DNA of 64,000 nucleotides from a bacterium. Its GTDB lineage: Bacteria; Electryoneota; Electryoneia; Electryoneales; Electryoneaceae. Under the pieces are notes generated by a model. That model did not search any database, had not been told where the DNA came from, and was given only the letters and a program-made list of their open reading frames with translations. The stretch spans positions 62,001 to 126,000 of the forward strand of contig JAHLLH010000005.1 of assembly GCA_020444265.1 (NCBI GenBank), given 5' to 3'. The translations under genes and the position numbers were made by a program. Shown here in pieces: positions 1 to 64,000 of the stretch; positions within the stretch are counted from its first letter, which is position 1; every line of letters begins with the position of its first letter.

Positions 1-2230
1 TGAGGGTGGTACCAAAACCTGACGGGTAGGTACCGTCAAGATTTGTCCCCACTACATTCGATCCGCTATGAGCCAATCCCGGCGGGTCAGACTCTGGCTG
101 CCCATGTTCCCACCCACCCAGAAACTCCATCTCTTCCGGGTAGACTTCAAAGTCCCACGTACGAATCATGGTAGGAGAATTGAGTATCTGGAAGGCGTAC
201 CATTCCTCTACACCGGGTAAGACAACCGGGTTACCGGAAGGACTGTTGTCATGTGTAATAATCTTGTAGCTGACCCAATCAGATTGCCCGATCCCTTCTT
301 CCGGTAATTGAACACCGTAGGCATGGGACCAGGGGCTGATGAGGGCCATCTCCAGCGTATCCGGATCGAACGAATTGACCTGGTAGACCACCTTGATGTC
401 AGTTAGCTGCTCATCGTCCTCAACGATGCAACCGATCCATGCGGGCCAGGCAGAAACAGGGTAGAGGTCAAACGGTTGATGATCGGGTACAATCCCCTCA
501 GTATCATTCGGGATGGCACTCATCGTGTTCGAGAGTGGACCACGCGTACCGTCCAGTTCGACACTGCGAACTGCAAAATGAACCTCCCGGCCCTGGAAGG
601 GACTACTGACTTCGATAATGTCGTCAAACTGTACCCTCTTCAGCCGATTATCCTCAATCCCTGTAAGCACAACAGGACTATCATCAGTAAGATCGGCCGT
701 ATCGGATACAACCTCGATCCAGGCACGGTAATAGTCGAATCCTTCCTCGCTCACCTCGAGATGGACCTCTCCATTGTCGCCCATAGTCAGTTGCGAGATG
801 GAGGGGGAAGACGTTTCCAACGGCTCCTGTGGAGTGGTGAACCATTCCAGCCACGCTTCCAATCCTGCAAAGAAAGGATCGTAAAACTCGAGCCATGGGA
901 GATAATCTTCCCATGTGGGAACACCACGCGGGTCATTCACCAGGTCCAGCAGTTCAAACCCTCCTTCATCCAGGTAATGTGGCCATTCATCCAACTCCAC
1001 ATGGAGAAAGGGTGCAACTGCCTGGTCAGGGGTATAGGTCGGCACATCATGAATGTGAATGGCCTGCACGTTGTGGGGATCACCCAGATGTGATGGGGGT
1101 CGTTCAATATCGAAAATACTGCCCCCGGGCATCACCACAGTCAAACCACCGATGTGATTGACCCCGTAAAAGGGGTCGATCTCGAGTGGACCAAGCCCCT
1201 CGTAGGTCCCTGCCTGGACAGGCGGTTCGGGGGTCTGTTGGATAATGCTGTTGAACCCGTCGCTCTGCCGGTCACGGTAGGGCAAAAGGGGCGAAGGCCA
1301 GCCAGCTCCCTCAGATATAATCACCGGAGTATCATGGTTGTTGCTACGGTCGAAACTGTGCATCTGCGCGACAAGGGCACTGTGGGGATAGTCATCCTTG
1401 AATCGATCCACGAAGGCTTCATGGAAAGTCTGGAACGGAGCACGGCCATTCCTTGAAGGGTCAGACAGGGAACGTGAATTGGTCGAACCACCACCATCGC
1501 GCACGACCACCTCACGTCCCGCACCGTTAATCGAGATCGCTCCCGCGCCGAGCCGGAAGAAGAGATCGATTGCCGCCTGTACCCCGATGAAGTCATCACA
1601 TGGATGTGTCATTTGGATCATCAGCCAGGGACGAGGAGCCTCAAGATCGACCACATACAACCCCCACCCGTTCCGGAAACTTCCGATCACATCATCTGCG
1701 GTACCTGGAGTATTTTCATCGACAAAACTCGAATCAAGTTCCTCGCGAAGGATGAGGACATCACGGTCACGGTCGGTGTCGGTGAAACGTACGATATCAT
1801 AAAAGAAGGTTTCCGCCGAATCCTGCAGCAGTACGCCCACATTGACTTCATGACCGAGCAGGAAGGAGTCGAAGATGCGACGCCAGTGGTCCAACAACCG
1901 ATCCCCCGCTGGTGAATCCGGGACAATACGGTAGGCGCCAAACCCGCTGTTCTGAGGGTCCAACCAATCCGGACCGTAATCGTTGTAGCCCGGATTATCA
2001 ATCCCCTCGCTCACATGACTCAGCCAGTTGTCATACTCCGCAGCGGGTTCGTCTCCCGCGATGAATCCACGGAGTGATCCGCTCTCGACCAGTACATCTG
2101 CAAAGGTGACCAGTGGAATCATCAGCGCGAGACTGAACGCAAGCGTGATCCGTTGCAAGAATGATATGAACCTGGATCCGGGCCGGAGCATTGAGCGGAA
2201 AATGTCAGTCAGATGATGCACCGCAGCCAT
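1..2230 (-). CDS. Large secreted protein of unknown function, C-terminal end beyond the window
   Basis: The reading frame runs uninterrupted from the ATG at 2230 to the window edge (743 codons seen). The start is preceded by a purine-rich AGAGGGGG site. Residues about 22-45 are a hydrophobic signal segment. The next part holds a possible hydrolase-like region with THPCDD (about 208-213), NGAGRE (about 235-240) and a later MHSFDRSNNHD stretch. I do not recognise its family. Downstream comes a fibronectin-III-like beta sandwich and then a W-x-H-G-x-P ... SGSNVVGTNLDG stretch, a jelly-roll type often found beside FlgD-like sorting domains in secreted proteins. It is transcribed away from the CapA-like gene, so the two share an upstream region. 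Secretion is well supported; the function is open. Confidence 0.75.
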   Translation of the reverse strand, partial: MAAVHHLTDIFRSMLRPGSRFISFLQRITLAFSLALMIPLVTFADVLVESGSLRGFIAGDEPAAEYDNWLSHVSEGIDNPGYNDYGPDWLDPQNSGFGAYRIVPDSPAGDRLLDHWRRIFDSFLLGHEVNVGVLLQDSAETFFYDIVRFTDTDRDRDVLILREELDSSFVDENTPGTADDVIGSFRNGWGLYVVDLEAPRPWLMIQMTHPCDDFIGVQAAIDLFFRLGAGAISINGAGREVVVRDGGGSTNSRSLSDPSRNGRAPFQTFHEAFVDRFKDDYPHSALVAQMHSFDRSNNHDTPVIISEGAGWPSPLLPYRDRQSDGFNSIIQQTPEPPVQAGTYEGLGPLEIDPFYGVNHIGGLTVVMPGGSIFDIERPPSHLGDPHNVQAIHIHDVPTYTPDQAVAPFLHVELDEWPHYLDEGGFELLDLVNDPRGVPTWEDYLPWLEFYDPFFAGLEAWLEWFTTPQEPLETSSPSISQLTMGDNGEVHLEVSEEGFDYYRAWIEVVSDTADLTDDSPVVLTGIEDNRLKRVQFDDIIEVSSPFQGREVHFAVRSVELDGTRGPLSNTMSAIPNDTEGIVPDHQPFDLYPVSAWPAWIGCIVEDDEQLTDIKVVYQVNSFDPDTLEMALISPWSHAYGVQLPEEGIGQSDWVSYKIITHDNSPSGNPVVLPGVEEWYAFQILNSPTMIRTWDFEVYPEEMEFLGGWEHGQPESDPPGLAHSGSNVVGTNLDGTYPSGFGTTL

Positions 2231-2283
2231 CTACTACCCCCTCTTGTGTACCGTCCGTGTGGTGCGCGGGGCTTGAGTAGCGG

Positions 2284-2312
2284 TTGAGCTCCCCTTGCAA
2301 AGTTAGTATAGC
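2284..2312 (+). promoter_or_regulatory. Candidate sigma-70 promoter for the CapA-like gene
   Basis: TTGAGC (2284-2289) and TATAGC (2307-2312) are separated by 17 bases, in the gap between the divergent genes. Transcription would start near 2319 and give a leader of about 120 bases. The call rests on hexamer match and spacing only. Confidence 0.35.
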
Positions 2313-2438
2313 GAGGATCGCAGGATGGGTCAACATTCACCGAACCGTCCCTCCTTTACCCTTGCACGGGGGGATAGGTTACCGCTACGTTCAAAGGTAG
2401 TGCGCTGAGATATACCCAACGAGTAGCCGGGGGATGCC

Positions 2439-5420
2439 ATGCCGTCGAAGAGACTGCCCGCTGTCAGCGAAGTGGATGTACATGAACTGACGTTGCCAAA
2501 GTTGACCACTCCGTTGCATCTCCTCCTGGTTTTGGCATGCTTCATCCTCTCCCTTGCGTCCCCTTCTCAATCAGTCGCACAGCAGGCTCCCGAATTGACC
2601 ATCACCACGCAACAGGACAGTGTTTTCCTCAACTGGAACCGTCCTGCGGGTCAACGGAGATGGGCGGTACTGCGCAGCCAGAACCCAATGATGCGCCCTT
2701 CGGACACCTTGATTGTCACCGCAGATACGACCTTTGTAGATGCCCGTGGCGCCTCTTTCAACGGTAAACATCGCTTCTACCAGGTGCTTCCCTGGGTCCC
2801 CTCTTTGCCCCAACCGGGTGAACCGATTGAAGCCTTTGGATTCGAAACACCACCTTTTACCTCGTATCCTGGTGAGGATAGTGATCCAGACGTCGAGTTG
2901 ATCGAACGGCCTAATGTTCCGGGCAATGAGATGTGCCTGCGTATTTCCGGCGACAGCTGGAAAGTGCTCGACATCGAACCGCGACCACTCTCCTCATCCA
3001 CCGTCTGGTCGCTCGAAGCGCTTTGTGTTCAACCTGGCGCGTACCAGATGATTGGTTTCGGGGATGGCACTGATGAGATGTGGTACGTGCTCTGGGGGAG
3101 GCATGCTCCAAACACGGACAGCCTGATCACCACCTTCCAGGGTTACTTCCCCACGGAAACCTGGCAGACCTTCCACCTCCCGATTGGCGAGGACTGGCAT
3201 GGCCGCTTCGGCACTCATCCTGAGATTGACCGTGTCTACCTGGTTAACGATCTCTATTCCTACCCTGAACCGGGCGAGTGGATGGTGGATAACCTGGACG
3301 ATGCAACAGATGTGATGCCTGACCCACCGGGTAGCGCCTTCGATTGGACCTTGACACCTCGTCCCGAACTCGACTCGCTTGATGTCCAATTCACCAATTT
3401 GACCCTCGACTCGGACAGCGATGAACTGGAGTTTCTCTGGTTCTTTGGCGATGGGACCCATTCCACGGAAGAGCACCCGGTTCACCGATACCCCTCGGGC
3501 GGAGAGTGGCCTGTCACCCTGCGTGTAACCGATGGATCCCTTTATTGGGATTACCACTCCCGAGTCGTCGAGGATTACCCGGTTTCTCTTCTTCCTGAAC
3601 CTTTCCGGATCACCTGTGTTGGCGACATGATCCTGGCACGTCGGTTGATCACCGATTACATCAATCCTTTTGGCCCGGGTAGCGTCTTTGACCATGTGCG
3701 TGACCAGCTTACCGATGCTGACATCACCATCGGAAACCTTGAATCACCCTTGGCCTATTCAGACAATGAGCATCCGACAAAAACAATCATTTTTAAAGGC
3801 TATCCCTCGTACGCTGAAGGTTTACCGACCGCTGGTTTTGACTTGGTCACGCTGGCAAACAACCACATCCTCGACTACATGGAAGAGGGGATGCTGGAAA
3901 CGATGGAAGCGGTTGAAGAACAGGGTATCCTCTGGATTGGTGCGGGCATGAATGACATCCTTGCCCGTCGCCCAGCGTTTCTAAATCGTGAAGGACAGGT
4001 GATCGCGGTCAGCGGCTACTCGAACCGGGATGGTCATTACAACAATTACCAGCCCTTCCTTGATGCGGGAAGGGACCGTCCCGGCTTTGCGCCGTGGAAC
4101 AGATCGAGTATTGAAGCGACCATCCCCGCGATGAGTGAAAATGCCGACCTGGTGATGGTTCAAGTCCATTGTGGCAGCGAGTATTCGCTGATCCCAATGG
4201 ATGGGGACAAGCGCAATATCCAATACGTGGACGAAATCTTGCCAGATGACCCAAATGTCATCTTCAACATGATCCCTGATTCTGGAGAAGTGGCATTGCG
4301 TCACTACGCTGTCGAACAGGGTGCTGACCTGGTCATCTGCCACCATCCGCATATCATCCAGGGCCTCGAGGTTTACCAGGACAAGTTGATCGCCCACAGC
4401 CTCGGCAATTTCGTTTTCGACCTTACTTACAACGAGTGCCTGCCCTCGATGATTTTAAACATCGATGTGGACCAGGAGGGTGTCACCGGGGCGGATGTGG
4501 TGCCGATCTGGATCGAGGACTATCTGCCACGAGTCGCGACTGGTGGGCTTGCACGGTCCATCCTTGACTATCTTTCCCACTACTCCCGGCTCCTCGACAC
4601 CCATTTTATCCGCTATCCGGGTGAGGAAATCGGGCATGTGATATTCGATACCACTTACGCACGCTCCAGCGAGTCCAATGAGCGAACCCTGCCATTGCTG
4701 CCCGATATCGGCTCGCGGATCACCCGTCCCGTCAAAATCGAAGGAGATGGATACCTTACGGAGCTTGAAATTGAAGAGGGTATGCAGGGCATGGTGATCC
4801 GGTACGGTCGGGATATGCTGCACTGGGGGAACATGGAGGACGAGGGGGCCGATGCATGGAACCTGAACTCCGACAATGAAACCTGGTCGGATGTGGGCCG
4901 GGATGACAGCCGCTGCATCCAGATCTCCATCCCCGGTGGAACGCCTTACAACTATGTTACCGACTTCGTTCGTGCCGTTGAAATTGACAATTCTTTCGAG
5001 TATAGCGTCCTCGGCTGGATCCAAACGAATAATGCAACCGGTGCGAGTTTCCAGGTGATTTTACAGGGCAACCGTAACGGGGGTGAAATCGACACGTGGG
5101 AAACTGATCCCCTGACTGCCGACAACCCTTACACCCCTGTCTTTGTTGACATGCCTGGCATTCCGGCAAACGGTCACTTTATGAACATCCGATGCAACAA
5201 CACTCAACCCGGCGGGCAGACGGTGACAGCCTGGTATGATGATGTCGCCCTGATTGAGTGGAGTCCCTGGCAGGTGGTATCGGACGAAGGATCCATTGAA
5301 GTGCCGTACCCGAACGGGTACCGATACGCCCAGATAAAAGTGCCCGCGTGGGTCGATTGGCCCGAAGATGATGTCACCCTGATTGATCATCGCGAATGGC
5401 CGCTGAATGCGTCCAATTGA
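2439..5420 (+). CDS. Secreted CapA-type (PGA_cap) metallophosphatase with PKD domain
   Basis: A 993-residue secreted protein. After an unusually long polar N-terminus a hydrophobic stretch (about 26-45, ending SVAQQ) looks like the signal segment, so the true start could lie slightly downstream. A beta-rich lectin-like region is followed by a PKD-type domain (FLWFFGDGTHS, about 329-339). The CapA/PGA_cap calcineurin-like fold then begins at CVGDMILAR (about 390) with GNLESPL, LANNHILD, VQVHCG and CHHPHIIQG, the usual metal-binding blocks. The family includes enzymes of poly-gamma-glutamate capsule production, but many secreted members have no assigned substrate. A C-terminal carbohydrate-binding-like beta sandwich follows. 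There is no FlgD-type sorting tail. No other capsule genes are nearby, so a capsule role is not supported. Confidence 0.85.
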   Translation: MPSKRLPAVSEVDVHELTLPKLTTPLHLLLVLACFILSLASPSQSVAQQAPELTITTQQDSVFLNWNRPAGQRRWAVLRSQNPMMRPSDTLIVTADTTFVDARGASFNGKHRFYQVLPWVPSLPQPGEPIEAFGFETPPFTSYPGEDSDPDVELIERPNVPGNEMCLRISGDSWKVLDIEPRPLSSSTVWSLEALCVQPGAYQMIGFGDGTDEMWYVLWGRHAPNTDSLITTFQGYFPTETWQTFHLPIGEDWHGRFGTHPEIDRVYLVNDLYSYPEPGEWMVDNLDDATDVMPDPPGSAFDWTLTPRPELDSLDVQFTNLTLDSDSDELEFLWFFGDGTHSTEEHPVHRYPSGGEWPVTLRVTDGSLYWDYHSRVVEDYPVSLLPEPFRITCVGDMILARRLITDYINPFGPGSVFDHVRDQLTDADITIGNLESPLAYSDNEHPTKTIIFKGYPSYAEGLPTAGFDLVTLANNHILDYMEEGMLETMEAVEEQGILWIGAGMNDILARRPAFLNREGQVIAVSGYSNRDGHYNNYQPFLDAGRDRPGFAPWNRSSIEATIPAMSENADLVMVQVHCGSEYSLIPMDGDKRNIQYVDEILPDDPNVIFNMIPDSGEVALRHYAVEQGADLVICHHPHIIQGLEVYQDKLIAHSLGNFVFDLTYNECLPSMILNIDVDQEGVTGADVVPIWIEDYLPRVATGGLARSILDYLSHYSRLLDTHFIRYPGEEIGHVIFDTTYARSSESNERTLPLLPDIGSRITRPVKIEGDGYLTELEIEEGMQGMVIRYGRDMLHWGNMEDEGADAWNLNSDNETWSDVGRDDSRCIQISIPGGTPYNYVTDFVRAVEIDNSFEYSVLGWIQTNNATGASFQVILQGNRNGGEIDTWETDPLTADNPYTPVFVDMPGIPANGHFMNIRCNNTQPGGQTVTAWYDDVALIEWSPWQVVSDEGSIEVPYPNGYRYAQIKVPAWVDWPEDDVTLIDHREWPLNASN

Positions 5421-5581
5421 TTCATTGCAGCGCGACGTCTCGTTGAGCAACACCCTGGCACTAACATGGGGTACAACATAGCTTTGTTATGAAGTTTGTG
5501 ATATATTTCTCCAGTTAGCTTGCGTTTTATCCGAATCGGCCGGTTTCACTCTGGGATCCGGCTCAGCGGAATGGGGGGCAA

Positions 5582-7852
5582 ATGCAGGCGCAGCACCACT
5601 CGAACGGCGCACCCAAAGGGAAGCGCCTTTCACGGTTTCTGCCATTCATTGGATGGTTCCAGAACGTTTCGTCGCAACGATTACGACTGGATTTTCTCTC
5701 CGGCCTGACCGTTGCCCTCGTCCTGATTCCGCAGTCGATGGCGTACGCTCAACTTGCCGATCTGCCGGCATATTATGGGCTTTACGCTGCATTCCTGCCA
5801 CCACTATTCGCCTCAATGTTCGGCTCGAGCCATCAGCTAGCGACCGGACCAGTCGCCGTGGTGTCGTTGATGACATCCACCGCACTAGCACCTTTGGCAA
5901 CGGCGGGAAGTGAGCTCTTCATCGCCTATGCTATTGTGCTCGCCCTGCTGGTCGGGCTTTTCCAGTTCGCCTTGGGAATGTTGCGCCTCGGCATGGTGGT
6001 CAATTTCCTCAGCCATCCGGTGGTGAATGGCTTTACCAATGCCGCCGCGCTGATCATCGCCACATCGCAACTTTCCAAGATCTTTGGTGTGGATATTGAC
6101 AAGGCGGAGCATCATTACGAGACGGTGTACAACGTTGTCGTAGCCGCCATCCATCACACCCATTTTCCGACCTTGCTGCTGGCAATTCTCGCCTTTGCGA
6201 TCATGATTTTGTTGAAACGGTACGCGAAACGTGTGCCGAACGTGCTGGTCGCGGTTATTGTCACCACCCTGATCTCATGGGCGACCGGGTTCGAGAACAA
6301 TAAACTGATTCCGGTGCAGAACATCCTCGACGAAGATGTGCTCTCATCTATCGAAGCGTACAACCACTCGCTGACACGCATCAGCGAGATGATGGGCGAG
6401 AAGATCGAGCTCAGCAATGAGTTGAAAGAGGAAAGTGGTGGGCACGGTGTCAGCAATGCGGAAGTCATTGAGATCAATGCTCGCATGGCCATGCTCGATG
6501 TAGAAGTGCACCACATGAAAGAGCTGATCAGCAGCTTGAGACGTCAGCTGCGCGGCTATCAGTTTGTCGAAGGGCCAACCGGCGAGTTTTTCCCTGTCGC
6601 GCTGGACGAAAAACCTGTTGACCAGAAGCTTTGGTCGCTGAAAGTCGGGAACCGTCCCCTCGATTTGGAAAAGCTGAAGATGGCGGGTGGCGGAGCAGTG
6701 GTGGGGACAATCCCGCGAGGTCTGCCAAGCTTTACTGTCCCGAAAGTGAAACTCTCCATCCTGCTCGACCTCTTCCCGATGGCAATCATCATCTCGCTGC
6801 TTGGTTTCATGGAGGCGATCTCGATTGCCAAGGCGATGGCAGCGAAAACCGGGCAGCGACTGGACCCGAACCAGGAGCTGATCGGGCAGGGACTATCCAA
6901 TATGGTAGGTTCATTCTTCCTGAGCTACCCGGTCAGCGGTTCATTCAGCCGTTCAGCCGTCAACATCCAGGCTGGTGCAGTGACTGGGTTGTCCAATGCC
7001 TTCAGCAGCATTGTGGTGATGATCGTACTCCTTTTCCTGACCCCCTTGCTCTACCATCTACCGCAATCGGTTCTGGCGGCGATCATTATGATGGCGGTGA
7101 TTGGGCTCTTGAACGTATCTGGTTTTATCCACGCCTGGCACGCTCAGAAATTTGATGGTGCTATTTCAGTCATCACTTTTATCGCAACCCTCGCATTCGC
7201 CCCGCACCTCGACAAGGGGATCATGCTGGGTGTCGTGCTTTCGCTGGTCCTTTACCTCATTCGCACGATGAAACCGGACACTTCGATCCTGTCACGGACC
7301 CCCGAGGGTGCGTACCGCAGTGCGGAGCGCTGGAACCTGGAAACCTGCCGTCACGTAGCCGTCGTCCGGTTCAGCAATTCCCTCTTCTTCGCGAACGTCA
7401 ACTACCTCGAAGAAGCGGTGCTGAATATCGTTTCGTCGACTCCCTCGCTGCGGCATGTACTGATTGTGGGCAATGGCATGAACGAGCTGGATGCATCAGG
7501 TGAGGAAATGCTATCGACCCTGGTCACCCGTCTGCGTGAACGAGGGCTGGATATCTCCTTCTCAGGTATGCACGAGAAGGTGATTGATGTGATGCACCGG
7601 ACTCACCTCTTCGAAAAAATCGGCGAAGACCATTTCTATCACAGTGTTGAACACGCCGTTTCCACCATCCACAAGAACTCCTGCATCGAGAAAACAGGCG
7701 GACCTTGTCCTCTGCTGATGCCGCGGTTCAAGACACTCGAGGTGGACGAGAAGGTGTTGCAGAAGATGAAGAAACGTGGGGAATGGCCACCACCTGGTGG
7801 TCCGCAGCAACCCTATACGGACGAAGATGAGCAGATGGTTACCAGGAAGTAG
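5582..7852 (+). CDS. SulP-family anion transporter with STAS domain
   Basis: A 756-residue inner-membrane SLC26/SulP transporter. The N-terminal signature SGLTVALVLIPQSMAYAQLA (about 40-59) is followed by about ten hydrophobic segments and then a cytoplasmic STAS domain (from about 595, with VVRFSNSLFFAN). SulP proteins move sulfate, bicarbonate or other anions; the substrate cannot be read here. A hydrophilic, partly coiled-coil insertion (about residues 240-380) splits the membrane domain, and the C-terminus extends about 60 residues past STAS with a Cys-containing stretch. GGGGGGC precedes the ATG. The gene heads a same-strand run with three receiver domains and two kinase-like proteins, so transport is probably coupled to that signalling module. 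Confidence 0.9.
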   Translation: MQAQHHSNGAPKGKRLSRFLPFIGWFQNVSSQRLRLDFLSGLTVALVLIPQSMAYAQLADLPAYYGLYAAFLPPLFASMFGSSHQLATGPVAVVSLMTSTALAPLATAGSELFIAYAIVLALLVGLFQFALGMLRLGMVVNFLSHPVVNGFTNAAALIIATSQLSKIFGVDIDKAEHHYETVYNVVVAAIHHTHFPTLLLAILAFAIMILLKRYAKRVPNVLVAVIVTTLISWATGFENNKLIPVQNILDEDVLSSIEAYNHSLTRISEMMGEKIELSNELKEESGGHGVSNAEVIEINARMAMLDVEVHHMKELISSLRRQLRGYQFVEGPTGEFFPVALDEKPVDQKLWSLKVGNRPLDLEKLKMAGGGAVVGTIPRGLPSFTVPKVKLSILLDLFPMAIIISLLGFMEAISIAKAMAAKTGQRLDPNQELIGQGLSNMVGSFFLSYPVSGSFSRSAVNIQAGAVTGLSNAFSSIVVMIVLLFLTPLLYHLPQSVLAAIIMMAVIGLLNVSGFIHAWHAQKFDGAISVITFIATLAFAPHLDKGIMLGVVLSLVLYLIRTMKPDTSILSRTPEGAYRSAERWNLETCRHVAVVRFSNSLFFANVNYLEEAVLNIVSSTPSLRHVLIVGNGMNELDASGEEMLSTLVTRLRERGLDISFSGMHEKVIDVMHRTHLFEKIGEDHFYHSVEHAVSTIHKNSCIEKTGGPCPLLMPRFKTLEVDEKVLQKMKKRGEWPPPGGPQQPYTDEDEQMVTRK

Positions 7853-7888
7853 CACGTCGGTGCGATCACCGGCCTGAAAGGAGTTGTC

Positions 7889-9130
7889 ATGCCGATCATC
7901 ACCCTGTTCAGCGGTTCCTGGTGCCATGCGGACCAGATCGCAGATCGTGTCGCCGGCGAGTTGGGCATGGAGCGAATCGATGAAAAGCTCCTGCCGATGA
8001 CATCGGAACGGTTCAACATCCCGGTCGACAAACTGCGTCGAACCCTGTACGGCCCTCCCCCCTTCTTTGACAGTTTCACCCAGGAGCGGCAACGAAACCG
8101 GATCTACCTCACGAATTGCCTGGCGGAATTGCTACTCGAGGATGGCAAACTGTACCACGGCATGGCCGCCTTGCTTGCCCCAAAGATAATACGTCACCTG
8201 CTGCGTGTATGTGTGATCGGTAAGGTGGACACTCGCATTGCGAACGCGGAAGAAGCTGGTTTGAGCCGGAAGGAAGCGCAACGAAGTATCCATCGTGAAG
8301 ATCGTGAACGAACCGACTGGGCGCGCTTTCTGCATGACAAGGAGCCTTGGAGCAAAGCGCTCTACGACATCGTGCTGCCCATTGAGGAGTTCAGCATCGA
8401 TCAAGCAGCCGACCTGATCTGTGAGAATGCCCGCAAACCGGCAGTTGAAGTCTCCGAGATGTCCCTCCAGGCTGCGAAAGACTTTCTGCTCGCCACCGAA
8501 GTCCACCTCGCCCTGCTTGAGCATGGCGGCAACATCGAGGTAACCTCGGAAGATGGACAGGTCACAATTCATATCAACAAGTACACCAGCCGGTTGGATT
8601 CCCTTTCGTCGGAGCTGGAGACCAACGCTGAAGCCGTCAGCGGAGTCCTCAATGCGAAAGCGGTTCCGGGGACTGGATTTGTACCGCCAAGCATGCTTCG
8701 AACCCCCGAGATTTCCATCCCCTCGAAGGTGCTACTGGTCGATGACGAACGGGAGTTTGTACACACCCTTTCGGAACGACTCGAAACACGAAATGTCGAG
8801 TCGGCGATAGTCTACGATGGCGAGGAAGCGCTGACCTTCATCGAGCGAGAAGAGCCTGAAGTGATGGTGCTCGATCTGAAGATGCCCGGAATCGACGGGA
8901 TTGAAGTGTTGCGCAGGGTGAAGCAGGATCATCCCAACGTCGAGGTGATCATCCTGACAGGGCACGGTTCGGACCGTGAGGAGATGCTCGCCAACGAATT
9001 GGGCGCCTTTGCCTACCTGCGCAAGCCGGTGGACATCGACCTGCTTGCTAAAACGATGAAAAAGGCCTACGAACGGATACAGCAGTCGTCCGGCGAAGCT
9101 ACCCAGGATGCGAACGGTGAACGGAGCTGA
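7889..9130 (+). CDS. Degenerate cytidylate-kinase-like domain fused to a response-regulator receiver
   Basis: 413 residues. Residues 1-195 resemble the cytidylate-kinase-like family (MPIITLFSGSW start, QRSIHREDRERTDWARFLH in the lid region). The nucleotide-binding loop reads SGSWCHADQI and lacks the GK(S/T) of a working P-loop, so kinase activity is doubtful. A middle beta-rich segment (about 195-260) links to a receiver domain (about 277-400) with the acidic pair VDDE, phosphoacceptor Asp in VLDLKMPG, Thr in ILTGHG and Lys in LRKPVD. There is no output domain, so it should act by protein contact or phosphotransfer. It starts 36 bases after the SulP gene behind AAAGGAG and overlaps the next gene. 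A sensor role for the first domain is inference. Confidence 0.85.
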   Translation: MPIITLFSGSWCHADQIADRVAGELGMERIDEKLLPMTSERFNIPVDKLRRTLYGPPPFFDSFTQERQRNRIYLTNCLAELLLEDGKLYHGMAALLAPKIIRHLLRVCVIGKVDTRIANAEEAGLSRKEAQRSIHREDRERTDWARFLHDKEPWSKALYDIVLPIEEFSIDQAADLICENARKPAVEVSEMSLQAAKDFLLATEVHLALLEHGGNIEVTSEDGQVTIHINKYTSRLDSLSSELETNAEAVSGVLNAKAVPGTGFVPPSMLRTPEISIPSKVLLVDDEREFVHTLSERLETRNVESAIVYDGEEALTFIEREEPEVMVLDLKMPGIDGIEVLRRVKQDHPNVEVIILTGHGSDREEMLANELGAFAYLRKPVDIDLLAKTMKKAYERIQQSSGEATQDANGERS

Positions 9131-10841
9131 ATCGAACGGCATCCCCAATGGGGAGATGACCACGTCGACACCAGGCTTGCAGCGGGAAAGCACCCGCTAC
9201 CGCAAGCTCTGGCGCTACTCTGTCCTGCTCACCTCCATCGTTGCACTCATGCCATTGATCGTCATGATGGGTGTCAACAACCTGCAGTACCGCCGCACCA
9301 CTCAGTCAGAAATGCGGTATGACCTGTCACGGATGGTCTCGGACACCAAACGCTCCCTCGAGTTTGTTATCCGTGAGCGAGTCTCCGCGCTGCAACTGGT
9401 CATTTCGGACAACAACACCAGCGACCTTAGGGACGATGAAGCCCTCGCGCGAGTGCTGAAACATCTCAAGGCATCCTTCGGCGGATTTGTCGACCTGGGG
9501 CTGATTGATGATGATGGTTTGCAGCGTCATTATGTCGGCCCGTACAACCTGAAAGGGACCAATTACAGCGAAGAGGTATGGTTCCATGAGGTGATGCTGC
9601 GTGGGGTTAACGTCAGCAATGTCTTCCTCGGTCACCGTCACTTCCCCCACTTCGTCATTTCCGTCAAACGGGAACTCGAAAGCGGTCAATTCGTCATTCT
9701 GCGCGGTACGATCGACATGGAGATGCTGACCTACCAGATCGCGATCAGGAATCGTCAGGGCGCGGACGACGCCTTTGTTGTTGACCACGATGGCATCCTT
9801 CAGACCCAGTCCCAATCCCACGGCGATTTGCTCGACCCCTGTTCCCTGCCTGTGCCCCCCTTTTCACCGGAGATTGAGGTGATCGACCAACCGCACAATG
9901 GTGGTCATCTTCTGGTCGGCTACAGCTACATCGAGCAATCCCCCTTCATCCTGATGGCAGTTCGTACTTATGATGACCATTTCACCGACTGGCTGCGTGC
10001 CCATTCAGACCTGATCGGTTTCTTTGTCGGCAGTGTTATTCTGATCATCATCGTGGTTTTCTGGAGTTCCTCCTTCCTGGTCCGTCAAATCCGTGCTTCG
10101 GATGAACGACGCGCCAAGATGTTGCACAACATCGAGTACACAAATAAGATGGCAACTATCGGCCGTCTGGCAGCATCTGTGGCGCACGAGATCAACAACC
10201 CGCTCGCGATTATCAACGAGAAAGCGGGATTGCTCAAGGACCTCGCAGAACATGCCGAGGATCATCCCTACCGTGACAAGTCGATCGCCTCGGTCGATTC
10301 GATCATTCAATCGGTGGAACGCTGCAGCGCGGTGACCCATCGACTCCTGGGTTTTACCCGTCGCATGGAACCGGGCCATGAGATGATCGACCTGCGCATT
10401 CTTCTGCAGGAGGTAGTCGGCTTCCTCGGTAAAGAAGCTGCGCACCGGAACATTGAGATCCAGTACCACTTCCCGGATGATTTACCGACCGTCGAATGTG
10501 ACCGTGGCTGGTTGCAGCAGATTTTCCTCAACCTGGTCAACAACGCCTTTGGTGCAGTGGAACGGGGCGGGCAGATCGCCCTTTCGGTGGAACGGCAGAA
10601 TCATGCCTATGTAGCGGTCCGTGTTCGAGATAGTGGGTCTGGTATTTCCGAGGAAAATTTGCAGCACATCTTCGAACCCTTCTTCTCGACCAAGGGACAA
10701 TTTGGGACCGGGTTAGGCCTGTCGATTACGTATGGCCTGGTGCAGAAACTGGGTGGTGAGATCAAGGTGGAAAGCCGCGAGGGAGAAGGGTCAACCTTTG
10801 TCGTCCTGATCCCGATTAAAGCCGTTGCGACCATGGAGTGA
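9108..10841 (+). CDS. Membrane sensor histidine kinase with periplasmic Cache-like domain
   Basis: 577 residues. A first transmembrane helix (about 33-53) and a second (about 303-323) bracket a Cache-like sensor region (about 60-300). The cytoplasmic part has HisKA with the phospho-accepting His in VAHEINNPL, then HATPase_c with N-box LNLVNNAFG, G1 DSGSGIS and G2 GTGLGLS, so it looks catalytically complete. The given start overlaps the upstream gene by 23 bases. An in-frame ATG at 9156 is an alternative; neither has a well-spaced ribosome site. It probably phosphorylates the receivers encoded on either side. The ligand is unknown. Confidence 0.92.
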   Translation: MRTVNGAESNGIPNGEMTTSTPGLQRESTRYRKLWRYSVLLTSIVALMPLIVMMGVNNLQYRRTTQSEMRYDLSRMVSDTKRSLEFVIRERVSALQLVISDNNTSDLRDDEALARVLKHLKASFGGFVDLGLIDDDGLQRHYVGPYNLKGTNYSEEVWFHEVMLRGVNVSNVFLGHRHFPHFVISVKRELESGQFVILRGTIDMEMLTYQIAIRNRQGADDAFVVDHDGILQTQSQSHGDLLDPCSLPVPPFSPEIEVIDQPHNGGHLLVGYSYIEQSPFILMAVRTYDDHFTDWLRAHSDLIGFFVGSVILIIIVVFWSSSFLVRQIRASDERRAKMLHNIEYTNKMATIGRLAASVAHEINNPLAIINEKAGLLKDLAEHAEDHPYRDKSIASVDSIIQSVERCSAVTHRLLGFTRRMEPGHEMIDLRILLQEVVGFLGKEAAHRNIEIQYHFPDDLPTVECDRGWLQQIFLNLVNNAFGAVERGGQIALSVERQNHAYVAVRVRDSGSGISEENLQHIFEPFFSTKGQFGTGLGLSITYGLVQKLGGEIKVESREGEGSTFVVLIPIKAVATME

Positions 10842-10843
10842 AC

Positions 10844-11227
10844 ATGAAAAACCTGAACCTGCTGCTCATCGACGATGAGCTGGAGCTGGTCACCACCCTG
10901 GTGGAACGGCTTGAAATACGTGGCATCCAGGCGGAGGCTGCCAGCAATGGGCGCGATGCGCTGGAACGTGTCCGACAAGGTCATTTTGATGTGGTTGTCG
11001 CCGACCTGAAAATGCCGATCATGAGTGGCATCGAGGTGATGCAGACATTGCGTGAAGAATTCCCAGACATCAAGGTGGTCCTGATCACGGGGCATGGCAG
11101 CAGTGATGACTCCAGTCAGCAGATGGTTGAACGTGCCGATGGCCTTCTGCTGAAACCCTTCTCTATCGACAGCCTCATTGAGAAGGTGAACGAGGTCGTT
11201 CACCTCGGAGATATGCCCCATGAGTGA
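10844..11227 (+). CDS. Single-domain response regulator
   Basis: About 127 residues, a receiver domain only: LLIDDE acidic pair, phosphoacceptor Asp in VVADLKMP, Thr in LITGHG and Lys in LLKPFS. A GTG lies six bases upstream in frame, but the ATG at 10844 has GGAG at a good distance inside the end of the kinase gene. The stop overlaps the next start by 8 bases, so the genes are translationally coupled. Without an output domain it is expected to work as a phosphorelay intermediate or through protein contacts. Confidence 0.92.
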   Translation: MKNLNLLLIDDELELVTTLVERLEIRGIQAEAASNGRDALERVRQGHFDVVVADLKMPIMSGIEVMQTLREEFPDIKVVLITGHGSSDDSSQQMVERADGLLLKPFSIDSLIEKVNEVVHLGDMPHE

Positions 11228-11894
11228 AGGGCCAACTCCACACGCTGATCATGATGCCCTCGCCTTCATGGGAGCGGTCACCGCAAGTGTTTCGCATGAT
11301 CTTAGCAATGTGCTTTCTACGATCGACCAGGTCTCAGGTCTGATCGAGGACATGCTGATCGCCGTGGAACGTGGTGTTGCGATTGACCCAGCCCGCCTTG
11401 AGATGGTTCAGGGTCGTCTCGCCCATCAGACGAAACGCGGTGTGACCATCGTCCGTAAATTGAACACCCTTGGCCACACGACCGACGATCCAGTGCGTCA
11501 GGAAGATCTCGCCCTCGTCTTCTCGACGTTGCTGGTGCTGATGGAACGGATGGCATCGCGGCGACGCATTCAGGTCATCTTCGACCCGGAACAAACCGGG
11601 CACATGGTCGAAGCCAACCCGGTAACGCTTTATCATCTGCTTTACCATGCGCTGCTGCTGGTGATGGATTCCTACAGCGACGGCGGTGACGTCACCCTCG
11701 ACCTTGTCGAAGAGGAAAACAGCACTAGCATCTCAATTGCTGGGCATGATCTTGCCTCTGTCGAAGGTGGAGGTGATCGTCTGGCTGTGATTCACGTCCT
11801 TGCCGATCAGATCGGTGGCAAGGCAATGATCGATGCAGACGACCCCGGCTGTCTCGAGGTTGTTCTGCCGCGTGTGGGTGGAACCCAGGAGTGA
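11220..11894 (+). CDS. ChpT-like degenerate histidine kinase or phosphotransferase
   Basis: 224 residues, cytoplasmic, no sensor region. A dimerisation helix carries an H-box-like VSHDLSNVLS (about residues 24-33), and a second helix follows. The C-terminal half has the general size of a kinase ATPase domain. The N-box Asn is replaced in LLYHALLLVMDSY, and no DxGxG or GxGLGL box is visible. Size and layout fit ChpT-like phosphotransferases, which pass phosphate between receivers and do not bind ATP. With single receivers directly before and after, a kinase-receiver-His-receiver relay is the simplest reading. An inactive kinase remnant is the alternative. Confidence 0.65.
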   Translation: MSEGPTPHADHDALAFMGAVTASVSHDLSNVLSTIDQVSGLIEDMLIAVERGVAIDPARLEMVQGRLAHQTKRGVTIVRKLNTLGHTTDDPVRQEDLALVFSTLLVLMERMASRRRIQVIFDPEQTGHMVEANPVTLYHLLYHALLLVMDSYSDGGDVTLDLVEEENSTSISIAGHDLASVEGGGDRLAVIHVLADQIGGKAMIDADDPGCLEVVLPRVGGTQE

Positions 11895-11939
11895 AGGAGG
11901 TAACCGGCGACCTGCCGGTTACATCAGGAGGATAGAATT

Positions 11940-12377
11940 ATGGATGAAGACCGGACACGTGTGCTGCTGGTGGATGACGAGAAGGATTTTGTCGAGCTGC
12001 TGGCGGAACGATTGGCGGGACGTGGGTTGACTGTCGACACCTGCTCCACCGGCAACGAAGCCCTCGAACGCAGTGGCGGGGGAAACTATGATGCCGTCGT
12101 GCTCGACCTCGAAATGCCCGGTATGGACGGCATCGAGACCCTGAAAAAGCTGCTGGCCGAACAACCGGAATTGCAGGTCATCTTCCTCTCGGGACGAGGC
12201 ACCCTGAAAACGGGGATCGAAGCGGTCAAAGAGGGGGCGCTCGAGTTCCTCGAGAAACCGGCCGACATCTCCACCCTGCTGACCCATATCGAGGAAGCGA
12301 AGACTCGAAGAATTGTCCTTGTCGAGAAACGCATGCAGGATGAAATTGCTGACGTACTGCGGCGAAAAGGCTGGTAG
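11940..12377 (+). CDS. Single-domain response regulator
   Basis: 145 residues with a complete receiver domain: LVDDEKDF, phosphoacceptor Asp in VVLDLEMPG, Ser in FLSGRG and Lys in LEKPAD. AGGAGG sits at the right distance from the ATG. The last 25 residues form a basic helix with no DNA-binding motif. It is the final gene of the SulP signalling run and meets ppx end to end. Confidence 0.92.
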   Translation: MDEDRTRVLLVDDEKDFVELLAERLAGRGLTVDTCSTGNEALERSGGGNYDAVVLDLEMPGMDGIETLKKLLAEQPELQVIFLSGRGTLKTGIEAVKEGALEFLEKPADISTLLTHIEEAKTRRIVLVEKRMQDEIADVLRRKGW

Positions 12378-12417
12378 GAAACAAAGTCTGGACTGCAGGA
12401 TTTGAATCGATCCAGCC

Positions 12418-12456
12418 CACCACGCTGGCCATTGATACTGGCTGGTGTGGTGATTT
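12418..12456 (+). terminator. Possible terminator between convergent operons
   Basis: CACCAC (12418-12423) pairs with GTGGTG (12447-12452), with a further short GGCC/GGCT pairing inside. ATTTTCT follows on the plus strand. The inner stem is imperfect, so the call is tentative. Confidence 0.35.
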
Positions 12457-12458
12457 TC

Positions 12459-13970
12459 TCATACCCCGTTTACAAGAACCTCCACGCCCACATCCTTGAA
12501 GTACCTCTTCTCACGGTTGAGATCTTTCGCGAAGAGGGGATGTTCATCGAGCCAGGCTTTCGGCATAGTGATGGTGAAGGATTTATTGTCCCAGCTCATG
12601 GTCTCAATGGGGGTTGCGCTGTCATTGCGGTGACGGTTAAAAAGATGTGCGAGACGGAACAAGGCCACCAGCCCCCAATCGAGATGAAACTCTTCGGGGC
12701 TTAACTCGGTTTTGAGACGTTTCCGCTGATTCAGGATCAGGAAGCCAACTTGCCCCTGTTCACGTTTCGTGAATCCCGGCATGGTGGTATAGCGTGCGAT
12801 GTAGGCGCCGTGTTTGTGATAGCCACGGAACGAGATGGATTTCCCGATCTCATGCAGCTTGGCAGCGGACGTCAGCAGCAGCGATGCCTTCTTTTTATCC
12901 AGCTCGATCGCCGGGGTGATCTGCGGCAGGTAGTGTTGGATAAACTGCTCGATCCGCTGTGCCTGCCCCTTGTCGACACCGTAATAGTCCATCATCTGCA
13001 ACAGCGTCTCGCTGCGACGATCATGGAAATGGGACACCTTCGCGAGGTCATAGAGCAGCCCCTCCCGAATCCCACTTTGCGAGACCTGCATGTAGTTGAT
13101 GTTGAAGCGCTGGAAGAGGGCGAACAGAATGGCGAGAGCGCCGGGGAAGGTGCCGGCTCGTTCTGGATTGAGCCCGTTGATCATCATCTTTTTCATGCCA
13201 CCATGCTGGATGACGGTGTCGATGATGGTTTCCAGCCCCTTCCGTGTCACCCCCTGCTTAACCAGGCCTAGGTTTTTCAGGATGGTTTCCATCGCACGCA
13301 TCGTACCTGACGCGCCAATCGCGATTTCCCAGTCGGTCTCGATTCCGTCCTGCAAAAGGTTGGAAGCGAGCAACCTCCGGTCTACCTCCTGGACAGCATT
13401 CAGAAAAAGCGAGGTGGTTAAATCGTTGTCACCGAACACCCTTTTGCTGAGCGAGATGTTGCCAATCTCGATGCTGTCCAGCGCGGTTGGCACACCGGAC
13501 TTGCCGAGGATCAGTTCGGTCGATCCACCGCCGATGTCGATGACCAGTTGGCGACGGTCTGCCGCTTGCAAACCGAGGGTCACACCCAGGTAGATCAGCC
13601 GTGCTTCTTCCTGCCCGCTGATCACCTCGAGCGGAAAACCGAGCAGACTTTCCGCCTGGTCGATAAAGCCCTTTGCCTTCTTCGCGTTGCGCAGTGCGCT
13701 GGTGCCGATGACACGCACCTGTTCCGACTCGAACCCCTTGATCCGCTGCCCGAAATCGGTCAGGACACGTACCGCCTTCCCGTGATGCTCCGGCGAGATG
13801 CTGCCATCCGGCTGCAGCCCCTCCCCCAGCTTGATGACCTCCTTCATCCGGTCGAGCACACGCAATTGGCTGCCCACCAGCTTTGCCACCACGAGGTGAA
13901 AGCTGTTGGAACCGAGGTCAACGATGGCGTATTCCGGTGAGGTGGTCGTCTTGCCGTGTGGCTGCTTCAT
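12459..13970 (-). CDS. ppx: Exopolyphosphatase, Ppx/GppA family
   Basis: 503 residues from the ATG at 13970. A longer frame exists, but homology begins at AIVDLGSNSFHLVVAK just after this start. The actin-like ATPase fold shows VIGTSALRNAKK, SGQEEARLIYLG and the phosphate loop VIDIGGGSTELILG. The C-terminal third is the HD-like helical domain of long Ppx proteins (SAAKLHEIGKSISFRGYHKHG). Ppx removes terminal phosphate from polyphosphate; GppA, the related pppGpp phosphatase, is the alternative. The full length and the presence of ppk1 and sixA on the same strand favour Ppx. Confidence 0.9.
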   Translation of the reverse strand: MKQPHGKTTTSPEYAIVDLGSNSFHLVVAKLVGSQLRVLDRMKEVIKLGEGLQPDGSISPEHHGKAVRVLTDFGQRIKGFESEQVRVIGTSALRNAKKAKGFIDQAESLLGFPLEVISGQEEARLIYLGVTLGLQAADRRQLVIDIGGGSTELILGKSGVPTALDSIEIGNISLSKRVFGDNDLTTSLFLNAVQEVDRRLLASNLLQDGIETDWEIAIGASGTMRAMETILKNLGLVKQGVTRKGLETIIDTVIQHGGMKKMMINGLNPERAGTFPGALAILFALFQRFNINYMQVSQSGIREGLLYDLAKVSHFHDRRSETLLQMMDYYGVDKGQAQRIEQFIQHYLPQITPAIELDKKKASLLLTSAAKLHEIGKSISFRGYHKHGAYIARYTTMPGFTKREQGQVGFLILNQRKRLKTELSPEEFHLDWGLVALFRLAHLFNRHRNDSATPIETMSWDNKSFTITMPKAWLDEHPLFAKDLNREKRYFKDVGVEVLVNGV

Positions 13971-14108
13971 CGAACTGTGTCCTGGCGGTGTAGGGGTCTG
14001 CGAGATCGCATAAAGACAGGAGGATAAGATACAACGATTTTTACAGGAATAATGTGCGGAGAGTCGATTGGCAGGGATGAGTGGATGAGTTGCGAGCGTC
14101 AACCGGGA

Positions 14109-16079
14109 TTATTTCACCAGCATCACTTTCTGGATGCGGTCGCCATCGGTGGGGGTGGTGGCGCGAATGAAGTAGAGTCCGCTGGGGTAGGATGAACCAT
14201 CGAAAGTGAAGTTGTGGACATCTGCGGTAGCACGCCCCTCATGTAAACTGACCACCCTTCTGCCCAGCAGGTCGAAGACCTCAACGCGAAGAAGCCCCGG
14301 ACGAGGAAGCTCGACCTGGAAGCGTGTGGATGGGTTAAAGGGGTTGGGGTACGGAGCAGTGACCTTGAATGTAGCGGGCAAACTCCCCTGGTCAGGCAGA
14401 TCGGGGGTGGCAGCACTGACGTTGCCGCGTAACTCGATCGCTTCCGGGATCGGAGCTGGATCATTGCAGTCGAAACGGAGGCTGTCGAGATGGGGCTGAT
14501 CGTCCTGCGGTGTGAAGCGTACTTGAACAGTGGCCGTTTCCTCGGACGCCAGCACCAGCGAATCCGCCCCCAGCTCAAACGAGAAGGAAACATCTTCCCA
14601 CAATCCACCTCGCACGACAAGCGTCTCCACCCCCGTATTGGTCAGCACCAGCGGCAGGGTCACGTCATCGCCAATTTCGACCATCCCGAAGTCGAGACAG
14701 TTCGTATCCGGCTCCACATTCGCCGCCCAGAAATGCTCGGTCGACCAGGGTTCCACGTAGGTGGGCAACCAGACCAGAACCGTATCTCCTAAACCCTCTG
14801 GGTTGTTTTGTGGATGGAAGGGTCCGCTGGCATCACCCCAGTAGTTGCCCTGTAAGTGAAGGCCAGCGCTGGGGTACTGAATGACAGGGCCTGTGTTTTG
14901 AATGAAATCGACCTCTTCGATAGTCAGCGAACAGGGGGACTGTACACCAAATAGCGTTCCACATTCAGTAGGTGAGGGTATAGATGGATCGATACTGTTC
15001 CCTCCAATGAAGTTGCGCCTCAGAACAACATGCCCTGACGAGGAATTTACCGGCTGGACCGAAATCAATCCTGAAAACTTGCCCCTGTTGTCCAAAAAAG
15101 CATTGTTAACAATTGTAGCAGAACCACCTGCAAAGATTGCGGCAGCCTCTGGTGAAATATTCTGCGTGAAATAATTGTTCACAATCGAGGTATGGCGTCC
15201 AAGGAGTAATAGGATTGCACCTCCGCTTCCCGATACGACACCAGGTTCATCTATCGCTTCATTTTGAATAAAACGGTTGTTCGCAATGAGAATCGAATCA
15301 ACATTCGTAATTGCCAGGCCACCTCCGAGGTAGGCCTGATTATTAATAAACTGGTTCTCCATCACAGTCCACGAGTCTCCGCTTACACCCAACCCGCCAC
15401 CGTTCGTTAGTGAACTGTTGTCTTGAAAAGAATTGTTTCTCACAGTCCCACAACCTAATACACGTAAGCCAGTCCCCGTGTTTTGACTGAACACGGACTC
15501 CTCGACAAGGATAGAATCGCTTCGGACGAGAAAATTGAACAAGTGAGGATTTGCGTAATTTTGCGCAATGATACTTCTTTGTACGATTACTGTGGCACTA
15601 TCGAGAAATACGACACTCCCATTAAAAGCTGTATTACCGAAAAAATGGCATTCATCAATTATAATATTGGTTTTAAACGAATAGATTCCACCACCTGTTA
15701 ATTGCAGATTAGTGTCCACGTATGCATTTTGAACTGTAAGACCAATCAACTTCACTCGTTGATCCCCATTTCCCAGGATCTCGAGCGCACGATAACTCCC
15801 ATCACCATCAATTGCCGTTTGTCGGATCCAAGATGTGTCACCATCTATGATGAAACGGGATGCGATTGTTAGCGTCTTATGATCAATTGTAAGCGACTCG
15901 TAGTAGATTCCAGGTTCCACCAGGATTGTATCATCTAAAGTAGTCGAAGATGAATGAATCGCCTCTTGAATAGTTGGGAAAGACGAAGGCACATACAACA
16001 CGGATGCACTTAACGAAAAGCAGATAGTGAATACCAGCGCAATACTCAAGAATAATTTTCCGAGTGCAGTCTGGATCAT
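14109..16079 (-). CDS. Secreted right-handed beta-helix protein with sorting domain
   Basis: 656 residues from the ATG at 16079, chosen because GGAG lies at good spacing; a GTG six bases upstream is less likely. A signal peptide (about 8-26) is followed by VPSSFPTIQEAI and many beta-helix repeats rich in N-N-x-F and GGG motifs (about 30-430), the fold of pectate-lyase-like and NosD-like proteins. An ASH-like immunoglobulin domain follows (NCLDFGMVEIGD). It ends in a FlgD-like sorting domain: PYPNPFNPST, DLLGRRVVSL, PSGLYFIRA, IQKVMLVK. The ligand is unknown. The last 77 bases match the paralogue at 16659-18665 exactly. The middle of the gene is visibly more AT-rich than the polyphosphate genes around it. 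Confidence 0.85.
   Translation of the reverse strand: MIQTALGKLFLSIALVFTICFSLSASVLYVPSSFPTIQEAIHSSSTTLDDTILVEPGIYYESLTIDHKTLTIASRFIIDGDTSWIRQTAIDGDGSYRALEILGNGDQRVKLIGLTVQNAYVDTNLQLTGGGIYSFKTNIIIDECHFFGNTAFNGSVVFLDSATVIVQRSIIAQNYANPHLFNFLVRSDSILVEESVFSQNTGTGLRVLGCGTVRNNSFQDNSSLTNGGGLGVSGDSWTVMENQFINNQAYLGGGLAITNVDSILIANNRFIQNEAIDEPGVVSGSGGAILLLLGRHTSIVNNYFTQNISPEAAAIFAGGSATIVNNAFLDNRGKFSGLISVQPVNSSSGHVVLRRNFIGGNSIDPSIPSPTECGTLFGVQSPCSLTIEEVDFIQNTGPVIQYPSAGLHLQGNYWGDASGPFHPQNNPEGLGDTVLVWLPTYVEPWSTEHFWAANVEPDTNCLDFGMVEIGDDVTLPLVLTNTGVETLVVRGGLWEDVSFSFELGADSLVLASEETATVQVRFTPQDDQPHLDSLRFDCNDPAPIPEAIELRGNVSAATPDLPDQGSLPATFKVTAPYPNPFNPSTRFQVELPRPGLLRVEVFDLLGRRVVSLHEGRATADVHNFTFDGSSYPSGLYFIRATTPTDGDRIQKVMLVK
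14111..14187. repeat. 77-bp perfect direct repeat, copy 1
   Basis: Identical to 16660-16736. It covers the end of the sorting-domain coding sequence and the first two bases of the stop codon (reverse strand). Identity stops at both edges: T versus C on one side and G versus C on the other. Confidence 0.95.
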
Positions 16080-16097
16080 TTTCACTCCGTTTAGGAC

Positions 16098-16126
16098 AAA
16101 CCGCCCCCTGAAGCTGGGGGCGGTTT
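16098..16126 (-). terminator. Strong hairpin terminator after the small secreted gene
   Basis: AAACCGCCCCC (16098-16108) pairs perfectly with GGGGGCGGTTT (16116-16126) around a 7-base loop. It lies between the end of the 129-residue gene and the start of the beta-helix gene, both on the minus strand, so it would separate them. Confidence 0.8.
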
Positions 16127-16146
16127 ATTGTATAGGTCGCAGATGT

Positions 16147-16536
16147 TTACCACGTTATGGAGTAATCCCCTGTTCCGCTGCCACCATTGTACCAATATGC
16201 TTCTAATTCGTAGTAGGTAAAAACAACCTTGGACGGGTATGTGTAACTGTAATCAGCAGTTCCACCATTGGTTTCGACGATTTGAAGGTTGCTCCATTCT
16301 CCCCCTCCACTAATATGAATCGTGAATCGAAGTAGGGTGTAACCTCCAACTGGAAAAGTCGCTGATGTTCCATCCAAATGTTGCTCGACAGTTCCGGGGT
16401 AGTCATTACTATCGACATCATCGGATTCTGCTCGACCGTATGGATAGGTCATTGATCCACTAAAATCCATTGCTTGTGTTTGAACTGTAGAAAGGAGTAG
16501 TAACAATCCCACGATTAGAACCCAAGTCTTCTTCAT
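16147..16536 (-). CDS. Small secreted protein of unknown function
   Basis: 129 residues. A clear signal peptide (KKTWVLIVGLLLLLSTVQTQA) ends at about residue 22. The mature part is polar, rich in Gly, Ser, Tyr and Thr and predicted to be beta-stranded, with no cysteine and no recognised domain. AGGGGGTAAGAG precedes the ATG. It sits between two large beta-helix genes and has its own terminator. A run of twelve G lies about 50 bases upstream of the start. Confidence 0.7.
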   Translation of the reverse strand: MKKTWVLIVGLLLLLSTVQTQAMDFSGSMTYPYGRAESDDVDSNDYPGTVEQHLDGTSATFPVGGYTLLRFTIHISGGGEWSNLQIVETNGGTADYSYTYPSKVVFTYYELEAYWYNGGSGTGDYSITW

Positions 16537-16582
16537 CTCTTACCCCCTAAATGTTATACAACCTCACTAATTCTACCACCTA

Positions 16583-16594
16583 GGGGGGGGGGGG
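16583..16594. repeat. Homopolymer of twelve G
   Basis: Twelve consecutive G on the plus strand (C in the direction of the neighbouring genes), in the 120-base gap upstream of the small secreted gene. Such tracts are prone to slippage and also to sequencing error. Confidence 0.9.
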
Positions 16595-16658
16595 ATGTCA
16601 AGTAGAAACGATACTACAACTCATACTCCTTTGATATTCATGTACCTGTTAGACTCTC

Positions 16659-18665
16659 CTATTTCACCAGCATCACTTTCTGGATGCGGTCGCCATCGGT
16701 GGGGGTGGTGGCGCGAATGAAGTAGAGTCCGCTGGGCAGAAGCGAACCGTCGAAAACAAACCGGTGTTGTCCCGGGGAGGATCGTCCATGATGAAGCAGT
16801 GCTACCCTTCGACCCAATAGATCAAATGCTTCAAGGAGCAATGGGCCCGCGCTGGGCATCGTCACCATGACAGTCGCAGTCGGGTTAAAGGGGTTGGGAA
16901 ATACAGGCGAGACATCAAACTTGATCGGCATACTTTCTTCTGGAGCCAGTGAAGAAGTTTGGATTTCAGCACGTATATAGAGCCTTATGATTGGGTGGTC
17001 CTGATCATTGGTTTCAAAAATCAATGTATCAGTCAGGATTCCAGCTTCACGAGGTTGGCAGACAACAGATACATGTGAGGTATTAAGATCATCAATGCTC
17101 AATGTATCTGGGATATCAATCCATATCCCAGGACGAGGCTGGTTTTGCAGACTGATAAGCAGGTCATCCACCCCCGCATTGATAACCTCCCACTCCCAAC
17201 TTGCTGGTTCACCAAGAGATAGTGCGCCAAAATCACAATTAGTATCCTGCACAGAAAGAGAAGGTAAAAAGGTAGTAGCTCTCAGGAAAGGTAAATAGGG
17301 TACTGACGTATCCAGCAACGTATCACCCTGGCCAGCAGAATTGGTTTCAGGCTGAAATGGCCCGCTAGAATCACCCCAGTAATTGTGTGTCGCGATGACC
17401 CAGCTATCCACACCATTCTTGACTACGCTTCCCTGATTTGCTTCGAAAGAACACTCCTTTATTTCCAGTTGCCCCCTATTCCCAGGATACATCAACATCG
17501 AATATCGTCGAATCCCACCCGGGAGTAAATACTCTTTGTTGCCCCTTAGCAGGTTACTCATGAAAAGGATCTTTGACGTGTTGCCGTTTACCCTGTACTG
17601 GATAAGGATGGGCAGGTTCGGGGCACGATTTCCGATAAATTGATTGTTCGCTATTATGCCATCCGAACTGACAGCGAGGGCCGCTCCGCAGTAATCAGCC
17701 AGATTCCCAATAAACTTGTTCCCCTCAACCCTCACTTGATCATTGCCAACAAGGTCCAGGGCTCCTCCATAGCCAGGGGCACCTGCAGCATCATCACGAT
17801 AAGCTGAATTCAGTTCGAAGATATTATCTCGCACATGCACCGTATCCAGGAAGTGAGATTGCAAGCACGCCCCTACACCACTCACATTTTCGATAAAATG
17901 ATTTCCTTCGATGATCCACTGCCCTTCCTGGGTATCGGCATCGCCATCGAACAAAGTCACCGCACCATAAAGTGGTCCAGAGTCATTTCGGCGGAATACG
18001 CTTTTCTGCAGGCGGAAATTGGACGTACGACTTCCGATCGATGCAGCACCATTCATTGAAGTATTCATTCGAAAGGTGCACATATTTATAAACACTCTAC
18101 CCACATGCGCTGCTAAGGCGCCCACTTCAAATGTCGTCGTATTACTGTCGAAAGTGCACGAATGAAGGACCGCTTCCGTTTCCCATCCCTGGATATACAC
18201 TGCGCCGATGCCAGACTGATTGTTTCGAATGTTAACTTGATCCAATCTCAAAGATGGTCCATCGGAAAAAATGGCTGTCCCACTATCACTCGGCAGCCCA
18301 TAGCAATCCTGAATCGTTAACCCGGCAAGGGTAACCTGTTCGCTGTGATTCAAATGAATTCGGATCGCACGCGAGATGGGAAAACTCTGAGGACCGCGCA
18401 ACAGCACAAGACTGTTTTGAGTCGTATCACCAGCTAAATAATTAACGCCAGCTATGAATAGGCTATGCTCGAAAATGGTAATCGATTCATTATACACGCC
18501 TGGTGCTATGGCAATCGTATCGTTTGGCGAAGAATTAATAACTGCGGTTTGAATGCTTCTGTATTCTGAGGGAACATTGAGAACAGCGGCTTTCAACTGC
18601 TTTGGCAGTAGAGAAGCATAGCTGAATGCAACACATAGAAGAACAACCCTGATCCTAACGTTCAT
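16659..18665 (-). CDS. Secreted right-handed beta-helix protein with sorting domain (paralogue)
   Basis: 668 residues. A signal peptide (about 5-26) is followed by VPSEYRSIQTAV, matching the start of the neighbouring paralogue, then beta-helix repeats (N-N-x-F, C-T-F-x-x-N) to about residue 460. An ASH-like domain (NCDFGALSLGE) and a FlgD-like sorting domain follow: VFPNPFNPTA, DLLGRRVALL, PSGLYFIRA, IQKVMLVK. The body has diverged strongly from the 14109-16079 protein while the last 77 bases are identical. Transcription runs toward the small secreted gene. The ribosome site is weak. Confidence 0.85.
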   Translation of the reverse strand: MNVRIRVVLLCVAFSYASLLPKQLKAAVLNVPSEYRSIQTAVINSSPNDTIAIAPGVYNESITIFEHSLFIAGVNYLAGDTTQNSLVLLRGPQSFPISRAIRIHLNHSEQVTLAGLTIQDCYGLPSDSGTAIFSDGPSLRLDQVNIRNNQSGIGAVYIQGWETEAVLHSCTFDSNTTTFEVGALAAHVGRVFINMCTFRMNTSMNGAASIGSRTSNFRLQKSVFRRNDSGPLYGAVTLFDGDADTQEGQWIIEGNHFIENVSGVGACLQSHFLDTVHVRDNIFELNSAYRDDAAGAPGYGGALDLVGNDQVRVEGNKFIGNLADYCGAALAVSSDGIIANNQFIGNRAPNLPILIQYRVNGNTSKILFMSNLLRGNKEYLLPGGIRRYSMLMYPGNRGQLEIKECSFEANQGSVVKNGVDSWVIATHNYWGDSSGPFQPETNSAGQGDTLLDTSVPYLPFLRATTFLPSLSVQDTNCDFGALSLGEPASWEWEVINAGVDDLLISLQNQPRPGIWIDIPDTLSIDDLNTSHVSVVCQPREAGILTDTLIFETNDQDHPIIRLYIRAEIQTSSLAPEESMPIKFDVSPVFPNPFNPTATVMVTMPSAGPLLLEAFDLLGRRVALLHHGRSSPGQHRFVFDGSLLPSGLYFIRATTPTDGDRIQKVMLVK
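16660..16736. repeat. 77-bp perfect direct repeat, copy 2
   Basis: Identical to 14111-14187; the ends of the two paralogous beta-helix genes. Confidence 0.95.
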
Positions 18666-18838
18666 ACTAGTGCCCCATCAGAAAGCCATCAGATTGATAT
18701 CTAATATAGACACTGTATTCCACACCAGAGATAGATTCGTCTTGTTTTCTTTGTGAAGGACTAGCGATGATAAGCTGCCTGCAAGGCTGCGAGGAGGAAA
18801 TGGTTCATTCCGGTCAGGTCAGACCCTCTGATGCAAAA

Positions 18839-21181
18839 TCAGGTATTCAGATACCCCGCCCAGTTCTCCTTCTTCGATTTGCCTTTCGACTGGATCTTCT
18901 TGAGCTTTTCGGCGTGCTTGTGTCGTTTGTCGGCGATAGCGATCAGGGTTTGCTGGGCGTCCTTCTGGAGCTTGCCGTTGCTGCGCAGGACGAGTTCATG
19001 GGTGCCATCCCCGTGCATCTCCCAGCGGGTCATGTCGGGTCGGAGTTGAATGTCCAATAGCTTGCGGATTTCACCACGCAAGGCTTCGTCCTCGACCGGG
19101 ACCGTCACCTCGACACGATGCTCGAGGTTGCGACGCATTGCATCGGCACTGCTGATGTAATACTCCTCCTCGCCATCGTTCTTGAAGTAGAAGAGACGCG
19201 CGTGCTCGAGGAAACGGCCCACGATGCTGACGACACGGATGTTGTCCGACAAGCCTTCCACACCTGGTCGCAGGCGGCAGGTATCGCGCACAATCAGGTC
19301 CACCTTGACCCCCGCCTGCGAAGCGCGGTAGAGGGAACGGGTGATGTCCATATCCTCGAGGGCGTTGAGCTTCATCTGGATCAGCCCCTCACGGCCCTCC
19401 TTCTGATGTTGCACCTCACGGTCAATTTTGGCGATCAGCTCACGTTTCAACGTGCTCGGCGCCATCAACACCTTGTTGTATTTCCGTGTCGGGGTGTACC
19501 CCGTTGTCAGGAAATTGAAAATCTCGTTCAGGTCATGCGCAATTTCCTGGTCGCAGGTCAGCATACCGAGGTCGGTGTAGAGGCGTGCTGTGCCGGAGTG
19601 ATAATTGCCTGTCCCCACATGGCTGTAGGTACGGAATCCCTTGTGCTCCTTTCGGACGACGAGGATCATCTTGGCGTGTGTCTTGAAGCCGATGACACCA
19701 TAGGTGACATGGATGCCCTTTTCCTCGAGACGTGTCGCCCACTGGATGTTTGCTTCCTCGTCGAATCGTGCCTTCAGCTCGATGACCACCGCCACCTGCT
19801 TCTCGTTTTTGGCGGCAGTAATCAGGTGCTCAATCACCTTCGAATCGGCAGAGGTACGGTAGAGGGTCATCTTGATCGCGCGGACATCCGGATCGACACT
19901 CGCTTCACGCACGAAACGCTCCACCGAGTTTGAGAAGGATTCGTAGGGATGATACAGCAGGACCGGACCCTCATCACGCAGCACCTGGAAGATGCTGTTG
20001 CCATACTTGAAACGAGGGGGATCGATCGGGTAATGGCTCTTGAACTTGAGGTTGGGCAAAGGCAACTGGAAAAACTCCATCAGATCCTTCTTCCCCACCA
20101 TCCCTTCGATTTCGAAAATATCCTCTTCTGTCAACTCGAGCGAGTCCGCCATCATCCTGCGGTGCAGCTCGTTCATCGATTTTTCGACTTGCAAACGGAC
20201 AATCGGTGCAAACTTTCGGTCGCGTAGTTCGGTCTCGATTAATTCGAGCAGATCGTCCGCCTTCTCCTCATCCTTCTCCGTGTTCGCATTGCGAGTCACA
20301 CGGAAAAGGTCGCAGGAGACGATGTTCACCGAGGGGAAAAGGATGTCCAGGTTGTTGCGGATCACCTCTTCGACAAGGACAAATCGCTGCGTCTCCCCAA
20401 TCCGTGTCAGACGAGGAACATCGGGACCGACCGGCACCTTGACGCGCGCCATTGACAACTCACCATGCGAGCGGTGCTGGACGGTGACAAGCAGGTTGAG
20501 CGAGAGGTTGCTGATGAAGGGAAAGGGATGGGCCGGGCCGACACCCTGCGGAATGATCAGGGGGAAGATATTCTCGACGAACTGCTCTCTCAGCAGCTCA
20601 ACTTCCGCTTCCTCGAGGTCCTCGTAGTCGAGTAGATGGACATGGTTGCGCCTCAATTGACGCAACAACGCTGTGCAGATGTGCGACTTTTCCCGTTCGA
20701 TAGCCTCGATCAGATGGAAACACTGATTGATCTGCTCGATTGGACGGCGGCCGTCCGCACTGAGATCCTCGATTCCCGCCTCGACAAGCTGTTTCAACCC
20801 GCCGATGCGTTTCATAAAAAACTCATCGGTGTTGGACGAGACGATAGCGAGAAACTTGATCCGTTCCAGCAGGGGATTAGTGGGGTTTTCCGCCTCGAAC
20901 AATACGCGACGGTTGAAACTGAGCCAGGTGATCTCACGATTGAGGTAAAGATGAGGATCATTGAGATCCCACTCCCCGGACTCAGGCCTGGGTGGAAGGG
21001 GATCGAGTCCGGTTTCTACGGTGATCCGCTCAGCAGGAGGAGGTGGAGTACGCCGAGGAGCTGGTCGAACGGGTGCGGAACTCGCAAGAGCGGATGCCTT
21101 GACCTCATCTGAAGCCATCGCTTCCTGACGTTGTTCCAGATTCGTTGCCGCCCCGCCATCCTGCTGCACGTTCTCGTCCAT
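18839..21181 (-). CDS. ppk1: Polyphosphate kinase 1
   Basis: 780 residues. After a low-complexity, Pro-rich N-terminal extension of about 75 residues come the PPK1 domains: NREITWLSFNRRVLFEA, the helical middle domain, the link DEGPVLLYHPYESF, and two phospholipase-D-like C-terminal domains. The autophosphorylated His is in GFKTHAKMILV, and the second conserved His is in FLEHARLFYF. The enzyme reversibly moves phosphate from ATP to polyphosphate. sixA starts upstream with only 17 bases between the genes. The N-terminal extension is unusual; a later start is possible, but none has a clearly better ribosome site. Confidence 0.95.
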   Translation of the reverse strand: MDENVQQDGGAATNLEQRQEAMASDEVKASALASSAPVRPAPRRTPPPPAERITVETGLDPLPPRPESGEWDLNDPHLYLNREITWLSFNRRVLFEAENPTNPLLERIKFLAIVSSNTDEFFMKRIGGLKQLVEAGIEDLSADGRRPIEQINQCFHLIEAIEREKSHICTALLRQLRRNHVHLLDYEDLEEAEVELLREQFVENIFPLIIPQGVGPAHPFPFISNLSLNLLVTVQHRSHGELSMARVKVPVGPDVPRLTRIGETQRFVLVEEVIRNNLDILFPSVNIVSCDLFRVTRNANTEKDEEKADDLLELIETELRDRKFAPIVRLQVEKSMNELHRRMMADSLELTEEDIFEIEGMVGKKDLMEFFQLPLPNLKFKSHYPIDPPRFKYGNSIFQVLRDEGPVLLYHPYESFSNSVERFVREASVDPDVRAIKMTLYRTSADSKVIEHLITAAKNEKQVAVVIELKARFDEEANIQWATRLEEKGIHVTYGVIGFKTHAKMILVVRKEHKGFRTYSHVGTGNYHSGTARLYTDLGMLTCDQEIAHDLNEIFNFLTTGYTPTRKYNKVLMAPSTLKRELIAKIDREVQHQKEGREGLIQMKLNALEDMDITRSLYRASQAGVKVDLIVRDTCRLRPGVEGLSDNIRVVSIVGRFLEHARLFYFKNDGEEEYYISSADAMRRNLEHRVEVTVPVEDEALRGEIRKLLDIQLRPDMTRWEMHGDGTHELVLRSNGKLQKDAQQTLIAIADKRHKHAEKLKKIQSKGKSKKENWAGYLNT

Positions 21182-21198
21182 CGTCCTGCATCCCGCTG

Positions 21199-21723
21199 TT
21201 ACTCTTCTATAGAGATCTCATCTCGAAGCAGCTGGTCCATCACACGTGGAGGCAACATGTAGATCAACTGCCCCTCCCCCGCAGATGGGAGTCCATCAAA
21301 ATCGATACGGACGACCGCACCCTTTTTGAAACGGACATCGATTGAATCATCCCCGGCAAGGAACCAGGAGACCAGGGTCGACATCTGGGGTTCGTGCCCG
21401 ACCAACATCACCGTCTTTGCCGTCCCTGCACCCTTTTGCAGTTCGGCCTCGACTTCTCTCGGATGCTCCCAGGGGTGAAGCGACTCGGTTTCAACCAGCC
21501 CCGGTGTTCCAAGCCATTTGGCTGCAATCTCAGCCGTCTGACGTGCCCGGACAAAATCGCTAGTCAGGATCTGATCGACGGCCAAGCCCAGGGTGGCCAA
21601 GGCGGCCATGTGCCGGTTCAACCGATCCACACCCCGATTGGTCAGGGGTCGGAGACGATCATCGGGCCAGGCCGGATCTCCGAACTGTCCAGCCAAACCA
21701 TGCCGTAGAAGAAATAGACGCAT
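21199..21723 (-). CDS. sixA: SixA-type phosphohistidine phosphatase
   Basis: 174 residues of the histidine phosphatase (phosphoglycerate-mutase-like) superfamily. The catalytic RHG is in LFLLRHGLA, with SDFVRARQTAEI in the middle and the second His in LVGHEPQMS. The small size and absence of a cap domain fit SixA, which removes phosphate from phosphohistidine. It precedes ppk1 by 17 bases, a pairing that suggests joint transcription. PPK1 works through a phosphohistidine, but a direct link is not shown here. Confidence 0.85.
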   Translation of the reverse strand: MRLFLLRHGLAGQFGDPAWPDDRLRPLTNRGVDRLNRHMAALATLGLAVDQILTSDFVRARQTAEIAAKWLGTPGLVETESLHPWEHPREVEAELQKGAGTAKTVMLVGHEPQMSTLVSWFLAGDDSIDVRFKKGAVVRIDFDGLPSAGEGQLIYMLPPRVMDQLLRDEISIEE

Positions 21724-22130
21724 TCACCCGCCTGAAAGGTAGTTTGTAAGGTAGCACAAATTGTTACAGTATCATGAGATATTCATTAAAAACGGGGATA
21801 AACCTTGGGCTACAGCCCCTTCTACCCCCCGCGCAATTCTCTCCAGTTTCGCCAAACCGAACTCAAATTTTTGGATTGACCTGACAAAACACCACCTGAA
21901 TTCTCTTCGCGAAGGAATTGTCACAGAAGTGTCAAGTCTCTCCCGGAGCCAAAAAGAGAGACCTCTTAATGTTTAGCCTACACTCATAAACGGCAAGAAG
22001 TTAGGTCACGCAAAAGCGCTGAATCTCGCATGATTGTTTGCCCCTCCGTTCTATGTCTTCAGAAGTGAAAGTCTCGTCGTCGGTTGGAATTACCCCTCCC
22101 AAATAGGGAAAGGGATTGTGAAACTAATAA
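21724..22130. other. Non-coding gap between sixA and the first cytochrome unit
   Basis: About 400 bases between divergent genes. The DNA is AT-rich compared with the flanking genes and should hold the sixA promoter. I see no ORF or strong hairpin here. The regulatory elements of the first cytochrome gene begin at 22131. Confidence 0.6.
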
Positions 22131-22144
22131 TTAGGGTTCCCTAA
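22131..22144 (+). promoter_or_regulatory. Cytochrome-locus operator, copy A
   Basis: TTAGGGTTCCCTAA, a palindrome with 6-base arms around TT. It lies 4 bases before the -35 hexamer, the same geometry as the copies at 29942, 32693 and 35582. Confidence 0.6.
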
Positions 22145-22148
22145 CTTA

Positions 22149-22178
22149 TTGACTTCATTGGAATTAGGGGTTTACTTT
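22149..22178 (+). promoter_or_regulatory. Promoter of the 9-haem lipoprotein gene
   Basis: TTGACT (22149-22154), 18 bases, TACTTT (22173-22178). The weak -10 and an operator just upstream suggest activator dependence. The leader is about 70 bases. Confidence 0.5.
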
Positions 22179-22257
22179 CTGTCGCCAGAAGAAAGGCTTG
22201 TTCCTTTCAAAAGAACCTTTTTGTGGGTACGTGGGTTTGTCACAAGGGAGTAGAACC

Positions 22258-23718
22258 ATGAAGAAGACTCATCTGTTGGTCCTCTTGCTTTCCCTCCTCC
22301 TGGCCGTCGTTTTTGTCGGCTGCGAAGGCGAGCAGGGCCCCGAGGGTCCCCAGGGTCCGGAAGGCCCGATGGGCCCCGCGGGCGAAGATGCCACTGTTTC
22401 TGAGTACACTTTCCTCGGGAACATGGGCGAAGATTGTATGCATTGCCACAGCGGTACAGTTACGCAGTGGGAGAGCACTGGGCACGTGAATGCCTATGCG
22501 AATCTCGAAGAAGAAGATCGCTCGAATCTCTACTGCGTCAAGTGCCACACAACCGGATTCGATTCTGAAGTTGCTTTTGGCGACACTGAAATTGCCGAAG
22601 GCAACTACGGTCCGGACATGTACGGTTACGACGACTATGTTGGTGTTGAAGGCGAAGAAGCTGAGATGCGCCGTCACGCCCTCGAAGGCGTCCAGTGCGA
22701 AGCGTGCCACGGTCCCCTGGGCCCGACATTTAACGCGCACAGGCCGGAGATCTCCTTCTCGACGCACAACGATGCCGACGGCAACAGCACCTCCTCCTGC
22801 AACCCCTGTCACGGTGGTCAGCTGGAAGAGTGGCTGGAGTCCGGTCACGGCAACGTTGTTGATGCCGACATCGAGCTCTTCAACGAAGAGCACTACACGC
22901 ACAACCCGTCATGCGATGGCTGCCACACGAGCGAAGGCTTCATCCGCGAACATGATCCGCGTTATGCCGATTATGAGTTCCCGGAGGAGCAGAGCTTCGT
23001 CGGTTGTGTGACCTGCCACGATCCGCACAGCGCCGGCAACGCCGCCCAGATCCGTGACCTCGGTGACGAGCAGCTTAGCTACATCGCGGATGATGAAGGC
23101 GATGTCCCGACCATTACCGGTCTCGGCAATGGCCAGGTCTGTGTGCAGTGCCACCACGCACGTCGCGATGCAGCCAACGTCCAGGGTCAGATCGAAAATG
23201 GTTCCAGCCACTTCGGTCCGCACCACAGCGCCCAGGGTGACATGCTCATCGGCAACGGCTCGTACGAGATCCCGGGTTATGAGTACGCCCGCTTGAACGA
23301 AGGCTTCAACCACACTGGCGTCGAGAACGGCTGCGTGGGTTGCCACATGGTCCGTGATGCTGAAGTTCATGGTGAAGTTCAGGAACATGCGTTCCACACC
23401 TTCGAGCCTGAAGTTGGTTCCTGCACAAGCTGCCACAGCAGCATGACTGAGATCGAAGCCTTCCGTGCTGACCTCAATACGGAAATCACAGGCAAGATGG
23501 ACCAGATCGCAGTCCTCCTCGGCTACACCGATCACGTCGAGATGGAAGAGAACTGGGATGCAGACAACCGCGACAACGCAGAGCCTTGGCAGCGTGAAGT
23601 CGCCTATGCAGCCTTCTTCATCATTGGTGATGGCTCCATGGGTCTTCACAACCCGACCTATGCCAACTCGCTGCTGGACAACGCGATTGCGTACGGTAAC
23701 GAACAGGCCGCCAAGTAA
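22258..23718 (+). CDS. Nine-haem c-type cytochrome lipoprotein with collagen-like linker
   Basis: 486 residues from the ATG at 22258, which follows GGGAGTAGAACC. The signal peptide ends in FVGC, a lipobox-like site, so the protein is probably lipid-anchored. Directly after it come six Gly-x-x repeats (GPEGPQGPEGPMGPAGEDA), a collagen-like spacer. Nine CXXCH sites follow: CMHCH, CVKCH, CEACH, CNPCH, CDGCH, CVTCH, CVQCH, CVGCH and CTSCH. Additional His residues could act as distal ligands. The final 80 residues are haem-free and helical. It is a single-gene unit with its own promoter and terminator, and it probably sits on the cell surface or the outer membrane's inner face. Confidence 0.92.
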   Translation: MKKTHLLVLLLSLLLAVVFVGCEGEQGPEGPQGPEGPMGPAGEDATVSEYTFLGNMGEDCMHCHSGTVTQWESTGHVNAYANLEEEDRSNLYCVKCHTTGFDSEVAFGDTEIAEGNYGPDMYGYDDYVGVEGEEAEMRRHALEGVQCEACHGPLGPTFNAHRPEISFSTHNDADGNSTSSCNPCHGGQLEEWLESGHGNVVDADIELFNEEHYTHNPSCDGCHTSEGFIREHDPRYADYEFPEEQSFVGCVTCHDPHSAGNAAQIRDLGDEQLSYIADDEGDVPTITGLGNGQVCVQCHHARRDAANVQGQIENGSSHFGPHHSAQGDMLIGNGSYEIPGYEYARLNEGFNHTGVENGCVGCHMVRDAEVHGEVQEHAFHTFEPEVGSCTSCHSSMTEIEAFRADLNTEITGKMDQIAVLLGYTDHVEMEENWDADNRDNAEPWQREVAYAAFFIIGDGSMGLHNPTYANSLLDNAIAYGNEQAAK

Positions 23719-23752
23719 CACTGGCCCTGTCTGAGTAGTAGATCGTCATGGG

Positions 23753-23797
23753 GGGGCCGGACGAACCCGGAAGTGGGTTGTCCGGCCCCTTCTTTCT
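23753..23797 (+). terminator. Rho-independent terminator
   Basis: GGGGCCGGAC (23753-23762) pairs with GTCCGGCCCC (23780-23789), followed by TTCTTTCT. The inner part can add CCC/GGG pairs. It ends the 9-haem cytochrome unit. Confidence 0.9.
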
Positions 23798-23924
23798 GAC
23801 AAGCAAGCTTCACGACCCGTGGGGGGTGGATGAGCAAAGACTCAACCGTTCCCCATCGTTTCGTTTTACAGACCGCTTTCCTATCTACAAGAAAAACAGG
23901 AAGGCATAACGTCAGGTCCGAAAG

Positions 23925-25841
23925 ATGAACAACCTGTTCAAAGAATTTCTGAGCGCGCTGTGGGAAGTATTCAAGCTTCCTTTCTTTCTGGTCGCAGAAG
24001 GCTTTCGCCGTCTCTTCCGCCTCGGTTGGCGTAAAATCACGATGCTGACCATCGCTGCCTTCATCCTGACGTTTGTCGTCCTCTTCGCCTTTGTCGAGAC
24101 GACCTCCCAACCGCAGTTTTGCGGTTCATGTCACCTTATGGAACCCTACATCGAAGCGTGGAAGACCTCCAGTCATGATGAGATCTCTTGCATGGCCTGC
24201 CATGCGAAGGAAGGTGTTTCCGGCTTCATTGAGACTAAATTCACTGCTTTATCCATGCTGGTCAACTATGCAACGGGTCTCTACAAACGATCCAAGCCAT
24301 GGGCTGAGATTGATGACAAAAACTGTCTGCAATGCCATGAAACCCGTCTATTGGACGGTAAAATCACCATGGAAAATGGAGTTCACTTTGATCATACCCC
24401 GCACTTGACCGAGAAACGACGTGGACGACAACTGCGCTGTACCTCCTGCCATTCGCAGATTGTACAGGGCGAACATATTTCGATTACCCCGACCACCTGT
24501 TTCCTCTGCCATTTCAAGAACCTGGAGAAGGAAGATCGGGCCGAATTGGCAAGCTGCACCAAGTGCCATGATGCACCTACCGCCGACCAGGCGAAATATG
24601 ATCACACCCAGATCGCACAGCAGGATGTCCCCTGCCAGACCTGTCACCAACCGATGTGGCAGGGTGAGGGGCTCGTGCGCAAGGAACGCTGCGGTGCCTG
24701 CCACAGCGAGGTGGATCATATCGAGCGATTCGATGACCTCGAGTTTATCCACGAATGGCACATCGAAAAGCGCAAAGTCGACTGCCAGCGTTGCCATGAC
24801 CCGATCGAGCACCACCAGCCTGACCTCGAACAGACGGTATCCGGGAGTTGCTCAAGCTGCCACAGCGATCCGCATGCCCCCAAGCTGGCAATCTACAAGG
24901 GCCAGGGGTCCAGGTTGGTCGAAGGCGAGCATCCCGATGTGATGTTCGAGAGTGGTGTCGCCTGTATATCCTGCCACAAGGATCCCTTCTCAATGACTGC
25001 TGAGGCACGTATCGGCGACAACACCTGCGAACCTTGCCACGCAGAATCCTACAAGAAGTTGGCGGACAACTGGAAAGAGGGGTTTGGTCGACGGATCAGC
25101 ACACTCGAAAGGCGTCTGCGACAGGCGGGAGCCCATCCCAGGATCGAGGATGCACGTCATGACCTCGCATTGCTGAAGAGCGGCGGAGCCTGGCACAACC
25201 CGGAGTATGCACAACTAATCCTTGCTCAGGTTGAGAAGGTGTTGAACCAATCCGGTGTCGCCACCAGCAGCACAAAAGTGCCTGCCGGTAGCCGTGCGTG
25301 CCTCACCTGCCACAACGGGATTGAAGGCATCGAAGTCGGGACTGAGCTCTCCGCATTTGACCATTCCGCTCACCTGAGTGAACGCACTATTGTCTGCACC
25401 ACGTGCCATGTGGGCGGGGAGCCCGAGGATACGGCCCACGGCCGCCGTCGACCTGTCGAACAAAGCTGCGCAACGTGTCACCATGATAGTGAGGTTGCTG
25501 AAGCGCAAGACAACTGCGCCCCCTGCCACCTCCCCTCACGCAGCCTCTACCTGGGTGAGGTAGATGGGGTCGACTCCGCGCCAAGTCCGATGGCCGATGC
25601 TGCTATGGGTTGCACCGACTGCCATGATGGTAGCGAGGGCTATGCCTCCCCGACGGATGACTTCTGTTTTGCATGCCACGAGCAAGAGGTCATCGACGAC
25701 TGGAAATTTGTCCGCGGCGAGTTGGTCCGCGAACTGAAACTCCACCCCCCCGTCGCAGGACCGGGCATGCTGGCGCGAGAGGATCACGGTCGTGCGGTCC
25801 ATCATCCTGATCTTGCAAAGGATATCCTTGGGCTTGAATAA
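23925..25841 (+). CDS. Membrane-anchored 18-haem c-type cytochrome with NapC/NirT-like start
   Basis: 638 residues. A basic N-terminus is followed by one membrane helix (about 37-58) and then FCGSCHLMEPYIEAW, the NapC/NirT-type first haem region. Eighteen CXXCH sites are present, the last in CFACH near residue 583. A haem-free helical stretch (about 385-435) divides a 12-haem part from a 6-haem part. NapC-type proteins take electrons from quinol; here the haem chain is far longer than in NapC (4), so a periplasmic wire is likely. No shared operator is visible upstream, unlike the other units of this locus, and the ribosome site is weak. Confidence 0.93.
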   Translation: MNNLFKEFLSALWEVFKLPFFLVAEGFRRLFRLGWRKITMLTIAAFILTFVVLFAFVETTSQPQFCGSCHLMEPYIEAWKTSSHDEISCMACHAKEGVSGFIETKFTALSMLVNYATGLYKRSKPWAEIDDKNCLQCHETRLLDGKITMENGVHFDHTPHLTEKRRGRQLRCTSCHSQIVQGEHISITPTTCFLCHFKNLEKEDRAELASCTKCHDAPTADQAKYDHTQIAQQDVPCQTCHQPMWQGEGLVRKERCGACHSEVDHIERFDDLEFIHEWHIEKRKVDCQRCHDPIEHHQPDLEQTVSGSCSSCHSDPHAPKLAIYKGQGSRLVEGEHPDVMFESGVACISCHKDPFSMTAEARIGDNTCEPCHAESYKKLADNWKEGFGRRISTLERRLRQAGAHPRIEDARHDLALLKSGGAWHNPEYAQLILAQVEKVLNQSGVATSSTKVPAGSRACLTCHNGIEGIEVGTELSAFDHSAHLSERTIVCTTCHVGGEPEDTAHGRRRPVEQSCATCHHDSEVAEAQDNCAPCHLPSRSLYLGEVDGVDSAPSPMADAAMGCTDCHDGSEGYASPTDDFCFACHEQEVIDDWKFVRGELVRELKLHPPVAGPGMLAREDHGRAVHHPDLAKDILGLE

Positions 25842-25847
25842 GGAAGT

Positions 25848-25860
25848 TTGGGGTTCCTAA
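25848..25860 (+). promoter_or_regulatory. Cytochrome-locus operator, variant copy B
   Basis: TTGGGGTTCCTAA resembles TTAGGGTTCCCTAA with one base missing. It lies 26 bases upstream of a -35 hexamer, unlike the fixed 4-base spacing at the other copies, so it is the weakest member. Confidence 0.35.
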
Positions 25861-25886
25861 CTTTATACTTATTAACTACTTAGCTC

Positions 25887-25915
25887 TTGTACGGCTTTAA
25901 GATATTCGCTATACT
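25887..25915 (+). promoter_or_regulatory. Promoter of the porin-cytochrome unit
   Basis: TTGTAC (25887-25892), 17 bases, TATACT (25910-25915). This would drive the genes from 26052 to 29770 with a leader of about 130 bases. Confidence 0.5.
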
Positions 25916-26051
25916 ATTCACAAGATGTGGCGAGTACAAACAGGGTTGCACCCGCGAGTACAATTCCGGGAAATGATCAACCCTTCGAGATTCGTCACTG
26001 GTCGCCAGCAGTTGATCCGGCCTGGGAGCCGGGGTGAGGTAAGGAGGGAGT

Positions 26052-27308
26052 ATGAAGCGAGGGTGTGAACGGTCCATGGCCCTGGTCCTGGCAGCAGTCC
26101 TGCTGCTCGGGTTGGCGGTCTCCCCCGCACACGCCGGCATCCGCCTGATGGGTTCCGTTGGCGCGAATGGTTACGCGTACAACGATGCCCAGAACGAGAA
26201 CCATTTCTGGCTTCAGCAGAGCACACGTCTCTCGCTCTACCAGACTGGTGGTCCCCTGTCGGTCCATTTCTCCGGCGGGTATCTCGGCGACAATGCGGAC
26301 GATTTTTCCACTTCCGGTGAAGCTCGTTTTTACAAAGGGTACATCCAGTACAGCAAGCTGGGGTCGGCCCTGACCGGACGTGCCGGGCGCTTTTTCCTGT
26401 ATGATGGTGTGGCCCTGGGTGTACTCGATGGTGCCCAGGTTGGCTACCGGATCAACCGGATGATCGGGGTGAAGCTTTTTGCTGGCCTGATGGGTCCAAT
26501 GAATCGTTTGTTTGAGTTCGAGGATCCAGCCAAAGCGATGAGCTTCGGCGGTCGCATTGACATCTCCCCGGCAAATTGCCTGATTGCCGACAAGGGCAGG
26601 ATGGCTGTCTCCTTCACCTCGCAGCAACGTGAAGAGATCGGCCTGACCCGTCAGTTGGTCGGGCTGCACACGTACCACACATGGATGACAGGCGCGAGCT
26701 GGTTCAACACCGTCCACCTTCGTCCCGGCGGCACGATGCTGCGCAAATGGATGAGCCGTGCACGTTATCTGACGCACGACTGGAACACCCTTGCGGAACT
26801 AGGCATCTACACACCGAACGTTGCCGACGAATCCTGGTTCAATGGCTTCAGCACCAGCACAAGCATCCGTCTCCGTTTCGCGGTGGACAGAATGCTGGTC
26901 GCTGAGCGCTGGGGTGTTGGCCTTGAAGGCGCCTATCTGACCGCTGGTGGCAAGGGCGGGTATCGGGCAGGTCCAGTGGTTACTACCCCGGTTGGCCAGG
27001 TCGGTTACCGGATGAGTGGTGGCGACCGTGCCATCAGCTCTGGCCCCTGGGTCAGCCTGAGATATGCCCCGATGCACGGGGTCGAGATGTATGCTTACGG
27101 TCAGATGGTCTCCTACGAGTGGGATGCCTTCGACATTGAGAACGACGAGTTGACGATGGTCCATGCAGGCCTGCGTTACACTCCGGCCCAGCTGCCGTCG
27201 GTCACCCTGTCAGGCGAGTACCAGATCTACCAGACGCCTCAGTTTGACAACGACCGCCGTGGTCTTGGCGGTCTTACATGGCGTTTTGATACGGGGAGGA
27301 CACGGTGA
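26052..27308 (+). CDS. Outer-membrane beta-barrel (porin-like), likely porin-cytochrome partner
   Basis: 418 residues. The signal peptide ends at AHAG (about residue 29) and AAGGAGGGAGT precedes the ATG. The mature protein alternates polar and aromatic residues in many short strands (for example GRAGRFFLYDG, VSLRYAPMHG) and ends LGGLTWRFDTG, close to a barrel-type terminus. It contains no haem motif. In porin-cytochrome conduits a barrel of this kind surrounds multiheme cytochromes and lets electrons cross the outer membrane. The next gene, a 12-haem cytochrome, starts on its stop codon (TGATG), which ties the two together. No sequence family is recognised. Confidence 0.75.
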   Translation: MKRGCERSMALVLAAVLLLGLAVSPAHAGIRLMGSVGANGYAYNDAQNENHFWLQQSTRLSLYQTGGPLSVHFSGGYLGDNADDFSTSGEARFYKGYIQYSKLGSALTGRAGRFFLYDGVALGVLDGAQVGYRINRMIGVKLFAGLMGPMNRLFEFEDPAKAMSFGGRIDISPANCLIADKGRMAVSFTSQQREEIGLTRQLVGLHTYHTWMTGASWFNTVHLRPGGTMLRKWMSRARYLTHDWNTLAELGIYTPNVADESWFNGFSTSTSIRLRFAVDRMLVAERWGVGLEGAYLTAGGKGGYRAGPVVTTPVGQVGYRMSGGDRAISSGPWVSLRYAPMHGVEMYAYGQMVSYEWDAFDIENDELTMVHAGLRYTPAQLPSVTLSGEYQIYQTPQFDNDRRGLGGLTWRFDTGRTR

Positions 27309-28186
27309 TGAACCGGAACTATTCCCTTCTCCTGATTGTTCTGCTTGTCCTGGCCGCCACGCTCGGCTTCAGCAAGCCAGAACAGAAAACAACCCTTCAT
27401 TTTGATCATGGGTTGCACGTCGCAGACATGGAAATGGGTTGCACCGACTGTCACGATGGCATCCGCTCTCTGGGTGTTGGTGAACGTGCCATGCCGGATC
27501 ATGATGTCTGCTCCATGTGCCATGTGGAAGTCGATGATTTTGACGCCTGCGGCACTTGCCATGTCGATCCTGATAATCCAGTAGCCTGGCCTGGGGTGCA
27601 CGGGATGTACGAGGGCTTTGCCCACAACATCCACAACGAAGCCAAGGTCAACTGCGACCAGTGCCACGGTACCATCACTGAGATGGGTCAGGAACCGTCG
27701 ATGATCGCGATGAACGACTGCCAGAGCTGCCACATGGTGCAGAATGCCTCGCTGGAATGTGGCATCTGCCACCAGGGTGAAAGCCCGCAGCCGTGGGATC
27801 ACAAGCTGGCCAGCTGGCATGGTGACCATGGTCTTGAAGCGAGTTTCGGCACAGCGGACTGCGCAAGCTGCCACACCCAGGCAACCTGCGACGAATGCCA
27901 CCAGGGCGAGCTGCTCGATGGTAAGCCCCACCCGGCAGGATGGGAGTTCAACCACTTTGTCGAAGCCTCCATGGGTTCCGACTGCCTCGTTTGCCACGAG
28001 ACACGCAGCTACTGCACCGACTGCCACCGTGCGATGGCACCCCTGCCCCATCCTTTGGGCCCAGGCTATGCCAACTTCAACGATGGTGGGGATCATGTAG
28101 ATGAAGCACGGGCGTTTGGTGAGACCTGCCTCTCCTGCCATGATGTTGGCGGAGACGATCCCACCTGCGCACGCTGCCACGAGTAA
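27308..28186 (+). CDS. Twelve-haem periplasmic c-type cytochrome
   Basis: 292 residues from the ATG overlapping the porin stop. The signal peptide (about 5-21) ends near LGFSKPE, with no lipobox. Twelve CXXCH sites occur in under 270 residues, about one haem per 22 residues, so the protein is nearly all haem-binding: CTDCH, CSMCH, CGTCH, CDQCH, CQSCH, CGICH, CASCH, CDECH, CLVCH, CTDCH, CLSCH, CARCH. The opening THLHFDHG-like region and paired sites resemble cytochrome c7/c3-type repeats. By position it is the best candidate for the cytochrome inside or beneath the barrel. Confidence 0.93.
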   Translation: MNRNYSLLLIVLLVLAATLGFSKPEQKTTLHFDHGLHVADMEMGCTDCHDGIRSLGVGERAMPDHDVCSMCHVEVDDFDACGTCHVDPDNPVAWPGVHGMYEGFAHNIHNEAKVNCDQCHGTITEMGQEPSMIAMNDCQSCHMVQNASLECGICHQGESPQPWDHKLASWHGDHGLEASFGTADCASCHTQATCDECHQGELLDGKPHPAGWEFNHFVEASMGSDCLVCHETRSYCTDCHRAMAPLPHPLGPGYANFNDGGDHVDEARAFGETCLSCHDVGGDDPTCARCHE

Positions 28187-28196
28187 GGAGGGTGAG

Positions 28197-29198
28197 ATGA
28201 AGATGACAGGACTGATTCTTCGGAGCGGAACGCTCGCCCTGATGTTGGGCCTGCTGGTGCTGTTCACCGCAGGTTGTGGCAGCGAGACCAATCCGGACTA
28301 TGTTGAGCCCGATGGCGACTACCATGCCTTCGGCGACCTTGAGAACCACGGTAGTTACCTCGTCGAGAATGAGTACGACTTCTCGGAGTGTGTTACCTGC
28401 CACGGGACAACGGCAAACGGTGTGACACGGTTAAACGGTCAAGCCTCCGGCGTGAATGGGACATCGGTTCGTTCCTGCTACCGTTGCCACAACGGAGAAA
28501 GCCATCAGGTTCTTTTCACGACTGCGATGGAGCACACCCAGACGGTCCGTGAGAGCGGCTGGAGCTTTGAGGAGTGCATCGTCTGCCACTCAACAACTCC
28601 GGTCACTGGTGGAGTCAGCTTCGGCGGATCCTGCAGCAGCACAGAGTGCCATGCGGGAGACGCAGGCGGCCCGAATTCCTGCAACACCTGCCATGGAGAT
28701 TTCATGGCCGATCCGACCGATCAAGCTGGTTGGGCACCACCGGAAGGGATCTGGGCAGAAGGGGTGAACGATCCCGGTATCGGTGTTCACCAGGCTCACC
28801 TGAACCCTCAATCCGGTTGGTTTGAACCGGTCGCATGCGCAACCTGCCACATTGTACCCAGCAGTTTGGGTTCAAACGGTCATATTGACTCGGAAACTCC
28901 GAACAGTGCAGAAGTTATTCTCCGAGGGCTTGCACGAAATGGAAGTGGATTTGCCCAGTATAATGAGGCAAATGCTACTTGCTCTTCGGTATATTGCCAC
29001 GGAGACGCGACTCCTGTCTGGACGGATCACAGCGGTGCATCACGTGCGTGCGGCAGTTGCCACGGGATTCCCCCGGCAGCTCCCCATCCTCAGGGTGGTT
29101 CCTGCGCGGATTGTCACAGTGAAGTGATTGACGCTTCCATGACCATCATCGCACCGGCACTGCACATGAATGGTGAAGTGGACGTTCAAATTCCATAG
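28197..29198 (+). CDS. Lipoprotein cytochrome with seven CXXCH and two CX4CH haem sites
   Basis: 333 residues from the ATG at 28197 behind AAGGAGGGTGAG. The signal peptide ends in FTAGC, a good lipobox. Seven CXXCH motifs (CVTCH, CYRCH, CIVCH, CNTCH, CATCH, CGSCH, CADCH) and two CX4CH motifs (CSSTECH and CSSVYCH) are present. The mix of CX4CH and CXXCH with the surrounding HSGASRACGSCHGIPP pattern matches the Geobacter CxxxxCH...CXXCH domain found in outer-surface cytochromes. It begins 10 bases after the 12-haem gene. It is likely the lipid-anchored exit cytochrome of the conduit. Confidence 0.9.
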   Translation: MKMTGLILRSGTLALMLGLLVLFTAGCGSETNPDYVEPDGDYHAFGDLENHGSYLVENEYDFSECVTCHGTTANGVTRLNGQASGVNGTSVRSCYRCHNGESHQVLFTTAMEHTQTVRESGWSFEECIVCHSTTPVTGGVSFGGSCSSTECHAGDAGGPNSCNTCHGDFMADPTDQAGWAPPEGIWAEGVNDPGIGVHQAHLNPQSGWFEPVACATCHIVPSSLGSNGHIDSETPNSAEVILRGLARNGSGFAQYNEANATCSSVYCHGDATPVWTDHSGASRACGSCHGIPPAAPHPQGGSCADCHSEVIDASMTIIAPALHMNGEVDVQIP

Positions 29199-29239
29199 GG
29201 ATTGATTCATAAAGAACCATGACGAAGGAGGTTTCACGT

Positions 29240-29770
29240 ATGCGTCGTATCGTCTTGTTCAGCATCATGCTCCTGCTTGTCGCAGCAGGCGCAACCTACG
29301 CCCAGGACAACGAGTTTGTCGGCACGAAGCGTTGTGCGATGTGCCACAAAGCCGAAAAGGGCAACATGATTTTTGAGAAGTGGCAGGAAGGCCCGCACGC
29401 CAAAGCATTCGCAACCCTCGCTTCAGAAGAAGCCGCCAAGGTCTATGCCGACCTCGGCAAGAGCGGCAATCCGCAGGAAGATGCCGACTGCCTGAAGTGC
29501 CATACCACAGGCCACGGCATGGACGCTGCGCTGACAGCGAAGATCAGCCCGGAAGATGGCGTGAGCTGTGAACAGTGCCACGGTGCTGGTGGAGCATACT
29601 GGAAGAAGAACATCATGGAAGATCGTGATGCGTCGATTGCCAACGGTATGGTCGCCGATCCGGGTGCCAACTGCACCAGTTGCCACAACGAAGAGAGCCC
29701 GACCTATAAGGCTTTCAATTTTGAAGAGTTCTGGCCGCAGATCGAGCACTCCAGCGCCGCAGGCGAATAA
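29240..29770 (+). CDS. Tetrahaem cytochrome of the c554 type
   Basis: 176 residues from the ATG at 29240, which has AAGGAGG at ideal spacing; a start 21 bases upstream is less likely. The cleaved signal peptide ends at ATYAQ. Four sites: CAMCH, CLKCH, CEQCH, CTSCH. The opening FVGTKRCAMCHKAE and WQEGPHAKAF, with the long gap between haems one and two, match the cytochrome c554 family of soluble periplasmic carriers. It is the last gene of the porin unit and precedes a terminator. Confidence 0.9.
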   Translation: MRRIVLFSIMLLLVAAGATYAQDNEFVGTKRCAMCHKAEKGNMIFEKWQEGPHAKAFATLASEEAAKVYADLGKSGNPQEDADCLKCHTTGHGMDAALTAKISPEDGVSCEQCHGAGGAYWKKNIMEDRDASIANGMVADPGANCTSCHNEESPTYKAFNFEEFWPQIEHSSAAGE

Positions 29771-29794
29771 CCCTGCTAAAGCATTGATTTCATT

Positions 29795-29820
29795 AGCCCT
29801 CCGTTTTCACGGGGGGCTTT
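29795..29820 (+). terminator. Rho-independent terminator
   Basis: AGCCCTCCG and CGGGGGGCT pair (one G-T) around TTTTCA and are followed by TTT. It closes the porin-cytochrome unit. Confidence 0.75.
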
Positions 29821-29941
29821 CTAATATCTATCTTTGCACTATTATTCACATTAGAATGCTGTTAGTATGTTCGTATTTTCACAATTAATCTCCTTTCTAT
29901 AAGCAGAGTTAGCGGAACAATTTTCGCGTTCCCCGGGAGCT

Positions 29942-29955
29942 TTAGGCTCCCCGAA
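29942..29955 (+). promoter_or_regulatory. Cytochrome-locus operator, copy C
   Basis: TTAGGCTCCCCGAA, 11 identical leading bases with the copy at 32693, and the same 4-base distance to the -35 hexamer. Confidence 0.6.
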
Positions 29956-29959
29956 TCCC

Positions 29960-29989
29960 TTGTACTCGGTTGTGTAGGTATTGTAAGAT
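29960..29989 (+). promoter_or_regulatory. Promoter of the UGA-containing cytochrome and rhodanese unit
   Basis: TTGTAC (29960-29965), 18 bases, TAAGAT (29984-29989). The layout is identical to the promoter at 32711-32740. The leader to 30143 is about 145 bases, with no ORF seen in it. Confidence 0.55.
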
Positions 29990-30142
29990 ATTGTCGGTGA
30001 GTCGTACGGGGTTTCTCCATCCTCTTCATTCCCCTCTTCCACCAGATTCATGTGAAGAATCACGCGAAGCAGATCCCGGCAGAACACCTGCCCTGCTTGG
30101 TCGCTTGATCTGCATTGTGAAGCTTTGCGCAAGGAGAAAGAT

Positions 30143-31501
30143 ATGCCAACGTCTTGGACCGCGAGGACCATCCTGCTCGTTTCCATTGCTGCCCTGCTGG
30201 CGATTCTGGCCGGTTGTGCGAACGACAACGAGTTGATTTCAGATGTCCCTGGCGCTGGGACTGAACAACTGAACGGTTGCATCGGCTGCCATACCGATGA
30301 AGCCATGTTGCAGGCCACTGCGGATCCCGTCGACGAGCCACCGCCGTCGTCGGGCGAGGGTTGAGGCGGCGAAGTCCCCCAGCTGGAAGCTTGGGAAAAA
30401 GTCTTGATCGCTGGTAATGGTGGGGATGCCTTTTTCGAGTCCCGTCACGGTTCCATCTCTTGTGTCGCCTGCCATGGCGGTACGGACGGGGTCAACGACA
30501 AGGTTACCGCACACGAAGGGATCGTTGCTGATCCGACCCAGCAGGCGGCAGAATCCTGCGGCGGATGCCACGCACAGATTGTGGCCAACTTCCCGACAAG
30601 CCTGCATGCGAACTTTAATGGTTACAAAACGCTCTTTGAAGAACGTTCCGGCATTGCTTTCGAGAACCACCCTGAGATCGAAGAAGAATTCGCCGGGGAG
30701 TGCGGAAAGTGCCATGTGACCTGTGGTCAGTGCCATGTCAGCCGGCCTGTTGCAGTCAAAGGTGGGCTGGTCCGTGGTCACGAGTTCCTCTCGACTCCGT
30801 CCCAGAGTGACAACTGCACCGCCTGCCACGGTAGCCGTGTTGGGGAAGAATACACCGGGTCGCGTGAAGGATACGCTGCTGATGTGCATTACATCCCGAA
30901 CACGATGCGTTGCAATGAGTGCCACACGGGCGCTGAGATGCACGGTGATGGCATGGTCTATGGCACACGCTACGAGTCGAACCTGATGCCGCGCTGTGAA
31001 GATTGCCACAGCGGTACAGAGACCGAAACGGCAAACAACTTCCACAATCAGCACTGGGGCGAGCTCTCTTGCCAGGTCTGCCACTCGCAGGACTACAAGA
31101 ACTGCAACAAGTGCCATGTAGGCGGAACCGGTATTCGTGAGCCCTCTTACCTCAGTTTCAAGATCGGAAAGAACCCGATCCCGGGGGAACGTGAGTATGA
31201 GTATGTCACCTTGCGTCACATACCCATTGCCCCCGATACATACGAGCCTTGGGGAATTGGCGACCTGACGAACTACGAGGCACTACCAAGCTGGAAGTAC
31301 GCAAGCCCGCACAACATCCGTCTGCTGACAAATCGTACCAGCGAGGATGGTGAAACCGCGAGCTGCGGACCCTGTCACAACTCGCCGGACGAGGGCGGTT
31401 TCTTCCTTCGTCAGGCGGATCTCGACACCATGAGTGTCCGTGAAGCGGCTGCAAACGCAGCCCTGATTGTCCCGGATGGCCCCCCACCTTGGGGTAGATG
31501 A
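30143..31501 (+). CDS. Eleven-haem lipoprotein cytochrome with in-frame UGA (candidate selenoprotein)
   Basis: A 452-residue product if UGA at 30362-30364 is read as an amino acid (residue 74). AAGGAGAAAG precedes the ATG, and the signal peptide ends in the lipobox LAGC. The first haem site CIGCH is before the UGA; ten more follow in the same frame: CVACH, CGGCH, CGKCH, CGQCH, CTACH, CNECH, CEDCH, CQVCH, CNKCH, CGPCH. The residue context is SGEG-(UGA)-GGEV. No ribosome site precedes the next possible start (TTG 30404), which argues against two genes. A SECIS-like hairpin starts 10 bases after the UGA. The alternatives are a recent nonsense mutation or a sequence error. It is the first gene of a unit with the rhodanese lipoprotein. 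Confidence 0.75.
30375..30396 (+). promoter_or_regulatory. Candidate bacterial SECIS hairpin
   Basis: TCCC (30375-30378) pairs with GGGA (30393-30396). After a CC/T internal loop, AGCT (30381-30384) pairs with AGCT (30388-30391), leaving the apical loop GGA. The loop begins 20 bases after the UGA and starts with G. Bacterial SECIS models ask for an apical loop about 16-37 bases downstream with a G near its start. Confidence 0.45.
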
Positions 31502-31574
31502 TAAGCAGGTAAAACGATAGGGTAGGATCGATCCGTCCCCGCATGGACCGGTCGAACACAAAGGAGTGCGCAAC

Positions 31575-32537
31575 ATGATGAAGTACAGCAAGCTTTTAGC
31601 CTGGATGCTGGTGATGATCCTCGCGTTTGGTGTGGTTGGTTGCTCGGACGATGATGATGATGATACGACAGGCCCGACAACCACGAACTATTTTGAAGAT
31701 GCAGCAGAAGTCGGCTTCACCTACTTCAACGACTACAGCACCGCGAACATCCCGGCCGCAACCGTCTACGACAACATGCTGAACGATGTTGACATGTTCA
31801 TCATCGACTGGCGTCGTACCGAGGATTACAACGCTGGCCACATTGAAGGCGCTGTCGATTGGGCAGCCCCGGACCTCGTTGACAACATGGATCAGCTTCC
31901 GACTGACATGCTGATTGTCAACGTCTGCTACAGCGGCCAGACCGCTTCACAGGTCACCTCCGCCATGCACCTGATGGGCTACGACAACGCCCGTAATATG
32001 CTGTTCGGAATGTGCGGCTGGGTCGCTGAAGGTTCCTGGAGCAACCTGACCAGCAATGGCTATGACCTCGAGACCACCAGCAACACCATGACCGAAACCT
32101 TCGACTACCCGGTCGATCTCGATGTGGACGAGGCTGACCTCGATGCAGCTCTTGCCGATGCGATTGATGCCTATTTGACCGCAGGCACGAAGAACAAGAG
32201 CGCGGAAGCTGTCTACAACATGATCGCTGATGGCGAGGATGTTTTTGTCATCAACTACTGGCCTGTCGCGGATTACGAAGCCGGTCATATTCCGGGCGCA
32301 TTCCAGCTGACCCCGAAGAGCTGGGACATGGATGTCCTGGCACAGATCCCGACCGATATGCCCGTCGTGATCTACTGCTACACCGGTCAGACTTCGAGCC
32401 AGGTGACCATGTTCCTCAACACTCTCGGCTACGATGCGTACAGCCTGCTGTTCGGGATGAACTCGATCAACGATACCCACCCGAGCAACCATGGTTACAA
32501 CCCACCGGAGACGGACTACCCGGTCGTTACCGAGTAA
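31575..32537 (+). CDS. Lipoprotein with two rhodanese domains
   Basis: 320 residues from the ATG at 31575, with AAGGAG eight bases upstream. The signal peptide ends in VVGC, followed by a run of Asp (SDDDDDD), a typical flexible lipoprotein linker. Two rhodanese-like domains (about 55-165 and 195-310) both keep an active-site Cys loop: NVCYSGQTAS and IYCYTGQTSS. Rhodaneses carry sulfur or selenium as persulfide or perselenide. A rhodanese lipoprotein beside porin and multiheme cytochrome genes recalls ExtH of the Geobacter ext clusters, although ExtH-level homology cannot be judged here. It is the second gene of the unit with the UGA-containing cytochrome, followed by a terminator. Confidence 0.9.
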   Translation: MMKYSKLLAWMLVMILAFGVVGCSDDDDDDTTGPTTTNYFEDAAEVGFTYFNDYSTANIPAATVYDNMLNDVDMFIIDWRRTEDYNAGHIEGAVDWAAPDLVDNMDQLPTDMLIVNVCYSGQTASQVTSAMHLMGYDNARNMLFGMCGWVAEGSWSNLTSNGYDLETTSNTMTETFDYPVDLDVDEADLDAALADAIDAYLTAGTKNKSAEAVYNMIADGEDVFVINYWPVADYEAGHIPGAFQLTPKSWDMDVLAQIPTDMPVVIYCYTGQTSSQVTMFLNTLGYDAYSLLFGMNSINDTHPSNHGYNPPETDYPVVTE

Positions 32538-32560
32538 TCCATCCATGTTTCGATCTTCCA

Positions 32561-32590
32561 CCGCCCGGCATCTGCCGGGCGGTTTTATTT
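32561..32590 (+). terminator. Rho-independent terminator
   Basis: CCGCCCGGCA (32561-32570) pairs perfectly with TGCCGGGCGG (32573-32582), followed by TTTTATTT. Confidence 0.93.
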
Positions 32591-32692
32591 TGCTAAGTGT
32601 AACTCTTTTCACAATTAGATGTACCCCTCCCCCTCGATGCAACCAGAGTAAGTCAACCCTAAACATACAAGATTTCAAAAGATTAGGTCGAA

Positions 32693-32706
32693 TTAGGCTC
32701 CCCAAA
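32693..32706 (+). promoter_or_regulatory. Cytochrome-locus operator, copy D
   Basis: TTAGGCTCCCCAAA, nearly identical to copy C, 4 bases before the -35 hexamer. Confidence 0.6.
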
Positions 32707-32710
32707 AATC

Positions 32711-32740
32711 TTGCACCTTATAGTGCAATCTTGCTAAGAT
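32711..32740 (+). promoter_or_regulatory. Promoter of the 19-haem cytochrome gene
   Basis: TTGCAC (32711-32716), 18 bases, TAAGAT (32735-32740). The leader to 33003 is unusually long, about 255 bases. Confidence 0.55.
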
Positions 32741-32902
32741 TCCACTGAAGCGATGGGGACTTTTAGCCGCAGCAACGGTTGATCGCTCAAATCGTTTCAA
32801 CCTGTTGAAATAACAGATACCTATGTACTGTCGTTGAACCTTTTTGGTTGCTCTTTTGCACTCCGTGCTGAATGATGCCCCCCATCATTTGGCACTCCCT
32901 GC

Positions 32903-32943
32903 CGACAAGGGGTGCGGTGGCTGCCCCCACCGTACCCCTGTCG
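32903..32943 (+). promoter_or_regulatory. Long stable hairpin in the leader of the 19-haem cytochrome mRNA
   Basis: CGACAAGGGGTGCGGTGG (32903-32920) pairs with CCACCGTACCCCTGTCG (32927-32943), with one bulged A and one G-U pair around the loop CTGCCC. AGCTTTTGG follows. It lies 60 bases before the start codon and could be an attenuator or an mRNA stabiliser. Confidence 0.6.
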
Positions 32944-33002
32944 AGCTTTTGGATTGGATACTCGGGAAGCTGTCGCATCGCGACTTTAAGGCGGGTCTCA
33001 CC

Positions 33003-35585
33003 ATGAAGAACATGAACCGTAAACATCTTGCGCTGGGATTGATTGTCCTGCTGGCAATGGTGGTTTCGATCACAGGAACGCCGCAGCTCAGTAAGGCCCA
33101 ACCAGCCTCTGATTGCCTTAGCTGTCACAACGACGCTTCCATGGAGTCAATGGACGGCGACAACATCGGTGTTCTCAGAACAGTCTATGAGAACAGCGTG
33201 CACGGCATGTTCGATTGTGTTGACTGCCACACCCAGGCAGCGGATTGGGAAGACATCCCCCACTTCGACACCTACCGCAAGGTGCAGTGTTCGGATTGCC
33301 ACGACGAGGCGACGGATAGTTTCCGTGGCTCCTTTCATGGTACCGCACTCGCAAAAGGGACTCGTAACGCCCCGGAGTGTTCATCCTGCCATGGTGTGAA
33401 GGGTGACCCGCACAGCATCCATTCGCTCGACCTGCGTTCGGCGGAAAATTCCTGCCGGATGTGCCACTCCACCATGGCCGACCGTTACGACACCTCCGTG
33501 CATGCCTCCGCCGCAAAGCAGGGTAAGGACAGTCCCGGTTGCGTGAGCTGCCACCCGACTCATAGCGATGCCCTGCCACCCTCGGTCGGTGCGATCAACA
33601 ATCTCTGCGAATCCTGCCACCAGGGGACGATGGAGCAGATCTGGTCCGGTGAGCACAAGGATGCGATGGCAGAGCTTCAGGGCCAGATGTCCTGCGCCTC
33701 CTGCCATGATGTACATGCGACTCACCGTCCTGAAGTCAGCGAAAACACCTTCAAGGCATGCGCCACCTGCCATCCAGGGTACATGGACCAGTTTGATGGT
33801 TCGGTACATGAGGAGTTGATTGATGGCGGGGGAATGAACTGCGTCTCCTGCCACCGTACCCACCAGGTGACCGATGCGACTGAAACGGAAAATCTTGGTT
33901 GTGGTGCCTGCCACAGCGATGTGGAAGAGCATTACCGCAGTAGCGCCCATCGTATGGCCCGTCTCCGTGGAGACGAAGTCGCGGCGGACTGTGCCGACTG
34001 CCATGATGGCCATCATGTGCTGCATGCCAATGATCCGAAGAGCCCGGTCAACCGTCGTAATATTCCTGAGATGTGCGGCGAGTGCCATGGCAACGAGTCG
34101 GTCATTACCAGCGACTATGTCCGTCTACCCATTTCCCTGCCGAATTATTCGAAATCGGTCCACGGCCAGGGCCACCTGACAGGCAACGAGGAAACAGCAG
34201 TTTGTACGGACTGCCATGGCACCCATAACCTTCAGAGCGCGGCCGAACCGACCAGCATGATCAACAAGCGCCACCTCGCGCAAACATGTGGGCAGTGCCA
34301 TTCTGATGAATCCTCCGAATACAGCAACTCAATACATGGACGTGCAGTTGCCCATGGTATTTATGATAGCCCGAGCTGCACAGACTGCCATGATGAGCAC
34401 TTGATTCTTCCTCCAAGCGATCCTGAGTCAAGCGTCGCCCCGGCACATATCGCGGACCAAACCTGTGCCAAGTGTCATGAAGATCCTGAAATGGCTGCCC
34501 GCTATGGTCTGCCTCAGGAAGTGGTTGAATCCTACCAGGATTCGTATCACGGATGGGCTGTGGCACGTGGTGGTAATGCGGTGGCCAATTGTGTGGATTG
34601 CCACAACACGCATGACATTCGCAGCCGGATAGACCCGACCTCGAGCATCCACCCCGATCAAGTCGTTGACACATGTGGTAAGTGCCACCCACAGTCGAAC
34701 GCGAAGTTTGCGGCCAGCTACAGCCACATCCTGGCGCGTGACAAGATGATGGTCCACGACTACGTGCGGATCATTTACATCATCCTGATCACCGTCGTGC
34801 TTGGCGGCATGGCAGTGCACAACATCATCATCTTCATCCACGAACTGAAGGTGCACCACCGTAAGCAGAAGAAAGCTTCGGCAGTTCGACGCATGACTCG
34901 CAATGAAGTGATCCAGCACATGGTTCTCTTCATCAGCTTCACTGGCTTGGCGATCAGCGGTTTCGCGCTGCGCTTCCCGGATGCCTGGTGGGTCCACTTG
35001 CTGGAGAACATGGGGATGACGGAAGAAAGCCGTCGCCTCTTCCACCGTGGCATGGCGGTTCTGCTGATTGGTGGTTCCTTCTACCACATGTACTACCTGG
35101 TCTTGACCAAGCGTGGACGCATGCTGCTGAAGGCCCTCTTCCCACGTGTGCGTGACGTTGCGGAAGCCATTGGTAATGTCTCCTACTACCTCGGCCTGCG
35201 GAAGCAGAAGGTCACCTTCGGGATGTACGACTACACCCAGAAGGCAGAGTACTGGGCCCTGATCTGGGGAACAGCGGTGATGGGTCTGACCGGACTGATC
35301 CTCTGGTTCCCGACCCTCTTCACCAGTTGGCTGCCAGCCTGGGTGGTCCGTGTCAGTGAAACGGTTCACTATTACGAAGCGATCCTGGCAGTCGCGGCGA
35401 TTGTCATCTGGCATTTCTTCTTCACCATCATCCTGCCGAAAGAGTACCCGATGAGCTTTACCTGGCTGGATGGCGAAATGCCCAAAGAGCACTGGGAAGA
35501 GCACCACGGTCTTGAAGCAGAGGATACGGGCGTTGAACCGGAGACAATTCGTGGTGAACTGGAAGGTGGCGAGGGGAACCATTAG
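33003..35585 (+). CDS. Nineteen-haem cytochrome fused to a membrane cytochrome-b-like module
   Basis: 860 residues from the ATG at 33003; AAGGCGGG lies upstream. A cleaved signal peptide is followed by nineteen CXXCH sites spread over about 540 residues, with recurring SVHG or SxHx segments that could supply distal His ligands. The C-terminal 300 residues hold five membrane helices with His residues placed as in cytochrome b561/DUF4405-type subunits (VIQHMVLF, FHRGMAVLL, FYHMYYLVL, IVIWHFFF). This would join quinol chemistry in the membrane to a periplasmic haem wire in one chain. The tail is acidic. The stop codon lies inside the operator of the next, paralogous gene. Confidence 0.92.
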   Translation: MKNMNRKHLALGLIVLLAMVVSITGTPQLSKAQPASDCLSCHNDASMESMDGDNIGVLRTVYENSVHGMFDCVDCHTQAADWEDIPHFDTYRKVQCSDCHDEATDSFRGSFHGTALAKGTRNAPECSSCHGVKGDPHSIHSLDLRSAENSCRMCHSTMADRYDTSVHASAAKQGKDSPGCVSCHPTHSDALPPSVGAINNLCESCHQGTMEQIWSGEHKDAMAELQGQMSCASCHDVHATHRPEVSENTFKACATCHPGYMDQFDGSVHEELIDGGGMNCVSCHRTHQVTDATETENLGCGACHSDVEEHYRSSAHRMARLRGDEVAADCADCHDGHHVLHANDPKSPVNRRNIPEMCGECHGNESVITSDYVRLPISLPNYSKSVHGQGHLTGNEETAVCTDCHGTHNLQSAAEPTSMINKRHLAQTCGQCHSDESSEYSNSIHGRAVAHGIYDSPSCTDCHDEHLILPPSDPESSVAPAHIADQTCAKCHEDPEMAARYGLPQEVVESYQDSYHGWAVARGGNAVANCVDCHNTHDIRSRIDPTSSIHPDQVVDTCGKCHPQSNAKFAASYSHILARDKMMVHDYVRIIYIILITVVLGGMAVHNIIIFIHELKVHHRKQKKASAVRRMTRNEVIQHMVLFISFTGLAISGFALRFPDAWWVHLLENMGMTEESRRLFHRGMAVLLIGGSFYHMYYLVLTKRGRMLLKALFPRVRDVAEAIGNVSYYLGLRKQKVTFGMYDYTQKAEYWALIWGTAVMGLTGLILWFPTLFTSWLPAWVVRVSETVHYYEAILAVAAIVIWHFFFTIILPKEYPMSFTWLDGEMPKEHWEEHHGLEAEDTGVEPETIRGELEGGEGNH

Positions 35586-35595
35586 ACTCCCCTAA
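35582..35595 (+). promoter_or_regulatory. Cytochrome-locus operator, copy E
   Basis: TTAGACTCCCCTAA, overlapping the stop codon of the 19-haem gene. At the standard spacing the -35 (35600-35605) is poor and the -10 is GATATT (35624-35629), so an activator would be needed. Confidence 0.5.
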
Positions 35596-35699
35596 CTGCA
35601 AGCATTCCACGACTTTGAATTGCGATATTTGTAACAACGCAGCCCATTGGGGGGTCGTGCTGCTCTTTGGACAGATTTGTAACGAGTGGGGTCGTTCCC

Positions 35700-38201
35700 A
35701 TGAGTAGGTATGTTGCTGTAATCGCTCTGGTACTTGGCGTTTTGATTGCCGTGCCGACGCTCGCGCAGGATGATGATCTTTGCCTCGCTTGCCATGACGA
35801 CCCCACCCTTGAACGAGTTGAGGGAGGGATCACCACGTCGCTGTATGTCAGCGGCGAGATGGTCCCTCACTCTGTTCATGATGGTCTCTCCTGCACCGAT
35901 TGCCACACAGCACTCTACGATGTCGAAGATTTTCCGCATGACCCGCACATTGCCGGGGTCAGCTGCGCCGACTGCCATGATGAAGCGTTTGAAACCTTCA
36001 TGACCGGTTTTCGGGACCACCTGATTGACCGTGGCTTCCCGAATGTCCCCGGCTGCACAAACTGCCATGGCACTCATGAGATCTCGGAAACCGCCGATAC
36101 CCGTGCGGTATGCGGCATCTGCCACAGTCAGCAAAGACAAGGATTCCAGACATCGATCCACGCCCAGGCAGTGGACGAGGATGGGCACCCGGAAGTCTCT
36201 TGCACATCCTGCCATGATGCACACGACAAAACCCGCCGCGGCAAGCTGCTGCCGAAGGATTGGCGGATTGACATGGTGGACAACTGCCTCGCCTGCCACC
36301 AGAACCAGTCCCACAACTACCTCGATTCCCGTCACTATGCAGAAGTAAAAAAGGGAAACGAGAAAGCACCCATTTGTGTAGACTGCCATAGTGAACATGC
36401 CATCCATACGATTGATGATCCGCGCAGCAAAGTTTATGTCGACAACCTCGATAACACCTGTGACTCCTGCCATCCCGGACATAACGCGTCGATCCATCGT
36501 AAGTCTGGAGTAGATGATCGTCTGATGACCTGCGTCGCTTGCCACACCGGTCATGTGACCGACATGACCGATGCTGAAGGCAATGTCATCAAGGGTGAGC
36601 TGTCGAACACCTGCAACGAATGCCACGGTGAGATGCGCCACGAAAAGGAGAATCTGGCGCACGGTCAGGCAATGCTGGTGGACCCGGATGGCGGCGAGGC
36701 AAATTGCTCAGACTGCCATGTTTACCACTGGAAGATGAGCGACAGTGCTCATGAAGGTAAAGCAGAGGAACGTCTCGCCTGCATAAACTGCCATGCATCT
36801 GAGAACAGTGACTGGGAACGTAGCGCTCACGGCATTGCCTTCCGAAAGGGGCACACCGAAGCACCGACCTGTGTCACCTGTCACGGTGATCGTAATGTTG
36901 AGCGGATCAGCAGCCAGTTTGATGGGCAGAGCATCCTCAGCCTCTGCAGCTCCTGCCATGCGAACCGCGAAATGACCATGCAGTTCCAGCTCAATCCCAA
37001 TGTAGTAAAGGGTTATCTCAGCACCTATCACGGGCAGGCGTACACCCTCGGCTACCAGGGCGAGGAATTTGCAACCTGTGTCAGCTGTCATGACAACCAC
37101 CTGATTCTCCCGAGAGATAATCCGGAATCAACGATTTCGCAGCAGCATATCATTCAGACCTGTGGCCGTTGCCATGAGGATGCCAATGCAAATTTCGTGG
37201 GCCAGTTGCAACATTACGACCCGATGACCGCCGAGGAGCATCCCATCCTCGACATCATCCATGTCTTCATGGTCTGGTTGCTTCGTATTACGTTGACGAT
37301 CTTCGGGGTACACACCCTGCTCTGGCTGCTACGTGCATGGATCGACCGTATTCGTTTCGGTAAACCGAAGAAGATCAAATCGGAATGGCGGTATCGTCGC
37401 TTCGGAGTGTATGAGCGGATTCTGCACGCGATGGTGATGGTCAGTTTCCTGATGCTGGCAATGACCGGGCTGCCCTTGAAGTACAGCCATACGGAAGCCT
37501 CCCAGTGGATTGCATCGCACCTGCTGGATTTACGGACCATGGCGATCATGCACCGGATCGGTGCCACCATCACCTTCGGTTACTTCGCCCTGCACCTGGG
37601 TGGTCTTGCGGCCAAGCTTGCACGCAAGAAATACACATGGAAGCAGCTGCTATGGGGCGAGGAAAGCCTCGTGCCACAACCACGTGATGCGGTCGAGTTC
37701 GTCCAGCATGTCGGCTACTTCCTCGGTCTGGCTCAAAAGCCGAAGTTCGGGCGCTGGACCTACTGGGAGAAGTTCGATTACATGGCGGTCTTCTGGGGTG
37801 TCGCGGTGATCGGTGCCTCCGGACTGACCCTCTGGTTCCCAGAGTTCTTCACCCGTCTGCTGCCAGGATGGATCATCAATGCGGCACACATCATCCATTC
37901 GGAAGAAGCATTGTTGGCGACCGGGTTCATCTTTACGATCCACTTCTTCAACGAGCACCTTCGCCCGGACAACTTCCCGTTCGACGAGGTCATTTTCACC
38001 GGAAGCTTGAGCGCCCATTACATGATTGAAGAGCGTCAGGGCTGGTACGAGAAGCTGAAGAAGGAAGGCAAGATTGAGAAGATCAAGGTGAAACCGATGC
38101 ACCTCTTCCCGCGCACGCTACTCTACATCTTCGGATTCACTGCACTGGCCATAGGTTTAGGCCTGTTGGCCCTGATAGTGATGGGAACATTTACTGGCTA
38201 A
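35700..38201 (+). CDS. Seventeen-haem cytochrome fused to a membrane cytochrome-b-like module
   Basis: 833 residues from the ATG at 35700. The signal peptide ends at TLAQDD. Seventeen CXXCH sites cover about 500 residues, followed by about five or six membrane helices with His residues in typical b-haem places (RILHAMVMV, IMHRIGATI, FALHLGG, FTIHFFNEH). The order of domains and motifs such as CHDNHLILP and RWTYWEKFDY/TFGMYDYTQKAEYW show it is a diverged paralogue of the preceding 19-haem protein. A last helix near the C-terminus is absent from that paralogue. The ribosome site GTGGGG lies in the loop of a small AACGA/TCGTT hairpin. Confidence 0.92.
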   Translation: MSRYVAVIALVLGVLIAVPTLAQDDDLCLACHDDPTLERVEGGITTSLYVSGEMVPHSVHDGLSCTDCHTALYDVEDFPHDPHIAGVSCADCHDEAFETFMTGFRDHLIDRGFPNVPGCTNCHGTHEISETADTRAVCGICHSQQRQGFQTSIHAQAVDEDGHPEVSCTSCHDAHDKTRRGKLLPKDWRIDMVDNCLACHQNQSHNYLDSRHYAEVKKGNEKAPICVDCHSEHAIHTIDDPRSKVYVDNLDNTCDSCHPGHNASIHRKSGVDDRLMTCVACHTGHVTDMTDAEGNVIKGELSNTCNECHGEMRHEKENLAHGQAMLVDPDGGEANCSDCHVYHWKMSDSAHEGKAEERLACINCHASENSDWERSAHGIAFRKGHTEAPTCVTCHGDRNVERISSQFDGQSILSLCSSCHANREMTMQFQLNPNVVKGYLSTYHGQAYTLGYQGEEFATCVSCHDNHLILPRDNPESTISQQHIIQTCGRCHEDANANFVGQLQHYDPMTAEEHPILDIIHVFMVWLLRITLTIFGVHTLLWLLRAWIDRIRFGKPKKIKSEWRYRRFGVYERILHAMVMVSFLMLAMTGLPLKYSHTEASQWIASHLLDLRTMAIMHRIGATITFGYFALHLGGLAAKLARKKYTWKQLLWGEESLVPQPRDAVEFVQHVGYFLGLAQKPKFGRWTYWEKFDYMAVFWGVAVIGASGLTLWFPEFFTRLLPGWIINAAHIIHSEEALLATGFIFTIHFFNEHLRPDNFPFDEVIFTGSLSAHYMIEERQGWYEKLKKEGKIEKIKVKPMHLFPRTLLYIFGFTALAIGLGLLALIVMGTFTG

Positions 38202-38210
38202 CGCGATTTT

Positions 38211-38246
38211 GGGGTCCGGTTCAAAACATTGAAACGGACCCCGTTT
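38211..38246 (+). terminator. Terminator of the cytochrome locus
   Basis: GGGGTCCG (38211-38218) pairs with CGGACCCC (38235-38242), followed by GTTTC. Confidence 0.8.
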
Positions 38247-38280
38247 CATATCGAGTTCGGCCTTCGCGGCCACAACAGAC

Positions 38281-38316
38281 GAGGGGTAGGGAACCCGGGG
38301 GGGATCCCTGCCCCTC
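38281..38316. repeat. Strong hairpin abutting a gene remnant
   Basis: GAGGGGTAGGGA (38281-38292) and TCCCTGCCCCTC (38305-38316) form a 12-bp stem with one G-T pair around a G-rich loop. It ends three bases before the recognisable protein remnant begins. Confidence 0.75.
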
Positions 38317-38319
38317 ATT

Positions 38320-38478
38320 ATGCTCGGGCAGAAAGTGTGGACTATTGTTCCGAACCGTCTTGGTGCAGGACGGCAGCAGTTCACGATACGCGGCTATGAT
38401 CTGCCCAGCGGTTTGTACTTCCTCCGCCTCCAGATGGACAACAAGATGCAAACCAGGAAGCTGCTCCTGTTGAAGCAG
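38320..38478 (+). pseudogene. Remnant of a secreted protein: FlgD-like sorting domain only
   Basis: The 53 codons from 38320 read MLGQKVWTIVPNRLG ... LPSGLYFLRL ... TRKLLLLK, the second half of a FlgD-like sorting domain. The N-terminal half of the domain (PNPFNP) and the whole protein body are missing. The usual stop after the final Lys is CAG here, so the frame runs on to 38532. A terminator-like hairpin remains downstream. This is the end of a lost gene. Confidence 0.75.
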
Positions 38479-38499
38479 TCCACGCACCCTTCCATCTCA

Positions 38500-38528
38500 G
38501 GCCGATCGTTCCTCGACCGGCCATTTTT
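38500..38528 (+). terminator. Terminator left by the lost sorting-domain gene
   Basis: GGCCG (38500-38504) pairs with CGGCC (38518-38522), with an inner TCG/CGA pairing, followed by ATTTTT. Confidence 0.55.
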
Positions 38529-38870
38529 GTGATCTATGGCACATAAGGTGCGCACGTGATACACAATCATAGGCCTTCGAAGTTTCCCGTTGACCTGTTG
38601 TTGAATGATTCGGAGTTGTCTTGTCCGGGTTTTCGATCTCGCCAATCACCCACTTTCTCGACCTTCGCAGGATCTTGTATTTCCAATCCTTAATACTCTT
38701 TCAGCATACTGGACAACCTGCCTCGAACCACAGTCTCTCCACCCCACTTTGTACCCATCGGCACAAACTGGCCTGCCTATTGCCACGTAACCATAACAGC
38801 ATGGCCTGACCAACCATGCGCGAATATCATGCACAGACCCCGCATTAAGATGGAACCGAGGGAGGGGACG
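38529..38870. other. Non-coding gap
   Basis: 340 bases between the remnant and the VIT/VWA gene. No ORF with a start and ribosome site and no strong hairpin is seen. It should hold the promoter of the next gene. Confidence 0.5.
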
Positions 38871-41174
38871 ATGAATTTGCGTTCAGGGATCTTATTGACA
38901 ACGCTGCTTTTCTTGATCGTTGTACCGACAACAACCCTACATGCGGAAGCAGTCGTTACCGCTGGGACGAACTACAACTGGGCGGAAGTAATTTCGCTGG
39001 AAGATGTTTCGACCACCATCTCCATTGATGGCCAGGTCGCAATCACCACCATTGATCAAACGTTCTACAATCAAACCAGTAGTAGTGATGCCCTCTACCA
39101 TTTCCCGCTACCACCCAATGCTACCATTACCGGATTGGGAGTATGGCAGGGCGAAAGCATCTACTACTTCGATCTTACTCCCCAACCAGATGACTCTGGC
39201 CATGGCGGCAGCTCGAACATGCCGACTGACCTGCGGGACTTCCTCGGGCGGAATCCTTTTGTCGCCCCGTTACATGAACTTCCTGAGCAGGACGCATTCA
39301 CCATTCGTCTCGAGTACGCTGAATTAATGCACTACAGCTTCGGGATTTACTCGCTGAACTATCCGCTCGGAGTTGAACCTAGCTATATCAATGGACCGAT
39401 CAATGACTTTTCCTGCCTGATAGAGGTCTCTTCGCCACGTGCCATCGAAAACATCCAACTGGACAACTTCGATGGCGAGATCCTGTATCAGACACCGGAC
39501 AGTGTCGCCATCCTGATCAGCGAGGACTTCCTGCAACCATATGAAGACATGCCTTTCACAATGTCTGTCGACCAGCAGGATGTTGGCATGTGGCTAATGC
39601 CGCATACGGACACCATCCGCGAGGAACGTCACTTCCTCGCCGTCCTCGAACCGGGTAACATCAGTGATGATGAAATCCTGCAAAAAAGCTTCACCTTCGT
39701 CCTCGACAAATCCGGCAGCATGGCGGACAATAATCGTATCGCGGAGGCACGTGAAGCAGCCATCTATTGCATTCAGCACTTGGCTGAAACCGACCTGTTT
39801 AACCTGATCACTTTCTCTGATTTCGTGGATACCTGGCAGTCCGAACCAGTGGTCGCCAGTCCTGCGAATGTGGCGGATGCGGTCTCGTTTATACACGGTC
39901 TCAACGCGACTGGATGGACCCGCTTCAACGATGCGATGGTCACTGCCCTCAATCAACCAGTCCCCGATGGAGTCGCCAACCAGATCCTGGTGCTGAGTGA
40001 CGGTCTGCCAACGGCGGGAGAGACCAATCTTGCACAAATCCTTACGAATATCAGAACCAACAATGTACATAACGCGTCCATCTTCACAGTCGGCGTTGGG
40101 CCGGAAGGGGTGAGTGATCTCGATTTTCTCCGGCTGATCGCTTATGAAAATCACGGCAACTCGATCTACCTCGCACCCGGGACCGGCGACATCTCAGAAT
40201 CCATTGCCACCTTTTTCAACCAGTTCGCTTCGCCGGTCATCACCGACATTGCCGTCAATTTCGGGGATGTGGGTGCCTATGAGATTTATCCTCCCGGCCC
40301 CTACCACATCTTTGTCGGCAGCCAGACGGTGATTGCTGGGATGTACACGACACCCATGAGCACAGACATCTCGGTGACCGGCACCATTGCCGACCATGAT
40401 ACCACCATCACCTACGGTCCCTTCGACTTCCCGGATATCTCAGCAGACTATGAATTTGTACCGCGCATGTGGGCGATCCGGAAGATCGATTACTGGTTGG
40501 CCTGGATGGCCGTGCATGGCGAGGATGAAGAAACGATTGAAATGATTATCGACCTTTCGATCCGCTACGGCATCCTCACGCCATACACCTCCTATGAGAC
40601 GGACTTCCCCACCGCGCTGGGCGAAGAGTTGGCTTTGACGGCACGAACTACCCCGGAAGGAAACCGACTGATCTGGCACACGCCAGCAGGAATTCTGAAC
40701 GCCACTTATGATGTTTACAGGCGCAGCCTGGATGGACAGGCATGGATGAAACTCAATGACACACCGGTAACCAGTACCACCTTCTTCGACCGGACGGCGA
40801 TTCCCGAAGTCGGGTATGTCTACCGAGTCGTCATGCACGGGGAGGATGTAGAATCCGTGGTCGAAGAAATCAGAGTTGACGGAGAAAAAAAGGCGGTCTT
40901 CGCCCTGGAATCAGTTCACCCGAACCCCTTCAATGAGCGCACTCAGGTTCGGTTCCAGTTGGCCCTGGATAGTCGTGTACGCATTGATGTCTACGACATC
41001 CTCGGCCGCCAGGTAGCCACGCTTCATGACGGCATGGCTACCACGGGAAGGCATGCTGTATCCCTCGATGCCTCCCGACTGTCCAGCGGCCTCTACTTCC
41101 TGCGCATGCAGGCCACGTCACTGGACGGCTCCGGTACGAGCAGCCGGATCGCTCGAATCACACTGGTGAAGTGA
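38871..41174 (+). CDS. Secreted VIT and von Willebrand A domain protein with sorting domain
   Basis: 767 residues from the ATG at 38871, which has GAGGGAGGGG upstream; a longer frame begins at 38829. A signal peptide ends at LHAEA. The VIT domain (about 30-160) is followed by a VWA domain (about 275-450) with the complete metal site start FVLDKSGSM and later DGLPTAGE, the arrangement of inter-alpha-trypsin-inhibitor heavy chains. A fibronectin-like part precedes a FlgD-like sorting domain: VHPNPFNERT, DILGRQVATL, SSGLYFLRM, ITLVK. It is probably surface-bound and mediates binding. It stands alone between structured non-coding regions. Confidence 0.9.
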   Translation: MNLRSGILLTTLLFLIVVPTTTLHAEAVVTAGTNYNWAEVISLEDVSTTISIDGQVAITTIDQTFYNQTSSSDALYHFPLPPNATITGLGVWQGESIYYFDLTPQPDDSGHGGSSNMPTDLRDFLGRNPFVAPLHELPEQDAFTIRLEYAELMHYSFGIYSLNYPLGVEPSYINGPINDFSCLIEVSSPRAIENIQLDNFDGEILYQTPDSVAILISEDFLQPYEDMPFTMSVDQQDVGMWLMPHTDTIREERHFLAVLEPGNISDDEILQKSFTFVLDKSGSMADNNRIAEAREAAIYCIQHLAETDLFNLITFSDFVDTWQSEPVVASPANVADAVSFIHGLNATGWTRFNDAMVTALNQPVPDGVANQILVLSDGLPTAGETNLAQILTNIRTNNVHNASIFTVGVGPEGVSDLDFLRLIAYENHGNSIYLAPGTGDISESIATFFNQFASPVITDIAVNFGDVGAYEIYPPGPYHIFVGSQTVIAGMYTTPMSTDISVTGTIADHDTTITYGPFDFPDISADYEFVPRMWAIRKIDYWLAWMAVHGEDEETIEMIIDLSIRYGILTPYTSYETDFPTALGEELALTARTTPEGNRLIWHTPAGILNATYDVYRRSLDGQAWMKLNDTPVTSTTFFDRTAIPEVGYVYRVVMHGEDVESVVEEIRVDGEKKAVFALESVHPNPFNERTQVRFQLALDSRVRIDVYDILGRQVATLHDGMATTGRHAVSLDASRLSSGLYFLRMQATSLDGSGTSSRIARITLVK

Positions 41175-41189
41175 CGTCGCACCCTGCGA

Positions 41190-41285
41190 GATCCCCACGC
41201 ACAGTCCAGTGGGCTGTGCTGGGGATACTTTCGCAGAGGTACGCTGTCTACCCCAGCGTTGTCCGAAGGACAGTGTGTGGGGATC
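41190..41285. repeat. Long imperfect inverted repeat with two possible folds
   Basis: GATCCCCACGCACAGTCC (41190-41207) is complementary at 16 of 18 positions to 41268-41285, and GCTGGGG (41218-41224) to CCCCAGC (41251-41257). The same bases can instead form two local hairpins, 41191-41226 and 41251-41282, each closed by CCCCA/TGGGG. It begins 16 bases after the VIT/VWA stop. Confidence 0.7.
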
Positions 41286-41326
41286 AAAGAAACAGAGATA
41301 GTGCGTCATTTCACCCCCTGTGGAGT

Positions 41327-41389
41327 GAGGTCACAGGTGGATGTCCCTGCCTGTTCATCCACCGCGAGCAAGCCTCCGCTCGTGACCTC
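41327..41389. ncRNA. Predicted three-way-junction structure
   Basis: GAGGTCA (41327-41333) pairs with TGACCTC (41383-41389). Inside, GGTGGATG (41336-41343) pairs with CATCCACC (41356-41363), and CGAGC (41365-41369) with GCTCG (41378-41382). All three stems are perfect. The transcribed strand is unknown, and no known RNA family was recognised. Confidence 0.45.
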
Positions 41390-41402
41390 GTAGCACCACC
41401 AG

Positions 41403-41455
41403 CCGATGGGCGCGTTAGGGGAATCCCCCCGAGTGCCCATCGGTTGTGTGTTTTC
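41403..41455 (+). terminator. Hairpin with terminator-like tail
   Basis: CCGATGGGC (41403-41411) pairs perfectly with GCCCATCGG (41435-41443); an inner GGGG/CCCC adds to the stem. TTGTGTGTTTTC follows. It could end a short transcript covering the structures upstream, or the VIT/VWA mRNA. Confidence 0.5.
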
Positions 41456-41617
41456 ATTCCACACTCCCGGGGCATATCATTTTTTGTAGTTTGTACGGCT
41501 GAAAGGGTTGTGGTTAGGGGTTTTCGGGGTTTTCCATCTCCCTGCTCCGGATGTTTGTACTGTTCTTTCCCATGCGGATCACGTACCTTGTAGCAAGAGT
41601 TGACGAGGAGTCCCCCC

Positions 41618-42013
41618 ATGCCAACACCGACCGATTCTGTTGCCGTGACACGTGACATTCGGGTTACTGTTCAACCGACCTATGAGCCGGATCACTCCGA
41701 GCCGGTCGAAAATCGGTATATCTTCTCGTACCATGTGACCATTCGCAACGAAGGCGAAGGTCCGGTTACCCTGTTAAACCGTCATTGGATCATCATCAAT
41801 GGCGAGGGAGACCGTGAAGAAGTCACCGGTCCGGGCGTTGTCGGGTTTACTCCAACAATCAACCCGGGTGAAGAATTTGATTATTCAAGCTACTGCCCTC
41901 TCAACACGGTTTTCGGGACGATGGAAGGCAGCTATGGAATGGTGACCCCGCAAGGGGAATCCTTTGAGGTTGAAATCGGACGCTTCTACCTGGTCGCGGA
42001 AACTCAGCTTTAA
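41618..42013 (+). CDS. apaG: ApaG-family protein
   Basis: 131 residues from the ATG at 41618 with GAGGAG upstream. A single ApaG/DUF525 immunoglobulin-like domain: YIFSYHVTIRNEGEGPVTLLNRHW, VTGPGVVGFTPTINPGEEFDYSSYCPL and GSYGMV, close to full family length. ApaG is linked genetically to cobalt and magnesium efflux and to Ap4A metabolism, but its molecular role is unclear. It is 23 bases before the CheD-HDOD gene and probably cotranscribed. Confidence 0.93.
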   Translation: MPTPTDSVAVTRDIRVTVQPTYEPDHSEPVENRYIFSYHVTIRNEGEGPVTLLNRHWIIINGEGDREEVTGPGVVGFTPTINPGEEFDYSSYCPLNTVFGTMEGSYGMVTPQGESFEVEIGRFYLVAETQL

Positions 42014-42036
42014 CCTCTTTCAGGGAGCAGACACTC

Positions 42037-43389
42037 GTGGCGCGTGACATCATCGCTGCCGGCGATTATGCAATTCGGACCGAGGGGAACGGGCAGCTTG
42101 TGGCCCATCTCGGAACTTGTGTCGGTGTCGCCCTCCACGACAGTGAGAACGGCATCGGAGGCGTTGCTCATTTTCTTCTCGCTGAGCCCTACGGCCCCAT
42201 CCCGACAAGCCAGACCTTTTCCTATGCTTCAAGCGGCCTGCCACTCTTTATCGACCTGTTGAAACAATCTGGTGCGGATCCGCAAAAGATGGAAGCCGTG
42301 GTCGCTGGCGGCTCCCTGGTTGGCCCGGTTTCGGACCTTGATGTGAACCTCGATATCGGTGGGCGTACCGCTGAAAAAGTGATGCAGATTCTCCACGACC
42401 ATAGCATCAAGGTCCTCCGCTCAGAAACAGGCGGCTGGCATGGCTGCCGTCTTAGTTACGAGGTTGAAACGGGTAGCTGCGACATCACCTATTTTGAGCG
42501 TGATGACAACGGTCATCATGATACCTCCTCCCTGCCTCCGCGCATGGAGGATGCCGATATCGAAGAGGCCATTGCCGCTGTCAACCCGATCCCGCAAACT
42601 GTCCTCAAGCTGATTCGGATGATTTCCGAAGGGGACTATGAGATGCGGGACATTGCGAAAAATGTGCGGCAGGATCAGGTGCTCAGTGCACGGGTTCTTA
42701 ACCTCTGCAATTCCGCCTTCTTCGCACGCCGCAGCCGTATCAGCTCCATTGACACTGCCCTTGTGCTCCTCGGGGAACGATCCTTCATCCAGATGATCCT
42801 CAGCGCCTCGGTCGAGTCCTTTTACAACGATATCCATGATGGCTATTCGCTCGTCAAAGGTGGTCTCTTTTTCCATGCCCTCGGCACAGCCATCGTCTCC
42901 GAAAAGATTGCTGCGGTAGTAAAAAAGATCGATCCGAGCATCGCGTACACCTCCGGATTATTGCACGATATTGGCAAAGTTGTCCTGGACCAGTTCATCG
43001 CACGCCGTTGGTCGATTTTTTACCGTGCCGTAAAAGATCCTTCGGTCAATCTGCTCGAGTTCGAGCGGAAACTCATGGGGGCGAACCATGTTGAGATCGG
43101 GATGCGTCTCGGCAAAGAGTGGGCGCTGCCGGACGAGCTGATCTCTGTGATCAAGAACCATCACAGACCCCTGGAAGCAGATCTCGAGCCACGGCTGGTT
43201 GCGATAGTCAGCCTCGCCGACCTTCTTATGAGCCGTTTCCAGGTCGGTCTGGAGCTTGAACGATTCTCGACGGTTGATCTCGAAGGTGTCCTTGAAGTCC
43301 TGGGGATTCAACCGGACGAGTTCCAGCAAATCGTGATGGAAATCCCATGGTCTGATTTTGGCGCGTTGCTCAGTTACGAATCCAGCTAG
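42037..43389 (+). CDS. CheD-HDOD fusion protein
   Basis: 450 residues starting with GTG, with CAGGGAGCAG upstream. Residues 1-150 are a CheD domain (chemoreceptor glutamine deamidase) with the catalytic Cys in LGTCVGVAL and His in GVAHFLL, both present. Residues 185-420 are an HDOD domain: PIPQTVLKLIRMIS, LSARVLNLCNSAFF, TALVLLGERSF and SGLLHDIGKVV. CheD normally acts with CheC in chemotaxis adaptation. HDOD proteins are signalling factors of poorly defined chemistry. No chemoreceptor or che gene is in the window, so the target is unknown. Confidence 0.92.
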   Translation: MARDIIAAGDYAIRTEGNGQLVAHLGTCVGVALHDSENGIGGVAHFLLAEPYGPIPTSQTFSYASSGLPLFIDLLKQSGADPQKMEAVVAGGSLVGPVSDLDVNLDIGGRTAEKVMQILHDHSIKVLRSETGGWHGCRLSYEVETGSCDITYFERDDNGHHDTSSLPPRMEDADIEEAIAAVNPIPQTVLKLIRMISEGDYEMRDIAKNVRQDQVLSARVLNLCNSAFFARRSRISSIDTALVLLGERSFIQMILSASVESFYNDIHDGYSLVKGGLFFHALGTAIVSEKIAAVVKKIDPSIAYTSGLLHDIGKVVLDQFIARRWSIFYRAVKDPSVNLLEFERKLMGANHVEIGMRLGKEWALPDELISVIKNHHRPLEADLEPRLVAIVSLADLLMSRFQVGLELERFSTVDLEGVLEVLGIQPDEFQQIVMEIPWSDFGALLSYESS

Positions 43390-43412
43390 GCACAAGAAGG
43401 AACCCAACCGCT

Positions 43413-43919
43413 TTGAACATCAAACATCTAAGAAAACCTCTCCGCTTCATCCTCCCCATGCTTATCGCTCTATTGCTGGCGCCTTTCTGGGGGGGCTGTG
43501 TTGCTGCTAATAAACAGATTAAGCTTGATACGGGCGATATCCCACCCGGCAAAGGGGTAGCGTTCGTCCTGGTCGCACTGACTCACACCTCCACTACCAA
43601 GCTCGATTCGCTTTACATTGGCGAGGACATTCGTATTCAACTCGACCCCAATGCATTAACACGTCTCTACCTTGAAGAGGGGTGGTATACGTTTGAAACA
43701 GGTCACCCCGGATCGGTAGCCCAGGGAGACCCGGCCTATCGAATTAACGCAGGTGAAATTGCACGATTTGCCGTCGTAGATCGCTATTCCCTGGTAGAGG
43801 ACGATTCAACGAAGCAGGACGTTAAGATTCAACCTTCACAAGTAATCCCGGTAACTCGTGAAGGATTGAACGAACTTTTGGTGCAGTCTCCCCTCCCAGT
43901 ATTACCAATATTTCCCTGA
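43413..43919 (+). CDS. Small lipoprotein of unknown function
   Basis: 168 residues. The likely start is TTG at 43413, 23 bases after the CheD-HDOD gene, with AGAAGGA upstream. A basic N-terminus and hydrophobic stretch end in FWGGC, a plausible lipobox. The mature part is a compact beta-rich domain (LYIGEDIRIQLDP, LYLEEGWYTFET) reminiscent of small carrier-type or DUF2846-like lipoprotein folds, but no family is firmly recognised. Confidence 0.7.
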   Translation: MNIKHLRKPLRFILPMLIALLLAPFWGGCVAANKQIKLDTGDIPPGKGVAFVLVALTHTSTTKLDSLYIGEDIRIQLDPNALTRLYLEEGWYTFETGHPGSVAQGDPAYRINAGEIARFAVVDRYSLVEDDSTKQDVKIQPSQVIPVTREGLNELLVQSPLPVLPIFP

Positions 43920-44065
43920 TTTTCAGCTACTTGAACAACCAGCCATACACGCTCCTCCCTACAATATCATTTTTTCGAATTTACGCTTCCCTCATTGACT
44001 GTTGATGGTGCAAATCCGAAATTTAGCGAAGCCTTAAGTTAGGGCTGCATAACGTTACCGGTTCT

Positions 44066-44084
44066 CTACCCGTTCACCGGGTAG
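44066..44084. promoter_or_regulatory. Perfect 7-bp hairpin before the TPR lipoprotein gene
   Basis: CTACCCG (44066-44072) and CGGGTAG (44078-44084) around TTCAC, 40 bases before the ATG. It could be an operator or leader hairpin. There is no T run, so a terminator is unlikely. The rest of the 43920-44123 gap shows nothing clear. Confidence 0.4.
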
Positions 44085-44123
44085 GATGATTCTGTCGTGG
44101 TAATACCATAGTGGAGGTAGTAG

Positions 44124-44957
44124 ATGAGACGTTTGGTCGCAGTGGGGCTTTTGTCCGTACTGCTCATGGTTGTCTTCGGGGGGTGCAATCTTTTCAGCTT
44201 CACCGCCCCGAGCGATTCCAGTACGGATGATAATCTTGAGGATGGCCGCGATGCCCTGCGTGATGGGGACTATGTGACTGCCATCGAAAAATTCGAAGCT
44301 GTGCTGGAGGATGATCCGAACCATGCCTTTGCGCATTGGGGACTTGCCAAAGCCTATTTCCGTCAGACCGGCTTCACCAGCATCACCGTCATGAGCGAAA
44401 TCTCCGCCTTTGATTCCGGCCAGATGCCCTTCATGACGCTGGCGAAACCTGAGGCGAACGCTCTCTATCAGGGCGCGATTAATGCCAACATACACCTGCG
44501 GGAAATCTTCGTTGGCAACGCCACTAATTCCGAATTGTACGACTCCACCATTGCACTGGATTTCACCGGAACTCTGGCGATTCAGACGATATTGACGTTC
44601 CGAGACACGGATGTCAACGACACCATCGACAGTCGTGATCTGGACATGAACGCTTTCCTGAATGGATCGGATCTTGACCTGAGTGAATGGGACCAAATTG
44701 ACCCGGCCCAGCAGGCTCAGATTGACGGCATCATCAACTCCCTGTTGGCAGACAGCGCCGGTGCCATCGCAGCCCTCGATGTTTTTATCGAATCGCTCGA
44801 CACCAGCCTCACCTCCGGGTTTGATACCGACAACCTGAGTGGTGTGCTTGAAGGCATTCTGGATGGCTTCAACGGTGAATTTGGCGGCGGAGGCAGGATC
44901 GCATCCTACGGCGGTGCCAGCACCCTTCACCACTTCAGCCAGGGAGGGTCCCGCTGA
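44124..44957 (+). CDS. TPR-containing lipoprotein
   Basis: 277 residues. The signal peptide ends in VFGGC and TGGAGGTAGTAG precedes the ATG. One clear TPR-like pair (DGRDALRDGDYVTAIEKFEAV, DPNHAFAHWGLAKAYF) lies at about 38-82, followed by an acidic helical region with several NDTIDSRD or DL-type stretches. The C-terminus is Gly-rich. The next gene starts on its stop (TGATG), so the lipoprotein probably works with that outer-membrane protein. Confidence 0.85.
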   Translation: MRRLVAVGLLSVLLMVVFGGCNLFSFTAPSDSSTDDNLEDGRDALRDGDYVTAIEKFEAVLEDDPNHAFAHWGLAKAYFRQTGFTSITVMSEISAFDSGQMPFMTLAKPEANALYQGAINANIHLREIFVGNATNSELYDSTIALDFTGTLAIQTILTFRDTDVNDTIDSRDLDMNAFLNGSDLDLSEWDQIDPAQQAQIDGIINSLLADSAGAIAALDVFIESLDTSLTSGFDTDNLSGVLEGILDGFNGEFGGGGRIASYGGASTLHHFSQGGSR

Positions 44958-46090
44958 TGAGAACTACACAAACTCTCTTTCTCGTCGTCCTCTTGCTTGT
45001 TGGAGCGGGGACCGCGCATGCACAGACATCACGGTACGGCTTTACGCAACATCTTAACGCCGCCCAAATGGGTATGGGTGGGTTGACGACAACCGTCGCA
45101 ACCAACGCTCATACTGTGATCTACAATCCTGGTATGTTGACAAGGCAGCCTTTCGCCCTTGAAATCACCATGCCGATTGGTGCTGACCTGGACATGCTCG
45201 ACATGAGCGATTTCATTAGCAACCACCAGGATGACTTCTCAGACTTCAGCAGTCTCGAACCCGAGGAACAATCTCAGTTCATCAAGGATGGCGAAGCCTT
45301 CGACAACAAGTACTACGGCTTTGATGTCGGCCCCTTCTTCGGTCTTTCCTTCAAGAACTTTGGTGTAGCTGGCTACGGCATCCTTAACGGCGACACCAAG
45401 CTGGACCTCGGCGTCCTCGCCCCCACCATCGGCCTGCGTGGCCTGGTCGAAGTCGGTGGAGCGGTTGGACTTGGAAGGACATTCGAGATCGCAGGCCGTG
45501 AGATCGGGATCGGTGTCGCGGGGCGCTTCCTTCAGCGTAGCAGCCTGCCTTCCCAACGGTTGACAGCAAGTGATGCATCCGATCCTCAGGGCATCATGGA
45601 GACGCTACAGGATGAAGCTGAAGATCCCTACTCCGGTTTCGGAATCGATGTCGGCGCGATCCACACCCTCGAACTGGGTGAACCGGGCAGCGACATCAAC
45701 CTCGATTTGGCCGCAGTAATCCAGGACTTCTACGGTTCCATCGATGGTGAATACCGTATCCCGAACCTCAAGCTTGGCGGAATGTACCACATGCCGTTCG
45801 CCGGCAATGCGTTCATCCGTCGCTGGGATGTTGGTGTCGACGTTGTCGACATCTTCAACCGTGAGGGAGTCAGCTTCTTCCAGCGAATCAACATGGGTAC
45901 GGAACTTTCCATGCTCGCCGGTCTGGTGAGTGTCCGTGGTGGCTTCCACCAGGGCTATCCGACCCTCGGCGCCGGTGTCCGTCTCGCGATCATCAAGCTA
46001 GACGTGGCCATGTACACCGAGGAAATGGGCACCTATCCCGGTCAGAACCCCTCCGATATCGTGGTGGGACAGCTTTCCTTCGGTTGGTAA
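44957..46090 (+). CDS. Outer-membrane beta-barrel protein (TraF/FadL-like)
   Basis: 377 residues. A signal peptide ends at AHAQT; the start overlaps the lipoprotein stop. The mature N-terminus (QHLNAAQMGMGGLTTTVATN followed by IYNPG) is typical of barrel families in which the start plugs the barrel, as in FadL/OmpP1 and TraF-like proteins. Strand-like alternation continues to the end VGQLSFGW, an aromatic-terminated barrel signal. Cargo is unknown. The pair with the TPR lipoprotein is followed by a terminator. Confidence 0.8.
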   Translation: MRTTQTLFLVVLLLVGAGTAHAQTSRYGFTQHLNAAQMGMGGLTTTVATNAHTVIYNPGMLTRQPFALEITMPIGADLDMLDMSDFISNHQDDFSDFSSLEPEEQSQFIKDGEAFDNKYYGFDVGPFFGLSFKNFGVAGYGILNGDTKLDLGVLAPTIGLRGLVEVGGAVGLGRTFEIAGREIGIGVAGRFLQRSSLPSQRLTASDASDPQGIMETLQDEAEDPYSGFGIDVGAIHTLELGEPGSDINLDLAAVIQDFYGSIDGEYRIPNLKLGGMYHMPFAGNAFIRRWDVGVDVVDIFNREGVSFFQRINMGTELSMLAGLVSVRGGFHQGYPTLGAGVRLAIIKLDVAMYTEEMGTYPGQNPSDIVVGQLSFGW

Positions 46091-46112
46091 GACCATGTAC
46101 CAGGAAAAACAG

Positions 46113-46140
46113 CGGGCGCCCGAATGGGCGCCCGTTTTTT
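46113..46140 (+). terminator. Rho-independent terminator
   Basis: CGGGCGCCC (46113-46121) and GGGCGCCCG (46126-46134) around GAAT, then six T. Confidence 0.95.
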
Positions 46141-46164
46141 GTATTGAACAATCTTACCGGCGGA

Positions 46165-46632
46165 TTATCCGCGTAGCTCTTCCAGCTTCGCTTTCACCTT
46201 CTCTGCGTGGCCCTTCGCACGAACGTTGTCCCAGACATGTGCAATTTTACCATCAGGGTCGATCAGGAAGGTGGACCGGACGACACCCATGTAGGTACGG
46301 CCGTAGTTTTTCTTCTCACGCCAGGCGTCATAAGCCTGCAACGTCTCTTTCTCGGTGTCAGCCAAGAGGGTAATCCCGAGATTCTGCTTCTCGATAAACC
46401 CACGGTGGCTTTTGCAGGAATCGGGAGAGACACCGAGGACGACGGCATCCATACCTTCGAAATCGGGGTTCGACTCAGTAAAGTCAATTGCCTCTATCGT
46501 ACAGCCGCTCGTATTGTCCTTCGGGTAGAAATAGAGTACCACCCACTTGCCTTTGAAATCGGCCAGGCTGATCTCTTTTTCGTCCTGGTTCAACAGGGTA
46601 AATGCTGGTGCTTTGTCGCCAACCTTCGGCAT
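46165..46632 (-). CDS. bcp: Peroxiredoxin of the Bcp/PrxQ type
   Basis: 155 residues, full family length. The thioredoxin fold has the peroxidatic Cys in PKDNTSGCTIEA and a resolving-type Cys in SPDSCKSH, 34 residues later. The enzyme reduces hydrogen and organic peroxides at the expense of thioredoxin. It lies just downstream of a flavin oxidoreductase gene on the same strand, separated by 23 bases, so the two are probably cotranscribed. This is one of three oxidative-defence functions in the 46-56 kb stretch. Confidence 0.95.
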   Translation of the reverse strand: MPKVGDKAPAFTLLNQDEKEISLADFKGKWVVLYFYPKDNTSGCTIEAIDFTESNPDFEGMDAVVLGVSPDSCKSHRGFIEKQNLGITLLADTEKETLQAYDAWREKKNYGRTYMGVVRSTFLIDPDGKIAHVWDNVRAKGHAEKVKAKLEELRG

Positions 46633-46655
46633 GACTCCTCCAGTAGTCTTTGGTA

Positions 46656-47654
46656 TCAGGAAAACTGACGCAGGATCGACTGGCCCGCTTCCATCCCGGA
46701 AATCGCGGCGCCTTCCACACGGTACCCCTGGAACCCATCACCCGCCAGCAGGCAAGTCGGGGCGCCCTTTACTGCGATGTGGCTATAGGGATGAACCTTG
46801 AGAGGTTTCGCATACTCCCAGCGAAAAACCTTCCAGTCGATCGCCGGGGCAAGCAGCAATGCTTTTGCATTGTCCAGGAGACGATTTGCGATATCCTGAT
46901 TGTCATTGTCCCAATAGTCCAAACTGAATTCGGGCACCGTCTGAATGGTCACCGCACATTTCTCGCTGATACCTTTCAGGTGGTTGTCGGCAATCCAGTC
47001 GATGTAATCGCCCGAAATCCGCAGACCACCCCATTCGGTGAGACCCGATTTTTCGGTATCGAGCACGGCCAGCAGGGTGATACATTTCGAATACTCAACC
47101 CCTTCGAGCAGCTCCTTGTCGCGTTTGTTGACCTGCAAGCCATTCTTCTCCAGCAGGTCGAGCGACTGAGGCACCGGTGCAGTAAGGATGACCGCATCCG
47201 CATTGATCGTTTCCCCGTCTGCCAGGGTCAATGTGCAGCTACGGCCTTTCACTTCCAGGCCTGTCACGTCAGCCTCGGTGCGAATCTCGAGTCCCTCTGC
47301 CAGGTCCTCAATCAAACTGCTCATACCCTCGGTACCGCAGTAGCGCGGGAATCCATCCGGGTTACTCGATCCACCGCTGATCAACTGGGAATGGAACCAG
47401 TCCTGCACGACACCATGTTCGGTCCATTGGTCGATAAGGGGCTGGAAACGTTCATCCTTAACGGTGAAGAATTGGGCACCGTGGTCAAATACTCCACCGG
47501 AAAAGGTGAGAGTGGACATTCGACCGCCGATGGTTGCTTCTCGCTCCAGCACCAACACATCCATGCCGCCTTCCCTCAGCGTGCGCGCCGCACTTAACCC
47601 GGCGATGCCCGCTCCCACGACAACACAACGACCACCCTGTTTCTTCGCTGCCAT
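46656..47654 (-). CDS. Renalase-like FAD-dependent oxidoreductase
   Basis: 332 residues from the ATG at 47654, preferred because AGAAGGGG lies upstream and the flavin fold starts right after it. VVVGAGIAGLSAARTLREGG is the dinucleotide-binding start, GGRMSTL the second FAD contact, and GDGFQGYRVEGAAISG the C-terminal FAD motif. Overall it fits the amine-oxidase/renalase-like group of NAD(P)/FAD proteins. The substrate is unknown. Confidence 0.85.
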   Translation of the reverse strand: MAAKKQGGRCVVVGAGIAGLSAARTLREGGMDVLVLEREATIGGRMSTLTFSGGVFDHGAQFFTVKDERFQPLIDQWTEHGVVQDWFHSQLISGGSSNPDGFPRYCGTEGMSSLIEDLAEGLEIRTEADVTGLEVKGRSCTLTLADGETINADAVILTAPVPQSLDLLEKNGLQVNKRDKELLEGVEYSKCITLLAVLDTEKSGLTEWGGLRISGDYIDWIADNHLKGISEKCAVTIQTVPEFSLDYWDNDNQDIANRLLDNAKALLLAPAIDWKVFRWEYAKPLKVHPYSHIAVKGAPTCLLAGDGFQGYRVEGAAISGMEAGQSILRQFS

Positions 47655-47831
47655 GAACCCCTTCTCCATCTCTCCCGGTTCAACCGGGGATTGTTCCACA
47701 GCCCCATTCCCCTGAGGATCTCTCCTGCAGGGCTGCTTCACGCAAACTACCAACCTGACCGCACGTGGACAATGTTAGAGAGGCCTTCAAAAAGCAGACA
47801 CGGAGCAAAGGATGTTTCCCGTCTGATGGAC

Positions 47832-48734
47832 TTAGCCATGCTTAAAACAGGCTACAAGTGCGCTGCTTAAAGTAGGATACTCAAATTCAAACCCATGATC
47901 TAGCAGACCTTTTGGTTGCGCTTTTTGCGAGACGAGAATCATCTCCTGTCCCATACCTCCGGGCAGCCTTGCCAACAGAAACTCAGGAATCCTCAGGAAG
48001 GCGGGACGTCCCAACACCGAGGCGAAGGTTTTGGTGAAGGTCCGGTTGGTAACCGGTTCCGGTGTGGCAACGTTCACCACTCCATCGAGGTCATCCTGTT
48101 CAAGCATGGCCTGCATCGCTCGGGTGACATCATCGATATGCACATAACTCATCCACTGCCGACCAGATCCCAGTGTCGCACCCAGCCCAAGAGCGAACAA
48201 CGGTGTGAGTGGAGCGAGGAAGCCCTCGCCATGGCTGAGGACAATCCCGAGACGTGGGTGGACAACTCGTATCCCGGCGTCACGCGCTGGTTGGGCGGCG
48301 GCTTCCCATTTTTGACATACCATCGCAAGGAAACCATTCCCCGTGCTGCTGCTCTCATCCAAAGACTCATCACCTCGATCACCGTAATAGCCAACACCGG
48401 ACGCACTGACCAGCACACGTGGACCATCGTCACCCAATAGAGCAAGGGTGCTCGCGATCAGGTGAGTGCCATCGACACGGCTGCGCAAAACTTCATCCAT
48501 GTGGCTGCGGGTCCAGAGGCCCGCGATGCTCTTCCCCGCGAGGTGAACCACGGCGTCGTATTGAGCAACGCCTTCAGAGTCGATGGTCCCTGATGCAGGA
48601 TCCCAGGCAACCTCACGATCCGGATAACGTACTTCGCGACGGACCAGTGCACCCGTCTCATGCCCCGCATGGCGTAACCGCTTCGCCAGGTGAGTGCCAA
48701 TCAACCCATGACTGCCGCTGATTAATACCTTCAT
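47832..48734 (-). CDS. TIGR01777-type epimerase-like protein (SDR superfamily)
   Basis: 300 residues. The Rossmann start ISGSHGLIGTHLAKRL, then VVHLAGKSIAGLWTRSH, SASGVGYYGDRGDE, HPRLGIVLSHGEG and SYVHIDDVTRAM are hallmark blocks of the SDR39U1/YfcH group. These are atypical SDRs without a proven substrate. It is a single gene; no sugar-nucleotide genes lie nearby. Confidence 0.93.
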   Translation of the reverse strand: MKVLISGSHGLIGTHLAKRLRHAGHETGALVRREVRYPDREVAWDPASGTIDSEGVAQYDAVVHLAGKSIAGLWTRSHMDEVLRSRVDGTHLIASTLALLGDDGPRVLVSASGVGYYGDRGDESLDESSSTGNGFLAMVCQKWEAAAQPARDAGIRVVHPRLGIVLSHGEGFLAPLTPLFALGLGATLGSGRQWMSYVHIDDVTRAMQAMLEQDDLDGVVNVATPEPVTNRTFTKTFASVLGRPAFLRIPEFLLARLPGGMGQEMILVSQKAQPKGLLDHGFEFEYPTLSSALVACFKHG

Positions 48735-48834
48735 AACCGTGACAAGACCTCGTTGTTGACCGGTGGATCAAACCACCATACCAATGTGATACACTCCTTT
48801 GACCTACTGCAAAGCGGGTACCCTTTTAGCACGT

Positions 48835-48867
48835 AACGCCTCCCCAAATCGTTCCTGGGGAGGCGTT
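48835..48867 (-). terminator. Hairpin at the end of cydAB
   Basis: AACGCCTCCCC (48835-48845) pairs perfectly with GGGGAGGCGTT (48857-48867). The T run is on the plus strand (TTTTGTT), although the only gene that could end here is cydB on the minus strand, so orientation is uncertain. Confidence 0.55.
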
Positions 48868-48892
48868 TTGTTCCAGCGGGCCAACATGGCTT

Positions 48893-49921
48893 CTAATAGC
48901 TCATATTGTCCATCTTCACTTTACCACGGAAAATCCAGTAAATACTCACTGTATACGCCAGCACCAGCGGCATCCCGATCAAGGCGATGTTCAGCATGAT
49001 CTTCAACGTTTTGACAGAAGAAGCCGCATTGAATGCTGTCAAGCTGTATTCCGGGTTTGGATTCGAATGAATCAAATCCGGAAACATCCCGATGCCGAAG
49101 AGTGCCATCAGCGCCACCATTGCCAAACAGGAAGAGAGAAACGCACGGAATTCCCGACCATGATGAATCTCACGGGGGATGTTGGCAATCGCGAGGATGT
49201 TCAGCAGTGGTACGAAGAAGAGCAGGGGATTCTGCTTGAAAGGCTCAGTCATGTTCGGGACAAAGAGCAGAGTGGCCAGTGTGGTTATCGCGTACATCAG
49301 GAAGAAGAAGATCATCGTGGGACGGATCCAGCTTCGGATCAGCTCGTTCAGCTCCCCTTCTGTCTTCATGACGAGGTAAATGGCACCGTGCATCATGAAA
49401 AGGGCGACGGTTGTCACTCCGACAATCAACGCATACGGATTGAGCTGCGCCATCACACTACCGTGGTAGATACCATTCTCTGTTAACGGGACTCCGTAGG
49501 CGATGTTGCCCAACGCCACACCAATCAGCAGGGAAGCAACGATACTCGATACGGCGAACGCTCCATCCCAGAAGGCACGCCATCGTGTGCCTTCCTGCTT
49601 ACTGCGGACATCAATCGAAACCGCGCGGAAGATGAGCATAAACAGCAGCAGAATGAAGGCGGTGTAGAAGCCGGAAAAGGCGGTTGCGTACACCTCCGGG
49701 AAGGCGGCGAACAGCGCGCCACCGCCTGTCACCAACCAGACCTCATTGCCATCCCATACCGGTCCGATGGCGTTGAGCAGGGTTCGACGATGGACATCCT
49801 TCTTCGTAAAGAGGTGCAGGGCTCCGGTCCCGAGATCAAAACCATCCAGGATGGCATAGCCTGTGAAGAGGACGCCAACCAGGATGTACCAGGTGACGTG
49901 GATGGATTCCATGCCGTTCAT
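48893..49921 (-). CDS. cydB: Cytochrome bd quinol oxidase subunit II
   Basis: 342 residues with about eight or nine membrane helices. Family blocks: [54 protein letters not shown], and [12 protein letters not shown] at the end. It forms the structural half of the bd oxidase with CydA and overlaps cydA by four bases (ATGA). No small cydX-like ORF is evident between cydB and the hairpin downstream. Confidence 0.96.
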
Positions 49922-51264
49922 GCTCGCCTCCCATGTTCCAGCAGATCCTCCTCAAGCGGGCCGTGCTTAATCTTCTGGTCGAGCAGGTAGATGAAGAGGA
50001 CAAACAATCCGATATAGACGATTGTGAAGAGAATCAGCGAGCCGAGTACCTGCTGCGCGTTGATTACTTCACTCAAGCCCTCGCTGGTTCGCATCAGGCC
50101 ATAGACAATCCAGGGTTGCCGCCCAATCTCCGCGGCAGCCCAGCCAATCTGGTTGGCAAATTGCGGCAATAGCACGGAGAAGACATAAATCCACATCAAC
50201 CAGGCATGTTTAAATAAGATTCCCTTCCAGAGCAGGAGTACCCCCCCAACCGCCAGCAGGATCAGCAACATCCCGATGGCAACCATGGCATGGTAGAGCT
50301 GGAAGGTGGCCTGCACCGGGGGACGGTCCTCCTCCGGGAAAGCATGCAACCCGGTGATCGGGGCATCCGTATCGCCGTGAACCAGCCAGCTTAGCATCCC
50401 GGGGATGGTGATGCCGTAAACGGTTTCGTTCTCCTCGTCCACATAGCCGATCACCGTCAGCCCAGCGGGCTCCCCATCTTCGTAAATACCTTCGAATGCC
50501 GCCAGTTTGGCCGGTTGAGTGCGCGCGAGAGTTTCTGCACTCGAGTGGCCGGTCACAAGCTGCCCGAGGCTGGCAATGGCCGCGACAATCAGGGCAATCT
50601 TGATCGAGTTGCGTGCAAAGTTCTGGTGCTTCTTTTTCAGCAGATAGTAGGCCGAAACCGAGATAACAAAAAAGGCGCCCGCCTGCCATGCGCCCATGAT
50701 CGTATGGCTCAAGCGGTCAATGCTGCTCGGATTAAGCACCATCGCCCAGAAGTCGGTTATCTCGGCGCGCATGCCGTTGGCGGTTTCAACAATGTGATAA
50801 CCGGCAGGAGTCTGCATCCAGGAATTGGCGACAACAATCCAGACTGCACTGAAATGGGCACCGAGGGCAACCATAATGGTCGCAAAGAAGTGCATCCCCG
50901 GCTTCACCTTATCCCAGCCGAAAAGCAGAATTGCTAGGAACCCAGATTCGAGGAAGAAGGCGAAAATCCCTTCCGCTGCTAAGGCTGAACCAAAAACATC
51001 CCCGACAAACCGGCTGTAGGCCGCCCAATTGGTGCCAAACTCAAACTCCATCACGATCCCGGTTGCTACCCCGATCGCGAACGTAAGGCCGAAAATGCGC
51101 ACCCAGAATTTGGTCATCTGCTGAAAAAGAGGGTTACGAGTCTTGAGGTACAATCCTTCCATAATAACAAGGATGACCCCAAGCCCGATGCTTAGAGGGG
51201 GGTAGATGTAGTGGAATCCAATCGTTACAGCAAATTGGATCCTGGACAGTAGAGCAACATCCAT
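49918..51264 (-). CDS. cydA: Cytochrome bd quinol oxidase subunit I
   Basis: 448 residues with nine predicted membrane helices. Haem ligands are visible: the N-terminal His in [13 protein letters not shown], the His in LSHTIMGAW and the Met in [17 protein letters not shown] ends the conserved core. The quinol loop ([20 protein letters not shown]) is short compared with the E. coli long-Q-loop form. The enzyme reduces oxygen to water with quinol at high affinity and can protect an otherwise anaerobic respiration. No obvious promoter was seen in the 277 bases upstream. Confidence 0.96.
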
Positions 51265-51541
51265 GGCTGCCTCATGTGAAAGGAGCCGACCGCTCCGGGG
51301 CTGCTGAGCAAGGTCCCGCCCCCACGGTCCACTCCGAGTTTGCCCAATATTTCACAAAGCCAACTTGAAAAGATGCCGTGGCTGGCTTACAGCACGGCCG
51401 CTTCAATCGGTTCGATGCATCACCTGGTCAGGTGTTGTTTCGTGATAGAAAGTACACTCTCACGCCTCAGTTTGCCATACCTAACTCTCGAGACGGGTAG
51501 TGCAGTAAGGGGGGGCAATACACTCCAAACAGATCTTTTCT

Positions 51542-51910
51542 TTACCGGACTTTGGATTTGTTTTCTGCCATTCGAGCCTTGACCAATCGTTCGACCAGGT
51601 TGTCCGGCAGCGTGTTGTCCGGTTTGAAGTGCAACGTCGTCTTTGATACTTCCCAGTTTTTGAAGGCGAACCGGAAAGAATCCATCACCGTCTGGCTCAT
51701 AATATGAAGGGCGAGCTTGTTGTCCTGTGCTGACAGGGCAAGGAGACCCTTGCCATCCACCTTGAATGTGGGAACATCGAAGCTCAACACCTCCTCGATC
51801 TCATCAGGTGCACTGCGGTGAATCATCTCACGGATGGCCTGCAATGCTGCCCGCTGATTCCCTGGCAGAGTTGCGAGATACTCATCAACCGTGGTCGGGT
51901 CCTTCGCCAT
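51542..51910 (-). CDS. DUF1801 family protein
   Basis: 122 residues from the ATG at 51910, with TTGGAGT upstream. A single DUF1801 (YdhG-like) domain: TVDEYLATLPGNQRAALQAI, DEIEEVLSFDVPTFKV, LHIMSQ and the C-terminal LVERLVKARMAENK. Members have been related to frataxin-like folds, but the function is unsettled. A second DUF1801 gene lies 42 bases upstream, and the two share only family-level similarity. Confidence 0.88.
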   Translation of the reverse strand: MAKDPTTVDEYLATLPGNQRAALQAIREMIHRSAPDEIEEVLSFDVPTFKVDGKGLLALSAQDNKLALHIMSQTVMDSFRFAFKNWEVSKTTLHFKPDNTLPDNLVERLVKARMAENKSKVR

Positions 51911-51952
51911 ATCGTACTCCAAAATCGGAAACCGAAACGTCTATCTCGCCAA

Positions 51953-52324
51953 TCACTCTGATGCTGCCCTGTTCGCCTCCACCCGCGCCAGGATGAGACG
52001 TTTCAGAAGCGCCTCCGGGATTGGCTTGTCACCTGAAAAGTGGATCGATGCTACCGTCATCTTGAAGTCCGAGAGGTCTTCACGGAACTCTTCGGCAATT
52101 TTTTTATCCATCACGTGCAGCGAGCAATGCTTCTTCGCAGCGGAAAAGCTGACCAGGCCGCGATGGTGTACGCGGAAGCAGGGGATCCCGTAGCTGATGG
52201 TCTCTATTGCCTCCGGGACCCACTCACGAATTTGCTCACGAAGCTGCTGCAACACCGCTCGTTTCTCATCATCGACCGTTGCAAGGTAGTCATCGATTGT
52301 GACGAGCTTGTTGCTCAATGTCAC
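51953..52324 (-). CDS. DUF1801 family protein, second copy
   Basis: 123 residues. Domain blocks: TIDDYLATVDDEKRAVLQQL, EAIETISYGIPCFRV, GLVSFSAAKKHCSLHVM and ALLKRLILARVEANR. The GTG at 52324 overlaps the stop of the OPT gene (GTGA). TTG at 52318 has better spacing from GGAGG and may be the real start. Cotranscription with the transporter gene is likely. Confidence 0.88.
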   Translation of the reverse strand: MTLSNKLVTIDDYLATVDDEKRAVLQQLREQIREWVPEAIETISYGIPCFRVHHRGLVSFSAAKKHCSLHVMDKKIAEEFREDLSDFKMTVASIHFSGDKPIPEALLKRLILARVEANRAASE

Positions 52325-54624
52325 CCTCCGAGGGCCGCTAGAATGGCAAAGAAGACACCGGTTAATGACTCACCGGCGATAAATCCGGAGGCAACCGGAA
52401 TCGTATACATATCGTTTGTCTTTTTGGCGACTTTACCAAGCACCAGCGCCAGCATCGCACCGATGAACATCGACAGACTGTAGAGTGCCGGGACGGTCAT
52501 TGCTATGCCCATTCCCGCCGGGCTGGGCAACCACCACCACTGCTTCGATTTCGGGTAGACCTTCTCGAGAATGGTCACCGCCGCGCCAAAGAGGCCGGCG
52601 ATGAACAATGCCTTAACTGCTGTTGGCGGCAGCGAACCAAGACCCTGGGAAAGGAGCTTCGCTACACCGGCCCAGACAATCGCGGCAGGAGCGGGTAGCT
52701 CCTGGGTGCCGATCGCGGAAGCATCGGGCACCATGATAAAGAAGACTGGTACTACCGCCAACGCCATCAGGATGCCGAACACCTGGGCCAGCAGCTGGAG
52801 ACGCGGTTTCGCACCCACCATATGACCCACTTTGAACTGGTTCATCATGTCGCCCGCCGCACCGGCCGCACCGGCGGTGACATTGGCGGTCATCAGGTTG
52901 GTCTTCATCGACCCTGGATGCAGCACACCGAAGGTCAACTGGGTCACCTTTCCCATCGCGCCAATCGGGCTGATCCCCGTTTCGCCCGAGGCACGCACCG
53001 ATACAATCGCCAGGAAGAAGGAGAGAATGACCGCGATGATTCCCATCCATACAGGAATGGCAAAGAGCCAGTTCATCACAATGATTGCAAGCAGCCCGAA
53101 GAAGAGAAAGCCGATGACAAACCATCCCATCGGCACTTCGATATCCCCAATGGGATCATCACTGCCCGCCGCTGCCTTCTTGTCCCGCTTCAACGACTGG
53201 AGGAAGACCTTGAACGCACCACCGATGGTGCGCCACTGGAACGCAAAGGCGAGCAGACCCGCGACCACCATCATCCCGACACCGGGCCACATGGTCCATG
53301 CAACGATCTGACGATAGCCACCCACCGTCTTCAAATCCTCACTGCCAGGTTCAAAACCGAGCATCGCGGCCGCATCCAACTCACCTCCCGGCCCCGCCTG
53401 GGTGATCATCGCTTCATAATGAGTCATCCCGGGCGCATCCACGCGAAGCTGCGGGACACGGTCCATCACGGGACGATCCAGCTCGAAGGGCAGGAAGGGT
53501 ATGGGGCGGTGTTTCTCCATCCCCACCTTGTTCCCTATTTCGGCAATGCTGAAGAGGAGCAGGGATTCTTCGCTACCGCTCGTCACATCCTTGCCCGCAT
53601 TCAGCGCCGCAACCAGCTCTTCCATCGATGCATAGGTGACTGTATCCTGCCAGCCACGTGATACCAGCGACAGGGCGCCATCGGTGTTGGAAAGTTCCGG
53701 TGTATCCTCTGCTTCGGTGAGGGTGAAGGTCATCTCCGCACCGGCGGGGATGGTCAAGGGAAATTCGAGTAGCTGCTCGCTGCGAAGTTGAGGCGGATCG
53801 TGCCTAATCTCGCCCTTATGAATCATCCACGGGGCAAGCACGCCAAAGTTGAGCAGCATGCCCACCAGCATGGTTACACCAACTCGTTTCCCGATAAAGG
53901 CACCAAACCCGATGAATATCCAGGAGGTTTCAAAAAAGAGGGTCAGTTTCGGGAAAGAGATTCCACCAATCGTCGCCTTTGAAAAGGTCAGCAGGGGAGG
54001 AACCCAAGCACGTTCGACAGCGACCTTGGTGAAGACACCGATTACGGCCGCGACAGCAAGGGAGGATGCTTTTTGTACCGCTTCCGCCCCTTTGCTGTAC
54101 ATCGAACGGAGGGTTTCCGCTGCGGGAACCACCGCTGGGAATGCCAACTCGCCGCTGTTGACCATCTGCCGTTTAATCGGGATGGATACGGTCAAACCGA
54201 GGAAGAGGATGACCATCATCCAGATACCGAGCTGCCACCAGGCAATGTGGAACGTCGGATCAAGCATCCAGATGGCTGGAATTGCCGATACCAACCCGCC
54301 ACTGGTGACATAACTCGGGGCGACTGCACTGGTCATGATGATGTTATTCTCGAGCATGGTCAACGGCTTCTTGGTCAGCCGCATCCCCTCGATCGCCTTC
54401 CAGATGGCAAAGCCGAGTACGATAGCTGTGATCTCAACCCCAAGACCCCAGCCTGACTTCAAGCCGACATAGAGATTGGACAAAGCCATAAGCCAACCGA
54501 GCAGCAGGCCGGTAACCAGCGCACGGCCCGTAAACTGCGGCACATCGCCCTGGTACACTTCATCACGCCATTGCTGGTCTTTTTCGACCTGGGTCTGGGG
54601 AGTGGAAACTGCCTCTTCACTCAT
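52321..54624 (-). CDS. OPT-family oligopeptide transporter
   Basis: 767 residues from the ATG at 54624; the frame extends upstream, but homology and an AGAGGG site favour this start. About 14-16 membrane helices: TGLLLGWLMALSNLYVGLKSGWG, VSIPIKRQMVNSGELAFP, ETGISPIGAMGKVTQLTFGV, AAGAAGDMMNQFKVGHMVGAK. These are signatures of the OPT superfamily, which imports oligopeptides or metal chelates by proton symport. A periplasmic loop (about 310-430) is larger than usual. The substrate is not inferable. Confidence 0.93.
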   Translation of the reverse strand: MSEEAVSTPQTQVEKDQQWRDEVYQGDVPQFTGRALVTGLLLGWLMALSNLYVGLKSGWGLGVEITAIVLGFAIWKAIEGMRLTKKPLTMLENNIIMTSAVAPSYVTSGGLVSAIPAIWMLDPTFHIAWWQLGIWMMVILFLGLTVSIPIKRQMVNSGELAFPAVVPAAETLRSMYSKGAEAVQKASSLAVAAVIGVFTKVAVERAWVPPLLTFSKATIGGISFPKLTLFFETSWIFIGFGAFIGKRVGVTMLVGMLLNFGVLAPWMIHKGEIRHDPPQLRSEQLLEFPLTIPAGAEMTFTLTEAEDTPELSNTDGALSLVSRGWQDTVTYASMEELVAALNAGKDVTSGSEESLLLFSIAEIGNKVGMEKHRPIPFLPFELDRPVMDRVPQLRVDAPGMTHYEAMITQAGPGGELDAAAMLGFEPGSEDLKTVGGYRQIVAWTMWPGVGMMVVAGLLAFAFQWRTIGGAFKVFLQSLKRDKKAAAGSDDPIGDIEVPMGWFVIGFLFFGLLAIIVMNWLFAIPVWMGIIAVILSFFLAIVSVRASGETGISPIGAMGKVTQLTFGVLHPGSMKTNLMTANVTAGAAGAAGDMMNQFKVGHMVGAKPRLQLLAQVFGILMALAVVPVFFIMVPDASAIGTQELPAPAAIVWAGVAKLLSQGLGSLPPTAVKALFIAGLFGAAVTILEKVYPKSKQWWWLPSPAGMGIAMTVPALYSLSMFIGAMLALVLGKVAKKTNDMYTIPVASGFIAGESLTGVFFAILAALGG

Positions 54625-54894
54625 CGGAGAATCCCTCTGGATGGGTCGGGTTCTTCTACCCGGCGGGTGGTTTACGAATGGCGAAAGATAGGAATTTCCG
54701 GGGCGAGAGGGGAGAGTTCCGACCTTTGTTGCACAGCCTTTTCGGACCTCTACGAGGGATGAGTCAAAGAAGGAACGTTTCCGCTCTCCTCCGCCCCGTT
54801 TCAATCATCCAATTTCCCTCATATCTGAACCTATCTAATCTCGAGAGCGAATCTGGATTCCTCCGCCTCCTCGAGAATCGCCCCCACTTCCCAC

Positions 54895-54924
54895 TTGAGC
54901 TTGAGTTCACCAAGCGCTTATTAT
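54895..54924 (+). promoter_or_regulatory. Promoter of the gpx-marR operon
   Basis: TTGAGC (54895-54900), 18 bases, TATTAT (54919-54924). The remainder of the 54625-54894 gap shows no ORF with support or other clear signal. Confidence 0.5.
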
Positions 54925-54940
54925 ATCGCATACGATATAA
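54921..54940 (+). promoter_or_regulatory. Palindromic operator, probably of the adjacent MarR/OhrR regulator
   Basis: TTATATCG, CATA, CGATATAA: perfect 8-base arms overlapping the -10 element, so binding would block transcription. The size and symmetry fit MarR-family operators. Confidence 0.65.
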
Positions 54941-55018
54941 TCGAGCACGATATTTTGATCAGGACGCTGAACTGCATCCCGGTCAAACGTTGCCATACAG
55001 CTTTCAGGAGGTTTGACG

Positions 55019-55519
55019 ATGAGTGAGTTTTATTCCCTGTCCGCGGTGAGTTTGCAGGGGGAAACAATTTCCTTCGATGCCTTAGAGGGAAAAGTCGTCC
55101 TGGTGGTCAATACGGCCAGCAAGTGCGGCTTTACCCCGCAGTATGCCGGATTGGAGGAGCTGTACAAGACTTACAAGGATAAGGGTCTGGTCATTCTCGG
55201 CTTCCCTTGCAACCAGTTCGGTCAGCAGGAACCGGGCGGCAAGCAGAGCATCGAAGAGACCTGTTTCGTCAACTATGGAGTCACCTTCCAGATGTTCGAG
55301 AAGGTGGATGTTAACGGAGACCATGCGCACGAAGTCTTCACGTACCTGAAAAAGGAGCTGCCCAGCATGCTCGGCAGCAACATCAAGTGGAACTTCACCA
55401 AGTTCCTCGTCGGCAGGGATGGAACGCCGATCAAACGTTTCTCCTCGCGAACCGCGCCGAAAAAGCTGGAACCGGCGATTCGTCAGGCGTTAGGAGTGGA
55501 CCATGGCGCAGCAGTATGA
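55019..55519 (+). CDS. Glutathione peroxidase family (Cys type)
   Basis: 166 residues from the ATG at 55019 with AGGAGG at ideal spacing. Catalytic residues are visible: Cys in NTASKCGFTPQY, Gln in GFPCNQFGQQEPG and Trp in KWNFTKFLV. Selenium is absent because the active position is Cys. Bacterial members of this type usually use thioredoxin to reduce organic hydroperoxides. The 3-prime end overlaps the marR-like gene by 17 bases. Confidence 0.96.
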   Translation: MSEFYSLSAVSLQGETISFDALEGKVVLVVNTASKCGFTPQYAGLEELYKTYKDKGLVILGFPCNQFGQQEPGGKQSIEETCFVNYGVTFQMFEKVDVNGDHAHEVFTYLKKELPSMLGSNIKWNFTKFLVGRDGTPIKRFSSRTAPKKLEPAIRQALGVDHGAAV

Positions 55520-55964
55520 CCGCGATGACATGCTGAAGCTGGGCAACCAGCTCTGTTTCCCCTTGTACGCGGCTTCCCGTCTCGTGCAAAGGATGTATCA
55601 CCCGTTGCTCGAGCCGCACGGCCTCACCTACGCGCAGTATATAGTGCTGATGGTCCTCTGGGAAGATGCACCGTCTGCCGTCTCCCATATTGCGGAACGG
55701 ACCATCCTGAACACGAACACGATCACCCCTTTGTTGAAACGCTTGGAACAGCAGGGGCACATCACACGGACTCGATCGCCTCAGGATGAACGGGTGGTGA
55801 TGATCGAGCTGACCGACAGCGGACGCGATCTGCACAACGAGCTGGGGGATGTTCCGGAAAAGTTGTACGGTTCCCTGGGATCGTCGGACGAGGAACTATG
55901 GGCGCTGAAGCAGCAACTCCATCGATTCATCGAGCAGTTGCAGGTGGTGGTCGAGGACGAGTGA
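55503..55964 (+). CDS. OhrR-like MarR-family regulator
   Basis: 153 residues. The N-terminal LGNQLCFPLYAASRLVQRMY carries the redox-sensing Cys in the position typical of OhrR. The winged helix includes NTNTITPLLKRLEQQGHI and the wing RSPQDERVVMIELT. Oxidation of this Cys by organic peroxide normally releases DNA. Coupling to a peroxidase gene and a palindrome over its promoter support autoregulation. Confidence 0.93.
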   Translation: MAQQYDRDDMLKLGNQLCFPLYAASRLVQRMYHPLLEPHGLTYAQYIVLMVLWEDAPSAVSHIAERTILNTNTITPLLKRLEQQGHITRTRSPQDERVVMIELTDSGRDLHNELGDVPEKLYGSLGSSDEELWALKQQLHRFIEQLQVVVEDE

Positions 55965-55988
55965 ACGCACGCTGGTCTGCAAAAGCAA

Positions 55989-56022
55989 GCGGCAGGTCTT
56001 CGGACCTGCCGCAACTCTTGTT
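55989..56022 (+). terminator. Terminator of the gpx-marR operon
   Basis: GCGGCAGGTC (55989-55998) and GACCTGCCGC (56003-56012) around the stable TTCG tetraloop, then AACTCTTGTTT. It may serve both convergent operons. Confidence 0.85.
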
Positions 56023-56058
56023 TCGTATATAGCCGAAATTGCCAGGTAGACCGATCAA

Positions 56059-56883
56059 CTAGCGTCGATCTGGTGGAACTCTGAACTTGATCACTTGTTG
56101 ATACTTTTGTGAAGGTGCTGGTTTCTTGCCATCTTCAGGCTTCATTAAACTCATGCGTTCTATTACCTCGACCCCGATCAGGCCAAAACTGTAGCCCTTC
56201 GGCCGTTCCTGCAAACACTCGACATCGGTGATCTGGTAGTCAGATGTAACCGTATACCCGATAATGACATCGCCTTCGATCCCACGCTCGATCAGCGAGT
56301 CCGGGTACAATTCATAGGCCACCTCGTACAGCTTTCTAGTGCCCCCTTCGTAGGTTGGATACGGACCACTATCCCACACGGTGGCAACTTCCCTGGGTGG
56401 TGATGGCAAGGGTTCAGGAACCTGACGTTCTATTCGCGCAGTATCAAACCGGGCGACAATTCGAAATCGATCAAGACCATACCGGTGGGGAATATCAAAC
56501 TCGGCGATGAGGCTGGGTGGCGGACGATACCGATCATTGTAATAGGGGAGGACAGCCTCGTACACGTGCTGATAGCCATCCAACTCCGCCCCGACAAGGT
56601 CTACTGAATAGGTCTGCCCTTTCTGGTTCAGGAAAAAATCGACATGGATCATGTCACGGTAGGGTTTTTCATGGATATGATTCTTGGCCTGGGGAATCGC
56701 TCGTCCTCCCCACAGCTCGAAATACATGGTATCCACGACTGTGACAGGTTTTGTAGCAGATTGCTGTACGAGCCGTTTTCCCGGCTCTTGTCCTGTACCG
56801 GTCGTGTGCGAGATAAGGGTGACAAGGAATATCACCCCCGCAAGCAATGGCAGTCTCAACATGGATTTCGGTATTCCGTTCAT
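56059..56883 (-). CDS. TonB C-terminal-domain-like secreted protein
   Basis: 274 residues. An N-terminal hydrophobic helix (about 10-28) is either a signal peptide or an anchor. Then comes a variable region with a Pro-rich stretch (PEPLPSPP), and a C-terminal TonB-like domain (about 195-274: YPDSLIERGIEGDVIIGYTV, CLQERPKGYSFG, QQVIKFRVPP). That domain closely parallels the one in the TonB gene at 57402-58061. It may be an alternative energy transducer that shares the ExbB/ExbD motor. Confidence 0.75.
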   Translation of the reverse strand: MNGIPKSMLRLPLLAGVIFLVTLISHTTGTGQEPGKRLVQQSATKPVTVVDTMYFELWGGRAIPQAKNHIHEKPYRDMIHVDFFLNQKGQTYSVDLVGAELDGYQHVYEAVLPYYNDRYRPPPSLIAEFDIPHRYGLDRFRIVARFDTARIERQVPEPLPSPPREVATVWDSGPYPTYEGGTRKLYEVAYELYPDSLIERGIEGDVIIGYTVTSDYQITDVECLQERPKGYSFGLIGVEVIERMSLMKPEDGKKPAPSQKYQQVIKFRVPPDRR

Positions 56884-56902
56884 ATGTTCGACGCCTGATC
56901 TC

Positions 56903-57238
56903 TTATTCGATCGGTCCCTTTTTCCAATTCCTTGTGAGGCCCACGCTGATAAGGATGAAACCAGCGATCAACAGAACAACTGCAGGCAAGAGCATCAGGT
57001 TGGATCGTTCCACACGTCCCGACAGCACGAGGCTGGAAGGATAAGCTACCCACGCCGCCCCCCAAAAAAGGAGAGCGAGCAGGTTGTAGAACCAGTGCAG
57101 GCCAAGCCGTTTCCGTCCATATCCACCGATCTGCATTGGAACACGGACTACATTAAAAGGTCGCACGCCCATCAGTAGGAAGAGCACGACGAATAACACG
57201 AGCACCACCCATTGGACGGTCGATAGCATTGGCATCAT
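56903..57238 (-). CDS. Small inner-membrane protein of unknown function
   Basis: 111 residues from the ATG at 57238, with GGAGGGTGAG upstream. Three membrane helices are evident (about 8-25, 50-68 and 80-100), with a basic loop GGYGRKRLGLHW. No family is recognised. It lies 20 bases before the TonB-like gene 56059-56883 and after the terminator of the exb operon. Confidence 0.65.
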   Translation of the reverse strand: MMPMLSTVQWVVLVLFVVLFLLMGVRPFNVVRVPMQIGGYGRKRLGLHWFYNLLALLFWGAAWVAYPSSLVLSGRVERSNLMLLPAVVLLIAGFILISVGLTRNWKKGPIE

Positions 57239-57348
57239 CGTCTCACCCTCCACTCTCTCAACCAGACTGGATCATCTCATATACAATAGTTTCACCCGTG
57301 AACTGTTACAACGGTTTCCTTCCAAATCGATCAGGAAATCAGGACCAC

Positions 57349-57377
57349 AAAAAACGCCCCCATCGAAACGGGGGCGT
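57349..57377 (-). terminator. Terminator of the exbB-exbD-exbD-tonB operon
   Basis: ACGCCCCC (57354-57361) pairs with GGGGGCGT (57370-57377). Read on the minus strand it is followed by six T. Confidence 0.92.
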
Positions 57378-57401
57378 GACAATCGCAATCAAAATGTCGT
57401 G

Positions 57402-58061
57402 CTACTCGAGGCGGAACTTGATGACCTGCTGCATGCGGACGGATACCGGTTTATCGCGCTGGTAGCCGGGCGAGAACTTCATCGCCTTGATCGCCTTCAT
57501 CGCCGAGTCACCAAAACCGAGACCGGCGGGACGTTCCTGCAGCACCTGTACCTCGGTCGGCAAACCCTTTGTGTCCACGACGAAGCCGACGATCACGTCA
57601 CCTTCGATCTGGGCACGGCGTGCCATTTCCGGATACAAGTTGTTCCGTGACAGGTAAGCATATAGTGCTTCCGCGCCACCATTGATTTTTGGCGGTTCTT
57701 CAACAAGGAAGAACTCGACAACTTCTTCTGCGGCGCTTTCGGGCCGTGGCGGGGCTTCAATCGACCAGTCGATCTCGTCGATATCCTCAAACGCCAGGTC
57801 ATCCTCGGCATCCACCTCCGGGTCTTCGACCGGGATGGTGGGACGTGCCGGGGGTGGCGGACGTTTCACCTGCTGGGTGATCGGGATTTCCTCAGTTTCG
57901 AGGACCACCTCTTCCGCCTTACGGATCTTCACATCCTGCTCGAATCGCTTCGAGGCGAGGAAGGCGATGATCACGATTAACAGAGAGGCAATAATCCCAA
58001 TTTCAACCAGCCTGGGATAGAGAAGCCGTGTTTCCGCTTCGGGCTTCTTGTATGACATCAT
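57402..58061 (-). CDS. tonB: TonB-type energy transducer
   Basis: 219 residues. One N-terminal membrane helix (about 20-40), a periplasmic linker with QVKRPPPPARP and many acidic residues, and a C-terminal TonB domain (about 135-219: YPEMARRAQIEGDVIVGFVVD, VQVLQERPAGLGFG). The protein couples the proton-motive force from ExbB/ExbD to outer-membrane receptors. No TonB-dependent receptor is in the window. It is the last gene of a compact operon with 14-base spacing from exbD. Confidence 0.9.
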   Translation of the reverse strand: MMSYKKPEAETRLLYPRLVEIGIIASLLIVIIAFLASKRFEQDVKIRKAEEVVLETEEIPITQQVKRPPPPARPTIPVEDPEVDAEDDLAFEDIDEIDWSIEAPPRPESAAEEVVEFFLVEEPPKINGGAEALYAYLSRNNLYPEMARRAQIEGDVIVGFVVDTKGLPTEVQVLQERPAGLGFGDSAMKAIKAMKFSPGYQRDKPVSVRMQQVIKFRLE

Positions 58062-58075
58062 GGTTGAAGCCCTCC

Positions 58076-58480
58076 CTACTTGAACCGTGTGGCGTAACTG
58101 ACACGTAACGTGTACGCATCACGTAACTTTTCCTGGATGTCGGTCACACGGCCCATCTCGACATCCTTGTCGATCTTCATGCTGATGACGATACGACGGT
58201 TCGCGGCGAACTTCTCTGCCATGATCGGCTCGACATCTTCCAGGGTCACGATCTTATCGTCAATCGAGATCTGGGAGTTCTTGTCGACCCACATGTAGGC
58301 CACGTTACGCTTCGTCTCAAGCTTCTCCGTCGTCCGTGCTGCAGGAGTCAGGACCGGAAGGCCACGGAACTCCTTAAACACCGTCACGACCATGAAGAAG
58401 ATGAGCAGCATGAAGATGATATCCGGCAGCGAGGAGGTCGGGATTCCCGCAGTCGGCTTGGATTTTTTGCCAAATTCCAT
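58076..58480 (-). CDS. exbD: ExbD/TolR-family protein, second copy
   Basis: 134 residues. The single membrane helix includes the proton-path Asp in SSLPDIIFMLLIFFMV, followed by a periplasmic domain. It lies 12 bases after the first exbD. Two different ExbD proteins in one operon are common in Bacteroidota-like systems. Confidence 0.92.
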   Translation of the reverse strand: MEFGKKSKPTAGIPTSSLPDIIFMLLIFFMVVTVFKEFRGLPVLTPAARTTEKLETKRNVAYMWVDKNSQISIDDKIVTLEDVEPIMAEKFAANRRIVISMKIDKDVEMGRVTDIQEKLRDAYTLRVSYATRFK

Positions 58481-58492
58481 CGATCCCTCCCC

Positions 58493-58918
58493 CTACTTTT
58501 CCGGTTCTGCGATTGAGATCTTCGTCGCTCCCGCGCGTTTGACCTCATCGAGAACCTGGATGTAATCGTTGTAGGAAGTGGATCGCTCTACCTTGATCGA
58601 AACGATCAACTTCGGCTTGCCATCGTTGTCAAGACCGCGAGCTTCCACCTTGCCGCTGATGACGTCACGAATCATGTTGATCTGGGTCGGTTCATCATCG
58701 ATCAGAACCTGCCCGGACGCATTGATCAGGACGTTGGAGATATTCTCGGGATTGACCTTGAACTCCCCACCTCGGTCCGGCAACACCATCGGGATACCTT
58801 TATCCATATCAATGGTGGTCGTGACCAGGAAGAAGATCAAGAGCATGAAGACGATGTCCGGCAGGGATCCTGTCGGAATGTCGTCATCACCTCGAATTCT
58901 TCGCTTGATCATAGCCAT
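58493..58918 (-). CDS. exbD: ExbD/TolR-family protein, first copy
   Basis: 141 residues. The membrane helix has the key Asp in GSLPDIVFMLLIFFLV. The periplasmic domain (VLINASGQVLIDDEP) resembles but clearly differs from the second copy. It starts 18 bases after exbB with a good AGGGAGGG site. Confidence 0.92.
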   Translation of the reverse strand: MAMIKRRIRGDDDIPTGSLPDIVFMLLIFFLVTTTIDMDKGIPMVLPDRGGEFKVNPENISNVLINASGQVLIDDEPTQINMIRDVISGKVEARGLDNDGKPKLIVSIKVERSTSYNDYIQVLDEVKRAGATKISIAEPEK

Positions 58919-58936
58919 AGAACCCTCCCTTCTGGC

Positions 58937-59572
58937 TTAGTTGCCAGCCGTGGAGGCACCATGCGACTCTTCGTACTCGACGAGTGTATCGACAAACTCG
59001 ACCGAGGCTTCCTGCATGTCGGCAACGATCTTGTCAATGCGGGACACGAAGAAGTTGTTGAAGAACTGGATGATCATCGCGACGATCAGACCGAAGAGTG
59101 TCGTCAAGAGTGCTTGAGAAATACCACCCGCAACAATCGCCGGCGAAATGTCGTTCGCAGCAGCAATCGCGTCGAATGCGCCGATCATACCGGAAACTGT
59201 CCCGGTGAACCCGAGCATCGGGGCAATGGCGATAACGGTGGACAACCAGACGAGGTTCTTCTCGAGGAAGGCAAGTTCGATCTGGCCGGCATTCATGATG
59301 TTCTTCTCGACCTGGTCGATGCCACGGTTCATACGCTGGAGACCAGCGTGGAACACCGAAGCGATCGGACCACGGGTGGACGCGCAGATTTCAGCGGCAG
59401 CTTCAGGCCCGCCATTTGCCAACGCCTCGTTCACCTGCACCACAAATTTCTTGGTGTTCACGGTTGAAAGCGTAAGGCTGATCAGACGCTCAATCGTAAA
59501 TGCCAACCCGACGATAAAGGTCGCGAGGATTGGCCACATGAATTCACCACCTCGCAAAAACAGTTCAACCAT
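58937..59572 (-). CDS. exbB: ExbB/TolQ/MotA-family proton channel protein
   Basis: 211 residues from the ATG at 59572 behind CAGGAGGCCAGG; a longer frame without a ribosome site exists. Three membrane helices, with APMLGFTGTVSGMIGAF and ISQALLTTLFGLIVAMI, the conserved channel segments of the family. It powers TonB with ExbD. First gene of the operon. Confidence 0.94.
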   Translation of the reverse strand: MVELFLRGGEFMWPILATFIVGLAFTIERLISLTLSTVNTKKFVVQVNEALANGGPEAAAEICASTRGPIASVFHAGLQRMNRGIDQVEKNIMNAGQIELAFLEKNLVWLSTVIAIAPMLGFTGTVSGMIGAFDAIAAANDISPAIVAGGISQALLTTLFGLIVAMIIQFFNNFFVSRIDKIVADMQEASVEFVDTLVEYEESHGASTAGN

Positions 59573-59697
59573 CCTGGCCTCCTGATAATGGCGGCAGAAG
59601 GGGCTGCCATCGGTTGAAAACGGCACCCCGTGTGCGTGTTGTGTAGAAAGGAATTGTTCTTACAGTCAGCTATTTTACCCACTATCTGCAAGGTGTG

Positions 59698-61329
59698 TCA
59701 ACCGTTCTCCCGGAGCGATGAAGAGCGGGCAAGCCGATCCGCCTCTCCCATACGCACCAGAGCACTGTCAACTGTGGCATCTCCATCAATCAATACCTGC
59801 CACAAAAAGTCGCGCCCGTTATACATTCTTTGCGCCACTTCCGCCTTGATTTGCATCAACAAGTAGTCCTTATCCAACTCCCATCCTTCCTTGTCGAAAG
59901 GGTGGCCTTCGGAATCCGCATACTGGATGAAGGAACGTATCGCTCGCTGGTTAAGACTCCATGAGCGAAGGAACTCCTCGAACTCAAGCGTCGGACGTCC
60001 CAGCCCATCGGCATAATCCTGGGCCCAGTTGAACAGGACACGGTCCGACAACAGCCCTGCAGCATATTCGCTCAGTGTCGCTGGTTCGATCTCAACATCG
60101 GGACGGATCCCTGTCGCACCGTACATCACCCGCCCGGTCCGAGTGTAGAACTTTTCAGCCGTACTGTCAACCAGCGTGCTGTCGCTGTTCCCATGACGGT
60201 ACGCATTCATCAGGTACTCGCCAATGCCCTCATCGTAGGGGCGCTGCACGCATCGCCCCGCCGGGGTGTACCAGCGGCTGATGGTAACCCGTACAACACT
60301 CCCATCATCCAGCTCAAAGGGCAGCTGCACCAACCCCTTGCCAAATGTCTGCTGACCGAGAATCAAGCCACGGTCATGATCCTGGATCGCTCCGGCGACA
60401 ATTTCACTGGCCGAAGCTGAGCCATTGCTGACAAGCACCGCCAGGGGGAGGTAAGTATGAGTCGCCGAATCGGTCGCCCACAAGGTATCGCTCGATCCGC
60501 GAGCTCGCCCGCGAGTTGTGGCAATGATATTTCCACCATGAATGAAACGGTCTGCGACTTCCTTTGCCATGGCACGGTATCCGCCCGAATTGCCACGCAA
60601 ATCGAGGATCAATTGTTCCATCCCCTGGCCATCGAGACGTGCCAGGGCATTGTCAAGCTCACTTTCGGTCACCGAGGTGAACTGGCTGATCATGATGTAG
60701 CCGGTTTTCCCATCGTTCAGCAGGAAAGCCGCTTCTACCGAATGGATCGGGATGCGTCCACGCGTCAACTCGAGGTCAAATGGATCGCGGCCGTTCCGGC
60801 GAACCTGGATGTTCACCGTACTCCCCTCCGGGCCACGGAGTCGTTTCAGCACCTGGTCATTGGTGATTCCAACCGCAGAAACACCATTGATCTCGACAAT
60901 CTTATCCCCTGCACGCAAGCCCATGCGATCCGCCGGGGTTCCCGGGATCGGGCTGACGACAGTGAGCAGATCATTTCGAATCTCAAACTGAATACCAATC
61001 CCGCTGAATTCCCCCTCGAACCGTTCGGAAATACGATTCTGTTCAGCAGGCGGAATGTAGACAGAATGCGGATCGAGCTTTTCCAGTAGTCCTTCAATCG
61101 CCCCTTCGGTCATCAACGAATCATTGGGAGCATCAACATAGACACTCTCAACCAACTTGACCACCTCACGGAACTTGCTGAATTGATTAGGTAACAACCC
61201 ACTGACAGGAGTTGTCCCCCATCCACCTCCCGCCCAGGTACCAAGCAGGAAGGCAGCGAGAAGGGCAGCAATGATTATCAACGAACCGCTATTACGGCGG
61301 GGGGATGGTCTCTCTTGCATCGAGGTCAA
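59698..61329 (-). CDS. S41-family carboxyl-terminal processing protease
   Basis: 543 residues; a start three codons later (61320) is equally possible. An N-terminal membrane or signal helix (about 17-36) puts it in the periplasm. A PDZ domain (about 105-185: GIGIQFEI, GLRAGDKIVEING) precedes the peptidase fold, with the catalytic Ser in VSNGSASASEI and Lys in TFGKGLVQLPF. A C-terminal helical extension follows. Such proteases trim periplasmic and outer-membrane proteins. It is downstream of dprA but separated by about 290 bases of hairpins. Confidence 0.94.
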   Translation of the reverse strand: MTSMQERPSPRRNSGSLIIIAALLAAFLLGTWAGGGWGTTPVSGLLPNQFSKFREVVKLVESVYVDAPNDSLMTEGAIEGLLEKLDPHSVYIPPAEQNRISERFEGEFSGIGIQFEIRNDLLTVVSPIPGTPADRMGLRAGDKIVEINGVSAVGITNDQVLKRLRGPEGSTVNIQVRRNGRDPFDLELTRGRIPIHSVEAAFLLNDGKTGYIMISQFTSVTESELDNALARLDGQGMEQLILDLRGNSGGYRAMAKEVADRFIHGGNIIATTRGRARGSSDTLWATDSATHTYLPLAVLVSNGSASASEIVAGAIQDHDRGLILGQQTFGKGLVQLPFELDDGSVVRVTISRWYTPAGRCVQRPYDEGIGEYLMNAYRHGNSDSTLVDSTAEKFYTRTGRVMYGATGIRPDVEIEPATLSEYAAGLLSDRVLFNWAQDYADGLGRPTLEFEEFLRSWSLNQRAIRSFIQYADSEGHPFDKEGWELDKDYLLMQIKAEVAQRMYNGRDFLWQVLIDGDATVDSALVRMGEADRLARSSSLRENG

Positions 61330-61450
61330 CGTCCTGTGGTTCGTGTAAGACCGGCACCGCTAAAGGTAAACGATCCAGCACCTGCTCGCCCGTCCAATTC
61401 CCAAATTCCCCAACCCGGACGAGGTCGAGGAGAGGACGGTGAGAAAGCGT

Positions 61451-61606
61451 TCTGTCAGACGCCCACGTCTGACAGATTCTACTGTTCTGTCAGGTCTTTA
61501 GCGCAGCGGAGACCTGACTGATAATCGCGCCAACGGCGCGAATCATGTGTCAGATCTGAGGATCTGACACAACGCCTATTTCCGTCCGACTCAGGGGCCT
61601 GACGGA
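61451..61606. repeat. Five consecutive hairpins between dprA and the S41 protease gene
   Basis: Stem 1: TCTGTCAGACG/CGTCTGACAGA (61451-61476). Stem 2: GTCAGGTCT/AGACCTGAC (61489-61518). Stem 3: TCGCGCC/GGCGCGA (61525-61541). Stem 4: GTGTCAGATC/GATCTGACAC (61547-61570). Stem 5: TCCGTC/GACGGA or nested TCAGG/CCTGA (61581-61606). Stems 1, 2 and 4 share the core GTCAG(A/G)(C/T). The stems are perfect and only a few bases apart. No T runs follow, so simple terminators are unlikely. The flanking 61330-61450 holds nothing clear. Confidence 0.8.
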
Positions 61607-61623
61607 ACCTCGCGCTGCCGAAA

Positions 61624-62832
61624 TCACCCCTGCTGGTACGCACGTTTCCGGTAACGATCCCCAGGTAGACGCTGGGCGACACCTTTCATCTCGAGCATCA
61701 TCAATATCGCACCAAGACGGCTTGCATCCATCTTCAACTGGTCCGCCAGCTTGTCCGCATGGATGCTGTCGACAGTATCCAGCTTGTCGTAAACACGTTG
61801 CTCATCGTCCGTCAGTTCCTCTGGCTCCATGTCGAGCGGAAAGCCCTGTTGACCGCCAAGGGTCAGGCCCAGTTGAGGAGCGAGATCTTCGAGCAGGTCG
61901 CCGGCATGACGCACCGGGATGACCCCTTGACGGAGCAGGTAGTTGCAGCCCTCATGTGACTTGGCGAGGGGATGGCCCGGGACTGCGAACACTGAGCGAT
62001 TCTCCTGCATGGCATAGTTGGCGGTAATCAACGACCCGGAGCGCCGGGATGCTTCCACCACAACCGTCCCCATGCTCATCCCGGCAATAATCCGGTTGCG
62101 CATCGGGAAATGTTTCTGTTCGGGCCCTGCCCCGAGGAATAATTCGCTGACCAGGGTGCCGGATTGCAACAACTCATCACGGAGCTTACGGTGTGCCTTC
62201 GGGTAGAGGACATCAATCCCGCACCCGAGGATGGCGACCGTATTTCCGCTCTCCTGCAAGCTGCCACGATGGGCGGCACCATCAATCCCCAATGCCATGC
62301 CCGAAACCGTACACACCCCCGCCTTGTCAAGCCCAGCGCCGAGTTGATGCGCGATCTCAACACCCGGTTCGGTCGCCGCACGGCTACCGACAATCGCTAC
62401 CGCACGATTGTCCGAAGGAAGGACATTCCCCTGCACAAACAGCGAGACCGGTGGATTGTGAATGGTTTTCAACAGGGGAGGATACTCGGGGTCGGTCATC
62501 AGCAGGACACGTGCGCCGAGACGTTCCGCCATCTCGAGTTGCTTCTCGCCAAACCCATCCCCCACCGCCTCGCGCAAGGAGCGGATTGCATCCTCTTTCA
62601 GCTTGCCGACGGAAGAGAGAGTGCTGTCATTGGCTGTCAGGGCAGCTCGTGCACTCCCGAACGCCTCGATGATCGAACGAACCGTTGATGCACCAATATT
62701 GGAGGCTTTCAGCAGGGAGAGGACCGCCGCTCTCTCATCATCGGGCGCCCGTTCGAACTCAGATTGCTCGTCGAGTTCATCCAGGCTTCCCTCACCGATA
62801 GGCAGATCGTGCGTACGGTCCGTCGAGGTCAT
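61624..62832 (-). CDS. dprA: DNA processing protein A
   Basis: 402 residues. A helical N-terminal part (about 28-90), then the Rossmann-like DprA core with VAIVGSRAATEPG, VSGMALGIDGAAHRGSL, VLYPKAHRKL and FPMRNRIIAGMS, and a C-terminal winged helix (about 335-395). DprA loads RecA on incoming single-stranded DNA during transformation. The start overlaps the obgE stop by four bases (ATGA). No other competence gene is in the window. Confidence 0.95.
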   Translation of the reverse strand: MTSTDRTHDLPIGEGSLDELDEQSEFERAPDDERAAVLSLLKASNIGASTVRSIIEAFGSARAALTANDSTLSSVGKLKEDAIRSLREAVGDGFGEKQLEMAERLGARVLLMTDPEYPPLLKTIHNPPVSLFVQGNVLPSDNRAVAIVGSRAATEPGVEIAHQLGAGLDKAGVCTVSGMALGIDGAAHRGSLQESGNTVAILGCGIDVLYPKAHRKLRDELLQSGTLVSELFLGAGPEQKHFPMRNRIIAGMSMGTVVVEASRRSGSLITANYAMQENRSVFAVPGHPLAKSHEGCNYLLRQGVIPVRHAGDLLEDLAPQLGLTLGGQQGFPLDMEPEELTDDEQRVYDKLDTVDSIHADKLADQLKMDASRLGAILMMLEMKGVAQRLPGDRYRKRAYQQG

Positions 62833-63881
62833 TCATCATCCTCCCATTCCCAGATCACTTCAGGCCCATCGTCCTCACCGTTCTCCGGCTCCTGGTCTTC
62901 CGCCAGATCAGAATGAATCTCGGGAATCGGGGCATCTTGAAGCATGTCCCAGAGACGGTAGATAAGGGCATCGAGATTGTCACGAGTCACCGCACTGATC
63001 GCCATGTCCTCAAACTCGAACGGCTCCCCGCCAAGGTCGGTTTTGGTCCGCACGACGATACGTGGACGTTCCAGCAGATCAGGATTGTAGGCTTCGAGCT
63101 CGCCCATGAGCGTGTCGTAGACCTCTTGTGGTTTTTCCTCGAGGGAGTCAATCAGGACTGCGAGGACTCGAGTTCGCTCGATGTGACGCAAGAACTGGTG
63201 GCCCAGGCCCTTGCCATCCGAAGCTCCCTCGATCAATCCGGGGATGTCCGCCATGACAAAATTGGCGGTCGAAGTCGCTTTGACGATACCGAGGTGCGGT
63301 GTCAAGGTGGTAAAGGGATAATTGGCCACTTCAGGACGAGCTGCACTCACCACCGACAGCAGGGTCGATTTCCCCGCATTCGGGAGACCTACCAGCCCCA
63401 CATCGGCAAGCAGCTTGAGCTCGAAGCGGATTCTCCTTGAGATACCGCGTCTACCTTCAGTCGCCTTGCGTGGGGTCCGTTTGGTCGGTGTAGCGAAGTG
63501 GATGTTGCCCTTGCCGCCCTTTCCACCCTGCGCAACCACCATCTCCTCACCGGACTTGGTCAGGTCGCCGAGCAGTTCACCAGCTTCGGCATCAAAAACA
63601 ACCGTCCCCGGCGGGACACGGACAATCTCGTCCTTCCCGCTTCTGCCATACTTCTTCGCACCCATCCCGTGCCCGCCATTGGCCGCTTTCACCTTTTTGC
63701 GGTAGCGCAGGTCCAGCAGAGTGCCAAGTTGGGGGTCCACACGGAGAATGACGGAACCGCCACGGCCACCATCGCCGCCGTCCGGTCCGCCCTTCGGGAT
63801 GAACTTCTCTCGGCGAAAGGATATCGCCCCGTCTCCGCCGTTGCCAGCGGTAACCTCGATTTCTACGCGATCAACAAACAT
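62829..63881 (-). CDS. obgE: Obg-family ribosome-associated GTPase
   Basis: 350 residues. The glycine-rich Obg fold (FVDRVEIEVTAGNGGDGAIS, GGPDGGDGGRGG) is followed by the G domain with GLPNAGKST, DIPGLIEGA and RTKTDL. The C-terminus is a short acidic tail (about 25 Glu/Asp-rich residues ending EWEDDE) and there is no OCT domain. Obg proteins act in large-subunit ribosome assembly and stress control. It is upstream of dprA in one unit. Confidence 0.96.
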   Translation of the reverse strand: MFVDRVEIEVTAGNGGDGAISFRREKFIPKGGPDGGDGGRGGSVILRVDPQLGTLLDLRYRKKVKAANGGHGMGAKKYGRSGKDEIVRVPPGTVVFDAEAGELLGDLTKSGEEMVVAQGGKGGKGNIHFATPTKRTPRKATEGRRGISRRIRFELKLLADVGLVGLPNAGKSTLLSVVSAARPEVANYPFTTLTPHLGIVKATSTANFVMADIPGLIEGASDGKGLGHQFLRHIERTRVLAVLIDSLEEKPQEVYDTLMGELEAYNPDLLERPRIVVRTKTDLGGEPFEFEDMAISAVTRDNLDALIYRLWDMLQDAPIPEIHSDLAEDQEPENGEDDGPEVIWEWEDDE

Positions 63882-63954
63882 GCGCTCAAGGTAGCTCTGT
63901 AGCAGGGATTCGGCAAGTTGTTCGATGGGTTCCCGGTACCGGGGATCGTCACTC

Positions 63955-64000
63955 CTACTTCACCAGTAAGACCTTTCGGGTTTGGTTGATCATCCCTGCC
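63955..64000 (-). CDS. C-terminal end of another secreted sorting-domain protein (partial)
   Basis: Read on the minus strand, the last bases give AGMINQTRKVLLVK and a stop at 63955-63957. This is the typical end of the FlgD-like sorting domain seen at 14109, 16659, 38320 and 38871. The rest of the gene is beyond the window, upstream of obgE on the same strand. Confidence 0.7.
   Translation of the reverse strand, partial: AGMINQTRKVLLVK

Follow-up and report, generated by a model that had tools for sequence, protein, structure and literature searches.

Genes and features of the locus

Analysis of the window (the whole stretch of 64,000 nucleotides that was analysed, to which all positions below refer) revealed on the forward strand a gene for a multihaem c-type cytochrome that carries an in-frame UGA, and directly 3' of it a gene for a tandem rhodanese. 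The features of this unit are as follows.

30131..30136, + strand: AAGGAG, Shine-Dalgarno sequence of the cytochrome gene, seen in the sequence 6 bases 5' of the ATG at 30143
30143..31501, + strand: predicted selenocysteine (Sec)-containing 11-haem c-type cytochrome with the lipoprotein signal LAGC25, read through UGA74 (frame open apart from the UGA; homologues with UGA)
30362..30364, + strand: UGA codon 74, predicted Sec, in the context GEG-U-GG (UGA in 50 of 50 loop-carrying, site-covering homologues)
30377..30395, + strand: SECIS-type hairpin with the apical loop GGA at 30385-30387 and one C.U mismatch (register B of the family hairpin)
31575..32537, + strand: tandem rhodanese lipoprotein, matched by Pfam PF00581 in two stretches (86.3 bits); its active-site loops read CYSGQT and CYTGQT
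32560..32583, + strand: terminator-like hairpin (10 pairs, 9 of them G-C) and a T-rich tail after it, where the two-gene unit probably ends

Translation of the cytochrome frame with TGA read as U gave 452 residues with U74 as the single internal U. The terminal codon of the gene is a regular TGA (31499-31501), which indicates that UGA is not simply reassigned in this genome. Haem-binding CxxCH motifs are located at residue 46 and, after UGA74, at residues 107, 139, 187, 194, 225, 257, 285, 310, 321 and 408, while C25 of the lipobox LAGC is the only cysteine outside the haem sites. The product gave a match to Pfam Cytochrome_C7 (43.9 bits), and the 11 CxxCH motifs together with the lipobox identify it as a multihaem c-type cytochrome. 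An earlier note on this DNA had described one haem site and a lipobox 5' of the UGA, ten haem sites 3' of it and an unshifted frame, all of which were seen again on re-reading 30143-31501. The same note had stated that no ribosome site precedes the next start, and this was borne out for the in-frame TTG 30404, GTG 30581 and GTG 30716, none of which has a Shine-Dalgarno sequence.

The best start of the rhodanese gene is the ATG at 31575. The terminator-like hairpin at 32560-32583 is to be read as weak evidence for the end of the unit, since a consensus scan yielded about as many sites in shuffled sequences.

The Sec gene is located within a run of multihaem cytochrome genes that extends over 23925-38201. 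It encodes, among others, a 913-aa and an 844-aa protein that resemble each other and each carry a multihaem part joined to a formate-dehydrogenase-gamma-like cytochrome b. A 418-aa frame at 26052-27308 has a signal peptide and a barrel-like sequence and gave no match in Pfam or NCBIfam, and a frame 50% identical to its product was found near the Sec gene of locus L038.

The UGA site among homologues

Homologues were collected by searches that covered the relatives of the window, 84,980 species genomes, the same phylum, the class of Malonomonas and 386 genomes (earlier relatives included). Alignment of the sequences revealed 50 distinct loci, the window included, that carry the Sec loop and cover the site. 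All 50 have UGA at the position of residue 74; a Cys form was sought among these loop-carrying, site-covering copies and was found in none of them (0 of 50). The flanking residues (GxGUGG) do not change on either side of the UGA, the motif at the site being mostly GxGUGG with the variants PGUGG, GEGUAG and GEGUAA among the 50 copies, and the frame is unshifted across the UGA in every copy. The copies with UGA belong to Krumholzibacteriota, Neomarinimicrobiota/Fidelibacterota, Calditrichota and Desulfuromonadales, to records labelled Deltaproteobacteria and to unnamed phyla.

Ten distant or derived homologues (L093-L098, L100, L101, L103 and L129) contain no stop, and all ten are without the Sec loop, showing Tyr, a gap or unrelated residues instead. 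The distant relatives have dropped the whole Sec loop rather than exchanged the Sec residue. Three sequences that end before the Sec site (L025, L099 and L130) were left out of the counts, and L125 was rejected as a stop-free copy, its UGA being located just beyond the matched stretch. No plasmid homologue was found.

A conserved hairpin 3' of the UGA

The hairpin of the window, 5' CCC-C-AGCU / GGA / AGCU-U-GGG 3', spans nt 16-34 when the U of the UGA is counted as 1, and its GGA loop starts 20 bases past the UGA. The earlier note had put forward this hairpin for its position and its loop; both were found as described, but as a stand-alone argument the hairpin did not hold, the window copy alone being at the level of chance (z -0.43 against synonymous shuffles) and not significant against dinucleotide shuffles (z +0.10 for 44 nt and -1.29 for 25 nt).

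Over 31 copies of the family the hairpin gave a mean z of -2.43 against synonymous codon shuffles, while the control, 1023 windows along the same genes, gave a mean z of -0.10 with a standard deviation of 1.0. Comparison of the copies revealed two main registers, register A with the loop GUU/GGU at nt 21-23 and register B with the loop GGA/GUU at nt 24-26, and a few copies with six-base loops such as AGUUUC, GGUCAG and CGUGCC; in all copies a G is present within the first two positions of the apical loop. The eight-pair stem was 92.6% paired in the 22 gapless copies of register A, and seven of its eight pairs showed compensatory changes on both sides. The covariation score, 0.581 for register A, fell to 0.07-0.16 when the partner strand was slid by 1-3 bases and was reached by none of 500 shuffles; this count refers to register A, and the window copy belongs to register B. 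The covarying family hairpin is located where a SECIS element is expected, and there is good evidence that the predicted RNA structure is under selection within the coding region at this position. The Rfam model SECIS_1 (RF00031) matched nowhere, the controls included, and is therefore uninformative, and a scan of the region with Rfam gave no match.

Selenocysteine machinery of the genome

Searches of the same genome identified a tRNA-Sec (59.3 bits; ARAGORN SeC tca), SelB (331.5 bits), SelA (541.7 bits) and SelD (362.4 bits), so that the products of selA, selB, selC and selD are all encoded. The selD gene (L061 1501-2430; G000:C4:219402-220331) contains an in-frame UGA near the N-terminus, in the context CAG-U-ASK. 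SelD of this genome is thus probably a selenoprotein itself, and decoding of UGA as Sec at further sites in this cell is very probable.

Among the genomes with the UGA-bearing cytochrome that were tested, selA was above the cut-off in 32 of 32. It was also present in seven of eight genomes with loop-less homologues, which indicates that selA is necessary and not diagnostic.

The rhodanese partner

The description of the partner as a double rhodanese was confirmed by the two PF00581 stretches, and its link to the cytochrome proved stronger than had been claimed. A search of the open frames with the rhodanese profile placed a rhodanese directly 3' of the cytochrome, or fused to it, in 50 of 50 UGA copies, while none was found beside the ten loop-less relatives in the roughly 1.5 kb of flanking sequence retrieved. 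Two rhodanese domains per partner are the rule, but four are present in several relatives and L044 has six. Locus L087 carries its rhodanese domains as a C-terminal fusion to the cytochrome, and L088 and L089 carry them N-terminally within one frame. The type of the partner varies, being GlpE-like in the window and mercaptopyruvate-sulfurtransferase/ExtH-like in Desulfuromusa, and the pairing is still kept. The unit often consists of just two genes, the rest of the ext cluster known from Geobacter being missing, and several genomes have the pair on its own.

The maximum likelihood tree constructed without the Sec loop indicated two changes of Sec state, and in both of them the loop and the rhodanese changed together. 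Locus L129 was placed inside the Sec group on a long branch with moderate support (91/80) and has neither the loop nor the rhodanese. Judged from this pattern of genomic association, the Sec cytochrome and the rhodanese are very likely coupled in function.

A regulator was located directly upstream of the pair in L039, L041, L049 and L058, of the TetR family in three of them and of the MerR family in one, hinting at an inducible unit. Upstream of the pair in the window no TetR or MerR regulator was seen.

Fold and conserved residues

Searches of the PDB with the family profile gave octahaem tetrathionate reductase (1sp3) as the best match (1e-11), followed by MccA (1e-9). The AlphaFold2 model of the cytochrome (pLDDT 83, pTM 0.77), in which the Sec loop is of low confidence, was aligned to 1sp3 over residues 99-451 with 258 residues aligned, Z 9.2 and rmsd 4.0, and the next chain reached Z 3.7. 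The Foldseek match to 1sp3 is weak by itself (E 0.05), and the likeness is therefore a lead, not a proof. Folds of the HAO/NrfA type were rejected, their scores being far under that of 1sp3.

Alignment of the Sec copies revealed nine non-haem His (102, 124, 155, 213, 249, 267, 301, 304 and 390), present in at least 36 of 38 copies; with eleven haems to be served, about two haems would thus be without a conserved distal His. Arg232, Arg276 and Arg358 are invariant in the Sec copies, while among the nine loop-less rows Arg232 occurs in none and Arg276 and Arg358 in at most one each. From this pattern we infer that the three arginines may form an anion-binding active site around Sec. The loop-less relatives, the ten loci named above, make up a sister group without rhodanese, in which no NCBIfam model among those scanned scored above its cut-off.

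Interpretation and alternative explanations

The UGA in 50 of 50 copies, the covarying SECIS-type hairpin, the Sec machinery and the link to the rhodanese all support the reading of the UGA as Sec that the earlier note had proposed, and on this comparative evidence UGA74 is almost certainly decoded as Sec. Of the checks suggested in that note, all those that could be carried out agreed with this reading. A pseudogene, a sequencing error or a general reading of UGA as some other amino acid would look the same if one UGA in one draft genome were all there was to see. Conservation of the UGA across phyla excludes a read error or a pseudogene, the finding of this codon at an identical site in 50 independently assembled copies refutes this explanation as a whole, and the 11 haem sites are intact, the gene ends in TGA and the Sec machinery is present; its probability is practically nil. 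It is also highly improbable that the frame holds two genes of an operon, one for a small monohaem lipoprotein that terminates at the UGA and one for a decahaem protein that starts 3' of it, in which case the conserved hairpin would serve another role. UGA does act as a normal stop in this genome, the cytochrome gene included, but the downstream part has neither a ribosome-binding site nor a signal peptide, and export is required for the attachment of haem to a decahaem part of this kind. Moreover, the frame is unshifted in all copies, the residues of GxGUGG are invariant on either side of the UGA and the hairpin at the SECIS position covaries. The two-gene option was likewise weighed in 2007 for the Geobacter cytochrome ExtKL, where no SECIS had been found (PMC1914089).

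With Sec as the preferred reading of the UGA, we propose that the cytochrome is an exported, probably lipid-anchored 11-haem selenoprotein that would work with the downstream tandem rhodanese. In decoding UGA74, SelB and tRNA-Sec would be assisted by the adjacent 3' hairpin. The exported rhodanese would take sulfane sulfur from thiosulfate, polysulfide or some other donor of it and so form a cysteine persulfide, this sulfur would be handed to Sec to give a selenenyl sulfide (Se-S), and electrons from the haem chain would release sulfide and restore the selenolate, or the flow might be reversed and the enzyme act as an oxidase. The joint reading, Sec at UGA74 together with a rhodanese-coupled redox function, appears likely, while chemistry of sulfane sulfur at Sec is for us an even call. 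It is from the partnership and the distant similarity that we infer the substrate and the direction, and Sec itself would have a catalytic role. Somewhat more tentatively still, the family may represent a strictly Sec-dependent class in which a rhodanese persulfide is delivered to a Sec wired to 11 haems, i.e. a two-gene, sometimes one-gene, extracytoplasmic sulfane-sulfur oxidoreductase of several phyla.

The main rival to this sulfur mechanism is a function in selenite and tellurite metabolism, in which the same selenoprotein would act on a selenium or tellurium oxyanion as part of a reduction or detoxification module like that of the Geobacter ext cluster. The ExtM model is matched weakly by 11 of 19 members (best 1.2e-13), the ExtH model gave a weak match to the partner in Desulfuromusa (55.7 bits), and a TetR or MerR regulator is located upstream in four genomes, such regulators being common upstream of detoxification genes. 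In the ext cluster, too, a rhodanese (ExtH) is found together with ExtM and the Sec cytochrome ExtKL, and loss of ExtI impairs the reduction of selenite and tellurite (PMC5877670). However, the ExtM and ExtH matches are far under the curated cut-offs, the unit is often of two genes only and without the remaining ext cluster, and the closest fold is that of tetrathionate reductase, and we regard an oxyanion substrate as rather unlikely. A further alternative is that the main role of Sec is to ligate one haem axially and tune its potential, the chemistry taking place elsewhere than at Sec. The nine retained non-haem His for eleven haems would agree with such a role, but the loop that holds Sec is Gly-rich, flexible and modelled with low confidence, the loop-less relatives retain nearly all of the same His, and the strict tie to a rhodanese points to chemistry, all of which makes axial ligation improbable.

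The UGA cytochromes apparently add a new selenoprotein family: the UGA does not vary, the SECIS covaries and a Cys form was found in none of the loop-carrying copies. The strict rhodanese partner points at a function in which selenium chemistry would be combined with sulfur transfer by the rhodanese and a long haem wire. Because the UGA splits the genes in routine annotation, the family is easily missed as two truncated genes, and through such missed genes the capacity for sulfur and selenium redox reactions would be under-counted in Krumholzibacteriota, Neomarinimicrobiota, Calditrichota and Desulfuromonadales. Malonomonas rubra DSM 5091 (L052) is a cultured carrier and makes the family testable.

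Comparison with known systems

The statement of the earlier note that no Sec-containing multihaem cytochrome is firmly established calls for a correction. ExtKL (GSU2937-2936) was predicted as a Sec cytochrome in 2007, with no Cys form known according to PMC1914089, and was taken up in 2018 within the Geobacter ext cluster (PMC5877670, PMC6148476). A 2026 review also lists in its table a Sec form, annotated in GenBank, of the tetrathionate-reductase family (TIGR04315), and describes the GSU2204 family as MtrB/PioB-type beta-barrel proteins that contain CXXCH (PMC13188914). Selenium determined by mass spectrometry is not reported for Sec multihaem cytochromes in the available text of PMC1914089, PMC5877670, PMC6148476 and PMC13188914.

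Like the window cytochrome, ExtKL (NF040886) is a multihaem cytochrome that is exported, carries an in-frame UGA and has a rhodanese (ExtH) encoded in its cluster. The two differ in that ExtKL has five haems before the UGA, none after it and the motif IPDGUPTPNR (12 copies compared), while the window cytochrome has one haem before, ten after and GxGUGG. Membership in ExtKL was rejected, the window cytochrome showing no NF040886 match at E 0.1 (cut-off 250 bits), and this genome contains no NF040886 match above the cut-off. The twelve ExtKL copies (L104-L115) have a near-identical stretch after the UGA (TGACCGAC..CCAACCGACTGGTTCTGTCGGT), which folds into a stem interrupted by an internal loop.

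ExtM (NF040943) is alike in the weak matches given above and, by eye, in haem spacing, but no Sec is reported for it and the scores of the members are far below its cut-off of 800 bits. Octahaem tetrathionate reductase (1sp3; TIGR04315) fits the fold of the haem region (residues 99-451) best, and differs in having eight haems where the window family has eleven and in that the Sec loop is outside the aligned part; membership in TIGR04315 was rejected, since no member reaches 375 bits (best 1.1e-9). The tandem rhodaneses (GlpE-like, mercaptopyruvate sulfurtransferase and ExtH) share with the partner two PF00581 stretches with active-site Cys loops, while the partner of the window family is exported, is associated one-to-one with the Sec cytochrome, and has up to six domains (L044) or is fused to it.

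In NCBIfam of June 2026 no member of the family scored above the cut-off of any model, and the family corresponds to none of the models discussed above. By family names and motifs the family is missing from the 2026 selenoproteome table (PMC13188914), the comparison having covered freely accessible papers. The UGA cytochromes are thus apparently an undescribed selenoprotein family, whose architecture is new and which is strictly paired with a rhodanese, and the family falls within a known kind, the Sec-bearing c-type cytochromes.
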